From positions 22,208,419 to 22,272,418 of the forward strand of contig NC_052480.1 of NCBI RefSeq assembly GCF_009730915.1: DNA of 64,000 nucleotides. The letters run 5' to 3'. This document shows positions 1-64,000 of the stretch, in pieces. The notes beneath the pieces are model-generated. The model did no database searches, was not told the origin of the DNA, and saw only the letters and a list, made by a program, of their open reading frames with translations. This DNA is from Dioscorea cayenensis subsp. rotundata (lineage: Eukaryota; Streptophyta; Magnoliopsida; Dioscoreales; Dioscoreaceae). Position numbers and translations under genes: made by a program. Within the stretch, counting starts at the first letter, position 1; the number at the start of each line of letters is the position of its first letter.

Positions 1-2746
1 GCAAATGATCTTCCAGAACTTGTGGATCTATTCCACTCATATGGTCATAAGCCTACAAAGGACAATGTAATTATTAGGACCTGCTGGACTTCAATTCATA
101 GCATGTGATTAAATCACCTCATCTTGGGGCAGAGTTGTTGCTGAAGGCCCGGGTTGTCCTCCATGGCCACCATTGCCAGTGTTAGTTCCTTGGAGATGAA
201 TACAAGCTGGATTTGAATTACAAACCAAGAAGGAACTTTTGTTTACTATCATTAAATTACCTGTTGTCCATGAAACCTTTTGTTATGTCCTGCAGCTCCA
301 CATATGCTGCAAGTGATTTTCTTTCCTTTCTTGCTCACTTTTCCATTGAAAAATCCAATTTTCTCAGCTGCATCTTTCCTTCTTATCATAGTCTTCTGCC
401 CTCTTTTTTTTTTATCCTAGCTTCAGGTGGTATCATAGGGCATTGAGGACTCTTTGGCCAGCAGCTTCTGTCCTGTGAAGGGTACAAGATATGGCTAGAT
501 ATGGCTAGAAAGGTTGACACCTTATAGCAGTCGTCTATATAATCCTCTGGCTTGTCATTGTTGTAATAAATTGCAGAAATGGCATGAGAACAAGGCACTC
601 CTGTTAATTGCCATCTTCTACAAGTGCATGTTTTTTCCTCTTTGTTCACCACAAATTGTCCATCATTGGATATAATTTCGTATTGGTCTCCCCCTGACCA
701 TGCTATATTATGAGAGTAAGTCATTGCCTTTGCTTTTTCCAATTTTTTAAGTATCTTGGGACAAAATAGATTTTCTGAATTTTTCATTGAATCTCTTTTC
801 CTCTGAATTCTGCACATTAGTTGTGTTCTAATGGTCTCATTTAGTGTCACAATCCCTTTGTTTCTAGCACCAAGTATCAAACTTTTTGCCCTCCATGCCT
901 TCAGTCTTGTAATGTTAACTTGCTGATTTTTCTTTACAGCTTGCATGATGCCTGCTACTGACCAGCCTGGATCTACCCTGAATTGATCCAAATAATGCTC
1001 AGCAACCCATTTTGTACTCACATGTCTCACATTGTGATCCCTGGTGCACTCATGTTTGAGGATTCTAGATTTTATTTGTATAGTGTTCTGGTCTTTAATC
1101 ATAGGAGCTGCCCATAAATAGAAAGGACATCATTTCTTGCAAATAGCCTTGCACCTTTTCTTATTACTGGGCCTAAAATTCATTACGTACCTATTCTTAA
1201 TTCCATAGCTCCTAACAACCTCCTTGAATTGATTAAAACTGCCGAACTTCATTCCAATCTCAAAATGTGGGTCATTCATATCCAATTCAGCTTGAAAATC
1301 TGAATACTTGGGCTTTTCTGTGCCATCTCCTTCTTCGTCTGTCTCAGAACATGATTGCAACACCCCAGATCCATCACCTTCAGAATCAGCTTCATTCATT
1401 GTATTATTTTGATCTTGAATCCCTTGTCTAGTTTAATAGTCTTCATCCGCAGACTGCCTATAACCTTCTGTACTGTCATTGTCCTCGTCATTAACCATTT
1501 CATCACTTTTGAAACTATATTCAGAATCTTCCAACTCACTCCCATCATCATCCCCTCCTTTCTGTTGCCCATGACTCGCCTCATCAATATTTCCATCACC
1601 TTGTTAACCATCTATATTTCCATCACCTTGCTCACCAACATCATCACGTTGCTCACCAACATCATTGTCCGTTGTAACTGTCTTAGAAACCTTAGCAAAT
1701 ACATTTACTACCTTCTTGTGGCTAAGATTTAGAGCCAAGTCCAAAGCATCTCCATCATTGATTATCTCTCTCAGCCCTGCAGTCAAACTTCTACAATCCA
1801 ACCACCAAAATGTAGTCCCATCTACTTCCACATTCATCTCCTTTGCCATATTTAAAATCTCTAATTTGGAAATCTTATCGTGGCAACAATAATCAGCAAA
1901 ACTAACAAACTCACGGCCATCGTATTTGTGTACTTCACCATTTGTAGAATACAATTTAATTGTAAAATAGTCACTACCAGGTGCTGAAAAAAAACCAAAT
2001 ATGTGTTCAATTCATTGTACGAAATTGTTTCAAATCTGAAGAGATTTTGTTATTATATCACAAACCAGAAAGACATAATCCAACATATAAAAAACCTAAT
2101 AAACTATAAACTATTCAACTGGAAAAACCTAAAATATAAACTACTCAATTGGGAAAACCTAAAACCAGTGTAGATGCAAAATTAAAACAAAAATAATGCA
2201 ATGTCTTACGGTAAAATGGTGCTTCTGTGTTGGGTGGCCTTATCAGCCAATCAACTTCCATGTCTTCCCGATCAAATCTTCTGAAGATGGTCGGTCAATT
2301 TGGTATCTTGGTGTGCGCTCTGGAGGTGGTCTGCGTCCCTGGTTTCTCACCGCCTACTCTCTCTGGGAACTCTGCTCTATTTCGGCAAACAAAGAGGAGA
2401 AGAAGGTGGACGGCGGGAGATAGTTAGGGCAACCTCTGCTCTCTCTGTGAACGAACGCGAAGGAGACGAAGTAGAAGGAAGAAGAAAGGGGTAAGTTGTC
2501 CACGTGGCTTAGAATTGGGTGACGTGGATAAGTTGTCCCCGTGGCTTTTCCATGCGTGCAAGTCAGGTGGGAATTAAATTTCCACGTCAGATCTCCGGTT
2601 GACACACCAGCTCTCAATCACCGGAATAGCCACAGTGCCCTCCCTGTGAAAGCAAATTAAATTAAAGTGCTCACTTTGATACAAATTAAAAAAAGGTGCT
2701 CAAAATGAAGCACGAGCATAATAAGGTATCCCACAAAAAAAATTAC
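1..2746 (-). mobile_element. MULE element, left end outside window
   Basis: The transposase relic is preceded (2262-2746) by non-coding DNA whose outermost part, read on the minus strand from about 2746, begins AGGGTAATTTTTTTTGTGGG. This looks like the long terminal region of a plant MULE. No matching inverted copy is visible in 1-385, so the other end probably lies left of the window. The right boundary is inferred from composition and is approximate. A 9 bp target duplication cannot be tested with only one end. Confidence 0.5.
386..2261 (-). pseudogene. MULE (Mutator-like) transposase, internally deleted
   Basis: Exon 1 is 2210-2261 (starts MEVDWLIRPPN). A GTAAGA donor and a TTTTTTTCAG acceptor remove intron 1984-2209. 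Exon 2 (1983 down to 386) continues in frame with a PB1-like N-terminal domain (YFTIKLYSTNGEVHKYDG), an acidic linker, the MuDR DNA-binding region (FEIGMKFGSFNQFKEVV), then LKHECTRDHN..STKW. It next jumps, near 860-880, straight to the C-terminal part with a SWIM zinc finger (CTCRRWQLTGVPCSH). The central DDE transposase core, normally a few hundred residues, is missing, so it cannot catalyse transposition. The frame is also cut by in-frame stops at 1604-1606, 1433-1435 and 1130-1132. An A-run slip near 406-415 puts the terminal zinc knuckle (CSICGAAGHNKRF, about 290-330) out of frame. The family assignment is firm; functional loss is clear. Confidence 0.85.
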
Positions 2747-3026
2747 CCTAAAAATTAGAAGCAACGAATATAAAATATAAAAAAAATTAAAATTAAATAA
2801 AATTGAAGCGATACCTCTTTTCCTTGTAGAAATTGATATCGATTACAATTGATGAAATGTTTGATTGAGATTGATTACACTACGTAAATATAAGGATGTC
2901 AACACCAAGAGCCAATAAAGGATTTTTGAAAACAATGGTATGTTTAACCCCTTAAATAGAAGTGGAGAGGCTTTGTTTCTTTTCTTTTTTTATATATTTT
3001 TAATACAATGGTAACATTACAATAGT

Positions 3027-3312
3027 AACGTTAGATTCAAGTTCCAATATATATTAACTTTATTAATCCATTTAATAGATTATAAAGGCATCATAAATAT
3101 TATAAAACCAAAGTTTTTATAAAATTTATAGTTTAAAAAAATTAAATTTCAAGATCATAACTATATTGTAACGTTAGAACCAAGTGGTCCAAGTCCCAAT
3201 ATTAACTTCATTAATCCATTAATAGATTAATAATGCCACCAAATTTATTATATCATGAATAATTTATTTTTATAGTTTAAAAAATTTAAATTTCAAGATC
3301 ATAACTATGTGA
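3027..3312. repeat. Two-unit tandem repeat, about 143 bp each
   Basis: Units about 3027-3170 and 3171-3312 share the order: ACGTTAGA start, AAGT..CCAATAT, TTAATCCATTtAATAGATT, then TTTATAGTTTAAAAAA and AAATTTCAAGATCATAACTAT. A more diverged third copy of the last part reappears at about 4455-4560. Non-coding, AT-rich. Confidence 0.6.
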
Positions 3313-3384
3313 TAGATATAAGATAATAATAAATAAAATTGTTAAATATAATTTAAAAATTTTGTGGGGCTCTTAGCATAATAT

Positions 3385-4435
3385 TTGGATTCAAAAGCGA
3401 AGGGAAAGTAAGGAGAGGGAAGGGGAGGGAAAGTAAGGGAAGGGAAATGAAGGGTTCACCCTTGTTTGGATAGACAAATTTTACGGATGGAAAGAAAGGA
3501 GGGTTTTCTGATAAATCTTGTATGGTTAACGAAGAGAAAAGAAAGAAGGGATATATAATAATATGATTTTCTAATTATACCCTTATTATTAAATAAAAAA
3601 TTACTTATTTCTATTTAAACACATGAATTATAAATATCTCAAATAAATTCACACTTTAAGCATAATTTTTTAATAAATACTAAAATTATTATAATTATCA
3701 TTATTATTTTTATTTTTATTTTTATACTTTAATTTTTCCTCTTCTCAAATATCACAATTTATTTTTTCTTTGGAAGTATATCATATATTATTTAAAGATC
3801 AATTTCTTTTACAGCTCTATTGAATCATCACAAAATCACCTTATCATATTGTTAGTAAATCTATTCTAATATTTTAATTTATAGCATAATAATTATGTTG
3901 AATTAGATAATTATTAGTTTTTCTCTCACTCAAAGAAAATTTTATTTTTATTTGTACTTTGAATAAAATTTGGATATCAAAGAATTCTATTGAGATAAAT
4001 TCTTCGAAGGATGAATTGATAAATAAAAAACACAACATAAACAAAAAAATAAACAAATAAGTAAATAAAAAAATACATAAAAATAAGGATCTGTGATGAG
4101 TATCATGTGAATGTTTGATTAAAATAAAATTAGATTGAAAAAAAGTAAAAGTATAAACTTATGAAGTGGCATTATGTAATTAAATTTTAAAAATGAAGGG
4201 TATTAAGGTCTTTTTAAAAAATTAAATTTTTAGGAGGTTCTCCCTACCCGGTACCCCAAATTGGGTGGGAGGGGGGCTAAAAACATGGGGTTTCGAAGGG
4301 CTAGAGTTAACCCTTCATTTCCCTTCACGAAATTAAAAATATCTATCCAAACGAGGGAATGGCCGACTCTGACCCTCCAAAACCCTTATTTTACTTTACT
4401 TTCTCTCACTGGCCCTTAATCCAAGCTATTATAAC
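3385..4435. mobile_element. Non-autonomous DNA element with imperfect inverted ends
   Basis: The left end (TTTGGATTCAAAAGCGAAGG, then GAAGGGAAATGAAGGG and CTTGTTTGGATAGA) is mirrored at the right end by the reverse complements of TTGGATTAAGGGCC, CTCGTTTGGATAGATA and GTGAAGGGAAATGAAGGG. About 1 kb, no coding potential. Target duplication not clear, so the superfamily is left open. It appears inserted into the repeat described just upstream. Confidence 0.5.
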
Positions 4436-4579
4436 AATAAATTTATTGGATAATAATCATAAATTAAATTTTATAATTTAAAAACAATTAAAATTTCATG
4501 AGATAAGATAATAATAATTAATGAATTTATATTTATATTTTTTAAAAATTAAAAATCTTGGGGATCTAGAAAATCTAGG

Positions 4580-4617
4580 GGCCCTAGGCATAGGCCTGGT
4601 TGCCTATGCCTAGGGCC
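4580..4617. repeat. Perfect 16 bp hairpin, 6 nt loop
   Basis: Left arm GGCCCTAGGCATAGGC (4580-4595), loop CTGGTT, right arm GCCTATGCCTAGGGCC (4602-4617), followed by GGGCCTGG. GC-rich palindromes of this kind occur next to the ends of plant hAT-type non-autonomous elements, so this probably marks a transposon terminus near 4620. No matching left end was found. Confidence 0.7.
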
Positions 4618-4789
4618 GGGCCTGGTCCTAGGGTTTTGAAAAGGAAGAAGCGGTGGAGGAGTACTTTGCTAAAACTAGAGTTCTTAAAAGGAAGACATGA
4701 CAAAAGAAAAAAGTTTTTATTTTACAAAGGGGAAACATTGAAATTTTACATATCTCATATTTTCCCAACCATAATGTAATCCGTTTCAC

Positions 4790-4943
4790 ACCCCTCCCCA
4801 TGTGAATCCTTTTCCCTGGTCAAAGGGAAAGTAATTACAAGTTGACCATTACTTTACATGGTTTCTTTTTCAACCAAACACATGAAAACGTTTTACAACA
4901 CTTTCCAGGGAAAGTTGTTACTTTTCCTATACCAAACGGCCCC
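4790..4943. mobile_element. MITE-like right end
   Basis: The segment ends CCTATACCAAACGGCCCC, typical of the outward end of PIF/Harbinger- or hAT-derived miniature elements in plants. The corresponding GGGGCCGTTTGGT start is not seen to the left, so the element is truncated or too diverged to delimit. Confidence 0.35.
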
Positions 4944-4944
4944 T

Positions 4945-5385
4945 CAGACTTTGGTAGTCGAGAATGAAGTGTTTTTCCTGATGTTGGAAATGTGGTTAAT
5001 GCTGAAGCTGGTAGAACTTGAAAACTGTCAAGTAAATGCATTACCTAAAAGTATCTTTATTTAACCAAGAACGATTGACAAAAATGACCTAATCATAGTA
5101 TTATATGTTATGTTTGCCATGTTTGTATTCTATAATTGGTTATTTATGAGAGGATATTTCGATGCTAGTCCAGGTCAATTATTCCAATTTTTTTGGAATT
5201 ATCATAAGATCATGCCTGTAGGGCTTTTAGAAAGAAAGAATTGTTAGGGTTACTTCTTCAGTGAATGGCTGGTATTATTGTATAAAATTTCTATTAATTA
5301 CTTTTCTATTGAATATAAGGTCATTTTCTATGAAAATTTTGAATGTATGCATCCTTATAGTTAGTTCAAGATAACTGCCATTCTT
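4945..5385. repeat. Direct duplication, copy A
   Basis: Partner of 5775-6225. Shared landmarks in order: GATGTTGGAAATGTGGTTAA, CAAGTAAATGCATT, AAAGTATCTTTA.TT.AACCAAGAA, ATAATTGGT.ATT, CAATTATTCCAATT, AAAGAATTGTTAGGGTTACT, GTTAGTTCAAGATAACTGCC. The two copies run collinearly for about 440 bp with scattered differences. A weak coding-like phase (GNVVNAEAGRT) suggests a decayed gene fragment, but no family was recognised. Confidence 0.7.
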
Positions 5386-5558
5386 TTTGTACTTCGAAGT
5401 ACTATAGCAATGTTGTTCTACTTTTGTTCTTAGTTTCATAGTTTAAAAACAACCATTTTATTAAAGCATTTTTTGGCATATTATTTCTATAGGGCATCTG
5501 GTAATTGCCCATAGAATGATAGTTTTATCCATGTTTGACTCTTTAAGATGGCAGTCAA

Positions 5559-5780
5559 TCAACATTTAGTTCTGATCTTGAATACAAAAAAAAAATTCAT
5601 TTTATTACTTCTTCCTCTTAGGGCTACTCTTTTAAAGTTCCTTCGAGATTGTAGATGATTAATTTGCTGGGATAAAGATCCAAACTCGGGGTGAGACTCC
5701 ATCCTCTCATACCATCTAGGCTCAAAGTGAAAATAAGGGCAATGTTTATATACCAACAACATCCAATCATTCTTAGACCT
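5559..5780 (-). other. Coding-like fragment, unidentified
   Basis: An open frame between the two copies of the duplication reads MLLVYKHCPYFHFEPRWYER and continues MESHPEFGSL.. for about 67 residues. Composition is protein-like rather than AT noise, but it has no start context, no signal peptide and no recognised domain. It may be a piece of an old transposon protein. It could be chance. Confidence 0.25.
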
Positions 5781-6225
5781 TGGTGATTAACGAAGTGGCC
5801 TTTCATGCTGTTGGAGATGTGGTTGATATTGAAGTTGGTAAGACTTCATAGGTGGGTGAAAATGATCAAGTGAATGCATTTTTTGAAAGTATCTTTAGTT
5901 TGAACCAAGAATGACTTTCAAGAAATGGCCTAATTTTAGCATTATTTCTTATGTTTTCCTATTTTGTATTCCATAATTGGTCATTCGTTAGATGATCTTT
6001 CATTGCTTATCTAGGCCAACTATTCCAATTATTTGTGGAGTTATTGAAAGAGATGAACCGTACCTATAGAAATAAAGAATTGTTGGGGTTACTTCTTGAG
6101 TGGATGCTTAGTGTTCTTGAGAAAATTCTTTATTATTGGCTTTTTCTCTAAAAATTAAGTTAGTTATGTATAAAATTTTTGAAAATATGCATGTAGTTAG
6201 TTCAAAATAACTGCCATTCTTGTAA
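5775..6225. repeat. Direct duplication, copy B
   Basis: Partner of 4945-5385, offset about 830 bp. Its coding-like phase reads VGDVVDIEVGKT then ENDQVNAFFESIF. It is followed by non-coding DNA. Divergence from copy A is spread evenly, which argues for an old event and against an assembly artefact. Confidence 0.7.
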
Positions 6226-6335
6226 TATTTAAAACTTTTCTTTGTTTTTGTTCCCTACTTTGGGTGTACTCATTAGGGTTTTATTTGGTCAGGGAGTTTG
6301 TGGTTATAGAATAGTCTTAGTGATTGGGTTCTGAC

Positions 6336-6610
6336 ACAGTCTATGCGAATCATCACAATCTATACCATCTCTGGCCTTGAATCTTTTTATTGGGCTGAAA
6401 TCCATATACTCTATGCGAAACGGCACAGCCTGTGCCAATTCTAGCCATCAAGATTTTATCAAGGCTGAGATGCACACAACTTGTGTGGAACCCAACCTTT
6501 AAATGTTAGTTGAGCCCAGTTCCGCATAGCCTGTGCAAAATGACACAACCTATGTCATTCTCAGCCTCAAGTCTGAGGTCCACACATCCTGTATGAAGCT
6601 TCCTTGCATT
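6336..6610. repeat. Degenerate repeats around CACAGCCTGTGC
   Basis: Four to five imperfect units (about 60-75 bp) recur with the core CACA.CCTGTGC / GCGAAA.GGCACA followed by CATTCTCAGCC-like text, e.g. CACAGTCTATGCGAATC, CACAGCCTGTGCCAATTC and GCATAGCCTGTGCAAAATG. Each core is itself near-palindromic. Non-coding; probably an LTR-retrotransposon or satellite remnant. Confidence 0.5.
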
Positions 6611-6984
6611 GTTTCTTTCTTTTTGTCATGGGCATTTGTGTCTTTTTGATCCAAAACCTCTTTTTTATACCTTTCTTCTCATTTTCTTGGCCATCTCTTG
6701 GAGGAGGAGACAACTTTCAATGATCCTCCACTTCCCTGTAGTGGATTGATGCCCCAACCTTCATTCTTTCTATCTCCTTGAGTCTAGCAAGGTAAATACT
6801 TCTATCTTTATTAATACTCATTGTTTTTCCATTATGTTTGGATGAGAATGTAGGATCGAGGGTTGTTTGCAATGAGCTTGATTGTTATTCATGCTTCTTG
6901 TTGTTAGAACTTGAGAGAGGCTTATGCATTGTCTTGTATTCCTTCAATCTTGTGGAATCTATGGATGTTCTTCTTCCTTGTTAT
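6611..6984. other. Intergenic, nothing recognised
   Basis: T-rich single-copy-looking DNA between the CACAGCC repeats and the copia LTR. No open frame or repeat stands out. Confidence 0.4.
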
Positions 6985-7313
6985 TGTTGGAAATATGAGA
7001 ATTAAGAGATGCTTGAGTCGTGCTTATTAGCACTGTCCTAAAGAAACTTCTTCGAGATACTAAAATATTTCCCCAGGATAAAACAAGCCTTCCTCAAGAT
7101 CTCTATCTCAAGGGATCATGAACAGCAAATTATTTATATATCCAGATAAGGACTAACTTAAATTTTTTTTTAACGTTAGAGGGCTAATAAAATTGAACGT
7201 TAATGATCTAACGTTCTCCTAAAACTTAAATAAATATAAAATATCATTTGATAATTCAAAATACTTATCCCAAATAAATATTATCTTTTGAAATATACTC
7301 AAAAAATACAACA
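6985..7313 (-). repeat. Copia 3' LTR
   Basis: 329 bp. On the + strand it begins TGTTGGAAATATG and ends ATACAACA. Next to it on the internal side lies CCCCCACAT, which is a polypurine tract (ATGTGGGGGAT) on the element strand. TG...CA ends and the adjacent polypurine tract place both boundaries well. Confidence 0.75.
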
Positions 7314-10300
7314 ATCCCCCACATATTTCAAAAGAACCAATCACACAGGTAAAAATTTTTCTGGAACTATATGGGTGCAACATATTAGTTTAGTGTCTTT
7401 TAGACTATGAACTAAACCTAGATTAATGAAGTACGACTTACTGAATTTTTGGTGAAATATGATATTTCTATGAACCAACAATTCTTGTTGTATGTAAGAG
7501 ACTTCATCAATCATATTGTGAACCCATAATTTGTTGTTCAACGCGTTCTTGTGCAAATAGGCCATACGCATGCCTGGTTATTCATGAGAGCTCTAAAGAT
7601 TTGGCCAAAAAATCTTAATAGGAGCGACCCCACTCCACTCTCATATAGGTGAATTCATCAAGTGTATCCTGCTTTAAATACACCATCTTTAAGGATTATA
7701 AATTCATTAAGAGTTCTTTAACTCATCCTCACAAATTATAGCAGTCAAAGCACTCACTATAAAAAGAACTTAACTTGAAGTGCTGCAGAGTCAATATTTA
7801 CTTGTTATTACCCATATGAACCTACTTCAAGGGGTCTCCAATCATATAGGTTGGGTTGCCATCTTTATTGACTACTTGTAGGCCTAAGTCCCATTTCCCT
7901 AGAAGTTTGAAGAACTAATTTTCTTCCCGTAGGTTTAGTCAGAGGATCGGCCAAATTCACTTCCGACTTCACATATTTAATGGAAATTATTCCATCTTTC
8001 AGCAGCTGCTTTACAACATCATGTCTCAATGTCAAGTGTCTACTTTTACAATTATAAGACTTATTTTTAGCACGCAATAGCCGCTTGACAATCACAGTGT
8101 ATAGACACAGGAGGTAATAGATCCTTCACTGAAGGAATGTTGGCTAAGAAGTTTCTTAGCCAATCAGCCTAAGACCCTGTCAACTCTAAGGCTACAAATT
8201 CTGATTCCATAGTTGATCTAGCAATAATTGTTTGTCTAGCTGATTTCCATGCTATTGCACCACCACCAAGCGTGAACACATAACCACTAGTGGATTTTGT
8301 CTCATTTGAATCAGAGATCCAATTAGCATCACTGTAACCTTCTAATACAGTGGGATATCCACTATACAGAATACCATAGTTCATGGTACCTCTCAAGTAT
8401 TTCATTAGTCTAACCAACGCATACCAATGTTCACGATTGGGATTTTGAGTATATCTACTTAGTCTACACACAACATATGCAATATCAGGTCTTGTAAAAT
8501 TCATTAGATGCATCAAACTCCCAATAATCTGAGCATATTTAGACTGAGCAACTGGGTCACCAAAATTTTTCTTCAATTGAATATTAGCATTATAAGGAGT
8601 ACTCATTGGTGTCACATCAAAATTTTCAAAATCTTAAGAAGTCTCTCTACATATGTTCTTGTGACAACATAATACCATCATCTCTCCGCATGATTTTAAT
8701 ACCCAATATCATTTTTTCTTCACCTAGATCTTTCATATCAAAATTAGAAGATAGAAAATATTTGGTACTTTTTACAATATCTAAACTAGTACCAAATATG
8801 AGCATATCATCCACATACAAACTAATGATCACATATTAATCATTTACACCTTTAGTGTAAACACATTTATCCACTTCTATAGATGAAAACCCATCATTTA
8901 TCAAAATTTGATCAAATTTCTCATGCCACTGTTTAGGAGCTTGTTTTAGGCCATAAAGAGATTTAACCAATTTACAAACTTTATTTTCATGTCCAGAAAT
9001 AACACATCCCTCGGGTTGAACTGTATAAATTTCTTCTTCTAAATTACTATTTAAAAATGCTGTTTTAACATCCATTTGATGAACATAAAGTTTATGGATA
9101 AAAGATAGTGCAAAAAGAACTCGAATAGAAGAAATTCTTGTCACCGGTGCAAATGTTTCAAAATAATCAATATTTTGCTTTTAAGAAAATCCTTTTGCTA
9201 CTAAATGAGCTTTATATTTATCTATGGAGCCATCTGGATTATATTTTATTTTGAAAATCCATTTACAGCTAATTGGTTTTGCACCGGGGGTAAATCTACT
9301 AAAACCCAAGTTTTATTTTTCATAATAGAATCAAATTCATTTTCAATTGCTTCTTTCCATAATATGGCATTGGAAGAAGAGATAGCATCTAAATAAGTTA
9401 ATGGATCATTGTCAACAAGAAAAGTTTGAAAATCATTTCCATAACAAAATTCTTTTCTTGACCTTTTGCTCCTTCTTAATTCCTCATTAGAGGTAATTTC
9501 TGTATTTATCTCAACAGGTGCATGAGAAATTTTATTAGACAGTGGAAAAATATGTTCAAAGAATTCAGCATTCTTTGTCTCAACTATTGTATTGCAATCA
9601 AGTACATCACTTTTTAAAACAAGAAATCTATATGCAACACTATGCTCAGCATATCCAATGAACATACAATCAGAGGTTTTAGAACCTATTTTTCTCTTTT
9701 TAGGTTCAGGTAATAATACTTTAGCAAGACACCCCCACACTTTCAAATATTTCAAATTGGATTTATAATCTTTCCATAACTCATAAGGTGTTTTTCCAGT
9801 TCTTTTATGTGGAATCCTGTTTTGTAAGTGACATGCAGACAAAATGGCTTTCCCCCACAAATTGTTAGGAGCATGAGAGCTGATTAACATGAAGTTCATC
9901 ATTTCTTTTAAAGTTCTATTTTTCCTTTCAGCTACTCCATTGGACTCTAGTGAATAAGGAGGTGTTATCTCATGTATTATGCCTTCTTGTTCACAAAAAT
10001 TATTTAGAAGTAAATACTCACCTCCTCTATCGGATCTAATTCTTTTAATTTTCCTAATTAGTTGATTTTCTACTTCAGTTTTATATGTCAAAAATGCATT
10101 ATGAGCATCATCTTTATTTCTAAGTAAATAGATTTTAGAGTATCTAGAATAGTCATATATAAAGGTAACATAATATCTTTTACCTCCTCTAGTCATAGCT
10201 TACTTTAAATCACCTAAATCTGTGTGAATTAAATTTAATAATTCAGTCTCTCTATTGACAGTTATACAAGTTTTATTTGTTATTTTGGCTTCAGCACATA

Positions 10301-11760
10301 TCTCACATTTCTCCAAGTTATCATTATGAATGCCGGATAGTAAACCAAGTGATTGCATTTTCTTTATATAACTAGCATTAACATGTCCTAATCTAGCATG
10401 CCATAAATAAATTGAATCAACAATATAAGCAGAATAAGATGCATTCTCCATTATAACATTTGAAATGTTAAGTACAAAAAGTCCCTGGTTACAATAGCCT
10501 TTTCCCACAAATACATTGTTCTTGGTCATTACAATTTTGCCATACTCAAATGACACTTTTACCCCAACTTTTCCTAACAGAGCCACAGAAATCAAATTTG
10601 CTCTGATATTTGGGATATGCAGTACATCATTAAGGGCTAAAGTTTTTTTCCTGAAGTGAGCTTCAAAAGCACTTTTCCCTTACCCAAAGCCTTAGTAGAT
10701 CTTGAATCTCCAAGGTAGACCACTTCTTCATCATCCCCTACTAGTGTATAGGAGGAAAATGCTTCTCGATTTGTACATATGTGCCAAGTAGCCCCAGAAT
10801 CTACCACCCATTCTTTCACATTAGCTACAATGTTCACTTGAGAAACAACAACAACAATAATTTCATCTCCTTCAGCCAAATTAACCTTAGGAGGATTAGC
10901 CTTGACCTTTCTCATTTTTATATCGATTTCTGCATTGAGGAGCATGATGACCAGGTTTCCCACAAACAAAGCAAATGCCTTTCTTTTTCTTGAAATTGGG
11001 ATTATTAGGCTTGTAATTTTGGGACTTATGTTCGTATCTTTTATTATTGCTTTGCACCAAATGCGCTTTGAAGGTCATCTCCTTGGCTTTGGCAACATTC
11101 AACTCCTTTCTGTTAGTGTCTTCAATCGGTATGTGAGTCACGAGCTCCTCAATAGTGAAAGCCTTTTGCTTGTGCTTTAAGCCATTCTTGTAGTCACTCC
11201 AGGAATCAGGCAGCTTTTCAATCAGCACTCCTCACTCCTGCAACAAACTTTTCTGGCAATATGATTTCTTCACTCTTCAAGTCTTCAAGCAATTTTTGAT
11301 ATTCATTGATTTGAACTTTCATCTCCTTGTCATCAGTCATTTGCCAGTGATAGTATTTTCCTACGACGAACTTTTGCTTTGGTTGCATCTTCAGCAGTGA
11401 ACTTCTTTATTAATGCTTCCCAAATCGTTTTAGCTTCCTTATAGCTGCAATAGATGTCAAATAGTTCATTAGAAATAGTATGTAAGATAGTGTGACGACA
11501 TACCTTATTGGCATGTTGCTACGATTCTTGTATTTTCGCATCATCGGTTGAAGGAGGTTGCGGATCAGTTAGAGCATATGCAACTCCATGAACATCAAGC
11601 AGCGAAAAATACACGTTCTTGCCACCTTTTGATGTTATCGTTTGCAAAAGCTTTGATCTTGGATACGTCAAGAAAAGGCTTAGCATATGGCAAGTTGATT
11701 GGGACAATATCTTGTTGAGATCTATTAAATTTAATATACCAAACTCATACAAGTTCTATT
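6985..11760 (-). mobile_element. Broken Ty1/copia retrotransposon
   Basis: A minus-strand copia fossil with the usual order. Gag region about 10.9-11.75 kb with a CFVCGKPGHHAPQC knuckle. Protease region with WVVDSGATWHIC near 10.8 kb. Integrase region 9.25-10.6 kb with WHARLGH and SDRGGEY. Reverse transcriptase/RNase H region 7.87-9.25 kb with VDDM and LADPLTKP. It is clearly dead, interrupted about eight times. Only the 3' LTR is recognised; the 5' LTR is missing or unrecognisable, so age cannot be taken from LTR divergence. The state of the internal region suggests it is old. The right boundary is uncertain between about 11760 and 12180. Confidence 0.85.
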
Positions 11761-11787
11761 AAATTTAATATACCAAACTCATTAATA
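11722..11787. repeat. 34 bp tandem duplication
   Basis: CTATTAAATTTAATATACCA followed by AACTCATACAAGTT occurs at 11722-11755, and its first 27 bases recur immediately at 11756-11782. It sits just upstream of the copia gag region. Confidence 0.7.
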
Positions 11788-12183
11788 TATACAAGATAAT
11801 GATCTAATAGTAATGAATAATGATAAAAGGTTATGCTTTTCTTTCATTCTCAATAAATTTAAATGAAAGAACTAAATATAATAATTTAAAATTAATTATA
11901 TTAAACAACCCGTACTGGATTCTCTTTAGAGTGAACTTTTGAAAAAAATATTTATAATTATTTAATTATATAACAAAATAAGATAAAGATGAGTGTTGTA
12001 ATAGTAATAAAAGCATTACTTTTTGCATTACTTTATCTGATAGGTATTATAGTATGGGTTTTTGGTATAATGATATTTTTCCCTATATTATGAACTTGTT
12101 TGATCTGTATTAATATTTTTCCCTGTATTTTTTTGGTATATTAATATTTTTCCCTATATTGACTACCACAACATGATTTATAG
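11788..12183. other. AT-rich junction between copia and Harbinger elements
   Basis: Contains AACCCGTACTGGATTCTC, text of the kind found upstream of plant copia gag genes, and then repeats of AATATTTTTCCCT just before the Harbinger transposase start. Neither the copia 5' LTR nor a Harbinger left terminal repeat could be identified. Confidence 0.4.
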
Positions 12184-13494
12184 ATGGATACAAATTTTGA
12201 AGATGAATATGCTGCAGTTGCATCCGCTGTGTTTGTTAGTATTCTAGCTTTAATGTGGTATAGAGGAAGAAGACTTAATTTGCCATGGGAACCTTACTAC
12301 AATAGGGATGAACAACGCACCAATTATATTTCAAGAATTATAAATAGTTCTGATGCCGCTAGTATATCAATGCTAAGAATGAGGCGAGCATCATTTTTTG
12401 GACTATGTGATATATTAAAGACGAAAGGATTATTATTCAACACTTTACATGTAAGTGTTGAAGAGCAAATGGCCATGTTCCTTCATGTTGTTGGGCATAA
12501 TGTGAGAAATAGAGTCGTTGGAATGAATTTTTTACGATCCGGAGAAACTATTAGCCGATATTTCCACCATGTGTTGCATGCTATTGGAGAACTTCGCGGT
12601 GAGTTAATCATACCACCTAACACCGCTACTAGCCCGATCATAGCACAAGATTCAAGATTCATGCCATATTTTAAAGTAAAAAAATTTTACAATTAATTAT
12701 GAGTAAATTGGGTGGAAGAATTACTACGCCTACTAATTTTTCATTACTAATTAGGACTGCATTGGAGCACTTGATGGCACACATATTCATGCCTCTGTTC
12801 CTAATGATATTGTGGCACGTTTTCGGGGGAGAAAACCTTATCCCACTCAAAATGTATTAGCTGCAGTTAATTTTGAATTACGATTTACATATGTGCTAGC
12901 CGATTGGGAAGGCTCAGCTCATGATGCACTTGTCCTTCGGAATGCCTTGGAAAGAGAAGACGGCCTTATAGTGCCCGAAGGTATCATACCATTCTATAAA
13001 AATTAAAATATTTAACCTATTACAATTATGTAATAACTAGTATTTTTTTTTTTGTTATAGGGAAATATTACCTTGTTGATGCAGGGTATTCTACACGACC
13101 TGGTTTTATATCACCTTTTCGTGGTGTCCGATACCATCTTAAAGAATTTAGTGCACATTCTCCATCAAATAGCAAAGAATTGTTTAACTATAGGCATTCT
13201 TCTTTGCGTACGTCAATAGAACGAGCTTTCGGAGCATTAAAAAACCGTTTCAAGATCTTGACGTCTAGGCCATTTTTTCCTTTTGAAACACAAATAGATA
13301 TTGTGATCGCATGTTGCATTTTACATAATTATATTCTACAAGGAGGTAGTGATATGTACGTACCAAACCTTGAAGAGTGGGAACCTAATTCAAATGTGCG
13401 TGAAATAAGAACACAATCCCAAGTCCGTGAAGAAACAAGAGAATGGTTAGCAATACGAGAAACAATCATGAATGACATGTGGAGCAATAGATAA
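12184..13494 (+). CDS. PIF/Harbinger transposase (three exons)
   Basis: Exons 12184-12675, 12755-12980 and 13061-13494 join at GT-AG junctions in frame to give 383 residues with no stop. It is a DDE-type (DDE_4) nuclease that excises and inserts the element at short TWA targets. Visible catalytic residues are D171 in DCIGALDGTHIH, D221 in WEGSAHDALVL and E293 in RTSIERAFGALKNRF, all present. A helix-turn-helix region (MLRMRRASFFGLC) precedes the core. The start follows TTTATAG, possibly a 5' UTR splice acceptor. Length is normal for the family. It is accompanied by the Myb-like partner gene 230 bp downstream on the same strand. Both genes being open suggests a recent insertion, although the left end of the element was not found. 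Confidence 0.9.
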
Positions 13495-13725
13495 AACTAG
13501 CTTCTTATATTCTAGTGCTTTTTTTTAAAAAAAAAAAATGTGTACCTTCATGCAATATTCCTTTTTTCTTTTTTTTTTTTTTGCATTATGTTTGTAAGTT
13601 TTGATGTTTGCTTGTACAAGGCAAAAGATGAATATGTTGTTGTTTGTGAGTGTGTTGTCTTCATTGATTTTATTAAATATTAATATTTTTTAAATAATTG
13701 CATTTATGCTAATTACTCATTATAG

Positions 13726-14744
13726 ATGGAATCTCAAGATATGACACCAGAAAGCCATAACTTGGCTGGTAAGAAAGCATTAACTAATGTTCGATGGACT
13801 ACAATGATGACATCTTTCATGCTAACATCTCTTGTTGAGCAAGCAAATCTTGGGCTTAAATCTGATAAGGGATTTAAGAATGTTGCTCTCAACGCAGTTG
13901 CAAGAGCTGTAAGTGCGAGGTTCAACCTAGCTGTGAGTGACACACATGTCAACAATCGTCTTCGGCATGTAAGAAAAATATGGTTAATCATTAAGAAAAT
14001 TAAGAGTTTAAGTGGTGTGTCGTGGGATGATGTGGAGAAAAAAATAGTTATGGGAGAAGAGGAATACCAAATATATATACAAGTAAGTCATACATTGTGG
14101 TTAATGATTAATAGTTCATATTACATTTTGCACATTAACCCTAATTGTAGAATGCAATGTTTATTATACAGGCGCACCCTGGAGAGGAGATTTATATCAA
14201 TAAACCAATACACGATTATGATGAAATGGCTATTGTATGTGGGAATGATCAAGCAACGGGGTCTTTTGCAAGAACAGGTTCTCAAAGCTCTAGGAGCCTA
14301 GGTGCACGCATGGATCAACCACCAACATCACCGGTAATTGATCTTGACAACCAAACCCAAGGATTTGATGATTTCGATGACTTTGCACCAAATGAAACTC
14401 CTACTAATGACACACAAACATCCGCCACTTCCACGGCAAAAAAAGGTAAAAAACGTGCGAAGCATGCTAATGCGAATGAAGAAATCATGCGAGATGTAAA
14501 GTTCGAACTAGGAAGAATTGCAAATGCGTTGGAGGCGGATAAGAGCAAATTTATTAGTAAAGAATTGCTTGATGAAATCATGACCTTAAGTGCTCACTAT
14601 AGTGAATACGACCTTGGACGAGCATATGACTATTTGCTCCAAAATCTCCCTTTAGCAAATGGATTTATGAATAAAACCCATTGTCTTCGGTGTATTTGGA
14701 TGGATGACTTTCTTGATCGTTTGAGGGATGATCGCCGAGCATGA
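13726..14744 (+). CDS. PIF/Harbinger Myb/SANT-like protein (two exons)
   Basis: Exon 1 is 13726-14082, donor GTAAGT; exon 2 is 14172-14744 after TTATACAG. Together 309 residues, no stop. The N-terminus (NVRWTTMMTSFMLTSLVEQANLG..) is the Myb/SANT-like DNA-binding domain of the second Harbinger gene. In this family that protein binds the element's ends and helps bring the transposase to the nucleus. A K/R-rich patch (AKKGKKRAKHA) near the middle could be a nuclear signal, preceded by an acidic stretch (DDFDDFAPNE). It lies downstream of the transposase in the same direction, and its start also follows an ATTATAG acceptor-like site. Confidence 0.88.
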
Positions 14745-14769
14745 GTTAAATTGGGCAAATATTAGGTTG

Positions 14770-14990
14770 TGCTTTGTTTGTTGTTTGGACAATATTATGT
14801 TGTATTGTATTTTGTCATTTGGACAATTAATGTTGTATTTTATTTTGTTGTTTAGACAAGTAGTATATCATGTTGTATTTTATTTTGTTGAACTCATAGA
14901 CCAATGTTGTATTTTTGTTTTTGTTGAACTCATGGACCAATGGTGTATTTTTGTTTTGTTGAACTTATTATGATGCTAAATTTGGACTAA
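14770..14990. repeat. Short tandem repeats, about 40 bp units
   Basis: Four to five degenerate units built on TTTGTTGTTTGGACAAT..ATGTTGTATTTTAT and later TTGTTGAACTCATGGACCAA. They lie just after the Myb-like gene, in the 3' non-coding part of the Harbinger element. Confidence 0.5.
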
Positions 14991-15097
14991 TATTGTATTT
15001 TTTTAGGATGTTACATTTTGAATGAATGTTTAATGTGCAAAAATGTAATATGAACTATTAGGGTTAATGTGCAAAAATGTAATATTAGGGTTAATTG

Positions 15098-15180
15098 TAA
15101 CCTCGATGGTGGGGTTAGCCATAACCCCGATGCCGGGGTTATATCTCCAATATCGGTTTAGTAACCCCGATGCGGGGTTA
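15098..15180. repeat. Cluster of three palindromic TAACCCCG hairpins
   Basis: TAACCTCGATGGTGGGGTTA (15098-15117), TAACCCCGATGCCGGGGTTA (15122-15141; perfect 8 bp arms, 4 nt loop) and TAACCCCGATGCGGGGTTA (15162-15180; perfect arms, 3 nt loop). A GC-rich island in very AT-rich DNA inside the Harbinger 3' region; possibly subterminal protein-binding repeats or a transcription stop. Confidence 0.75.
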
Positions 15181-15714
15181 TATTTTTCTCATTTAAAAAT
15201 CCCTAGTAATAATATGATTATAAAAAAATAGTAATTTATGCTTTATTTAATTTGATATTATATTTTAAAAATACCAATTGTTATTTAATTTAGATAGGAC
15301 AAATATATTTATGGCATATAATTAAATTGTATTATATTTTTTAAATTTAACAAATCACCACTAAATTAATTAATTTTTTTTTAATTAATCTTAATCGTAA
15401 TTAATGCGAGTTAAATAATTAATAGTTTTTGAAGATAAAATTGAATCATAGTATATAATTAAAAAAATTTATGAATAATATTAAATAATTATACTATATA
15501 AATATGTGATATGGGTAATCTTACCACTTCACTTACGTGGTAATTATACCTCACAACTTACATCAAACCAAACAAAGAAAAAAGCAACATCAGAGATTTT
15601 CAAATTACAGAGAAACCAAGCAGGATATGATGTAAGTTAAAATACAGTATTTTCACTTACACTGTAATTTCACTTACATGTAAGTTAAAATACTAACAAC
15701 CAAACAGCCCCTAA

Positions 15715-15940
15715 GTGTGAGGTCCTAGGTTCAAACCCCATCTATGGCAATTTTTTGTTATTGTTATTTACAAAAACCCTCCGGGTCAAACAGGCCTGGC
15801 CCGGACCCGGCGAGTTATGTGATAAGCCGGGTCGGGTCAACCCGGCCCGGCGGGTCTCTCTGTAGCACGGGCCGGTTCCGGGCCCGGCTTCCGGTGAACG
15901 GACCCGGCGGGCCCTGTTAACCGGCCCGTGCCCACCTCTA
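15715..15940 (-). mobile_element. hAT element remnant inside a LINE
   Basis: On the minus strand it starts at 15940 with TAGAGGTGGGCACGGGCCGG, a typical plant hAT end, followed by CCGGGCCCG-rich subterminal repeats. It stops at the Harbinger insertion (TAA at 15712-15714). The adjacent bases CGCCCCAC (15941-15948) would be its 8 bp target duplication, but the other end is gone. It contains a GGTTCAAACCCC box-B-like string near 15730, which I do not read as a tRNA. Confidence 0.6.
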
Positions 15941-15948
15941 CGCCCCAC

Positions 15949-18900
15949 AGCCCACCGTTGAGAGTTCCAACCACCATTATACCACCAATTCTTGAAAACC
16001 CTCCGCCGTAGTCCAAGCCAGTTCGAATTTAAAGGATCTCGGATAGGAGCAGTGAAGGCCAACTTCTAATCTAATCGGGACATGGTCCGACCCGAGCTTC
16101 GGTAGACTGTTCTGAATCAATTTTGAAAAATGAGATGCTTCAACCAAATGGGGTCCGCTTGCCCATTAGTTTAGGTAAATTTTCTGCCATAAGCAGGATG
16201 TTCTAACAGTCCAAGGTCAAACAAGAAAGCGTTAGCACAACGGATATCATCTATATCAGGAGTACCATAGAGTTTGTCTTCCATCACAAAAATTGCATTA
16301 AAGTCACCACCAATGACCCAAGGGATGTCAGAATCACTGCAACAGTCACGCAGTTCCTCCCAGAAAGCCATCTTAAGCGCCTACGCATTCGGGCCGTACA
16401 CAGAGGTACAACGCCACTTAAAGTTATTCAACTTAGAGCAAAACTCCACAGTCAAACTAAAGGCCCCCACCTTTGCCATAGCACCAACAAATAGTCCACT
16501 ATTCCAGCCTATAATAATACCACCTGCCGGACCTCGTGCAGGAGTGAAAGCAAATTGGTCTAGATGACTCCCCCCAATCTCCCGCCACTTAGAAGGAGAA
16601 ACATCTTCAAGCTTTGATTCTTGAAGACAACAAACATCCACAAAATGAAGACACAAGAAATCCTTAACTAGAAACCTTTTAGCAGGTCTCCCTAGGCCCC
16701 TAACATTCCAAGAGATAATATTCATAAAAACAATTAGGTCTCGTGGCCCTCAACAGAGGTCTCCGCCGGCCTCACAACAAAGGCAGAACGTAACTGCTCT
16801 AGCATGCGAATGTGATTAATACAATCAAGCACTGAGTTGGCAAAGACAATACCACAAGCATCACAATAATTTGAAATTTGTGCATTAGACCAATCAGATA
16901 AGAGAAGAGGTTTAGAAGTACCTTCTGCAATGCCCCTCCCCCGAGAAGAAACCTTCTTTTTGATTGACTTTGGCGGCTCAACAATAAAACCAGCATCTTC
17001 ATTGAACATAGAAGACGGTTTATTTGGCCTCCCGCTCCTTCGGGTTCCTTTCTGTTAATCGACAGTCGTCTCCTCAACATCACCTAGTAAATCTGGTAGA
17101 AGTGCCCTGAGATTGCGTTCGAAGACTGACACCGAGTCCTCAAACTCTGCACTATTGATTTGTGAAGCCCTGTCCCCAGATAGAGTTCTGGTCCCACCCA
17201 AATCATGCTAATCACCCTCAAATGGGTTGGTCCCTGTATTAGAATAAGCCACTGCCGGCACCCTAGCCCAAACTCCTGCTAGAAATTGCCATCTGAACCC
17301 TGGAGATGGCACCAAAATAGGAGGAACATTGCAATCACCAAACCCTTTCTCAGAAAAATCTGGTTCCAAGGGCCCAATATGCTGACCAGGTACCGATCCA
17401 GAATTTGGGCCACGCTCAGGCCCAATATCACCACCCACAGGTCCATCTGTATAGCCCAGAACTGACCCAGCAGCGGGGCCCAGAGCCTGCTCAACCAACT
17501 GCGGGCTCAAAATAAGGCCCACCTCACAAATAAGTAAAGGATCTTCAAAAAGGCCCACCTCATTCCTCTTAGCCCAACCTTGGCCCAACGAAAGGTGCAG
17601 CCCAACTTCGATTCAACGGGGTCGACACCCCCATCCTTGCTCTCCATCACTTGGCCCACCAACGATCCAGACGTGCGCATGGATGCCACGTTTTCAGCAA
17701 AAACAACGCTAAAAGAATCGAGAGCTCCAACCTTGGACGCTCCAAACCTCGTCACCTCGAGCGACTAAATCAGGCTAGCCGAACCCACCTTACAACTCTG
17801 ATCAATCGGTTTTTGAACATGCCAGCAGTCGACATGTCGGTGCCTCGAGTCCTGAAACCTGGCGTCGTCACGTCTCAATGATCGAACACTCACGGATGAC
17901 TGAGTTGCAGCCCGAGCATCATACTGCCCATCGGTCCTCCGCCGAGAGACCGCCGAACCAACGGTTCTACCAGTCGTTGTCCGAGGCCGAGGCAAAGCCT
18001 CAACACCATCAGCGCAGGAGCATGGCTCGACCGTCACCGGCAATGCCTCCTTAAAGCTATCAGTTCCCACCTTCTCAACCACAGGGACGATCCGCTCAAG
18101 CTGCACACTCTCAGCCAATAGTTCTTGGTCTGCTTGTACGCTCTCGGCGATGCTCACCGGGTAGTTAACACAATCACTGGGGCGGGAGCAACGCTCAACC
18201 GTCCCCATCTCCATACTGCTAGGGTACGTCTTGGGTCTTCTGCAGTTTCTTGCCTTTCTCCTCCCCCGAAATCTCACGGTTCGCTAACGGCACCAGGAAA
18301 GAATAATCTTCATTCAATGGTGTGAGAGGACCGGCGAGCTGTTTGTTAATGATAGAGAGGGCAATATCTAACACACTGGCCTCATTTACATAACCGGAAA
18401 TCATCGAGAGAACAGCTAGCCATGCACCTTCGCAAGCTCCTCCCTGGTCTCAGACATTTCCGGTGTAAGGGAGAGTGATAGTGCCGCTCGACGCTAACGA
18501 CAAATCCGCACTAGAAGCCATTGAGTCAAGAGGAGCCCCGGTCTCCTTTTTCACCTCCTTATGCACTGCGAATTCATAATCTTGGAACAAAGCGTGAAGG
18601 CGTTTTTCTCGTGGGCTTCTCCTCAAATCCACGAGCACCTCCTGCCACATGCCCGACACGAGCAGTGAAGACAAAACCACCGGTGGCGACACTCGGCTAG
18701 TCGCTTTTGTGTGTCGATCCGAGCGGCATCCACAAGTCTTGCTCGGTTGGAGGCCGAGGTCGCTTGGAGCCCACCGCACTTCTTCGCCCCACCATGCTCG
18801 GGCTCGATGACACACACCCCGAACCCTCACCAGCAATCATCACCAGAGAAGAACCATCTCCCGACGAGGAAGAACTTACCACCTTGCGGAGAAGCCTTTC

Positions 18901-19078
18901 GAGTAGTAGAAGCTTTCAAACCCCCCTCCCGGCCACCTGCGTCACTACCACCACCTCCGGCGTCGCCCCACAGGTCCCGGAGCAAGCTTATACTCTCCCC
19001 TCAGCTTTTCACGCGGTCCTAACCCGGTCCTTTCTCAGTTTCTCTTCTCAAGAAAACGATGGAGTGAAGCTCTCCTAA
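15949..19078 (-). pseudogene. L1-type LINE, truncated, endonuclease part kept
   Basis: Minus strand. The 5' part (about 18.45-19.08 kb) holds a frame-shifted CCHC knuckle (FCLHCSCRACGRRC), the ORF1 protein. A low-complexity linker follows. The ORF2 endonuclease opens at 16725 with MNIISWNVRGLGRPAKR and goes on through QESK, SVYGPN, IGGDFNAI and GRKFT. LGSDHVPIRLE near 16040 is in another frame. An in-frame TAG ends the first piece at 16381-16383 and another stop falls at 16171. Reverse transcriptase is absent because the sequence is cut by the hAT remnant at 15940. The element cannot retrotranspose. Confidence 0.85.
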
Positions 19079-19568
19079 ACCTATTTTACTCATGTTTGTA
19101 TTTTCACTTCCAGTGGAAACAGGCACATGTATTTTAGTTTTTTGTTTTAAAAATAGAGATTAATCTTTTTTCCTTTTATAAAAAAAAAATAAAAATAAAA
19201 AGCGCCTATCAATTATGTTTTATGTTGGACTGGTTCTCTTGACTTCCTGAGCTCCAGATCCACGGACACTACTGGTGAAATGACGCACACCACAGACCAG
19301 GAGTAATCTGCCTCTCTTTTGTAGCTGGACTGGCCTTTGTCTCCAGACGGTGGACTTCGTCAACCCAGCTCGCTATCTTCCCCCTTTTTTATCTTAGTCC
19401 TATTCATTGCTATTCTCATCCCTGGTGAGAATACCAACTTTTATTTTATTATCTGTTTGTTTTTCTTACTTCTGTACTTTGTTTTCTTTGCTCCTTTTTT
19501 TTTATTAATAAATTTGTAGTTTATCCACTTTTATTCATTATGTTTTTATGTTTTTTCATATTTATTTT
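19079..19568. other. Non-coding flank before the first gap
   Basis: T-rich stretches and an A-rich tract at about 19179-19200. The 19210-19400 part is somewhat GC-richer, without a convincing open frame. Ends at an assembly gap. Confidence 0.4.
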
Positions 19569-20568
19569 NNNNNNNNNNNNNNNNNNNNNNNNNNNNNNNN
19601 NNNNNNNNNNNNNNNNNNNNNNNNNNNNNNNNNNNNNNNNNNNNNNNNNNNNNNNNNNNNNNNNNNNNNNNNNNNNNNNNNNNNNNNNNNNNNNNNNNNN
19701 NNNNNNNNNNNNNNNNNNNNNNNNNNNNNNNNNNNNNNNNNNNNNNNNNNNNNNNNNNNNNNNNNNNNNNNNNNNNNNNNNNNNNNNNNNNNNNNNNNNN
19801 NNNNNNNNNNNNNNNNNNNNNNNNNNNNNNNNNNNNNNNNNNNNNNNNNNNNNNNNNNNNNNNNNNNNNNNNNNNNNNNNNNNNNNNNNNNNNNNNNNNN
19901 NNNNNNNNNNNNNNNNNNNNNNNNNNNNNNNNNNNNNNNNNNNNNNNNNNNNNNNNNNNNNNNNNNNNNNNNNNNNNNNNNNNNNNNNNNNNNNNNNNNN
20001 NNNNNNNNNNNNNNNNNNNNNNNNNNNNNNNNNNNNNNNNNNNNNNNNNNNNNNNNNNNNNNNNNNNNNNNNNNNNNNNNNNNNNNNNNNNNNNNNNNNN
20101 NNNNNNNNNNNNNNNNNNNNNNNNNNNNNNNNNNNNNNNNNNNNNNNNNNNNNNNNNNNNNNNNNNNNNNNNNNNNNNNNNNNNNNNNNNNNNNNNNNNN
20201 NNNNNNNNNNNNNNNNNNNNNNNNNNNNNNNNNNNNNNNNNNNNNNNNNNNNNNNNNNNNNNNNNNNNNNNNNNNNNNNNNNNNNNNNNNNNNNNNNNNN
20301 NNNNNNNNNNNNNNNNNNNNNNNNNNNNNNNNNNNNNNNNNNNNNNNNNNNNNNNNNNNNNNNNNNNNNNNNNNNNNNNNNNNNNNNNNNNNNNNNNNNN
20401 NNNNNNNNNNNNNNNNNNNNNNNNNNNNNNNNNNNNNNNNNNNNNNNNNNNNNNNNNNNNNNNNNNNNNNNNNNNNNNNNNNNNNNNNNNNNNNNNNNNN
20501 NNNNNNNNNNNNNNNNNNNNNNNNNNNNNNNNNNNNNNNNNNNNNNNNNNNNNNNNNNNNNNNNNNNN
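19569..20568. other. Assembly gap, 1000 N
   Basis: Exactly 1000 unknown bases, a placeholder of unknown true size. Reading frames crossing it have no meaning. Confidence 0.99.
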
Positions 20569-21214
20569 TTAATTTTTGTAAGATATCAAAGAGATATTAA
20601 GTAGACTTTATATTAGATCATAAAAAAAAAATTTAAATTTAATATTATAAGATAAGAGAAATTTTGTATTAAATAAATTTTGACAGAGTGCAAAGAGGAG
20701 TATACTGTGCTAAAATAAATATATGCATCATGAATTGCATCTTTGATTCCCAAATCTAGATTGTGAAAAATAATGTGATGCAAAATCATAACTATTTTAA
20801 ACAATGTCATCCTAAGAATTTAAAAAAATCATACTTGGGAAAAAGCACTTGCAATGCATAACATGAAAATAAGGAAAGTATTGACTAATTGTTAGTGACT
20901 TAATTGCATCTTGGTCACTCTATTTTCAAAATTTTTAGTAGATTTATGTTTGTTTTTAACCCCTCAGTCTTTCAAAAAATCTTGTCTTTTATATTTTAAC
21001 CCCTCATCTCTTTTATAATTATTTAAATAATTTATTTGTGGCTTTTTTAACCCAAGTTTTTAAAAAAATTATTATTAAAATAGAAAACATAAATCAGAAT
21101 TATTATTATTAATTATTAAAACAGTAGTCATTTTAAATTATTTTAATAATATTTTGATTATTATTAGAGTGGTAATTATTGAGGTGAGAATTATTTAAAA
21201 TTATTTTTATTATT

Positions 21215-22356
21215 AGGGATTTTTACTTGCATAACCCTGTAAAATCATAAATTTTGCTTAAATAGCCCTCATAAAAATGATATTTACTTGTATAACCCTA
21301 CAAATCAATTATATTTGTTTATATGCCCCTTATGGTTAAGTTGACTCTTAATGGTGTTAAATCAATGGATGAAATAAGGGTAAATTACTAAAATGAGTTT
21401 TCTTATATACCCTTATAAATTTTTCTTTCTTCTTATTTTGTAGGCATTACTCATTTCATTCAACAAATAACCATTATGGGTTTGTTAATATACCCTTCAA
21501 AGTTTTTTATTATATTTTATAGACTTTAAATTTTTTAAATTATAAATAACCAATGTAATTTTTTTTATATAAGCTTTAATTATTTTTAAAAATTATTAAA
21601 AATCATGAATTTTTTAGCAAATTCATATTTTTAAAGTTTTTAGAAACATCTCTAAAAAATTTTACAAACACAACCTAAAAATAGGTAAAAATTACGACAT
21701 GTAACAATATATAACAAATAATTTCATACACCTACTCAAAATATAATCACATATGAAATTTATGAGAAAGAAGTCCAATAATTTTTTTTGAAAATCCATC
21801 CAATATTAAGTTTTTTACAATCAAGTTCTCTAAAGGATATCAAATTTTTTAGCAAACAAGTTCCCTTTAAAATTCTTTAAAATTGGGAGGTTCTCCAAGT
21901 AAGCTCCGCGACGGCGTTGATCATGCTGAGACCTAAGACTGATGGTGAAGGTAACGACACATGCGCAAATGCCACGGCGTCGGGCGTAGCCGACGTTGAG
22001 ATGGTCCAATAGGGTTAGGTTGAAACCTCCGGGTGTGGCGTAGATGTCTTTGACGCTAACTTGAAAGAGCCGGCGAGTGAGATGGCGTGATTTGAAGGGA
22101 TTGGTGAGAAGGGAAGCTCAAAAGATAGCTGTTGAGTGGTTGATAAGGGGCAATTTTGTAATTTTGTTAAGTTGGGTTATGTGAAAACTATGGTTAATTC
22201 CATAAACCCTAATGGTGGCTAATGGTAACTAACGAGGCAGGGACATATAAGTAAAAAAGTTAGTTTTATGGGGGTATGTAAGTAAATAGTATTTTTATGG
22301 GGGTATTTAAGCAATTTCATAGTTTTGCAAGGGTATGCAAGCAATTTAGTAAAATA
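21215..22356. mobile_element. Inner TIR element (MULE-like), possible Pack-MULE
   Basis: The left end TTTTTACTTGCATAACCCTG, then TGCTTAAATAGCCCTCATAA and TATTTACTTGTATAACCC, is mirrored at the right end by the reverse complements of TTGCTTGCATACCCTTGCAA, TGCTTAAATACCCCCATAA and TATTTACTTACATACCCCC. Terminal repeats are about 85 bp. The core 21890-22140 is GC-rich. Read on the minus strand it contains short open stretches such as VKDIYATPGGFNLTLLDH, which look captured rather than random. A near-repeat TGAGAATTATTTAAAATTATTTT flanks both sides. Confidence 0.55.
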
Positions 22357-22409
22357 CTATTATTATAATGAGAATTATTTTAAATTATTTTAGTGATGAA
22401 ATCATGTCT

Positions 22410-22795
22410 AGGTCATGACTTTGATTCAAGCGCGCTCGGGGGATCAAGTGATTGAGTGGCGGCGTTGGTGTGGTCGTCCTGGCGACGATGGCATCCTGGT
22501 GCAATGCCCCCACCACATCACTTGGCATCATATAAAACTCTCTTAGGTCAAGTTTTGTCGAGCAGACAAAACCGGGTGTCCTAGGAACAAGCGCCGCCAT
22601 CGCGAGCATGCACCGCTCAATCCCTAGTGAGGTTTGGTGGCTCACCGGGAGCCATCTTGAACATTCCATTGCCATGCTTGCCATGCTCTCGAGCGATGGA
22701 GATCGTTGCGCGCATAGCCCTCAGTGCACCTAAGCAAAGGAACACCGGCGCGATGCGTCGGATGGCGGAGCATCGTTTGAGGCCTACTCATGTCA
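22410..22795 (-). other. GC-rich capture-like segment
   Basis: Open on the minus strand for 99 codons (22385-22684; e.g. LDLREFYMMPSDVVGALHQD), with another phase reading IRRIAPVFLCLGALRAM upstream. No family recognised. Its base composition differs strongly from the AT-rich arms around it, which supports origin from a host gene. Confidence 0.35.
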
Positions 22796-22985
22796 AAATA
22801 TTATTAAAATAATTTTATATATTTACTGTTTTAATAATTAATAATAATAATTTTAATTTCAAATAATGTTTCTTATTTTAATAATAATTTTTTAAAAAAA
22901 TTTGGGTTAAAAAAGCCACAAAGAAGCTATTTAAATAATTATAAAAGAGATGAGGGGTTAAAATAAAAAAACATAATTTTTTAAT

Positions 22986-23680
22986 TTAAAAATGCCTAAT
23001 CAACATCTGGATGGTAAAATGGCCCTAGGGCCGATTTTGACAATATTGAAAAAAGTTAGGGCCAATTTGGGAAAAAGCCCAAACAATTTCCAAGGTTTTA
23101 ACACATTGGAGAAAGGTTAGCAACCATTGAAAGAAGTTGCAAATTTAATGCTTGAGTATTCCTCATTTTTTAAAATTTTTCTTAAGTTGTTTACTTTTTC
23201 TAGACTTGGGAAATGCCCAAATTTATTTGAATGTTCCCCATGTTTGAAAATTCCTATAAATTATTTACTTTCTCTAGGCTTGGAAAATGCCCAATTTTAT
23301 TACATCTAATAACATCTACTTTAGTCTAAGGAATTGTTGTAGGCAAATGCCAAATTTTATTGCACCTAAGAACATCCACCTCAGTTTAAAGAATTGTTAA
23401 AAAGTTGTAAATGTGTTGTAATGGGGTTAAAACTCCGGAAATTAATAATGGTTGATTTTTTTTTTTTAAGAATTCTTTTGTAAATAACACTGTTTACATG
23501 TGAATTAACCCGATTTTAATTTTTATTTACTTATTTTGGTAATATGGACAAGTTACGACCCTTTAACCATTGTGTTGGAAGAGAGTTAAACCTTCAGCAT
23601 TCGACTTGAAAAAAAATGGACTACCACTCTTTTATTATAAGGGTGGTCAATTTTTTTCACTCATCTCTAAATGGGACAAA
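22986..23680. other. Intergenic with short internal repeat
   Basis: CTAGGCTTGGAAAATGCCCAA-like text repeats at about 23200-23225 and 23274-23294, and AAGAACATC.ACCT.AGT.TAA recurs at about 23310-23400. Otherwise unremarkable. Confidence 0.4.
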
Positions 23681-23682
23681 CC

Positions 23683-24018
23683 AAAGGGTTCATAACCCAA
23701 CGGTATTAGTCCCACTGTAAAAGGCGTTGACATAGGACATTCATAAAGTTCTGAGTTCAAATATTGCTGGAAGCAATGGTAACAAATCTATGGTTGTGGG
23801 TGTAGGCCTGTAACTCGCACCACGGGTCACCCGGTGAGGCTTCATGGGCTTTATATTCAATTCCGGGCCCATGTGTTGCGAAATCAAAACATAAAGTTCT
23901 TGCGAACTTTTTTTCCCCCTACTTTCACTCTCTTCCATTCTCATTCTCATAGCAGATCACCAATGTATGTGGAAAAATATCAAAGACAAAAAAGAAAAAA
24001 GAAAAAGAAAAAAAAGGG
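23683..24018 (+). mobile_element. tRNA-derived SINE
   Basis: Begins near GGTTCATAACCCAACGGTAT (box A-like TAACCCAACGGTATTAGTC) and has a box B-like GAGTTCAAATATTG about 55 bp later. An unrelated body with GGGTCACCCGGTGAGGCTTC follows, and a long A-rich tail (AAAAAAGAAAAAAGAAAAAG) at 23985-24015. This is the layout of plant Pol III SINEs. Confidence 0.5.
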
Positions 24019-24542
24019 CTACATCCAAACCTTTGTTTTATTGTAAAACAATGTAACTCTGTTAGATATTTTTAAAATTATTTGAGCTAATCTATCACTA
24101 CTATTTCAAAATATGGCTTAAGAACTCAAGCCTGTATTAACCTGAACATATGTTTTGGAAAAGGCTGCACATGAATCATAACATAGTAATACACATTTCA
24201 TCAAACAATTTTTTTATAACTCAAAACAAAACAAATGATTAATTTTAATATTGGCTTGCATCTTCCAAACAACAACAATGGTACAACAAAATAACAGTTT
24301 AAAAAAATACGAAGAAGAATGATAGCAAACAATGAGTACCAAACTAATCAGAAAGAACACAAGTATTTGTTTAAGTAATTCATTTCAAAGTCTACAAAGA
24401 AATAGTTGTTCAGATAAAGGTTTTAGTGTACATCAGATGTATTTGAAGAGTAAAGCTGGATATTCACTATAATGCACATTATAAGAAGGCCTAGGGGAGA
24501 AAAAAAAGATACTGCTGTACATGTAACTGAAGAAATGGCTGT

Positions 24543-26458
24543 CTATGATCCATGTTCAAATTGCAACAGATAAGCAAAACCAAAAAAAAAAATACGGCCC
24601 CAAGTTCTCGTCACTAGAAGTAACAGTGCATTCAGGCCTATAGAAGAAATGTACAAGTTGCAGGCTCTGAGTTTTTGTCCAGGATATTCAGCATCATAAT
24701 GTATCTTGGTTACTACCTCTTTGATTGTGTTCACTATCTCATCCTTTCTATCTGACAGATATATAACAAAGTGTGCACCTGCATGTTAAAATTTCAGCTA
24801 GTGAATTTCAGTAATATAATGCAATAACATTAACTGAATCAAAGGAATTGAAATCAGTCTTGGTACAATATTGCATCGTAATTATGAGTTTATAGGCCAC
24901 GTACTCAATTGCGCAGGGAAAAAAAAACAGACCCCTCAAAACTTACCTGCAATTTTAACAGTCGATCAATTAATTAGGAAATACAAATTGAAGGGAAGAA
25001 GAGAAACCTTTAGTTTGTGTCAAATCTATTTCAATTGCAAACTTGATTTACTGACATAACATCAAAGACATGCAAGTATAAGAGAAAAAACTAAAATGCA
25101 TTTATTCACCTGAAGATGCATGGTCAGAGTTTGAGAATACAAGGCATAATAGAAGGAACAAACAGGTTAATTTTTGTAGTTCAAACACACAAATGTTAAA
25201 CAAATACAATTCATTTCTAAAGATTTCTATGGTGATTAATCATAAACAATGGCTTGCATAGATAGTTAACATTCTGCAATGCATGTGTACTGAAATGCCT
25301 GAAAGGAGAGGTGCCTGATAGTTCTCAACATAAAGGGTTAAACAAGATATTAATATAATGATTGTTTCATTCTAAACAATTGAAGGGAAATTATACTTCA
25401 AATTGAGATGCTATTACAACCATGAATATAGAATTTCATAAGAATGGATCAACCCATGAACCAAAATTAAACTTTAGCAAACCTTGATTGGAAGCACTTT
25501 TTCCAAAAAGAAAGTCACAAGAGAAATTCTTCTACCATATTCTGATCTACAAACAAGAAACTATTTACCTTTTTCTTTGCAAAAACCTTAGATATGGAGT
25601 TAGCTCCTTTTTCTCAGTCTGAATTCTTGTCAACCATCATCTTCCTCATCTCCATTGGATATAAAAAGGATTATCATCACCATTGCCATCACCATTACTA
25701 TCACTATCGCTATCCCTATCACTACCACTATCTTTATCACTATCACTATCACTATCATTATCACAGTCACTATCACTTTCATCAGATGCATCATTTGCCT
25801 CAGCGGCCACATACTGATCATATTTCCATTATTGTTGTCATCATCAACTGCATTATTTATCTCAGCAGGCTCATTGCCACCAGGTTTATGTATCATCTGA
25901 AGAACTGCATTCTCATCCATGTTATTGACAGCAGGTAACTCATTGCCACCAATTTCTTCGATCATCTGCAGAACTGGATTCTCATCCATATCATTGACAG
26001 CAGGTAACACACTGCCACCAAGTTCATCTTTCATCTCAAGAATTGCATTCTTATCCATGTCACTGCCAGCAGGTAAATCAACAATTTCAGTAACACTCGC
26101 TTGATCAGAATCATCTGTTGTCTCAGCAGGCGCTTCATTACCACCACTATCATTGGCATGAGAACCATTTAATGAACCATTTAGTTCAGCCGGTACACTA
26201 TCATTACTGTCGGCAGCATCATCACCTTCACCTACATCTTTTGTTTCAGATGACACTCTCTCATCACCATCACCATCATCACCATCATATGCATCTTTTA
26301 TCTCAGTTGGCATGCTCTTATCATTGTCGTCATCACTATCATAATCATCATCAGATGAACTTTTTGACTCCGGTGACTTACTCTTCTCCTCATCATCTTT
26401 TTCCTTCTCCTCCCCACCATCATGATCATCAGCATTTTCCTCCTCATTCTCTTCCCAC

Positions 26459-26495
<37 letters not shown>

Positions 26496-29400
26496 TTTCG
26501 TCCCCATCCTCTTCCTCCTCATCCTCATCATATTCCTCTTCCTCCTCATCCTCGTCATCTTCTTCCTCCTCATCATATTCCTCCTCCACCTCATCATCAT
26601 CATCACCAACCTGTTTGACCAAAATAATGATATGCTTGTTAAGAAGTTATTTCAGAGAATTTGATGAACATGCACTCCAATTTCTATATGTTGGCAAAGT
26701 CAAGGAAATTTCTGTTTTCAGGAGTTCAAACTTTTTTAGATAAACAGGCAAATTTATATGAATTTCAGTACCTCATCTCCTTTTGAACATGTTTCACCAG
26801 ATGATGACTGACCAACCGCTTCTGTTCTCTTGGGATTCGTTACTTCCTGAAATAAACCTACTCTAAATTATGCCAGAAGATGATACACTACAAGAAAGTT
26901 ATTGTTTAAAAACAGAATATTACAAACGGAATTTATTTCGTTTCTACTTACAACCGATTAGCAACGGACAAACAATCGTTTTAAATATAATCTAAACAAC
27001 AACGGCTTACAAACGACCAATGTAAAATATCATTTATTTAAATATTAGAAAATATCCGTTTCTAATCCGTTTTTAATAGAAAGGAATTTAGAAACGGAAT
27101 TAAAAATTAATATTTTAATTAAATATTATTAAATATTAGAAAATATCAGTTTCTAATCGGGTTTTCAATGAAACGATTTGAAACGGACTTAAAAATTAAT
27201 ATTTTATTTAAATATTACTAAATATTAGAAAATATCCGTTTCTAATCCGTTTCGAATAGAAAGGGATTAGAAACGGTTCTAAATATTAATATTTTATTTA
27301 AATATTTTTAAAATAATTAAAAAAATATCCGTTTCTAATCCGTTTCTAATAGAAAAGAATTTAGAAACGAACTTAAAAATTAATATTTTTATTTAAATAT
27401 TACTTAAATATTAGAAAATATCCGTTTCTAATCGGATTCCGAATAGAAAGGGAATAGAAACAGTTTCAAATATTAATATTTTTATTTAAATATTATTAAA
27501 TATTAGAAAATATCCGTTTCAGATCCGTTTCTAATAGAAAGGATTTAGAAACGGATATAAAAAATAATATTAGTATTTAAAAATTATTACACATCTGTTT
27601 CTAATCCGGTTTACAATAGCAGTGATTAGAAACGAGCTTAAAAATTAATATTTTTATCTAAAATATTATTAAACGTTAGAAAATATCCAGTTTTCAATCC
27701 GTTTCGAAATAGTTCAAATATTAATATTTTTTTATTTAAATATTATTAAATATTAAAAAAATATCCAGTTTTTAAAACGTTTCTAATAGATTCCGAAATA
27801 TTAAGTTTGGGAATTGTTTCCATGTTTGACTTTTTAACATCACAAAAAAATCAAGTACATGTCCATTGTTAAAACTGTATATATTAGCTGATATAAATTT
27901 TTAGATAAATGCTAAAAAAATATAGTTATTATTCATTACCATAAAATTTTACATAAGAGCAAGGAAATATCCTTCAGCCATACTCAAACATTACCACAAA
28001 AATCATTTTTATTTATTTTTTAATTATAAAAAAGGACATTCTAGAAGAAGCGCCCTCTTTCGTTCTCTTTCTCATTGTACCAAGAGTTGGGGAAACCAAG
28101 AGAGGGGTGAGGAGAGGCGGCGAGGGTGGCGGCAAGCTGAAGATCCCCTTCCCTTCTGAGTCCTCCCAAACGCTCTTCCAGATCGCCTCATCTCCTCCTC
28201 CGGTGTGCTCTCTCTCTTCACCGCCTTTATCCCCTTCTCTGTCTCCTCTGTTACCCTTCTTCTCTTCGTCCTGGTGACCACCGATGTCATTTGCATCGCT
28301 GCCAGATCGCCTTGCAACCGCGCATCTGTAAAGGCAGCGCGATCGTATGCCTTCGCCGCTTCAACGGCGGTGTCAAAGGTACCAAGCTAGACATGAGATC
28401 CCTTCCGATTTGGATCTCTGATCTCCGCCGCATACTTCCCCCACGGCCGTTTCCTCACTCCACGGTACCTCCTCATATCCCGTGCTGGCTCCGGTGCCGG
28501 TGCCGGTGCCGGTTCCAGTGAATCATGCCACTCAAACACGGGCGGTGGCGGGTGCTAGATGGATAGCGCGGCGGGTCGGCGTTCTGGGTCGAATCTGAAA
28601 CTAATAATGAGCGCAACTAAGTTTGGGATCCGATAACAGTAAGGATCCGCTGCTAAGTCGGTGAAGAAGTCTGGTACCGCGTTGGAATCACCGAGAAGAT
28701 GCTCGCGTATGAGGACGAGCACGAAGAAATCCGCTGCTAGGTTTGATTACGAGCTAGTTTTTTCTCTATGGTTTGGGACCTCTCCGGCGCCAACCTCCAT
28801 CCAATCCTATCTGAATTCGCTCCATTTCGGTATGGTATTTCGATTCTATTGATATTCTCTCTTGTTGTTCCTAGGATTTTCCCCCTTTTTTCTTTGGTGT
28901 GTGTTGGGATTCTAGGGTTTGGGATTTGATGCACTTGTTTGCAGGTGTGGGGGTTTGTGGAAGCTGTAGGAGCTGATTTGGAATTTTGGGGGTGATTTCG
29001 TTTCTAGGTTTTGGAACAAACAAATGAGGTTTGTAGAAAATCAATTTAAATAAAGTTTTTGAGGCTATTGCTATTCCATTGTTGTTAGGAAACCATCCAA
29101 AGTTGCACAAAGTACAGGACTAGCCATGAAAGTAAATCCCCAGCATGCATTATTTAGTTTGATTCAGTCTAGCTATCTTTGTAGAGTTTGTTTCACAACC
29201 ATTGAGCTATTTTTATTTTTATTTTTTCTGATATTTGATGGAGTTCTTTATTGTTGGTTTTATCATATTTTAGGTTTTGAATTTGAATGAATTTGCTGCT
29301 TTATTTGGGTTGTGATTAGAATTATTTGCATGTAATGATCAATAGATTGATATTTCCAAAGCACTAAAATGGCGCTTCTCCAGTTAATTGTTAGGTGAAT

Positions 29401-32400
29401 GGACTGGTATCCTACATTTAGTTGGGACACCTCACATAGAGTGTAAGTGGCTGCACTTGTGGCTAAAAGAGACTCCTCTAGTTCCTGAATAGTTTGAGTG
29501 ATCTTTTGAACCTCCATAACCTTCTGATGGTTTGTTTTCCTCCTGCAGCATGAAGAAGACATTCATTTAGGTGAGCAAGTCAACTGATGAAGCTTATTGT
29601 CTTAATACGGTAAACAATCTCAAACTTTGCCTGCAAGATTGCAGTTTGTCTCTTCAACTCAAGATTTTGATTCCGCATGTTCTCTACTATCAATACTTGT
29701 TCTAGAGTACTGCACAGGATTTTTCTGCTTCGACCAATGCCATGTCCTTGGACTTAGTTACTCTGTCGATAACCAATGCCACTGTTGTGCAAACATCAGA
29801 TCATACTTTATTTATTTTATTTTTAACAATTTTGTTTGTTTTTTTACCATTATTATTATACACATTAGAGCAATATTCTTTTTATGGTTAGGACTTGGCT
29901 GTTGTTTGGAAGATAGCACTCTTTTATTAAGTTATTTTTTATACATTTGATAACATCATTAGATTACATCATCAAAATTTACTGGTTATGTAATTATAAT
30001 CAATGTTTAGGGGCAACATGCCATTTTTGACTTGTCTTTGATGTTAATTCAAAGTTAAACATGCCGGTTTTTGTTAGGTGAGATTGAAAGTACAAGCTAA
30101 TGATTCTATGATTAGATTAACTAAAACCTACTTGTCTTCTCCTTCTTTTTATGTTTCATGTTTTTATCTTCTTTAATGTAATGATTGTTTGGAAAATCCC
30201 CAATGCTTAATGCAGGTATGTCTTTTTGGTTTTTTTAATCTTAAGATTAGGGTTTTTGCCAGATCTGATGATTGTTTTTCATGTCAAAATTTGATCTTTT
30301 TTGCAAGGGGCTTTGTGGGACTGGATTGAGTTGTTGTTGGACTGTGGGATGGGAAAAAAAGAAAATTAGGTTTGTGATTTGATTCTCGTAGATTTTCTCA
30401 TGTTGTGTTTGTAGAATTACTCCCTTTTTTTTTTTCTCCAATGAAATTTCATGTTAGATGTATTGGAGATGACAACGAATGCCCTATACTCTCTATGATA
30501 ACTGCAAACTATCTAGTCTTAGCATTCACTCTTATACAAGTTGCTTTTCAATGTCTCAGTGTGTTATTTTTCCTTCCATGGCTCTTTCGCTGCACTTTCA
30601 TAAGACTTATGTGTTAAGCTTTCTCCACTTTTGTCCACTTAGTGTCATGAGATATATATATATATTATATGTTCTTTTTTTCTTTAGTGCTTCATCCTGG
30701 TTTAGGTTTCATGGTGAATCCATAGGCTGGACTAGAGATGCTTGGTTTTGTTATGCTGGTATTGAAATTTAATGTTGTTAAATTTGTGTATTAAGGGGAA
30801 TTTTCTTTTGGTTTACTCCCTTTCAGTTTGGTCATTTGTCTCATCTTTTCTCCTGTGCTGTTATTTAGCAGTTCCATTTATTAATGAAGTTGGTTATTTT
30901 GCTCTTGTATACCTTGTAACTATTTCTGTATTATTTCGTTTGTTTTGTCTTGGGTTGTCTAAGCTTTATTAGGGGCTTGTGGTTGGTATGATTTCATACT
31001 TCTATGTTTTCTCTTCAACAAAATTTTGGTTTTGGGTTTACAAAATATGAAATTTTGTTTTGTTATTGGAGTTCAAATTGAGATGGAATAATTTTTTTTT
31101 CTTTTTGGGTGGCCATGGTTAGAGGTTTTAACTTTGGTGGGGATTGGTATTCCTGTGCACGTTACTCTCGAAGAGTTTCCAAAGGACTAAATTGAGAGAA
31201 TGGGTGGAAAAATTCTCAAAAAGCACGATTACTACGCAAGGTTGTCGAGGGCGGCCGGGCGATGACAGCTAAGCCAGTCAGGGTCGATGGGTTCAACAGG
31301 GTCGAGCAGGGATGAGCAGGGGTCAATAATTAAATATAAAAATATTATAATAATTAATAATAAGCAAATATAATATTAAATCGATAATTATATTATAAAA
31401 CACTCTCAAATTTGATATTTAAATTGATAAATGACTTTATATCTGAGTAGAGTTTTTAATTTTGGTCATTTATTTTTTATATTTTTAAATATTTACAAAT
31501 TTAATATATTAATATATAATTATCAAAGCTTCTCTCGGTGTTATTTATTTATTTATTTGTTTATTGGTTGATTTTGTTAAAATAAATAAAAATTTAATTC
31601 ACTAATTCTTATATCGAGTTTTTATTTTGTTTTTAAATTTTTCTTATATTTTTATTTAATTAGAATACTTTTAATTTTTATATTTTTTTATAATAAAAAT
31701 TACACTCATTTATTGTTTTATTTTCTTAATAAATTAAATTTTTAGAAAATATTTACATAATACATTAATATATTTTATTTTTAAATGTTAATTTTTGTTG
31801 GTATATATATATATATATATATATTGTAATTATTTATTGATTATAAATTATAAATTAATATTAATAAATATACTAGCGATTTTTAGTGGTTTTTAATGAG
31901 AAAATAATAATAAATTATTAAATATTAGTAAAAAGAAAATTAAATACATTGATGGATCGATTGGCCGTGGGTCAGCGAGTTCCGATTGAACAGCCTGAGA
32001 TCCAGCGTTAGCCGTGGGATTTTTAATACCCGGGTCAATGAGGTAAATCTGCGGGCTGACCCACATGGCGGTTCGGTTTTCCGTTGAACGGCCGTGGCCG
32101 GTCCGGGTCAAAACAACATTGGTTACTTCTGACCCGCTTCATATGATTTCAATATGATTTATCTTTATATATATGTATATATAATCAACTTTTTCATCTA
32201 TCAAAAAGGATAAAACCCTCTAATACCTCTAAACTTTTAGGTCAATGTTCATTTTAGCTTCTAGGCGAAAAATATTTGTTTTAGCACTTAAAGCGATATA
32301 AATGTTTGCATAATCTATAAATGGCATGAAAAGTCGGGTTTATGGAATAGGGTCCCAGCTTTGTATCTTTTATCCCGACATTCATCTTCGAGTTTGTCCA

Positions 32401-35221
32401 CGGGTTCATCATCCGAGGCACTACGTCTCGAGGTTAGAGATTTGCATCAAACTCTTGAGTCAAGTCCAAGATAGTGAGGAGAGGTTTCAGCAGACACTTG
32501 GCCAAGTACAGAGATAATATGAGGAGCTTCAACAAAATTTGCTTGAAATGAAAGAGAGACCATGCAGGGACTCATAAACCAGTTTTATTGGCAATCGTAA
32601 TGTTGATTTATAATTGTATTTAGTCGTATCTTATTATTTTTGTGTTGAACATATATACTTAAACATTTATTTTTTTGTATGAATTGATGAGTTTATCTTA
32701 TTTATTAGCATTGTAGGTTAAAAATTATGTCTTGGGTTTTTAAAAATCGGGGATATAATTTTTATTTTTATTTTTATTGACTTAAATGTTAGAAATGGAT
32801 TAGAAAGCGGATTTATTTGTTTGAATATTGTTTTTGAAAATTTAAAAACTTATAGAAAACGGATTAAAACAAAAAGCTATTGTTTCTAATGGGAGAACAA
32901 AAATAAAAGCAGAAAATATTACTGTTTGAAATACATTTCTAATTTTTGTAACTATGGTTTCTAAATTCAGAAAGCAATTACTAGCGAAAATTTAGAAACG
33001 GATTAACTAACATATCTTTATTCAGTTTTAATTTTTCAAAAGTTAGAAACATATTGCTTCCGTTACTAATCCGTTTCTAATTTAGAAAGCGGAGCATTTT
33101 TCCGTTCTATTTAAATTAGAAACAAGGGTATTTGAAACAAATAAATTCTTTTTCTAATCTATTTCTAAATTGAATTAGGAACGGATTAGAAACAAAAATG
33201 TTGTTTCTAAACAATAGCTTTCTTGCGAGTGATATGTCTAAACGGTGTGCAAGTTAATCTCAACAAATATAGCAAAGTTATAGTAGGAATAAGACCTCTT
33301 CTTCATCAAGTTGAGTGTTCCTAAAATCATGGGGGCATTTTAAAAATGTCATCAACTTTTGGGAGAGCTCTTTCTGTAAGTGCGGCGCAAGTTAAACCGT
33401 AAATCTTCATTGTTCATATTTAGAATGAAGAAAGTCATAAAATAGAGTTTCTAATTAAGCAACCTTAGTGTTTTCAGTTGTCACATTTCTTATATCAAGC
33501 AAGTTGCAAATATCCAACAACTGATATTTTTTATATTTAGCAACTTTTCTCTGCAACTTCTTCTCCTTTCTTTCCTACAAAGAGAAATTTGATCGGCATG
33601 TAAACAAGCTATCAAAAACAAGGCATTAAGTGTTGCACAGAGATTCTGAACCACAGATCTTTGTTCACATACGAATAACACCAGAAATGAATTTATTACG
33701 TAAAACATCATGCCAGAAAATCAAAACTATCACCACAAATAGGAAGGAAAATTACCTCCTCTTGAGGACCCCATAAAAATCCAGAAAATCGCAGTATATT
33801 TCTCTTCAGATCTTTGTTCTGAAGAGAAATAATTCCATTAATCAATACAAACTTGAACAAAAATTAAGCAATAGCTTTACAAGAAACGCGTCATGAAAGA
33901 AACTATACCTTCACCTTTACCCCATAAAGAATAATATGAAAATATCGAAGATCAGCATCAATGTCTCTCATTCTCAAATTTGAAGACACTAAAGAATTCA
34001 ACAATATGAACAACATCAAGCCAACAAAAATCGAATCATTTTGCAACTATTCAAACTATTATGAATCATACATTCAGTGAAAAGATATAAAAAAAGAGAG
34101 TAACATGAAACAACATCAGTCTTTCTCTTTTTGCAAATTTAAAGACACTAAATTTAACATTATGAACAAACATCAGGGCATAAAAAATCAAATAACTGTG
34201 CTAATATTCAAACCACCATGAATCATAGATCCAGGAAAAGATAAAAAAGAGAGTGACATGAAAAGATCAAGATCAGCATCAGTCTTTCCTTTTTTTCAAA
34301 TTTAAAAGACAATAAAAGATTTCGACATTATGAACAAAACATTAGGACATAAAAAAATCAAATCAATGTGCTAATATTCACACCACCATGAATCATACAT
34401 CCAGGAAAAAGATTAAAGAGAGTAACATGAAAAGATCAAATTAAGCATCAGTCTTTCTCTTTTTTTCAAATTTAAAGACACTAAAGAATTCAACATTATG
34501 AACAAACATCAGGGCATAAAAAATCAAATCATTTTGGTAATGTTCAAACTACCAAGAATTATTCATTTCACGAAAAAGATATAGTAACATTAACAGGGTC
34601 AAAGATCAGCATCAGTCTTTTCTCTTTTTCAAATTTGAAGACACTAAAGAATTCAACAATTAAGAACAAAACATCAGGGCATAAAAATCATATCATTTTG
34701 CTAATATTCAAACTACTAAGAATCATACACTTTGCTAATGTTCAAACTACCAAGAATCATACACTCCATGAAAAGATAAAAAGAGAGTAACATCAAAAGA
34801 TCAAGATCAGCATCAGTCTTTCTTTTTCAAATTAAGAACGGGCATCAGGGCATAAACAATCACATCATTTTTGCTTAAATTCAAACTACCATGAATCATA
34901 CATCCAGGAATTAAAAGATAAAAAGAATTAATCCACAAAGATCAATGTACCCTTCTTGATGTCCCTCAGCTTAATTCCAAGACCCTAAAACCACAAGAAA
35001 GGTTCCAATTTCAATAGAGAACCATATAAAAAGAAACCATAAGCGATTCCAATAGAAAAAGAAAAACATCAAGAACCCTAATTTACCTCCGAGATGCGCA
35101 AGAGCCTCCTCTTCCGGAACTCCGCCGGTCCATAAAAATGGACGGGTTTTCGCTTTCGCTTTGGCCTACCCAGCGCGAGTGCTTTGTTCTCTTCCGGGTT
35201 CTGATCTCCTTCGCCGGACAT
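24543..35221 (-). CDS. DEK-type chromatin protein, many exons
   Basis: Exons found, all GT-AG and in frame: 35087-35221 ([11 protein letters not shown]..), 34951-34984, 33909-33988, 33756-33818, 33464-33574, 33296-33373, 26772-26846, about 25630-26610, and probably 24543-24778. Visible regions: [54 protein letters not shown], then a SAP-like DNA-binding segment ([27 protein letters not shown]). A long Asp/Glu tract follows, and a last piece [16 protein letters not shown] resembles the DEK_C end. DEK proteins bind DNA and histones in the nucleus and shape chromatin. An in-frame TAG upstream supports the start at 35221. The intron 26847-33295 holds a 6.3 kb CACTA element. The 3' exons between 25630 and 24778 are not resolved, so the C-terminus is uncertain. 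Confidence 0.82.
25655..25790 (-). repeat. GATAGT microsatellite coding Ser-Asp
   Basis: A (GATAGT/GATAAT)n tract. In the phase that starts [20 protein letters not shown] it encodes a Ser-Asp run. In the phase open from upstream it would give an artificial Ile/Val-rich tail. See findings. Confidence 0.7.
25855..26061 (-). repeat. Three 69 bp in-frame repeats in the acidic exon
   Basis: Three 23-residue units follow one another: [20 protein letters not shown].., [20 protein letters not shown].., [20 protein letters not shown]... The period is a multiple of three, so copy changes keep the frame. They lie between the Asp/Glu tract and the Ser-Asp tail of the DEK-like protein. Confidence 0.85.
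26449..26500 (-). repeat. GAT triplet microsatellite (poly-Asp)
   Basis: An ATC/GAT run encoding eleven to twelve Asp residues in the acidic exon of the DEK-like gene, flanked by GAG/GAA-rich Glu codons. Confidence 0.85.
27045..27800. repeat. CACTA subterminal repeats, nine units of about 90 bp
   Basis: Nine degenerate copies begin AAATATCCGTTTCTAATCCG, continue with AATAGAAAGGATTTAGAAACGG and end in an AATATTTTTATTTAAATATT spacer. Each holds an inverted pair of CCGTTTCTAA and TTAGAAACGG. In CACTA elements such subterminal motifs are transposase-binding sites. Confidence 0.85.
28040..28740 (-). pseudogene. Captured ERF (AP2/ERF) gene fragment
   Basis: Minus strand, inside the CACTA element. 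Order: an N-terminal motif [19 protein letters not shown] (near 28640-28710), a Pro-Ala linker, the AP2/ERF domain [19 protein letters not shown] then [19 protein letters not shown] (28340-28470), a basic stretch (TKRRRVTEE) and a C-terminal motif [19 protein letters not shown] (28075-28160). The plan matches intron-less group IX (ERF1-like) transcription factors. Broken by an in-frame TAG at 28387-28389 (replacing the domain's Trp), another at 28555-28557, and at least two frame changes after the domain. Not functional as an ERF. Confidence 0.85.
28741..29400. other. CACTA cargo, gene-leader-like DNA
   Basis: Less AT-rich than the surroundings, with CTAGGGTTTGGGATTTGATG and TGTTTGCAG/GTGTGGG text reminiscent of a plant 5' leader intron. 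No open frame is convincing. Probably host DNA carried with the ERF fragment. Confidence 0.35.
29440..29720 (-). pseudogene. Captured coiled-coil exon fragments, MAP70-like
   Basis: Minus strand. After an acceptor-like TTCATGCTGCAG (29546) comes EENK, then, one phase off, [20 protein letters not shown] and [12 protein letters not shown] (29430-29545). This closely resembles the HRQKV.EVEKL.QT..ELEEA segment of plant microtubule-associated MAP70 proteins. A second open piece at 29600-29720 reads [19 protein letters not shown], another heptad-rich stretch. Both lie inside the CACTA element and lack the rest of the gene. Confidence 0.5.
29721..31236. other. CACTA interior, no gene recognised
   Basis: T-rich, intron-like DNA with short chance frames. 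An AT microsatellite lies at 30653-30668. Nothing coding is supported. Confidence 0.4.
31237..32121. mobile_element. TIR element nested in the CACTA element
   Basis: The left end CAAGGTTGTCGAGGGCGGCCGG is mirrored by CAATGTTGTTTTGACCCGGACC on the minus strand at the right end. The two GC-rich ends flank an AT-rich, gene-less middle with a TATATA tract near 31802-31824. Target duplication is not clear. Confidence 0.5.
32385..32577 (+). pseudogene. CACTA transposase C-terminal relic
   Basis: [20 protein letters not shown] then [15 protein letters not shown], an in-frame TAA at about 32515, then [19 protein letters not shown] and a stop. The pattern of a coiled coil before a short C-terminus fits the end of Ptta/En-Spm transposases. 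The catalytic part is absent from the element. Confidence 0.55.
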
Positions 35222-35482
35222 CTTCACCACGCCAATCTCCTCCGCAATCTTGGCCTACACTTGCTGCGATATCGCCGGAGCTCCGGTCATTCGCCGGAGA
35301 AGAAAGGATTTTGGGAATGGATCGATTCAAAAGAGCGCGAATACTAGCGAAGCAATTGGTTTAATTGATGGCGGGTTTTAGTGTTCCGATCTCGAGGCCC
35401 ATCAAATGATCTTAACCGTCAATGGTTTTTCTTATATATCTTATCCTAAAATTATTTTTAATTAATTAATTAATTATTTTTA
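35222..35482 (-). promoter_or_regulatory. 5' flank of the DEK-like gene
   Basis: GC-richer to about 35345 (probable 5' UTR), then AT-rich (TTAATTAATTAATTAATTA at 35459-35478) up to the gap. The proximal promoter may be lost in the Ns, so no TATA box is assigned. Confidence 0.35.
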
Positions 35483-36482
35483 NNNNNNNNNNNNNNNNNN
35501 NNNNNNNNNNNNNNNNNNNNNNNNNNNNNNNNNNNNNNNNNNNNNNNNNNNNNNNNNNNNNNNNNNNNNNNNNNNNNNNNNNNNNNNNNNNNNNNNNNNN
35601 NNNNNNNNNNNNNNNNNNNNNNNNNNNNNNNNNNNNNNNNNNNNNNNNNNNNNNNNNNNNNNNNNNNNNNNNNNNNNNNNNNNNNNNNNNNNNNNNNNNN
35701 NNNNNNNNNNNNNNNNNNNNNNNNNNNNNNNNNNNNNNNNNNNNNNNNNNNNNNNNNNNNNNNNNNNNNNNNNNNNNNNNNNNNNNNNNNNNNNNNNNNN
35801 NNNNNNNNNNNNNNNNNNNNNNNNNNNNNNNNNNNNNNNNNNNNNNNNNNNNNNNNNNNNNNNNNNNNNNNNNNNNNNNNNNNNNNNNNNNNNNNNNNNN
35901 NNNNNNNNNNNNNNNNNNNNNNNNNNNNNNNNNNNNNNNNNNNNNNNNNNNNNNNNNNNNNNNNNNNNNNNNNNNNNNNNNNNNNNNNNNNNNNNNNNNN
36001 NNNNNNNNNNNNNNNNNNNNNNNNNNNNNNNNNNNNNNNNNNNNNNNNNNNNNNNNNNNNNNNNNNNNNNNNNNNNNNNNNNNNNNNNNNNNNNNNNNNN
36101 NNNNNNNNNNNNNNNNNNNNNNNNNNNNNNNNNNNNNNNNNNNNNNNNNNNNNNNNNNNNNNNNNNNNNNNNNNNNNNNNNNNNNNNNNNNNNNNNNNNN
36201 NNNNNNNNNNNNNNNNNNNNNNNNNNNNNNNNNNNNNNNNNNNNNNNNNNNNNNNNNNNNNNNNNNNNNNNNNNNNNNNNNNNNNNNNNNNNNNNNNNNN
36301 NNNNNNNNNNNNNNNNNNNNNNNNNNNNNNNNNNNNNNNNNNNNNNNNNNNNNNNNNNNNNNNNNNNNNNNNNNNNNNNNNNNNNNNNNNNNNNNNNNNN
36401 NNNNNNNNNNNNNNNNNNNNNNNNNNNNNNNNNNNNNNNNNNNNNNNNNNNNNNNNNNNNNNNNNNNNNNNNNNNNNNNNNN
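35483..36482. other. Assembly gap, 1000 N
   Basis: Exactly 1000 unknown bases, the same size as the first gap, hence a placeholder. Confidence 0.99.
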
Positions 36483-37999
36483 CACATAATTGCATGTTTT
36501 GGTTTATATATTATCAGTATCTCTTGTGCTTATTAGAACAAATCTACCACTCAAGGTTCTGGTTCTTCTTTTAGTTGGTCTTTGTATTATTTGAGATTTT
36601 TCCTTTTACTTATATTTAGTTTTATTTAAAAGCATTAATTTATAGTTAAGCTCATAAACTAACACTTACAATTCTTATGCAGCTAAAGAAAGTTAGCAAG
36701 AGTTAAAAAAAACTACAGTTTGCATCAACAAAATCAAATAAAGATTGACCAAATCAGGTACATATGCCATTTAATATTATATATAATATAAGGATGATAT
36801 ACTTTCTTATGGTATACTTTGTGCTCTATGATAGTGTATTCAGAATATATGTATAGTAGACATATTTACAATTATATAAGATAGGCAGATAGCAACAAAC
36901 AAGATAGAAGGCAGTTACAATTTCTTTTCCCCGTATATTTATATATACATCGTTATTTGTTATTTATTGTTTTTTCCCCTTTTATAGATTATATTTATAG
37001 ATATTGTTTAAAAAAAATTCAAAAAAAACCTCAAAAAACAAGATAACGAAGGGTGTAACGGTTTGGTTTGTATGTTTAATTTTTTAATAAAGATAATATA
37101 GATATTGTTTTTGTTTTTTCCACTTAAATATATATTACCGTATATAATAATAAATATATAATAGCTATAGGATTGAGTCCAACTATTAATCATCGGGATC
37201 TAAAATGTATTTTTCTTTTGACTAATTCTACATACATCTACACATCTAACGCTTCGTCACAACTCGCTATTCTTCACCTGATCTCACTACATATATACAT
37301 CTTACAAAATACTAAATCGATGACGCAACACACCATTCAAACATAACAACACAATTGTACATATATATATGTGTGTACTCAAAATACTAAATTGATGATG
37401 TCCAACAGATTCAAACAAAACAACACAATCAGATATATATATATATATATAGACATTCACATTCACTATATTGATTTGAAAGTCATTTTATAGACAAACT
37501 ATAATGCAACACCAATTTGTCATATTCAAAATATTTATTAAAAATTACATAAAAACTTGCAAATTAGTAAAATTATTTTTGGTAGATCAATCAGCATGCT
37601 TCCCAACAGTAAAGAAGTAGACAAGAAAATAACAACATATTGATTTATTTATTAATAAAAAGTGTTAAAAATATAAAACAAATCTACTCTTCTTTTAAGA
37701 AAATCCACCAAAGAAGAAGATCTAGAGGATCAACATATATAAAGTTGATCCCTTAAATTCCCTTCCATGTCATTTGGAGCTCGCTTTGATTGGACTGATG
37801 AATTTAATATTCTTTGTTGTATTGAACCTATTTCCCATTAAACCTTCTATCAAAATGATAATAAATAAAATTAATTCATAATCCAAGAACGGCTCTTTAG
37901 ATGACAAATATAAGGATCGCCTCATAGTGAACGTCGATGACATCCCAACAACACTCTATACTACTTTTCCCTACAGTAACTCCTAATTCAATTCTTTTC

Positions 38000-38035
<36 letters not shown>

Positions 38036-38120
38036 CAATTCAACTATCTATATAGAGATAGGATACTAAACAATCTTAGCAACAATTAACATTGCACATC
38101 TATGGACATGCTTGACTTAT
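36483..38120. other. Intergenic with AT microsatellites
   Basis: AT-rich DNA with TATATA tracts at about 37430-37452 and 38006-38032. AACA.AACACAAT..TATATAT blocks repeat at 37330-37370 and 37400-37440. No gene seen. Confidence 0.5.
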
Positions 38121-38121
38121 A

Positions 38122-38460
38122 ATGCATCATCTTCACCCCGCTATCGTAGAAGACCATGTAGAGCATCGACTGGGTACTTAGGAGTACGAAAGAGACCATC
38201 GGACGTTATGCGATGGAGATTAGAAACCCTTCTACTAAAAAGACATTGGTTAGGCACATTTGATACACCGTGAAGAAGCAAAGCAGTGGCTTACGACATG
38301 TCTTCAATCACCTTTAGAGGTATCGAGAAAGCTCGCACTACTTTTTGCTATAAGTTTCTCACTATGCCTTCTCCATCTCCTCCATCACCGCCACCATCAC
38401 CTCTTTTCTTCGGAAAAGGAGAAGAAATATTGTTCTCAAGATAACTTGGAGATTAATGAT
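38122..38460 (+). pseudogene. AP2/ERF relic, LEP/ERF086-like
   Basis: Plus strand: YLGVRKRP, then in a shifted phase GRYAMEIRNPSTKK, back to HWLGTFDT, a TGA at 38271-38273, then KAVAYDMSS..FRGIEKARTTF and a Pro/Ser tail (PSPSPPSPPP). This is an AP2 domain of the class that reads YLGVRRRPWGRYAAEIR..TKERHWLGTFDT. The usual Trp of RRPWG is lost. Two compensating frame changes and a stop show it is dead. Independent of the ERF fragment in the CACTA element, being a different subgroup and strand. Confidence 0.75.
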
Positions 38461-38878
38461 GATCATGATCATTTGGTCATAGAGATGACGTATCGGATCA
38501 ATATTACCACCATTTTGCGAGTTTTTGTCAATCGAATGCATTACCTTCGTCTTTAATACTGTAATGAGTAGTTATTCATCATTTCTAATGATGTATTGCA
38601 AGATGAAAGCTTTTGCTATAAAGAAGAACAAAATAATTAAAGAGAGTTTTGTTATAAATGAAATGAGTAATAGAAATATAGTTTCGATCATCAAAACCTC
38701 TCAGTGATAGTCATCACTATATATATATATATATATATAAATGCAAGTACCATTAATTCTCAAATGGTTTATTAGGTAGCATATTCTTTCATATATATAT
38801 CTCAATTAATATATGTAGTGAAAGTAATTAATACAAGAAGTTGGACAATTAATGGTTGCATACTATAATGACTCGTTA

Positions 38879-39032
38879 AAAATATCAAATGAATTTCTAC
38901 CATGATAATAAATATAAATCAACCAATATAATAATAGAGTACCCCTAGCCTCTTTTAATTGACATTTGGACTCTTTCAAGATTGGTTAAACTAACCACTC
39001 AATAGCCCTTACTATTCTTATATTATGTTTTA

Positions 39033-39035
<3 letters not shown>
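38879..39035. repeat. Direct repeat, copy 1
   Basis: Pairs with 39555-39710. Shared: AAAATATCAAATGAATTTCT, ACCATGATAATAAATATAAA, TCAACCAATATAATAATA, TAGCCTCT, CAAGATTGGTTAAACTAAC, TAATAGCCCTTAC. Followed by a TATATA tract, as is copy 2. Confidence 0.75.
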
Positions 39036-39082
<47 letters not shown>

Positions 39083-39279
39083 TAAAAACATATATAAAGT
39101 TGATCCCTAGTAGAGTAAAGTAAGGAAATAGAGTTTTGTTTAAGTCATACCATTTGGGGCTAAGGTAAGGTAAATGAAGGTTATCAAACCATCTGATATT
39201 TGAATTGAAAGTAATATAGGGTAAGTTTTTATGTCAAATTACTAAAATAACCATTCAATGAGTTATTATAATAACAACA

Positions 39280-39550
39280 TAAATACAAATATACTAATAG
39301 GAATATAAATACTAATATACTAATAGGAATATTAATAATATTAATACTAATATTAGTTAATACTAATAATAATACTAATATACAAATAATAATAATATTA
39401 TTATTAATAATAATAATATGAATAATAATATACTAATACTATTACTAATAAGAATATTACTAATACTAATAGGAATATTAATATACTAATATGAATACAA
39501 ATTAATAATAATAATAGAATAATAATAATATGAATACTAATATACTAATA
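39280..39550. repeat. ACTAAT/AATA low-complexity tract
   Basis: A trinucleotide-like tract of AATACTAATAnTACTAATA, between the two direct repeats. Non-coding. Confidence 0.8.
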
Positions 39551-39554
39551 CTAT

Positions 39555-39710
39555 TAAAAAAATATCAAATGAATTTCTACCATGATGATAAATATAAATC
39601 AACCAATATAATAATACAATACTCCTTAGCCTCTCTAATCGACATTTGATTTTCAAGATTGGTTAAACTAACATTACTAATAGCCCTTACACTCTCATTT
39701 AAACCTTTTC
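39555..39710. repeat. Direct repeat, copy 2
   Basis: Partner of 38879-39035, offset about 680 bp. The interval between them includes the low-complexity tract, so slippage or unequal exchange across simple sequence is a plausible origin. Confidence 0.75.
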
Positions 39711-40371
39711 CAAATAAGATTTTGACATATATATATATATACACACACACACATATATTATACATATACATACAATAAATTTTATCACCCTAAAGCCTTT
39801 GAACTCCATTTGATGCATGGATTTTGAATTTTTTTTATTTGAAAATTTTATTATGATAGATTGCATTGAAATGGATTGATGAGTCTTGAAGGGATGGGAA
39901 CCTAACTTTGTTTTTGGTCTAACCTTTTAAAAAAAAACTATTATTATGTTAAAATCGATTGATGAAATTTGAGCCTAACTCCTTGCCATTTGGAGCATGT
40001 TGATTGTTGTTTTTGTTCAATTGTTTTTAAGAATTATTTTAGAATGAAACTCCATGCAAAAACAAGATGAATTTAGTCATTTTTTTACGACCATCATATA
40101 ATGACAAACAATAAAAATTAAGAAAAGATAATTTATCATCTCCATCACATTATGTGAAAAAATCATCATAACTATTTTATCGGTAAAAGATGAAAAATTA
40201 GAAGAATCCATCATCCATGAGAAATTTGAAAAAGATTTGGAAGCCAGAAAAACATGTTAGCCTAAGTCAAAACTTATTTTTCAATAAATAAATAAATTAC
40301 TGAACAAATAAATGAATCAAAACAATGAAATTTTAAACATTGCTTCAAAATTCCATTACAGAGAAAATCCA

Positions 40372-40735
40372 TTACAAAAGTGTTGTAAACATATTAAATT
40401 CATATTTCCATCTACAAACATGACTACAAAACTCTCTTACTAATCCATCTTCACCTAACCATTCATTACAAAGGATATCATCGATTTTTCGACCACACAA
40501 ACGGCTCTCACACTCCCATTCCTCTTTTTCTAGCCATTTACATTCTATACTCCATACGATATCTCTAAATAATTTTGCTGCAGAATATCTACAATTATTT
40601 ATTATATAATTACCAGATTTTTTGCTTTCAAATGGTTTTGAGCCATGATCAACTCTTCCAATAGCAACTATGTTGAGCATTGCCATGCCGAAGGATTTGT
40701 TTCCTCGATTTTTGTACAAAATAATCCCCTACATA
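40372..40735 (-). CDS. Hypothetical protein, possible last exon
   Basis: After an acceptor-like GGGTATGTAG an open frame reads GIILYKNRGNKSFGMAML.. and runs to a stop at 40372, about 120 codons. It is rich in Cys/Trp pairs (VWSIECKWLEKEEWECESR, ILCNEWLGEDGLVREFCSH). The composition is protein-like and unusual for AT-rich intergenic DNA. A further open piece on the same strand (NLWYLDMKEYIQCSSKIVPG, about 40900-41010) could be an upstream exon. No family recognised; it may be a gene remnant. Confidence 0.35.
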
Positions 40736-41443
40736 CCCAAGTAAAGTAAATGACCTTTAAAAGTCGCATTTGTTAGATATTGATGCCTGAATCCATTTTC
40801 AACTTCACACATGATCCGAAAAACAATGTCAAAAATATATTGATCAATATTAGTACTATAACTCATCTACATAGAAATGATAAGTTTTGCAACTAACCAA
40901 GCACCAAACAAGCTTCTCCAAATTGTCTTTCCGGGCACAATTTTTGAAGAACACTGAATATACTCCTTCATATCAAGATACCATAAATTATCAACCCGCA
41001 TTAACTGCCCAACTTTCCGACTTTTCGATGCTACATAAAAACTCTACAACTCATAAAAGATATATGTATATATATACTCATAATTCAAAGAAGCAACTAT
41101 AGCTTTAATGCTATGAGGAATTAAGAAAATTACCAGCCACGTAAAATTTTGAGATCATGAAGAGATCTAGAAGATGTTGAAGCAACATATGCAACTCATT
41201 TCTTCAATCAATTCTTGAGGATGAGTGTCAATAAAAGACTTGCAATACTTTCTCCCATACTAACAAAATGATTATCACTAGTAATGTGAGAAAGAAAATT
41301 GAAGACAAACAAAAATGAAAGCAACCAATGAAGGAAAAATACATAGAGGATGATAGACCTAGATAAGGACATCCTAACAAACTCAGAGAATAATGATCAC
41401 CACAAATGCAAACTCCCCAAACAAAGCCGTGATAGATGGAGTG

Positions 41444-41552
41444 GTGTATATATATATATATATAGAAACAAAAGAAAATAACACATAATAAATGTATGTA
41501 TATATATGGACAGAGAGAGAGAGAGAGAGAGAGATTGTGTGTGTGTGTGTTG
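41444..41552. repeat. AT, GA and GT microsatellites
   Basis: TATATATA at about 41444-41464, (GA)n at about 41514-41534 and (GT)n at about 41536-41550, in close succession. Confidence 0.9.
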
Positions 41553-41559
41553 TATCTTC

Positions 41560-42510
41560 TCTCGCCATGGTTTTCCGTGCACACAACTTTTTATATTGTT
41601 TTGTTTGCATGTCAGTAGAGATATCAAGGATTTTGTTGTCAATTCTTTGTCCTAAGGAGGTGATATTTGATTTCTTTAAAATTTCACAATTTTTCACCTC
41701 CATCTGGCTATAGTATTGATCTTTTGAGCTTATTTCGGCAGGAGACTTTTACGCAGCTATTGAGATAATCCTGTCATTTGTCGTAGGATTTTGCTATTAT
41801 AGGGCGTCTCAGTATGCTAGCATTTTCTTTGTCTCGATTTAATCAGCTTGATGGTCATGGTGTTTTCAAAGCATGATCGTAATGTATGTTGTTTGCACCT
41901 CTCTCGGCAAAGATATTAAGGATTCTCGTTTCCTCAGATGAAGTTGTCCAGCGAAGATTTACAAAGATGGATGGATATCGAGATACGCTAACTAATCATT
42001 TAAGCATGATATGACACATGAGAAAGCGAGAAAGTCGTGTGTTTTGTTTGTTTGAGTTTCTGATCTTCTTTGCCATGGTCTTCCACCATATAGTATGTTT
42101 TGCATATGTCACTACAATATGCAGGATGTTTGTTGTCAACGCCTCGTCCAGCAAATTGAATTTGCTTTTAATCCTATCACGATGTGTCGTCAATACAATA
42201 TCATCTTTGAGCTTATTTGGCAAAAGACTAGAGCTATTAGCTAGCTGTATCATTTGTCATGGGATATCTTTGTCATGATCCAGACATCTGTAGTTACTTT
42301 TGCTATGTGCAATTTAACGATTGATGGTCGTTTGTACTTTCAAGCAGGTCTTTTCCTTTTTCTTTTATGATGTTGTCTGCATCTCTTTCGACCAAGATAT
42401 TGGGATTATGTTCTCAATACGTCTGTCCAAGAAAACAAGATTTGCTAAAAGATGACATTTATGGATGCATCAAGATCGCCCAGCTAATCATTTAAGCATG
42501 GTGGCAAATA
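41560..42510. repeat. Diverged tandem duplication, about 480 bp units
   Basis: Units about 41560-42005 and 42060-42510 share, in order: CTCGCCATGGTTTTCC/TTTGCCATGGTCTTCC, GTTGTCAA.TC.TCGTCC, TTTGAGCTTATTTCGGCA, TGTC.TTTGTC.TAGGAT, TTGATGGTC, TGTTGT.TGCA.CTCTTTCG.C.AAGATATT, ATGGAT..ATC.AGAT.CGC, CTAATCATTTAAGCATG. Non-coding now; too diverged to assign. Confidence 0.6.
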
Positions 42511-43089
42511 GCTAGATTCATCTTTGGTATTTGAGCTTGACTTCTTAGTCTTTCCTGAATTATTATATGTTATAACACAGATATATGTTGTTCATCGCCT
42601 CCCATCCAATCAGGGGAGACAATCCATGAGTGATCTACACGCATAAATCGCCGGGATCCACATAGAGTTTTGCTAGCTTTATGGCAGGATTGATGGAATA
42701 TGTATCATCATGATCCAAAATCTAAGGGTTTGCTAGCTTTTGGCTCGACTGGTATATCTACTCTTCTTTTAAGAAAATCTACCACTTCTGGATTTTATCA
42801 TAATTTTGAACATTTGTCAAATTACATACTCAGAGATTGTACGCAGATTGAAATCAAATCTATCAAAAGAAATCCAAAACATGAATGTTATGACAACCAA
42901 AAGAAGAATAAACTGTAAACCATCTCTATATATAGAACAGAGATGCTCTTCCAACACTGATCATCAAATCCCTAGATCGGGGCGGTGGTAAAGACTCGAC
43001 AAAAGATACACTATCATCACGTCTAATCTTTTCTACAATTCCAAGATCTCTCTTTGCTCATCCTTCCTTATTGTGTGTGTGTGTGTGTG

Positions 43090-43125
<36 letters not shown>

Positions 43126-44560
43126 ATAAATTATCAACCCGCTTAGTTTTATTTATAGCAAATACATATCATACGCATCTCGAATGTATCTCGCCCTTAT
43201 TATAATTTCTAATGCGACAGCAGCGTTAGGAAAGCAAAACAAAGAAAGAGAATGAGTACATCCAAATTCACGAACAATTTCCCAGGCTGTCGCGGTATGG
43301 AGCGCCTTGAGAAAACAGAGTTACCAAGATGCTTCATAGTGATCTTGGCAAAGAACCGTCAGTTTCGAAAGCTTCTTACTTTTACCTAATTTTAATTGTG
43401 TCATCACTCTCTTCCGCTCGTTGTTCTTTCCTCTATTATTGTTCTTATAATCATATAGCCTACTCATTTGTGTGTATGCTCAACTACATATGAAATAACC
43501 TGCAAAATCCCTCATAGTGATGAAAGACATGATGTAGATATGGAGGAGGCAATATCGTGACTAATGGACTGCGATATATCGCAAAGCCATGCCTTTGATA
43601 TGGTAGAAAACAAGTTCTTGGGTATGGTTTATTTATTCACGCATTTATTTGACTGAGAGATTATTAGCATTTTTCCTCCATAATGCTTAGTATCATCTCC
43701 CAAAGCTCTAATGGATGAGAGGTGATGATTGGGTCAATGATTTTATGACAAGCTATTCACAGAAAACCACAAAGCCACCAATGGCTGGGCCCGGTAATAT
43801 ATATTGTTTTGTAAGTTGTCGGATCAATCGCGTATCACTCTATGGGAGAAGCAAAACACGTGGTAGCAAAGAAAAGGCAAACAGACTGCAATTTCGACAA
43901 GCTTTTATTAAGTTATGCTCTGTTATTATATCAAATCCCATTTCATATTTATTATATATTCACTAACATTGTTTTATTTCATACTTTATCTCTATTATTG
44001 TCCATTGTACAAAAAAAATCCTCTCACAAGTCATAAATTTTTCTCTTGAAATAAAACTATTAATCTCAATTGAAATTATTCACCTGAGGAGAGTTATGGT
44101 ACCTAAAAAAACTTTTAGTGACCACGCAAGCACAATGCATACAATGTCCAAGAATTCAATGACAAACAGCAAAACATAAATTATTAACAAATTATGACAA
44201 ACTTATTCACCATTGTTGTAGGCTCGATTTGAATAACAACGGCTACTACGACTCATTGCTTTCTTTCATCGACCAAGCAAAGAAGGTTTCATCAAAATTG
44301 GGGTGCAGACATATTCGGCCGCAAGCTGAGTATAAGCGACTTATGGAGAAAACTCAGTATATTTTTACGAAATGTGAATCCATAATATGAATGCGATAGT
44401 GGTTATTTGCACTACTAATGTTGGCATTTTCTGCGAAAATGTTGGACTACCACATCATCGTATGAACTAGTGTCATCAAAACTCAGAATTGGAACTATGA
44501 GCGACTAGAACACTCCATGCCCACTTCAATTTAAATATATGACCCATAACTCAGGTTAAC
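42511..44560. other. Intergenic, no gene supported
   Basis: Apart from the GT microsatellite there are only short frames. CTAAGGGTTTGCTAGCTTTTGG and GAGTTTTGCTAGCTTTATGG (42665-42740) are a small local repeat. Confidence 0.4.
43074..43126. repeat. GT microsatellite
   Basis: An about 50 bp (TG)n run with one C interruption. Confidence 0.95.
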
Positions 44561-44599
44561 TACTAAATTAATCTTAGACTAATCATGATTAATGAGATA

Positions 44600-45720
44600 C
44601 ACGTATAAACGAGCATACTTGCGTATCGATTTTAAAAATACTGAAAACAAAATAGACCTTCACTCGAGTGATTTACTACGGTTTATCATGAAAAGGCAAA
44701 TCGTAACACTAAAGCGATCCATGCCCAGTGGCATAGCATTGGTAACTTTATGGCATGGCATCAATCCACCATCTGTAACACATTGCTAATGATGAGCTAC
44801 TAATACGGTGACTTGTCGAGGTTGACTCATCAAAGCAACCTGATGGGAGCTACCGGAGTCGCAGCTAAATTCACCGCAGCCACGCACAGGAATCGGCTGC
44901 ACGTCGGCGCCAGCCAGACCTTCTGACGCATAGATGGCGTTATTTGAACGCACAAAACAAGTATCTCACGACGCATTTATAATGAAAATCATGAGATGAA
45001 ATGGATTATTTTACGTGCCACCCTTTTATGTTGCTGATTGGAATGGACGATAAAAACTTGAACTTTGCCCGTGTTAATACATGAATACGTTTACCAATAT
45101 TTACATCTGTTTTCATTAATGAAACACTTCTAATAAACAACAATTGTCGGCACATAAAATGACCAGTACATGTAAAATGCACATAAATAATTGATTTACT
45201 GCGGTCCTATCATGACGAAAACAAAACGAAATGTAACTTGCAAAACAATCCATGCATTAGTAGCTGCAGCATGTGATAGTATAGTTTCCTAATTAACAAC
45301 TTCCATTACGTAATGATGAGTTAAGATGTTATATTTAGTTTCGGGCTTCAAAACTCAATCAAACAACCATGGCGAAAACCTGCGGAAATGCGATTCACTC
45401 CCAACAGCTGGCAAAAATCGCTACGATTGACCTCCAGCCTTCCGGTTAGTATGGCAGCAGCTGATGTTAGTGTACAAAGATATGCGCTGCGTTACGTCCA
45501 TGAGAAAATACGTGAGATGAAATGATTAGTACCCTTTTACATGCTTACTATTTGGAGATGGACAAGAGAGAAACTTGAGCTTTCTTGCGTGTTGTGATAC
45601 ATGAATACCGTACTTTGACAAATTAAATGTGTTTTCGAAAAAGAAATCAATGACTTCTAATAAATAACAATTATCCATCCAAAGCCAAAATGATAATTAT
45701 CTTTAGAGTTTTTCAAATAC
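44600..45720. repeat. Diverged tandem duplication, about 530-600 bp units
   Basis: The following recur in order in two blocks (about 44660-45140 and 45190-45700): GATTTACT.CGGT..TATCATGA, ATCCATGC, TAATGATGAG, GAGATGAAATG.ATTA, ACCCTTTTA, TTGAACTTTGC/TTGAGCTTTCTTGC, ATACATGAATAC, AATAAACAACAATT. Short GC-rich patches (44820-44935 and 45365-45450) interrupt. No coding function seen. Confidence 0.5.
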
Positions 45721-45870
45721 AAACAATGAATATATATATAGACACATTAATTGGAAACAAGGAGACAATAGAAAACAACCCACGTAGCGTCCAACTGGGC
45801 CTGTGCACGCAGATTATATGATTATCTCAACCCTCTTCATCTCCCTGAAAACCCAGTTTTATCATTTGTC

Positions 45871-45896
45871 CCTCTCTCTCTCTCTCTCTCTCTCTC
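45871..45896. repeat. CT microsatellite
   Basis: A (TC)n run of about 26 bp. Confidence 0.9.
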
Positions 45897-45904
45897 TAAA
45901 CCCT

Positions 45905-46245
45905 TGATGTGTTTCCATCTTTGATTGAGGAAGTTCCCGATTATCTTGCTTGACATTTGATGCCCTAATATGCCTTTTTTTTCCAACGTATTTTGGTTGG
46001 TATAAGTCATTTACATTGTATATGTGTGTATTTTTTGGAATCTTGATGCATTGATGTGATTATATTTGATCTAGATAAAACTAACCGGTAATGTGTTTCA
46101 ATCTTAGATCAAAAAAGTTTCAGTTCATTGTGCTTTGGATTTGATGTTCTAATTAATTTGCCTTTTTGTCTCTGTGTTCCCGTAATTACATGTCATTTAC
46201 TTTATACATGTGCTGATTTGTTGATTTTGATGTGAATTTAGGTCC
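45905..46245. repeat. Tandem duplication, about 185 bp units
   Basis: GATGTGTTTCCATCTTTGAT, TTGATGCCCTAATATGCCTTTTT and AAGTCATTTACATTGTATATGTG are echoed by AATGTGTTTCAATCTTAGAT, TTGATGTTCTAATTAATTTGCC and CATGTCATTTACTTTATACATGTG. Non-coding, downstream of the first TPD1-like gene. Confidence 0.6.
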
Positions 46246-46817
46246 CAACACTTAAGTTTCAGTCTTTCAGATCATTTTCCATGAGATTTCCTTTTCAATT
46301 AGAAAAAGACAGAGGCAACCAAGAAAAACAATCAAAAGGGGAGGTTTCTAATGTCATTGCATGCCTGTGCTACCTTTTCCTTAATTATTAATTTTCTTCA
46401 TTATATGAAGACAAGATAAGTGCAGCTTTATATATATATATAAGATGCAACCACTTGTTGTAGCACTCTTGCTTACAAATAAAAAGAAAAAAGAAAAAAA
46501 ACCACAACTATATATAAAAAGGGTACATTTTCAGTAACTCTGCTTTGCCTCTGGTCCCCATCTTTGAAACAAACCTTCCAAATTATAGATACTTAATCAT
46601 GTAAGAATATTTCCTTGTTATTGTCTAGCATGCTTTCATTCCTAAAAATTTAATAAACAATATTAATTTTCCAAGTGTTTTAAATTAATCTCAATGACAA
46701 TTTCAATCTAAATTAACTTTATTGATCCATAATCAAATTTAAAACTATGAAGTTGTATAGCATAGAGAACACAAGAACGCTCATGCACTGCATTGAAACA
46801 CAACATTGTTATTGGTT

Positions 46818-47768
46818 TTAGGGTTTCACTCCTGCACAAGTGATAACAGAGCTTGCAGGAAGGAAGACTTGAGGACTAGCCCAAGCATACTTGAAAGTGA
46901 TGTTTGAACCTTGAAGAATAGGGCGACCATTGTTAACCGAACATTGATCGTTTTCGACTGGCTTGAACAACATAGGATCAACGTCCTCAACGGTGTTAAA
47001 TCCGGCGCATTTGAGCAGGATAGAAGATTGAGAACATGCACAGTTATTGCTGATCACCACTGCATATTCATCCGCACCATTAACAACTTCTCCTGTTCTT
47101 GTTTGGTTTATCCCAATGTCTGATAGACTGCATGTTGCTCCCTGTGTATTCCCTGCATACATGCATGATTAATGCCTTCATTACATAGTAACATATACAT
47201 GTATATATATACATAGATAGATAATTCTATAAGTTTAATTGGTTAATGATTAAATAGAATAGAGATTATAAAGAGATGATTAAGTTATGACAAACAAACA
47301 GTGCACAATTGTTATGAATGAGAATGTACTTGTTTATTGAGGTTATAAAAGAAAAGAATGATGACCACATATTGCTAACAACTTCATTGACTTTACAATA
47401 TATTATGAAGTTTCTATAGAAACAAAATATATAAAAGCAAAACAAAAGCCCTTTTAGTATCATACTAGCTCCTCTCTCCCTGATTAGAGATCAAAAGGTT
47501 AAGTTTTGAGTCTCCTCCTCTTCAAATTGTCATATAGATAAATAGATAAACATAAATATATTTAGATCACAATATCCAATAACTTGAGCCCTCTCCTTAT
47601 GAATAAAAATAAATTCATGGATCATTAATTATCACTTCTTAAAATCAACAAATAGATATGACACACAGAGAAAGAGAGAGAGAGAGAGTGAGTTACTATA
47701 CCTCTTTGTGAGAAACATAGAAGAAGGGCAAAAGCTATGAGGAAGAAGACCTTGTTTGCCATTACCAT
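46818..47768 (-). CDS. TPD1-like secreted protein (two exons)
   Basis: Exon 1 47702-47768, exon 2 46818-47152; the intron of 549 bp has GTATAG and ATGCAG ends. The product is 133 residues: a signal peptide (ANKVFFLIAFALLLCFS) and a mature domain with the six conserved cysteines of the TPD1 (TAPETUM DETERMINANT1) family, e.g. CSLSDIGINQTRTGEV, ISNNCACS, LKCAGF, QCSVNNGRPI and ITC at the end. TPD1 itself is a small secreted ligand for the EMS1 receptor kinase in anther development. Relatives like this one with the short NNGRPI..FKYAW form are widespread and mostly uncharacterised. GA-repeat tracts lie in the intron and the 5' leader. Complete and apparently functional. Confidence 0.9.
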
Positions 47769-47890
47769 GATATCTTTGTGAGAACCTCAATGAGAGAGAG
47801 ATAGAGAAAGAGAGAAGGAGAGATAGAGACTCCTCTAAAGACTTCTCTTGGTCCACTTGTTTCTAGATGTCTCCTCTTTATTAATGGGAG
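47769..47890 (-). promoter_or_regulatory. Leader and TATA-like region of the first TPD1-like gene
   Basis: On the minus strand CCCATTAATAAAGAGGAG (about 47873-47890) lies roughly 105 bp upstream of the ATG. A GA-rich leader follows. TATA assignment is tentative. Confidence 0.35.
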
Positions 47891-50800
47891 ATTTTGACAA
47901 CATGTAGTTGACCTTTTGTTACACCTTAATGTCTCCTACCCATTAATGACTTAATTGCACCCAATAATCTTACTCCTTATCTTCACCCTTTATTTATATG
48001 GGACAAACCTCATAAAGTTTTATTTTCCCTAGAATAATGAAAATATGTAAATTATTTTTGTGTTTTTAAATATCAATCAAACGGAAATGAACAAATTAAG
48101 TTTGATCTTATCAAAACACTTTGAGGTCAATTGCATTTGTTTATATATGTATGTATGATTTTAGTTAATTGTGACAGATAAGATAAATATGAAGAGGTTG
48201 CATGGCCCATGCAAGGGAGACAGGTGGCTGAAAATGAACATCACAGGGTTTGTCATGATAACAAAGAGACAATGGCAAGTTGTCTGTCTCAATTAAATCA
48301 AAGTTATGGCCCATGGCGGCTGTTGATTTCAACTATACTAGTCTTTGGTAGTTGGCCTTCTAATGGAGTTCATCCAAGTACCCAACACTTGGGTGGTACC
48401 CATTCGTTCCCTTTTTTTTTAAAAAACAAAAAATTATATATGTACATATATTCTACAAATTTAAAATAAATACGTATCCATGATTCCATGCCAAAACTAT
48501 CTAATTTGGGTATCCTTTAGGGGAAGGATGAGATTGCAAAAGTTCTAATCCTGCAAAAAAATAAATAAATAATAAAAAAATAACTGGCAAGAGTTTGGAC
48601 TCCTCTCACACACCCAATAAATCAAGGTGAGAACAGGCCCCTTTGAGTACAGGCGCCTGTTGCCCTTCTCAATATATATATATATAGGTATTTATATGTC
48701 TTCATGAATTTATATTTGCATGTATACTTGTAACAAAAAAATGTTTATATTGGTGCTGGGATTGATATAATTTCTCTTGTAAAAGTTTGAAATTACAGTA
48801 TCCCCTTGGTGAGACACGGCACAGGCCTCGGACCGTGTTGGGCTCATGGCCCGCAAGCCATGGCGGCACACGGACTGCCGTGGGTTGGGATTGGCCACTA
48901 CATGGCCCATCAGCCTACCCTCTCCGCTTCTATCTATATATATATATATATACTAGGCATTCTCCTCAATTCACATTAGAATTTTCCATAAATAAATAAG
49001 TGTAATTAAAATTTTTTTAATTATTAATATTATAAATAATATAAATAAAATTTTAAATTTAATAAAAATAAATAAATTTATTTTTTGAAACACTTTGGGA
49101 GCGTATTATAAAAATAATATAATTAAGCAACTCATACAAAAAAAACTAATGTATACTTTGGATTTGAAAGTTCTTATGGACATTTATTGCATAAATAAAT
49201 AAGTGCAATTATAATTTGTCTATTATTAATATCGTAATATAAATAAAAATTAATAAAATAATGAAAGAATATAAAATTTGAATAAAAATATATTAAAAAC
49301 AAATTAAGCATCTCTATCTTGCAATTTTAAAATTTATAATTACAATATGCTAATTTTATGGCAGAGTTTTTTTTTGTTTGGATTTGATTGGGAGAAATGA
49401 ATATATTTAAAGACTACAAATAAAATATATATATAGTACAAATAAATCAGAAAAAACTTTTAATAATTTATAATAAAATCATTAAATTAACCTTAAAAAT
49501 ATTCAGTATTTTTGAAATACATTATTAAATGAGGTATAAAAAAAGTAGTTTAGACAAGAAATAGAAATGATTAAGAATTACATTAAAACACAAAATATTT
49601 TTAATTTATTATTTTTAGTTTTAAAAAAATAGTTGAGATGATTTATATTAAATTAAAGAAATATTAAATATCTTAATTGGTTATAATTAAAAAAATAGCA
49701 TATTATTTATCTACTTTAATAATATGCATTGATAATTTGACAATATTATTTTTAGTTAAGTTGAGATGATTTGTATTAAATTAAAGAAATATTAAATATC
49801 TTAATTGATTATAATTAATAAATCGTAGATTATATATCTATTTTAATAGTATTTATAGATAATTTAAAGAAATGGATTTAAATTTTTTTTTTTGGCAAAA
49901 CAATTATTTAGCTTTTTACTACCTGCAAATTAATCCTAATAAGAACATATCAATTGTGATATTTGCAATAAAAATGATACAACCAAACAACAAATTATTG
50001 AACAATCATATTAAAAAAAATAACAAAACTATGATAATTTAAATAGTAACATAGACACTTATGTGAAAAACAAACCTATACCAAGAGAGGGATTGTTATT
50101 CATCTTCATTAAAATATGGACAATATATATTAACATTATCATTTAATTTCTTTCATTTTAGATTTTTCATCTTCTTCTACAATTATCAATTCATCTTCCC
50201 ATAAACCAAATCTATATCATTTAATAAATATGAAAGTATTGATAATTTAAAATAAAATAAAATAAAATAAAGGCCATGTTGTAATTTAATGTAACACCAA
50301 TAAATGTCGTTAATTTTTTATTCATTTAAATATAATTTTTTTATTAATAACACAATGTTTTTTCATATTTTATATAATACCAAATAAATATTGTTTATTC
50401 TTTTATAAACAAATAATTACATATAAATTTAGCAAAAAAACTTCATTTTATAAAAGCCATTCGTTTCCATGAGCAGGTCTTATTAAATGTTTAATATAAA
50501 ACTAACTTAATGCCCATGATGAAATCAATTATGTTAAATCGTATAGGTTCATAATGCAATGGGAAAAAAATTTTAAAAAAAGAGTTCAAAAAAATCTTAT
50601 TTGAAACAATCTCAAATCGATTATCATCATCTGCTTTCATTAGAAGATCTTATTTAAGATAATAATATTATATATTAGTTTCCTATATTTTTTTCATATT
50701 TAATATTTAATATAATGCCAAATAAATATGGTTAATTATTTTTTAAACCAAAAATTTAAAAAAGGAAGGATTTAATGGCCATGATGAAATCAATGCCACT

Positions 50801-51256
50801 TTATATATAAAAAAATTAATATATTGTTAAATAAATATATTAAATATCAAATGATGGGCATGATGAATCAATGCCACTTTAAATATATGCAAAATAAAAT
50901 AAAATAAAAATTCTTTCTTAAAACCCTCTCCAATCAAATTACCATTTGTTTTCATTAGAGTATCATATTAAATATTTAATATAAAACCGATTTAATACCA
51001 TGATAAAATCAATGCCTATTATGTAATTAAAATTTTTAATTAATAATACCATATTTAATATAAATGAAAAATATTAAAATTATTCCTTGAATAAGTTTAT
51101 ACATTACTTTAATAGTATTTTAAGATATTTTGTTATTGTAAACGCTCCATTTTTTTAATTTTTTTTTAAATTTTTGAATTTTTTTTATTTTTAAATTTGA
51201 TATAAAAATCAAGATTTTTATGAGTTGGGCAGTAAAGTATCTTACTGCTTTGTTGG
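47891..51256. other. AT-rich intergenic DNA with local repeats
   Basis: No gene supported. Includes a two-copy repeat (GTTGAGATGATTT.TATTAAA..AAAGAAATATTAAATATC) at about 49631-49700 and 49758-49820. There is also a three-copy degenerate repeat ending CATGATGAAATCAATGCC (50340-51020), and a TATATA tract at 48932-48950. Confidence 0.5.
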
Positions 51257-51264
51257 TGTGAAGG

Positions 51265-52748
51265 TAGGGGTGAGCAAAATCGGGTACCTGATCCGGTTTT
51301 GAAAACCGGATTGCGTACCCTATTTTTTGGATTAGCAAAAACTTGACCCGTATCTAACCTGGTTTAAATCGGGTACCAAATACTCGGTTTAAACCAGATC
51401 GAATATCCGGAACATTACATAAAAAGCAAATTTGAAAAACTTATAACTTAGCATTAAACTCCTATATTATTCTCCATACAACTAGACCTGTCCAAGGGCT
51501 GGGCTACCCGCCCAAGCTCGAAGGCCCGTCTGAAAAATGGGAGGGCTTGGACAAATATATAAGACCTGATGTCCGGGCCTTGGACAAAAAAAGAAGCCCA
51601 TTTTAAAAGCCCGACCCGGCTCGGCTCGGTCCGAATTATAAAATATATTTATTAATTAGTTTTGTATATATTTATATATATAATGTTTTGAATTTCCATT
51701 GATTATTTATTAATTAGTTTTATATATACTTATATAATATATATTTATTATTTATTGTCATTGATTATAATGGTTTGAATTTAGTTGTTGTAATTGTATA
51801 AATATTTGCATTTGGTATTTTAATTTTTAAGTGTTTTATAGAATAATATTTGGTCATATTCACATATTAATATTATTGTTAAAAATTTTTTTATAACATA
51901 TATATTATTTGATGAAAAACCTATTCGGGCGGGTTTGGGCGGGCCTTGGGTAGAGGTCATTAAATTTGAAAGGGTTTTGGTAAGGGTTAAGGCCCAGATT
52001 TTCGGGCCGGACCGGGCTTGGACAAACTTGAATTTTAGTAATTATGGATAAAGCCCGGCCAGAACCCGGCCCGGCCCGGCCCATGGACAGGTCTACATAC
52101 AACAAAAGTCATAATAAAAATAATAAAAAAATTTATCAATCTTAGATTCTTAGGCATTATAAAAAAAAAATTCAAATATCTTCTGAAGCAATATCAAGCA
52201 TTTCATCAATAATGATCATTAGTTACTAGTGAAATAAAAGATTTAATGCCCGCTAGAGAAGAAGAGACCGGGTAATAGCTGTTGAGAACTAGGAGACATG
52301 GATTTGAAATTTTTTTCTTTTTACTTTTAACTCCAATAAAATTTAAATTTATTAATATATATATAACTATATAGGTATATAACTGTGATTTGATTAGGCA
52401 TTTGGCTATATTTTTTTATTTTTAGCCCTTGTAAAATTTAAATTTGTTAATGTACATATATATAGATAAAGGGTTTAGATGAGGGATTTGAATTTTTTGT
52501 TTTCATTTTTACTTTTTAGGCCATATAAAATTTAAAATTAATATATATATAATATAATAAAAATTAAAAACCGGATTATTCGGATACCAAATTTTTAATT
52601 TCTTCCAACCTGAATCTGACTTGGTTTTCATCTAAAAAATTTGGATCGGGTACCCGATCCTTTTTTCGGATCCGGTACCCAAAAAATTCAAGTCAAAAAA
52701 TCAGATACTGAATCAGATCATCGGATCCGGATTTTTTTATCATCCCTA
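51265..52748. mobile_element. hAT element (outer) with 8 bp target duplication
   Basis: The left end TAGGGGTGAGCAAAATCGGG is mirrored on the minus strand by TAGGGATGATAAAAAAATCC. Flanks are TGTGAAGG (51257-51264) and TGCGAAGG (52749-52756), an 8 bp target duplication with one difference. The interior carries GGGTACC.GATCCGG-type subterminal repeats and no transposase, so it is non-autonomous. It is split by the inner hAT element. Confidence 0.85.
51483..52095. mobile_element. hAT element (inner, nested) with perfect 8 bp target duplication
   Basis: The left end TAGACCTGTCCAAGGGCTGG and right end TAGACCTGTCCATGGGCCGG (minus strand) are bordered by CATACAAC on both sides (51475-51482 and 52096-52103). 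613 bp, GGCCCGG-rich subterminal repeats, AT-rich middle, no gene. Its perfect target duplication against the imperfect one of the outer element agrees with it being the younger insertion. Confidence 0.92.
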
Positions 52749-52756
52749 TGCGAAGG

Positions 52757-55109
52757 TGACGAACAAGTCCTTGTAATTAATATGAGAAAAATGTACCACA
52801 TTTAACTCAGTTTACTTTAGTTATTTCTATAAAAAAATAATTTGGTGTGAATACTTGATTAATTACAGGTATAAATTAAAAACAAAACTATGTTACCGGT
52901 TTATTTTATTTTATTTATTTATTTTCAATGTTTCTTTTTTAAAGAAAAATTCATTTTCACAATATAATCTAACTTGATTTATATTTGACAAAATTCTAAT
53001 TCTTCTTTTTTATTACCTAATTTTATTAGGTGAGGGCCAAGTCTTTTTTCATAATCAGCTTAACTTTTCTTTCTTTCTAATTTATTAAAATTTAATTAAG
53101 GAAATAACTTTCACCATTTTTTTGTGCATATACCTATCAATTTAGGAAAATTTGCTATCTTATCACGAATATTTTTTTATTTTAAAATCCTAAAATGCAA
53201 AATGCGTGCATTTTTAGTTAATTGAAAAGTATAATATATTTTTTGTTTTATTTTGTTTTATTTTTTATTTTTCGTTTTTTTTACAGATGTGAACAAATCA
53301 TGTTAGGCACCTACATGAACGATGAGTTAATAACTCAATTCATCTATGTCTTCAGCCTGATTGAATTAAGATTCGAACCCATTTCCTCAATAAAGATATA
53401 AATACTTTAAGGAAATTAGTATAATAGACCAAAAAAATCATTTACTTGAAATTAAAATTCTAAATAAAAGTTATGGGAAAACACAAACCAAGTAAGAAAT
53501 TTGGTATAACAAACCGAGAAATGTTATTATTAGTGGAGTTAGACTTACATACACTGGCCTAATATATATATAGTAAATTTGTTTTAAAAATGAGGTTACT
53601 TATATGCCCCTACAAACTCGACTAATTGCATGTATGCATACTAAATGAATCCAATTATTATGTGCACCTAAAAGCTTGATTTTTTTGAACTTTTTCCATA
53701 CATGCCCTTTTGCCCGATATACAACATCAACATATATTATTAAATGTTGAATAATTAAAAATATATATACATCTATGCTTCTCAAAATTTAATAGGTTGT
53801 TAAGTTAATATATTTTCATATATACTCCAAAAAATATTTAAGCATATAACACATGTTATATTCATTATATCTAGATGAAAAAATAAACATCATTAAAGTA
53901 GTTTAGAAATGTAAATAAAATTCGATTTTAAGTAATATAAAAAAAATAGTTATATAATTTATATTATATTTTTATGTGTGCCAAAGAGGTATATATATGT
54001 GATATTAAAAAATCAAATGTCTAAAGATATACATAATATTTGGTTTTATTGATCGGTATACACTCAAAAAAATAATAAATCACTTATATAATAGATTAAT
54101 GGAAGAAATTACACAATAAGGAAGAGAATCAATTACAAATAAAGCAACTAGAAGAAAAATTGAAAGAAAAAGATCCCAAAGGAACATGCACAATTTTCAT
54201 ATATTTGATTGGTTATGACCAAGTTTCTTTCTATTTTTGCATCTTTCTTCTCCTTACTTTATATATTATATAGCAAAAAAAGACCTCTTAATTCTAAAAT
54301 TTACATATTTTTCATTTTTTCTAATCTGCCACAAAACTTTTATTATTATTATTATTTTTTTACAAAATGTATTGGCCACATTAGATGCGTGTACTAGCTT
54401 TCTAAATATATCATGCATCTTTATTTTATGTTGCAAGTAGAGTAAATCTCTTATCTTTACATATGAATTTTAAATTTTACATAACTCTAAATTCTAAATT
54501 CAAAATTTTTACAATTATATCCAATTAAAATTAAGGGATTAAAACCTCTCTCAATAATCTGCCCAGAGAATTTCATATATTAGATTTTAAAAATGAGAAA
54601 ACATTTTTAAAAACATATAAAGATGCACTACCACTCAAGATCTTGGAAAAATAGGACAATACAAGATTCCTAAATAATTGCTTTATTTGGATTGATTACC
54701 ACCATTTATTCAAAAACTCATTAATAGTAGTTCAGAAATATTTTGTTCTAAAATATTAATAGTTGTTTTTTTTATAAATATAAATTAGACAAACCACATA
54801 TCAAGGAGCATATGCATCATCAAAAATTGATTATTTTTCTCGTACTCACTCACTTAACAGATATGAGAATTGGGTTGTAGGTCGCTCTCACAATCAAGAA
54901 CTTTTTTTTGACACTACTTTATCCAACGCATTTTGAATTCTGGGCAATGAAAGTTTCTCTAAGACACCTTAATGAGGTTAATATCATTATACCAATGATT
55001 CTTTGGTTTGTTGTTTTTTCTTTCAAAAAAATTCTTTCCAAATATATTTTTTTGTTATTTTCACTTCCTACTGTCCAATTTCTCTTATATGTGAATATTT
55101 TTAACAGCA

Positions 55110-55151
<42 letters not shown>

Positions 55152-55456
55152 ACTTAATTTAGTTCACAGTGAAAATTTTCGCAAATTTCAATTAAAACTA
55201 TACATAAAAAAAATATCAAACAAAATATCGGTTTGTTCATATATATATATATATATATATGCACACAAGAAAAAGCCGATGTTTTTAAATAGTCTAAAAC
55301 TATTTGCATAAACACAATAACATATAAGAAACCAAAAGAAAATCCAAAATTTAAGCACTGAATTTTTATTAAATCTTAAAAACTCAAGTGTCAAAAGACA
55401 CTCACAAGTAACTGCATTAACTAACAAACATGCATTGGCAGCATTGCATTGCAAAA
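52757..55456. other. AT-rich intergenic DNA
   Basis: No gene supported. TATATA tracts at 55114-55147 and 55237-55260. A GATTCGAACCC string near 53371 resembles a box B but has no partner box A. Confidence 0.5.
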
Positions 55457-55911
55457 CTAGCACTTGAACTCATAGCTAACAACAGGGAAATCCTGTGGAG
55501 TTAGCCATGCATACTTGAACTTCACCGGCGATCCCTGCGATATCGGCTTGCCATCATTAACAATACACCGGTCCGTACCAGCCTCCGGCCTGATCGCCGT
55601 CTTGTTGACAGGTTCAACACTGTTCAGTCCAAAGCATTGCACATGTACATTCACTGCAGTGCATTTTTCACAGTTGTTGCTCACTGTGACTTCATACTCT
55701 GGATCTCCTTCCACAACGCTTCCAGTTTTCACAAGATTAACAGCAATGTCACTTCCTGTGCATTGTTGTCCATTGCCTGCAATCAATTTGATAAATTACT
55801 GCAATTTATCAAAAACAAACAAGGCTAATAATAAGAGAATTTTTATAACTTACATTGCAGGGAAAAAAGCATGAGAGAAGCAATGAAAAGGATGAGAGAA
55901 TTTGATGCCAT
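55457..55911 (-). CDS. TPD1-like secreted protein (two exons)
   Basis: Exon 1 55854-55911 (MASNSLILFIASLMLFSLQ, signal peptide), GTAAGT donor; exon 2 55457-55776 after TTGCAG. The intron is only 77 bp. The product is 125 residues. Six TPD1-type cysteines follow the signal: QQCTGSDIAVN, SNNCEKC, VQCFGLNSVEPVN, RCIVNDGKPISQG and a terminal EFKC. It shares order and spacing with the gene at 46818-47768 but ends directly after the last Cys. Probably an older duplicate of that gene. Secreted; receptor unknown. It lies 268 bp downstream of the ACR gene's stop, on the same strand. Confidence 0.9.
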
Positions 55912-56178
55912 TGCTTTGATTCTGTGCATTTGATTCATGAGAAGAGGTTGAGTATTAATAAAGAGAAACAATTTGGAGAGGAGATCAAGGATATCAGCAC
56001 TGAATCTTAGTATTCAATTCATGATAATGACTTTCAGTTTATACACAATGTATGTATGGAAACTAATATCTGTGAAATATATACAGAGAATCACATTGTT
56101 GTGATTTGTTTCAATTGTTTACTATCTTAGTGATCAGAATCAATTTGTTTCTATTTCTTGTTCAAGAGCAGGATCGAA

Positions 56179-58676
56179 TTAGCCGAAATTTCTGAAAGGA
56201 GCATCCCTTGAAGAAATTTGCAAACAAAAAAAGGCTCGCACTTGTCTCTCTTGAGATTTCGCTGGTGAAATCAAGTTCTTAACTGTCAGACTTGCTTTCC
56301 CAATTTGCTTCTTTATAGATTCGATTGTCTCAGCTTCCGCATTGTTTCTGGAAATCTCTGAAACGTAGAATGTATTGATCGCTTCGCCATTCTCTGTCGA
56401 AATCTCTGCTCGTTTAATGCACAATCCGTTTTCACGGAATATTCTAGTGATGTTTGAGAGTAGGCCTACTTTGTCTTCCGCTCTAAGTTCCAACTCCAAT
56501 CCCTCTGATGCTCGCCTTTCAATAGCAGCCTGAAGACACTGAATTATACGCTTTCGACCGGAATCTGATTGTATCGGTGACCCATCTACATGACGAATGT
56601 AATACTCCTACAACAAAACAAGACAAACATTAACAACTTCTTAGACAGACATCATATCTGTGTAATGTACATGTTAGCTAATCTATACCTGATATGCTTC
56701 CTCATTGCCAGTGTTTACAGTGCCATGAAACACAACGTAGTTCATATCAGTAAGAGTGCAAACAGTATCAAAGAGAAGCTTAGGCCTATCCTTACACTTC
56801 AAAATCACAACAGTATAGTCTCTCTCGACGCAATCCATAACAACAACATTTGGCCTCTTCAATGTCTCCTCTCCGTCAGACATTCTAACTCTTTCATAGT
56901 CCCTATCATCAAACATCATCTGATGAAGTCTTCTCTCAGTGTGAGTAACAACCCCGGAAACCGACATATTTGGTGTCTTCACCTCACTGTCACCCTTCAA
57001 GACATTGCATAGAAATTGCTTAATTGTTGAGAGTCTGTCAGTGTCTTCAATAGGCCGCCTCTTAGACTCATCGGTCACATGCAACACAGCGGCGATTCGA
57101 GCATTGTGAGTCCACACCTTCGCCTTCACTACATTGCATTTTAAATTAGTAAGTCCTGCGCAAACTTCGGACAATAATCCAGGCCTGTCAGAACCTATCA
57201 GCTCAATCGAAGTGTACTTTTCGGAAGGCGTAACACCTACAGAGCTCCTGACTGAAGAATCCAAGCAGCATGCATCTGTTTCCAATCTCTAAAAAAAATT
57301 ATACATGAAATTTGGTTAATTTAGTTCTAAATTTTCTACATCAATATCAAATCAGAAAAAAATTTCATGCTTACTCCTTGTATGCAATTGAGAATCTCTT
57401 TGTCCCATACTTTGTTTCCATCACCATCAGTGACATTGAAAACTGAAAGTTTCAATTCATAACATGAGAAAAATGTACAAATTCAAGCCTGTATATTCTT
57501 TATACTCGTTTTCATCTTCTGATTTCATAATGTTCGATAAAACTCTCACTTGATATGTGATCCACAATATATATTTATGTTTAATTTTTTAAACAATGAG
57601 ACACTGATAGACTAAATCACCATCCTCTTCCAACCAGAATTTAATGTCAACCGGGTAAAATGAATTAAGAATAGTATACTTTGGATCATATATAACTCTG
57701 CAATTGTCAGCTCCAAGCCCAAATAAGAAAGAGGGCTGCCATGTTGGCAGCTGAGAGCCAGCAATTAAACTTTTGTTTAAACACAAGAGCCATGAACCTT
57801 GTTGTTTGGTTTTTGAAACAACTAATAAGATACTAAAGTGGCAAAATTTGATCGGCTTGATAGACTATATCACCATCCACTTCTAACCTGAATTTCATAT
57901 CAACTGGGTAACATGAATTAGTAATAGTATAGTTTGGATTATATATAACACTATCAATGCTATCCCCAAGCCTAGATGAAAATAGAGGAGAGTAGCCATG
58001 CAGGGCAGCTGACAGCCAGCGGTTAAACTTTTGTCATAACATAAAAACATAAATCTTCTTCTTGTTGTTGTTAATCATTTGGATTGTATATCTAGTGGCA
58101 GTTATATTGGCATTTTGAAAGTAGACAACAAAAATGAACATTATGGCAAAGTACACAAGGAAAAATACGGCATTAGTCCGACATTATACATACCATCCAT
58201 GAACCAACTGCCATCAGAGGATATGTATGCTTTGGTGATGATGAGATGAAGATCAATAAGGACTTGAATCACTTCAAGAAGCACACCATGCTTCTTAACA
58301 CAATCAACCTTAACAACATATCAATGTTTTCTTCAATCAGTAATCAATCATACTAAGTAAAACAACATCTTTGGAGAAAAAATTTACCTTAATAACAGTG
58401 GCATTATCACAAGATTCATTGTCAATCACAACCCTGAACAACAAAAGGTCACAGAATGTTAACCCTAGAACAAATCCAAAGTTGTTTTGTTCACATCAAA
58501 GAGACAACTTTTTCATTGAAAAAAATAACAAATGAACATGAACTTCAAAATCAATGAAAGATTAAAAAGAAAAAGAAGAAGAAGAAGAGAGCAACATACC
58601 TTGGAGGATTCAACCTGGAAATGAGCCTTGCAAACACATCATCCTCAACATCAAAAACATCACCATAACTGTCCAT
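56179..58676 (-). CDS. ACT-domain-repeat (ACR) protein, six exons
   Basis: Exons 58600-58676, 58388-58433, 58194-58308, 57375-57442, 56689-57288 and 56179-56607, all GT-AG and in phase, give about 444 residues. Four ACT-like units are visible: PPRVVIDNESCDNATVIKVD then WFMDVFNVTDGDGNKV; YTSIELIGSDRPGLLSEVCA; YTVVILKCKDRPKLLFDTVC then EYYIRHVDGSP; and LELELRAEDKVGLLSNITRI. ACT domains bind small ligands such as amino acids. Plant ACR proteins are thought to be amino-acid sensors related to bacterial GlnD, without its enzyme part. The start MDSYGDVFDVEDDVFARL is the usual N-terminus. The C-terminus (after KSQERQVRAFF) is atypical and may be species-specific. Confidence 0.93.
57598..58075 (-). 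repeat. Coding-like tandem repeat in ACR intron 3
   Basis: Two copies (57598-57810, 57850-58070; offset about 254 bp) on the gene's strand. One reads VIYDPKYTILNSFYPVDIKF, WLEEDGDLVYQ; the other VIYNPNYTITNSCYPVDMKF, RLEVDGDIVYQ. The conserved phase suggests they come from an exon of an unidentified gene. They enlarge the intron to about 750 bp, while the gene's other introns are under 170 bp. Confidence 0.6.
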
Positions 58677-58905
58677 GAAGCTCAAAAGCTGGCAAACTTT
58701 CAAGGTTTGAAGAGAAGGAGATGTAGAAATATTGCTAAATTTGAGCACAGAGATTGAAAATAGAGCTTCCAGAAAGGAAGAAAGATGAGAAAGATGAGAA
58801 GAGTCTTGGAAGTGACAGTGTGAATGGTTGAACAGAGGATGGAGAAAATCCAAAGCTCTTTGTTTTGGAAATCAATGCCTGGGATTCTTATGTATACACC
58901 CCTGC
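58677..58905 (-). promoter_or_regulatory. 5' leader/promoter of the ACR gene
   Basis: Transcribed-looking leader with AGAAAG/TCTTCC tracts; GTGTATACATAAGAATCCC (about 58884-58902, minus strand) is a possible TATA box about 215 bp before the ATG. Confidence 0.35.
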
Positions 58906-58919
58906 AAAACCTCATATTT

Positions 58920-58972
58920 TGTAAGGTTATTTATGTTAGTAATATTAATTAAAGGCATTTTTTTTTAGTATA

Positions 58973-59003
<31 letters not shown>

Positions 59004-59650
59004 TAGAATTTTAAAATTTTTTATTATATTTCATGGAAGTCCCCTGTTTTTTTAATTTATTTTAATTTGTGAGGCATGAGTTTTTATAGTTTGTATGGAG
59101 TCTTCCCTTTGAACAAGTCTTATTTTAAGTTTCAAAGGATGTGGAAACCATGCAAACATTTGACAAATTCAATTTTTTTGGTTTGAAAATGCGCCAAACA
59201 TGAGTTGTTTATTTCATTATTTTTTTTACAAAAATTAAATATAAAATTTCAATGAGTTAGTTGGATAGCTACTGAAAATTTAAAAAAATAAATAAATATG
59301 ATATATTCACTCCAAAATAAGGTGTATTTTATTTTTTTAATCTTAATACAAGATTTCAATATTAATTAATTTAATTATATATTTCCTTACATTACAATTT
59401 TAAACATAGGCTTTATGGGGAAAAAAATTAAAGTAGAGTTACAAAAATTGTCTCTTAACTCTCGAGCGGAGTCTCTGGAAGGCTTTTTATGCATATTGTT
59501 AAAATGGGGATGTGAAGTGGTAGTGCCTCACTTCGATTAGCAAATTCACTATTAAATTTTTTTATCGTTTTCTGAACTACGGGGGTCTCGGGTAGTAGAT
59601 GATTGTCACTTTTAAAAGTCTATTTGTCCGAAAAAAATCAACATTTTCAA
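58920..59650. other. Intergenic
   Basis: AT-rich, with a TATATA tract at 58979-59003; no gene seen. Confidence 0.5.
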
Positions 59651-59654
59651 TTAA

Positions 59655-60120
59655 CTAGCTTGGAAAAAAAAAATTCTTGCTCTCAAAAATTTGGCTAAGA
59701 GAAAGTGTAACATTTTGCCAACTACAACATGTATCTTATGTCACTCGGCATGAGAATATATAGACCACCTATTTCTTTATTGTGGTTTTGCGAAACAGAT
59801 TTGGGCCTATTTTGGGTGTCTTCTTCAGCTTCCAGTTGTTCCTTCTCTCTAAGAAGTATGGTCTTCATGGGGAATGGCTCTGCGACCTTTTGTGGTGGAA
59901 TTCGGAGATTTGCTCATCCGAGCAATCATTTAGAATATTTGGCTAAAACGGAATGCATGCATCTTTAATGATAAATCTTTGCATGTGTCTTCAATTATCT
60001 TAAAAATTGTTCATATACTTCTTTTGTAGTTCTTTACAGCACCAAAAGAAAAAGAGGTCAAAGCCAGAGAATTTCATAGTGACTGTCGACGCAGTCTTGA
60101 GTTTATGATATCCCATTCTT
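59655..60120 (+). pseudogene. LINE 3' fragment (zf-RVT region)
   Basis: Plus strand, one phase with stops: LAKRKCNILPTTTCILCHSA, EYIDHLFLYCGFAKQIWAYF, GCLLQLPVVP, then NIWLKRNACIFNDKSLHVSS and IILKIVHILLL. This is the zinc-binding region that follows reverse transcriptase in plant L1-type LINEs (C..C...H...C). Everything upstream is missing, as expected for 5'-truncated insertion. Stops replace at least three positions. Confidence 0.75.
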
Positions 60121-61725
60121 TGTCGGGCAAAGCAAGTGCCACTAGCAATGAGGTCTCCACCTAGGACACAGACTAACATTTATCTCAGAGTTTGTTTTGT
60201 CACCTAATTTTCCCAAGGTTTTTTTATTTTATAATTGTTGTATGTTAATACACATTTAATGGATCTCTTATACTTTTTGTTTTTCTTTAGTCTTTCATTT
60301 CTTCCGTTGTCATATACTCTTTTTGTTTTCCTTTTCTTTAGTGAAGCTGTGTTCATTTTTTTTAATGATGTACTTCTTCTATTTAATTTAATGCAAGTGG
60401 TTTATCCACCTTTAAAAAAATCTATAAAATTAAAAAAATACAAAAAATTATTTTAAAAATCAGATTCAACCAATAAAAGACCTTTTGATTGAGTTGAATA
60501 AAAAACAAAGAAAAACAGAAGCCGTGGAAATTAGAAAAGGGGAGTGAAAATATCAGCCCCATGTTATGGGAGCCAGTTAATTAACTTGTTCTTCCGGTTC
60601 AGTCCACACTTCGGTCATTGATTAAAGAATAAAGACCAACGACTTTCCAATTCTTCTATTTATTAATTATTACTCTACCCGCGGAAAGGGCAAATGCATT
60701 TCCTCTATGATTAAAAATAATAATAAATTAATATCAAATTAAAATGTTTGATTAGTTTAATTGTTGTCTAATCACAGTAAAAAGTTACCGATGTCTCCTG
60801 TCTCAACAAACAATCTAGAAAATTCTTTATAATTTGGTAACAACGACCGTAAAAGTCCTGAAAATGACTTAGAGATCCCTCATATATATTTTGGAGTGAT
60901 GTTACTATTTTGTTTTTTTTAATATTACATCAATTACTAAAAGCTTCATAACCTATTAGTACTTTATTAGAAAAAACAAAAATGACACATTCAAAAAATT
61001 TTAAATTCAAAATTCATTGAAATTAATAATAATAACGAGTCGATGATTATGGGTGTGGACTAACAGCCTAAATCATTCGTCTTTCACTTAAAAATGTATG
61101 GATTAAACAATTAATTTTCAGCCCATGCGTACGTCTTGATGTATATAACGCTTGTCTCTTTCGTAAACAAAATATATATCTTAAATTAATTTGTTTAGCA
61201 TTTGTAATAAAAAACATGCATTTATTGTGTATTATTAAAAAAAATGAACTAAAAAATGTTATTTTTAAGATATTTACGTTTTTAATATGGTTTTTAATTG
61301 TTTACTGAAATTCCAAACTCTTTTAGATTATTCATTGGTTTTGTAAATTTTTTTTAAGTTATCATGAATTTTACCATGACAGTCAATTTTAAAAAACATC
61401 TACAACAAATAAGATTTTAGTTTGGTACTACAAAAATGAAGTATATATATCATTTCTGGTAAACAAACTTTACTTATTTAATTTATCAAAATTTTTAAGT
61501 TATTATATCATTATATAAATTTGACAAAATAATATATAATCATATAACAAAACATGATGTAAAACAGTTATTAATTAACTTAAACAATTCCAAAAACTTG
61601 TTCAATTGTTCAAGATTATATGAGAGTAATAACTAAAATACTTATTAAAAAAAATAGTATTTAAAGTGTGTAATAATTTAATGTATTTAACATGAAAAAA
61701 ATATAATTGGGGTTTGTGGGCCCCA
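60121..61725. other. Intergenic
   Basis: T-rich and AT-rich DNA without a supported gene. Confidence 0.5.
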
Positions 61726-61729
61726 CTTA

Positions 61730-61925
61730 AAAGGATTACGTGGCAAAATGATGTCCACCCAGCGAGAAGGGGCCCACTACCAGTAACATGTAGAAGGTTC
61801 TCTCCTTTGGGATAAGGATTGATGAACCGTCCAACCAAAGAGATCCTGCCACGTCATCAAATCCAACCGTCCAATTCACCGACGTCACCCGCCGCATCCA
61901 CAGTGCCAGCATTGCAAACATATAT
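61730..61925. promoter_or_regulatory. GC-richer patch with ACGT boxes
   Basis: Contains TTACGTGGCA, GGGATAAGG (I-box-like), TGCCACGTCATCA, CCGTCCAA (twice) and CCGACGTCACC within 200 bp of otherwise AT-rich DNA. These resemble light- or ABA-response cores. No gene start is found next to it on either strand. Confidence 0.4.
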
Positions 61926-62024
61926 TTTCTTCTGGTCCTTCAACAAAATAAAATAGTCATATAATCCCCAAAATCCAAAATTTTTTCCGACAAACCAATG
62001 TCAGGATATGCACAGATGTAAAAC

Positions 62025-62495
62025 ATCAGGTATAAATGATACACTATTACTCATAAGCTACTCAAGTTAGCTCAAACTCGACTTGTTTATGGCCGAACTC
62101 GAGCTCGAGTAGCTTGAGTAATTAAGCGAGCCAAGTTCAAGCATCTCAATATTTGATTTGAGTGCTCGCAAGCTTAACCGAGTAGTTGTATTTGTGTGTA
62201 TATATTATATATTAGTTTATATATATAAATATATATATATATAATTGAGTGCGAGCTCGAGCTTGAGTTTGAGTTCAAGTAAAAAAATATCTCTAATTAA
62301 ATGAAAATTATTATTAATTTTTATTGAATTTAATTGAGCGAGCTCGAGTAACTCGATTTATTTATCGAGTCAAGCTTGATTTACAAAAATAAAACTCGAT
62401 CGAGTTCAAGCCAAGTATCAAGCAACGAGTTTTCAACCGAGCTCGAACTTGAGCAGCTTGCTGCTCGACTCCAAATTCGATCAATTACACTTCTA
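62025..62495. mobile_element. GAGCTCGAG-rich repeat, probable hAT-type remnant
   Basis: Many GAGCTCGAG, CTCGAGTAGCTTGAG and AGCTTGAGTT motifs in both orientations flank an AT-rich centre. The outer parts (AGGTATAAATGATACACTA...AAGCTACTCAAG and, on the minus strand, AGAAGTGTAATTGAT...AAGCTGCTCAAG) are loosely inverted. No clean target duplication. Confidence 0.45.
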
Positions 62496-63119
62496 ATAAA
62501 GTGAGGTCAACATGTATCATATTCTCTGTTTTCTTGAGTTTTGGAGTTTCATCTCGGATTCTTCCCAAAATGAGTATTATACACAAAGAACTTAGTACCA
62601 ATAGACTAAGAGAATACTAGTTCAAAGAAAATTTTACCTATCCTATTGACTATTTAATTTCTAATTTATTAGTGAAAATGTTTAATAAACTATAAAGATT
62701 AAAATATACAAACTATTTTTCATTTATAGATTAGTAAAAATAAAATGTTTACATAATTCAAGAACAAAAATAAATTTTGTATAATTTAAAAACATTGTAA
62801 TGCATCAACAACCCAAGACAAATCTTTTAATATTATATAGAGTTTGATTGATAATCTTCCACCTTGTTATATATTAAATATATTTATGAATGTTTATATA
62901 GACTTTGAAAAAAAATAATTAAAAAAAAGGAAAAAAAAGGAAAAGGATCAAATAAAAAAATATAGGAGGACCAAAAATATAGGTGTCACGCTTTTGAATT
63001 ATAGCATAAAAGATAATAATAATAATTAAAATTTTTAAAAAGTGAGAATATATATATTGAATTTTTTTGAGTTTAAAAAAATAAAAAGTGGATAAGGAAG
63101 ATATTTTGAAACAAAAATT

Positions 63120-63322
63120 TGAAATTTGAAGAAAAAGTTTGAAAAAAAAAAAATCTCCCGTATGACGGGGAGTTGGCGATTTGGTAAAACAGAAAAAAGA
63201 CTGAGAGAAAAGAAAAGAAAAAAAATAAAAATAAAAATAAAAAAAAAAGAGAAGAAGGAGAGACTGAAAAGGAAGAGAAAAGGAATGAAAAAGAAGAGAA
63301 AGAAAGAGAAGAAGACGAAGAG
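63120..63322 (+). repeat. Purine-rich low-complexity tract
   Basis: A GAAAAG/AAAAATA run of about 200 bp that gives long Lys/Arg-rich or Phe/Ser-rich chance frames on the two strands. Confidence 0.85.
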
Positions 63323-63384
63323 AATTGACGTAGTGATGCCTGTGGCGTCGTCAGAGACCTTGCTCCTCCTCGTCTTTATTTCTT

Positions 63385-63710
63385 TTCTCCGATTCCAGGT
63401 TCCGATCTTCATTCCAAGGCGTTGAGGAGATCAATGACCGATTCTTATGAAGAGGAACTTGAGAATCCAAACATCGTCGGAGTCCTTCGTCTCTATTAGT
63501 TCCTCTTCCACACTCTTTTTGCTCTCTCCAAACACTACCACGAGATAATCAAGGACAAGACAGAGGACAGCAGCGTGGTGGTGACGATGTATATGGCTTC
63601 TGCCGCCGTCACCACCCTGGCAGAACCTAAGAAGTCGCGTTGCTTGTTCTCTTCTCCGATCCCAGATCTCGATCTCCATCCCGAGGCAATGAGAAGATCA
63701 ATGGCGAGCG
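63385..63710. repeat. Direct repeat in GC-richer DNA
   Basis: TTTCTTTTCTCCGATTCCAG, GTTCCGATCTTCATTCC and AAGGCGTTGAGGAGATCAATG (63386-63435) recur as GTTCTCTTCTCCGATCCCAG, ATCTCGATCTCCATCCC and GAGGCAATGAGAAGATCAATGG (63646-63703). Offset about 260 bp. May belong to a gene leader lying partly outside the window. Confidence 0.65.
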
Positions 63711-64000
63711 ACAACATTCAATCATAAAAAAAAAAAAGAAGATCATCGATGAAGTTCTTCATCAAATTGGCTTATTGGCATTTTGATGTTTCCCTATAAA
63801 AAAAAAGAGGAAAAGATCAATTGCTCCACCACGGCAAGCAAGATGATGTTCATAACCCTAGCACAAATCTCGAGACATGTTTGAGAAACTCGTCAAGTGC
63901 TTATGACTTCGAAGAGGTAGATGCTCTTATAGAATTCCATTCAAAAATATATATACATATACATGTTCGGTTGCATCCATGAAAAAAATGCCTAGATTTT

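Follow-up and report, generated by a model that had tools for sequence, protein, structure and literature searches.

A probable CACTA element carrying ERF and MAP70 gene pieces within a DEK-like gene intron of Dioscorea cayenensis subsp. rotundata

The stretch of DNA analysed here, referred to as the window, is 64,000 nucleotides long and carries on its minus strand a DEK-like gene, one intron of which contains a transposable element of the CACTA type. Elsewhere in the window lie a decayed Ty1/copia-type retrotransposon (7900–11700, minus strand), with domains of reverse transcriptase, integrase and gag-pre-integrase spread over different frames, and a Mutator-like transposase remnant (100–2340, minus strand), with a SWIM zinc finger at 4.3e-9 and a MuDR DNA-binding domain at 3.8e-5, the latter just under the cut-off. 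Open reading frames with ACT domains at 56179–57288 (minus strand) probably represent a plant ACR-type gene. The DEK-like gene was rebuilt as a model of eight exons, as follows.

35087–35221, minus strand: exon 1, with the start codon (open reading frame and GT donor)
34951–34984, minus strand: exon 2 (splice borders and phase; within the DEK match)
33909–33988, minus strand: exon 3, revised start, acceptor TTCTTTAG (better match to 2jx3)
33756–33818, minus strand: exon 4 (splice borders, phase, DEK match)
33464–33574, minus strand: exon 5 (splice borders, phase, DEK match)
33296–33373, minus strand: exon 6, 78 nt, residues 142–167, phase 0, the last exon upstream of the insertion
26847–33295, minus strand: intron 6, 6,449 bp, GT...AG, containing the CACTA element
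26772–26846, minus strand: exon 7, 75 nt, AG/GT borders, phase 0, the first exon downstream of the insertion
25630–26610, minus strand: exon 8, coding for the acidic tail and closed by the TGA stop, a long open reading frame with a frameshift suspected near 25813–25822

All seven introns of this model are bordered by GT and AG, and its exons are open in phase. The rebuilt protein matches human DEK (2jx3) over residues 43–156 (E 1.8e-7, 34.4 bits), upstream of the insertion, and has a SAP-type DNA-binding region as in 2jx3, by which DEK proteins are recognised; the preliminary description, which had called the gene DEK-like, is borne out. A start of exon 3 at 33964 was dropped in favour of 33988, which has the better acceptor and with which the score against 2jx3 rises from 27.9 to 34.4 bits. 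Searches of the DEK part of the model against Pfam and NCBIfam named no family, the two NCBIfam queries having no match. Apart from intron 6, the introns measure 102, 962, 90, 181, 90 and 161 bp, and the 962-bp intron holds a tandem array (intron 2, 33974–34729; units of about 164 bp, 4.6 copies). Since the unit includes the exon 3 acceptor (33988) and the first exon bases, the growth of this intron seems to be due to duplication of an exon edge.

The match to DEK does not extend beyond residue 156, which falls within exon 6. Exons 7 and 8 are therefore tied to the gene by their splice borders, phase and acidic composition rather than by homology; on these grounds they probably belong to the same gene as exons 1–6. 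Exon 8 is open for 326 amino acids, whereas 300 shuffles gave at most 126. In its tail (25633–25857) the acidic sequence seems to change frame near 25820, where the model frame turns rich in Val, Ile and Met while another frame reads Asp/Ser repeats; this would be either a true frameshift or an assembly error. The same coding tail contains a 69-bp in-frame tandem repeat (25870–26080, 3.1 copies). Downstream of exon 8, a candidate piece at 24546–24785, which by eye looks DEK_C-like, gave no DEK_C or PDB match.

Between exons 6 and 7, the ends of the element and the duplicated target site are placed as follows.

26886–33231, no strand assigned: CACTA element, non-autonomous, 6,346 bp (terminal repeats, subterminal repeats, target duplication)
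33232–33234, no strand assigned: target duplication ATA, copy 1
26883–26885, no strand assigned: target duplication ATA, copy 2
26886–26921, plus strand: left terminal inverted repeat, imperfect (end-to-end alignment)
33195–33231, minus strand: right terminal inverted repeat, imperfect (end-to-end alignment)
27035–27804, plus strand: left subterminal array of units of about 93 bp, with the CCGTTTCTAATCCGTTTCTAA motif (overlapping tandem-repeat rows, motif excess)
32750–33231, no strand assigned: right subterminal stretch, same CCGTTTCTAATCCGTTTCTAA motif in both orientations

The left end of the element is CACTACAAGAAAGTTATTG and the right end, read inward, is CACTCGCAAGAAAGCTATTG; aligned to each other over some 36 bases, they show one gap and several mismatches. 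They begin as CACTA-type terminal inverted repeats, CACTACAAG... and CACTCGCAAG..., the right end being CACTC and not CACTA. The local score of the terminal repeats is 22, a value reached by none of 2,000 dinucleotide shuffles (maximum 15). From the 56 CACTA and 161 AGTG sites in the window, 36 pairs could be formed with a left CACTA, a right AGTG, equal outer 3-mers and a spacing of 0.5–20 kb, and among these the pair that bounds the element scores 16 and the runner-up 8; in the opposite orientation (left CACT, right TAGTG) the top score among the 56 pairs in the window is 8. Equal flanking 3-mers on their own would be expected with a chance of about 0.018. The flanks both read ATA, and a 3-bp target site duplication is given as a feature of the CACTA superfamily in PMC8978399.

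The subterminal regions are dense in TTTCTAA/TTAGAAA, with 20 copies in 26886–27830 (maximum 4 in 500 shuffles) and 14 in 32750–33231 (maximum 3 in 500 shuffles), and thus hold the direct and inverted repeats by which the superfamily is also known. Because terminal repeats, duplication and subterminal repeats all agree with the description in PMC8978399, the element is taken to be of the CACTA type. Within the window, the 9-mers of its ends have no further exact copies (CACTACAAG occurs solely at 26886 and CACTCGCAAG solely at the right end), and a self-comparison of the window listed no part of the element outside it at 50 bases or longer; decayed copies may still be present. The structure is very probably that of a CACTA (En/Spm-type) element, carrying pieces of host genes, inserted in an intron of the DEK-like gene.

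Taking the element (6,346 bp) and one ATA (3 bp) out of the 6,449 bp of intron 6 leaves 100 bp, bordered by GT...AG on the minus strand, and an intron of this length would have been ordinary in this gene, as five of the six others measure 90–181 bp. The preliminary description had proposed a CACTA insertion in a 100-bp intron, flanked by exons at 33296–33373 and 26772–26846 that are in frame; the ends at 26886 and 33231, with repeats above all 2,000 shuffles and ATA on both flanks, the arithmetic with its GT...AG borders, and the two exons, both open and in phase 0, confirm each of these points. It is very unlikely that exons 6 and 7 belong to separate genes, one DEK-like and upstream, the other for an acidic protein and downstream, with the CACTA element in the intergenic space. 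Such an arrangement would suit the end of the DEK match at residue 156, inside exon 6, and the shortness of exon 7, which has just 75 nt and no homology, and unspliced read-through from exon 6 meets a stop after five further codons (VLFLL), where a short DEK-like protein could terminate. However, the two exons are both in phase 0, have GT and AG borders and would be separated by a 100-bp intron without the element, and an acidic stretch following the DNA-binding domain is in keeping with DEK proteins.

The interior of the element carries pieces of two host genes and one further remnant.

28330–28473, minus strand: captured AP2/ERF domain fragment (Pfam AP2 1.3e-11), with one in-frame TAG and a frame change just downstream
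29443–29782, minus strand: captured MAP70 fragment, in pieces 29705–29782, 29616–29705 and 29443–29542, with two frame shifts
32421–32574, plus strand: remnant of coiled-coil-like pieces in changing frames, with matches all below curated cut-offs

In a six-frame Pfam scan of the element, AP2 was found at an E value of 2e-10, which became 1.3e-11 for the isolated piece, and comparison of this piece with the AtERF1 structure 2gcc gave 5.3e-19. Additional ERF-like sequence, judged by eye only, flanks 28330–28473 on both sides. MAP70 was found in the same scan at 6.6e-6 (25.6 bits, for a cut-off of 27). Its last exon alone reached 2.9e-8 (33.4 bits), above the cut-off and free of any inflation by the choice of junctions; the middle piece alone gave 0.0067, and the first piece alone had no Pfam match. 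The three pieces, which are in the correct order, gave 4.3e-19 when joined by hand, a value inflated by the choice of junctions. The middle piece is separated from the last exon by a retained 73-bp intron (29543–29615, GT...AG, phase 0), which argues for the capture of genomic DNA rather than cDNA. Both the AP2/ERF and the MAP70 pieces read in the sense direction of the DEK-like gene, on the minus strand. The earlier account of what the insertion brings was right as to repeats, given the dense subterminal motifs, and incomplete in that these pieces are also carried on the DEK sense strand, a type of cargo that in soybean Tgm-Express1 ended up in chimeric transcripts by splicing.

Two other regions of the interior stand out by composition. 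The plus strand of 28570–31200 is mostly T-rich, has an intron-like look and is perhaps more captured DNA, and 31237–32122 is a very AT-rich core between less AT-rich borders. The latter was considered as a nested transposon, from a 9-bp match of its ends (CAAGGTTGT / CAATGTTGT), and was rejected, since the ends score 7 against a shuffle mean of 8.7 and a maximum of 15 (n=500).

A six-frame Pfam scan of the whole element, on both strands, with stops written as X and E values accepted up to 1, found no transposase, although a decayed one could go unnoticed in this way, like the one piece of MAP70 that had no match. With no DDE transposase gene found, by which an autonomous CACTA element would be known, the element is classed as non-autonomous only. 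Host coding DNA captured between CACTA ends, which defines Pack-CACTA elements, is present as the AP2/ERF and MAP70 pieces, and it is from these pieces and the transposase result together that the element is described as non-autonomous and Pack-CACTA-like, with decayed cargo. A different history, in which an old autonomous CACTA element lost its transposase by decay and received the ERF and MAP70 pieces as later nested insertions, is rather improbable: the coiled-coil-like remnant at 32421–32574 could be a relic of an element protein and the captured pieces are indeed frameshifted, but the scan detected no trace of a transposase in any of the six frames at E values up to 1.

On the Pack-CACTA-like reading, the element would first have captured genomic segments of an ERF transcription-factor gene and of a MAP70 gene, and a transposase made elsewhere would then have put it into the AT-rich, 100-bp, phase-0 intron, duplicating ATA. 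This transposition step, with its outside source of transposase, is suggested by the behaviour of the CACTA family. Since neither host splice site falls within the element, the 6.4-kb intron would most likely still be removed in part of the transcripts, and such partial correct splicing of intron 6, judged by analogy, is held with moderate confidence. The remaining transcripts would stop prematurely within the element or take up parts of it; early-ending or chimeric RNA probably makes up some of the output, by comparison with soybean precedents. The donor of intron 6 scores lowest of the seven (3.97, against 5.44–8.84, on a donor scoring matrix), and 30 of the 223 GT sites in the intron outscore it on the same matrix. 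On the sense strand of the element AATAAA occurs 38 times, against a mean of 19.2 and a maximum of 35 in 200 shuffles, and on the other strand 9 times, against a shuffle mean of 8.7; the excess on the sense strand could favour early termination.

These features, namely the weak donor, the AATAAA signals, the stop met on reading on from exon 6, the apparent frame change in exon 8, the DEK part to which Pfam and NCBIfam gave no family and the DEK_C domain that was not found, mean that the DEK-like gene may be decaying and partly or wholly out of use, unless an assembly error is involved. In its full form, this would be an inactivation by the insertion, such that transcripts stop inside the element and what follows downstream is a decaying remnant of exons, which keeps the structural reading and differs on the splicing step only. 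It draws on the weak intron 6 donor, on the AATAAA excess on the sense strand and on the apparent frameshift in exon 8 together with the missing DEK_C match. It is nevertheless considered rather unlikely, as all seven introns keep GT/AG and the eight exons are open in phase, the exon 8 frameshift could be an assembly error, and a soybean intron with a 13-kb CACTA element is accurately spliced (PMC4219821). Beyond partial correct splicing, the ERF and MAP70 pieces might be spliced as cassette exons into DEK transcripts to yield chimeric RNAs, as at soybean wp. Both pieces lie on the DEK sense strand and the MAP70 piece has a working-looking intron and acceptor; the outcome is held to be unlikely here. 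If true, a chromatin gene would be producing chimeric RNAs with AP2 or MAP70 sequence.

With this locus, ERF and MAP70 join the genes known from the interior of CACTA elements, and no principle is changed. Its structure is clean: the ends and the target duplication are exact, and the earlier intron can be computed at 100 bp. It could serve as a natural experiment on the response of a plant gene to an intron 64-fold longer that is full of gene pieces in sense orientation and of poly(A)-like signals. Among the matches listed from open-licence PMC papers, a weak guide, the combination of a DEK host with ERF and MAP70 cargo was not named.

Several known systems resemble this one. In soybean, Tgm-Express1 (the wp allele) is a 5.7-kb CACTA element that lies in intron 2 of F3H and carries captured gene pieces; both correct and chimeric transcripts arise at this locus (PMC1947982). 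It shares with the present element the intronic position, the similar size and the carriage of exon and intron pieces of host genes; it differs in having five captured genes and both kinds of transcript documented by RT-PCR, whereas here two frameshifted pieces are recognised. The soybean TgmR* element, a 13-kb CACTA in intron 2 of the R MYB gene, also lies within an intron with the host splice sites outside it, and RNA-seq showed accurate splicing, at lower levels, in the soybean line in which TgmR* is more methylated (PMC4219821). That element is larger, and its accurate splicing is tied to its methylation. Pack-CACTA and other Pack-TYPE elements likewise have CACTA-like ends and a target duplication around captured gene DNA, with no transposase found (PMC8903248); the present element, of which a single copy is visible in the window, is a candidate member of such a mobile family. 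In rice, more than 10% of genes contain intronic heterochromatin and their transcription is regulated via a mechanism involving OsIBM2 (PMC7145194); the DEK-like gene has a long, transposon-filled intron like theirs, and by analogy one may guess that it depends on an OsIBM2-like factor. Each main feature of the locus has a close published precedent, and the phenomenon is already known in other plants.
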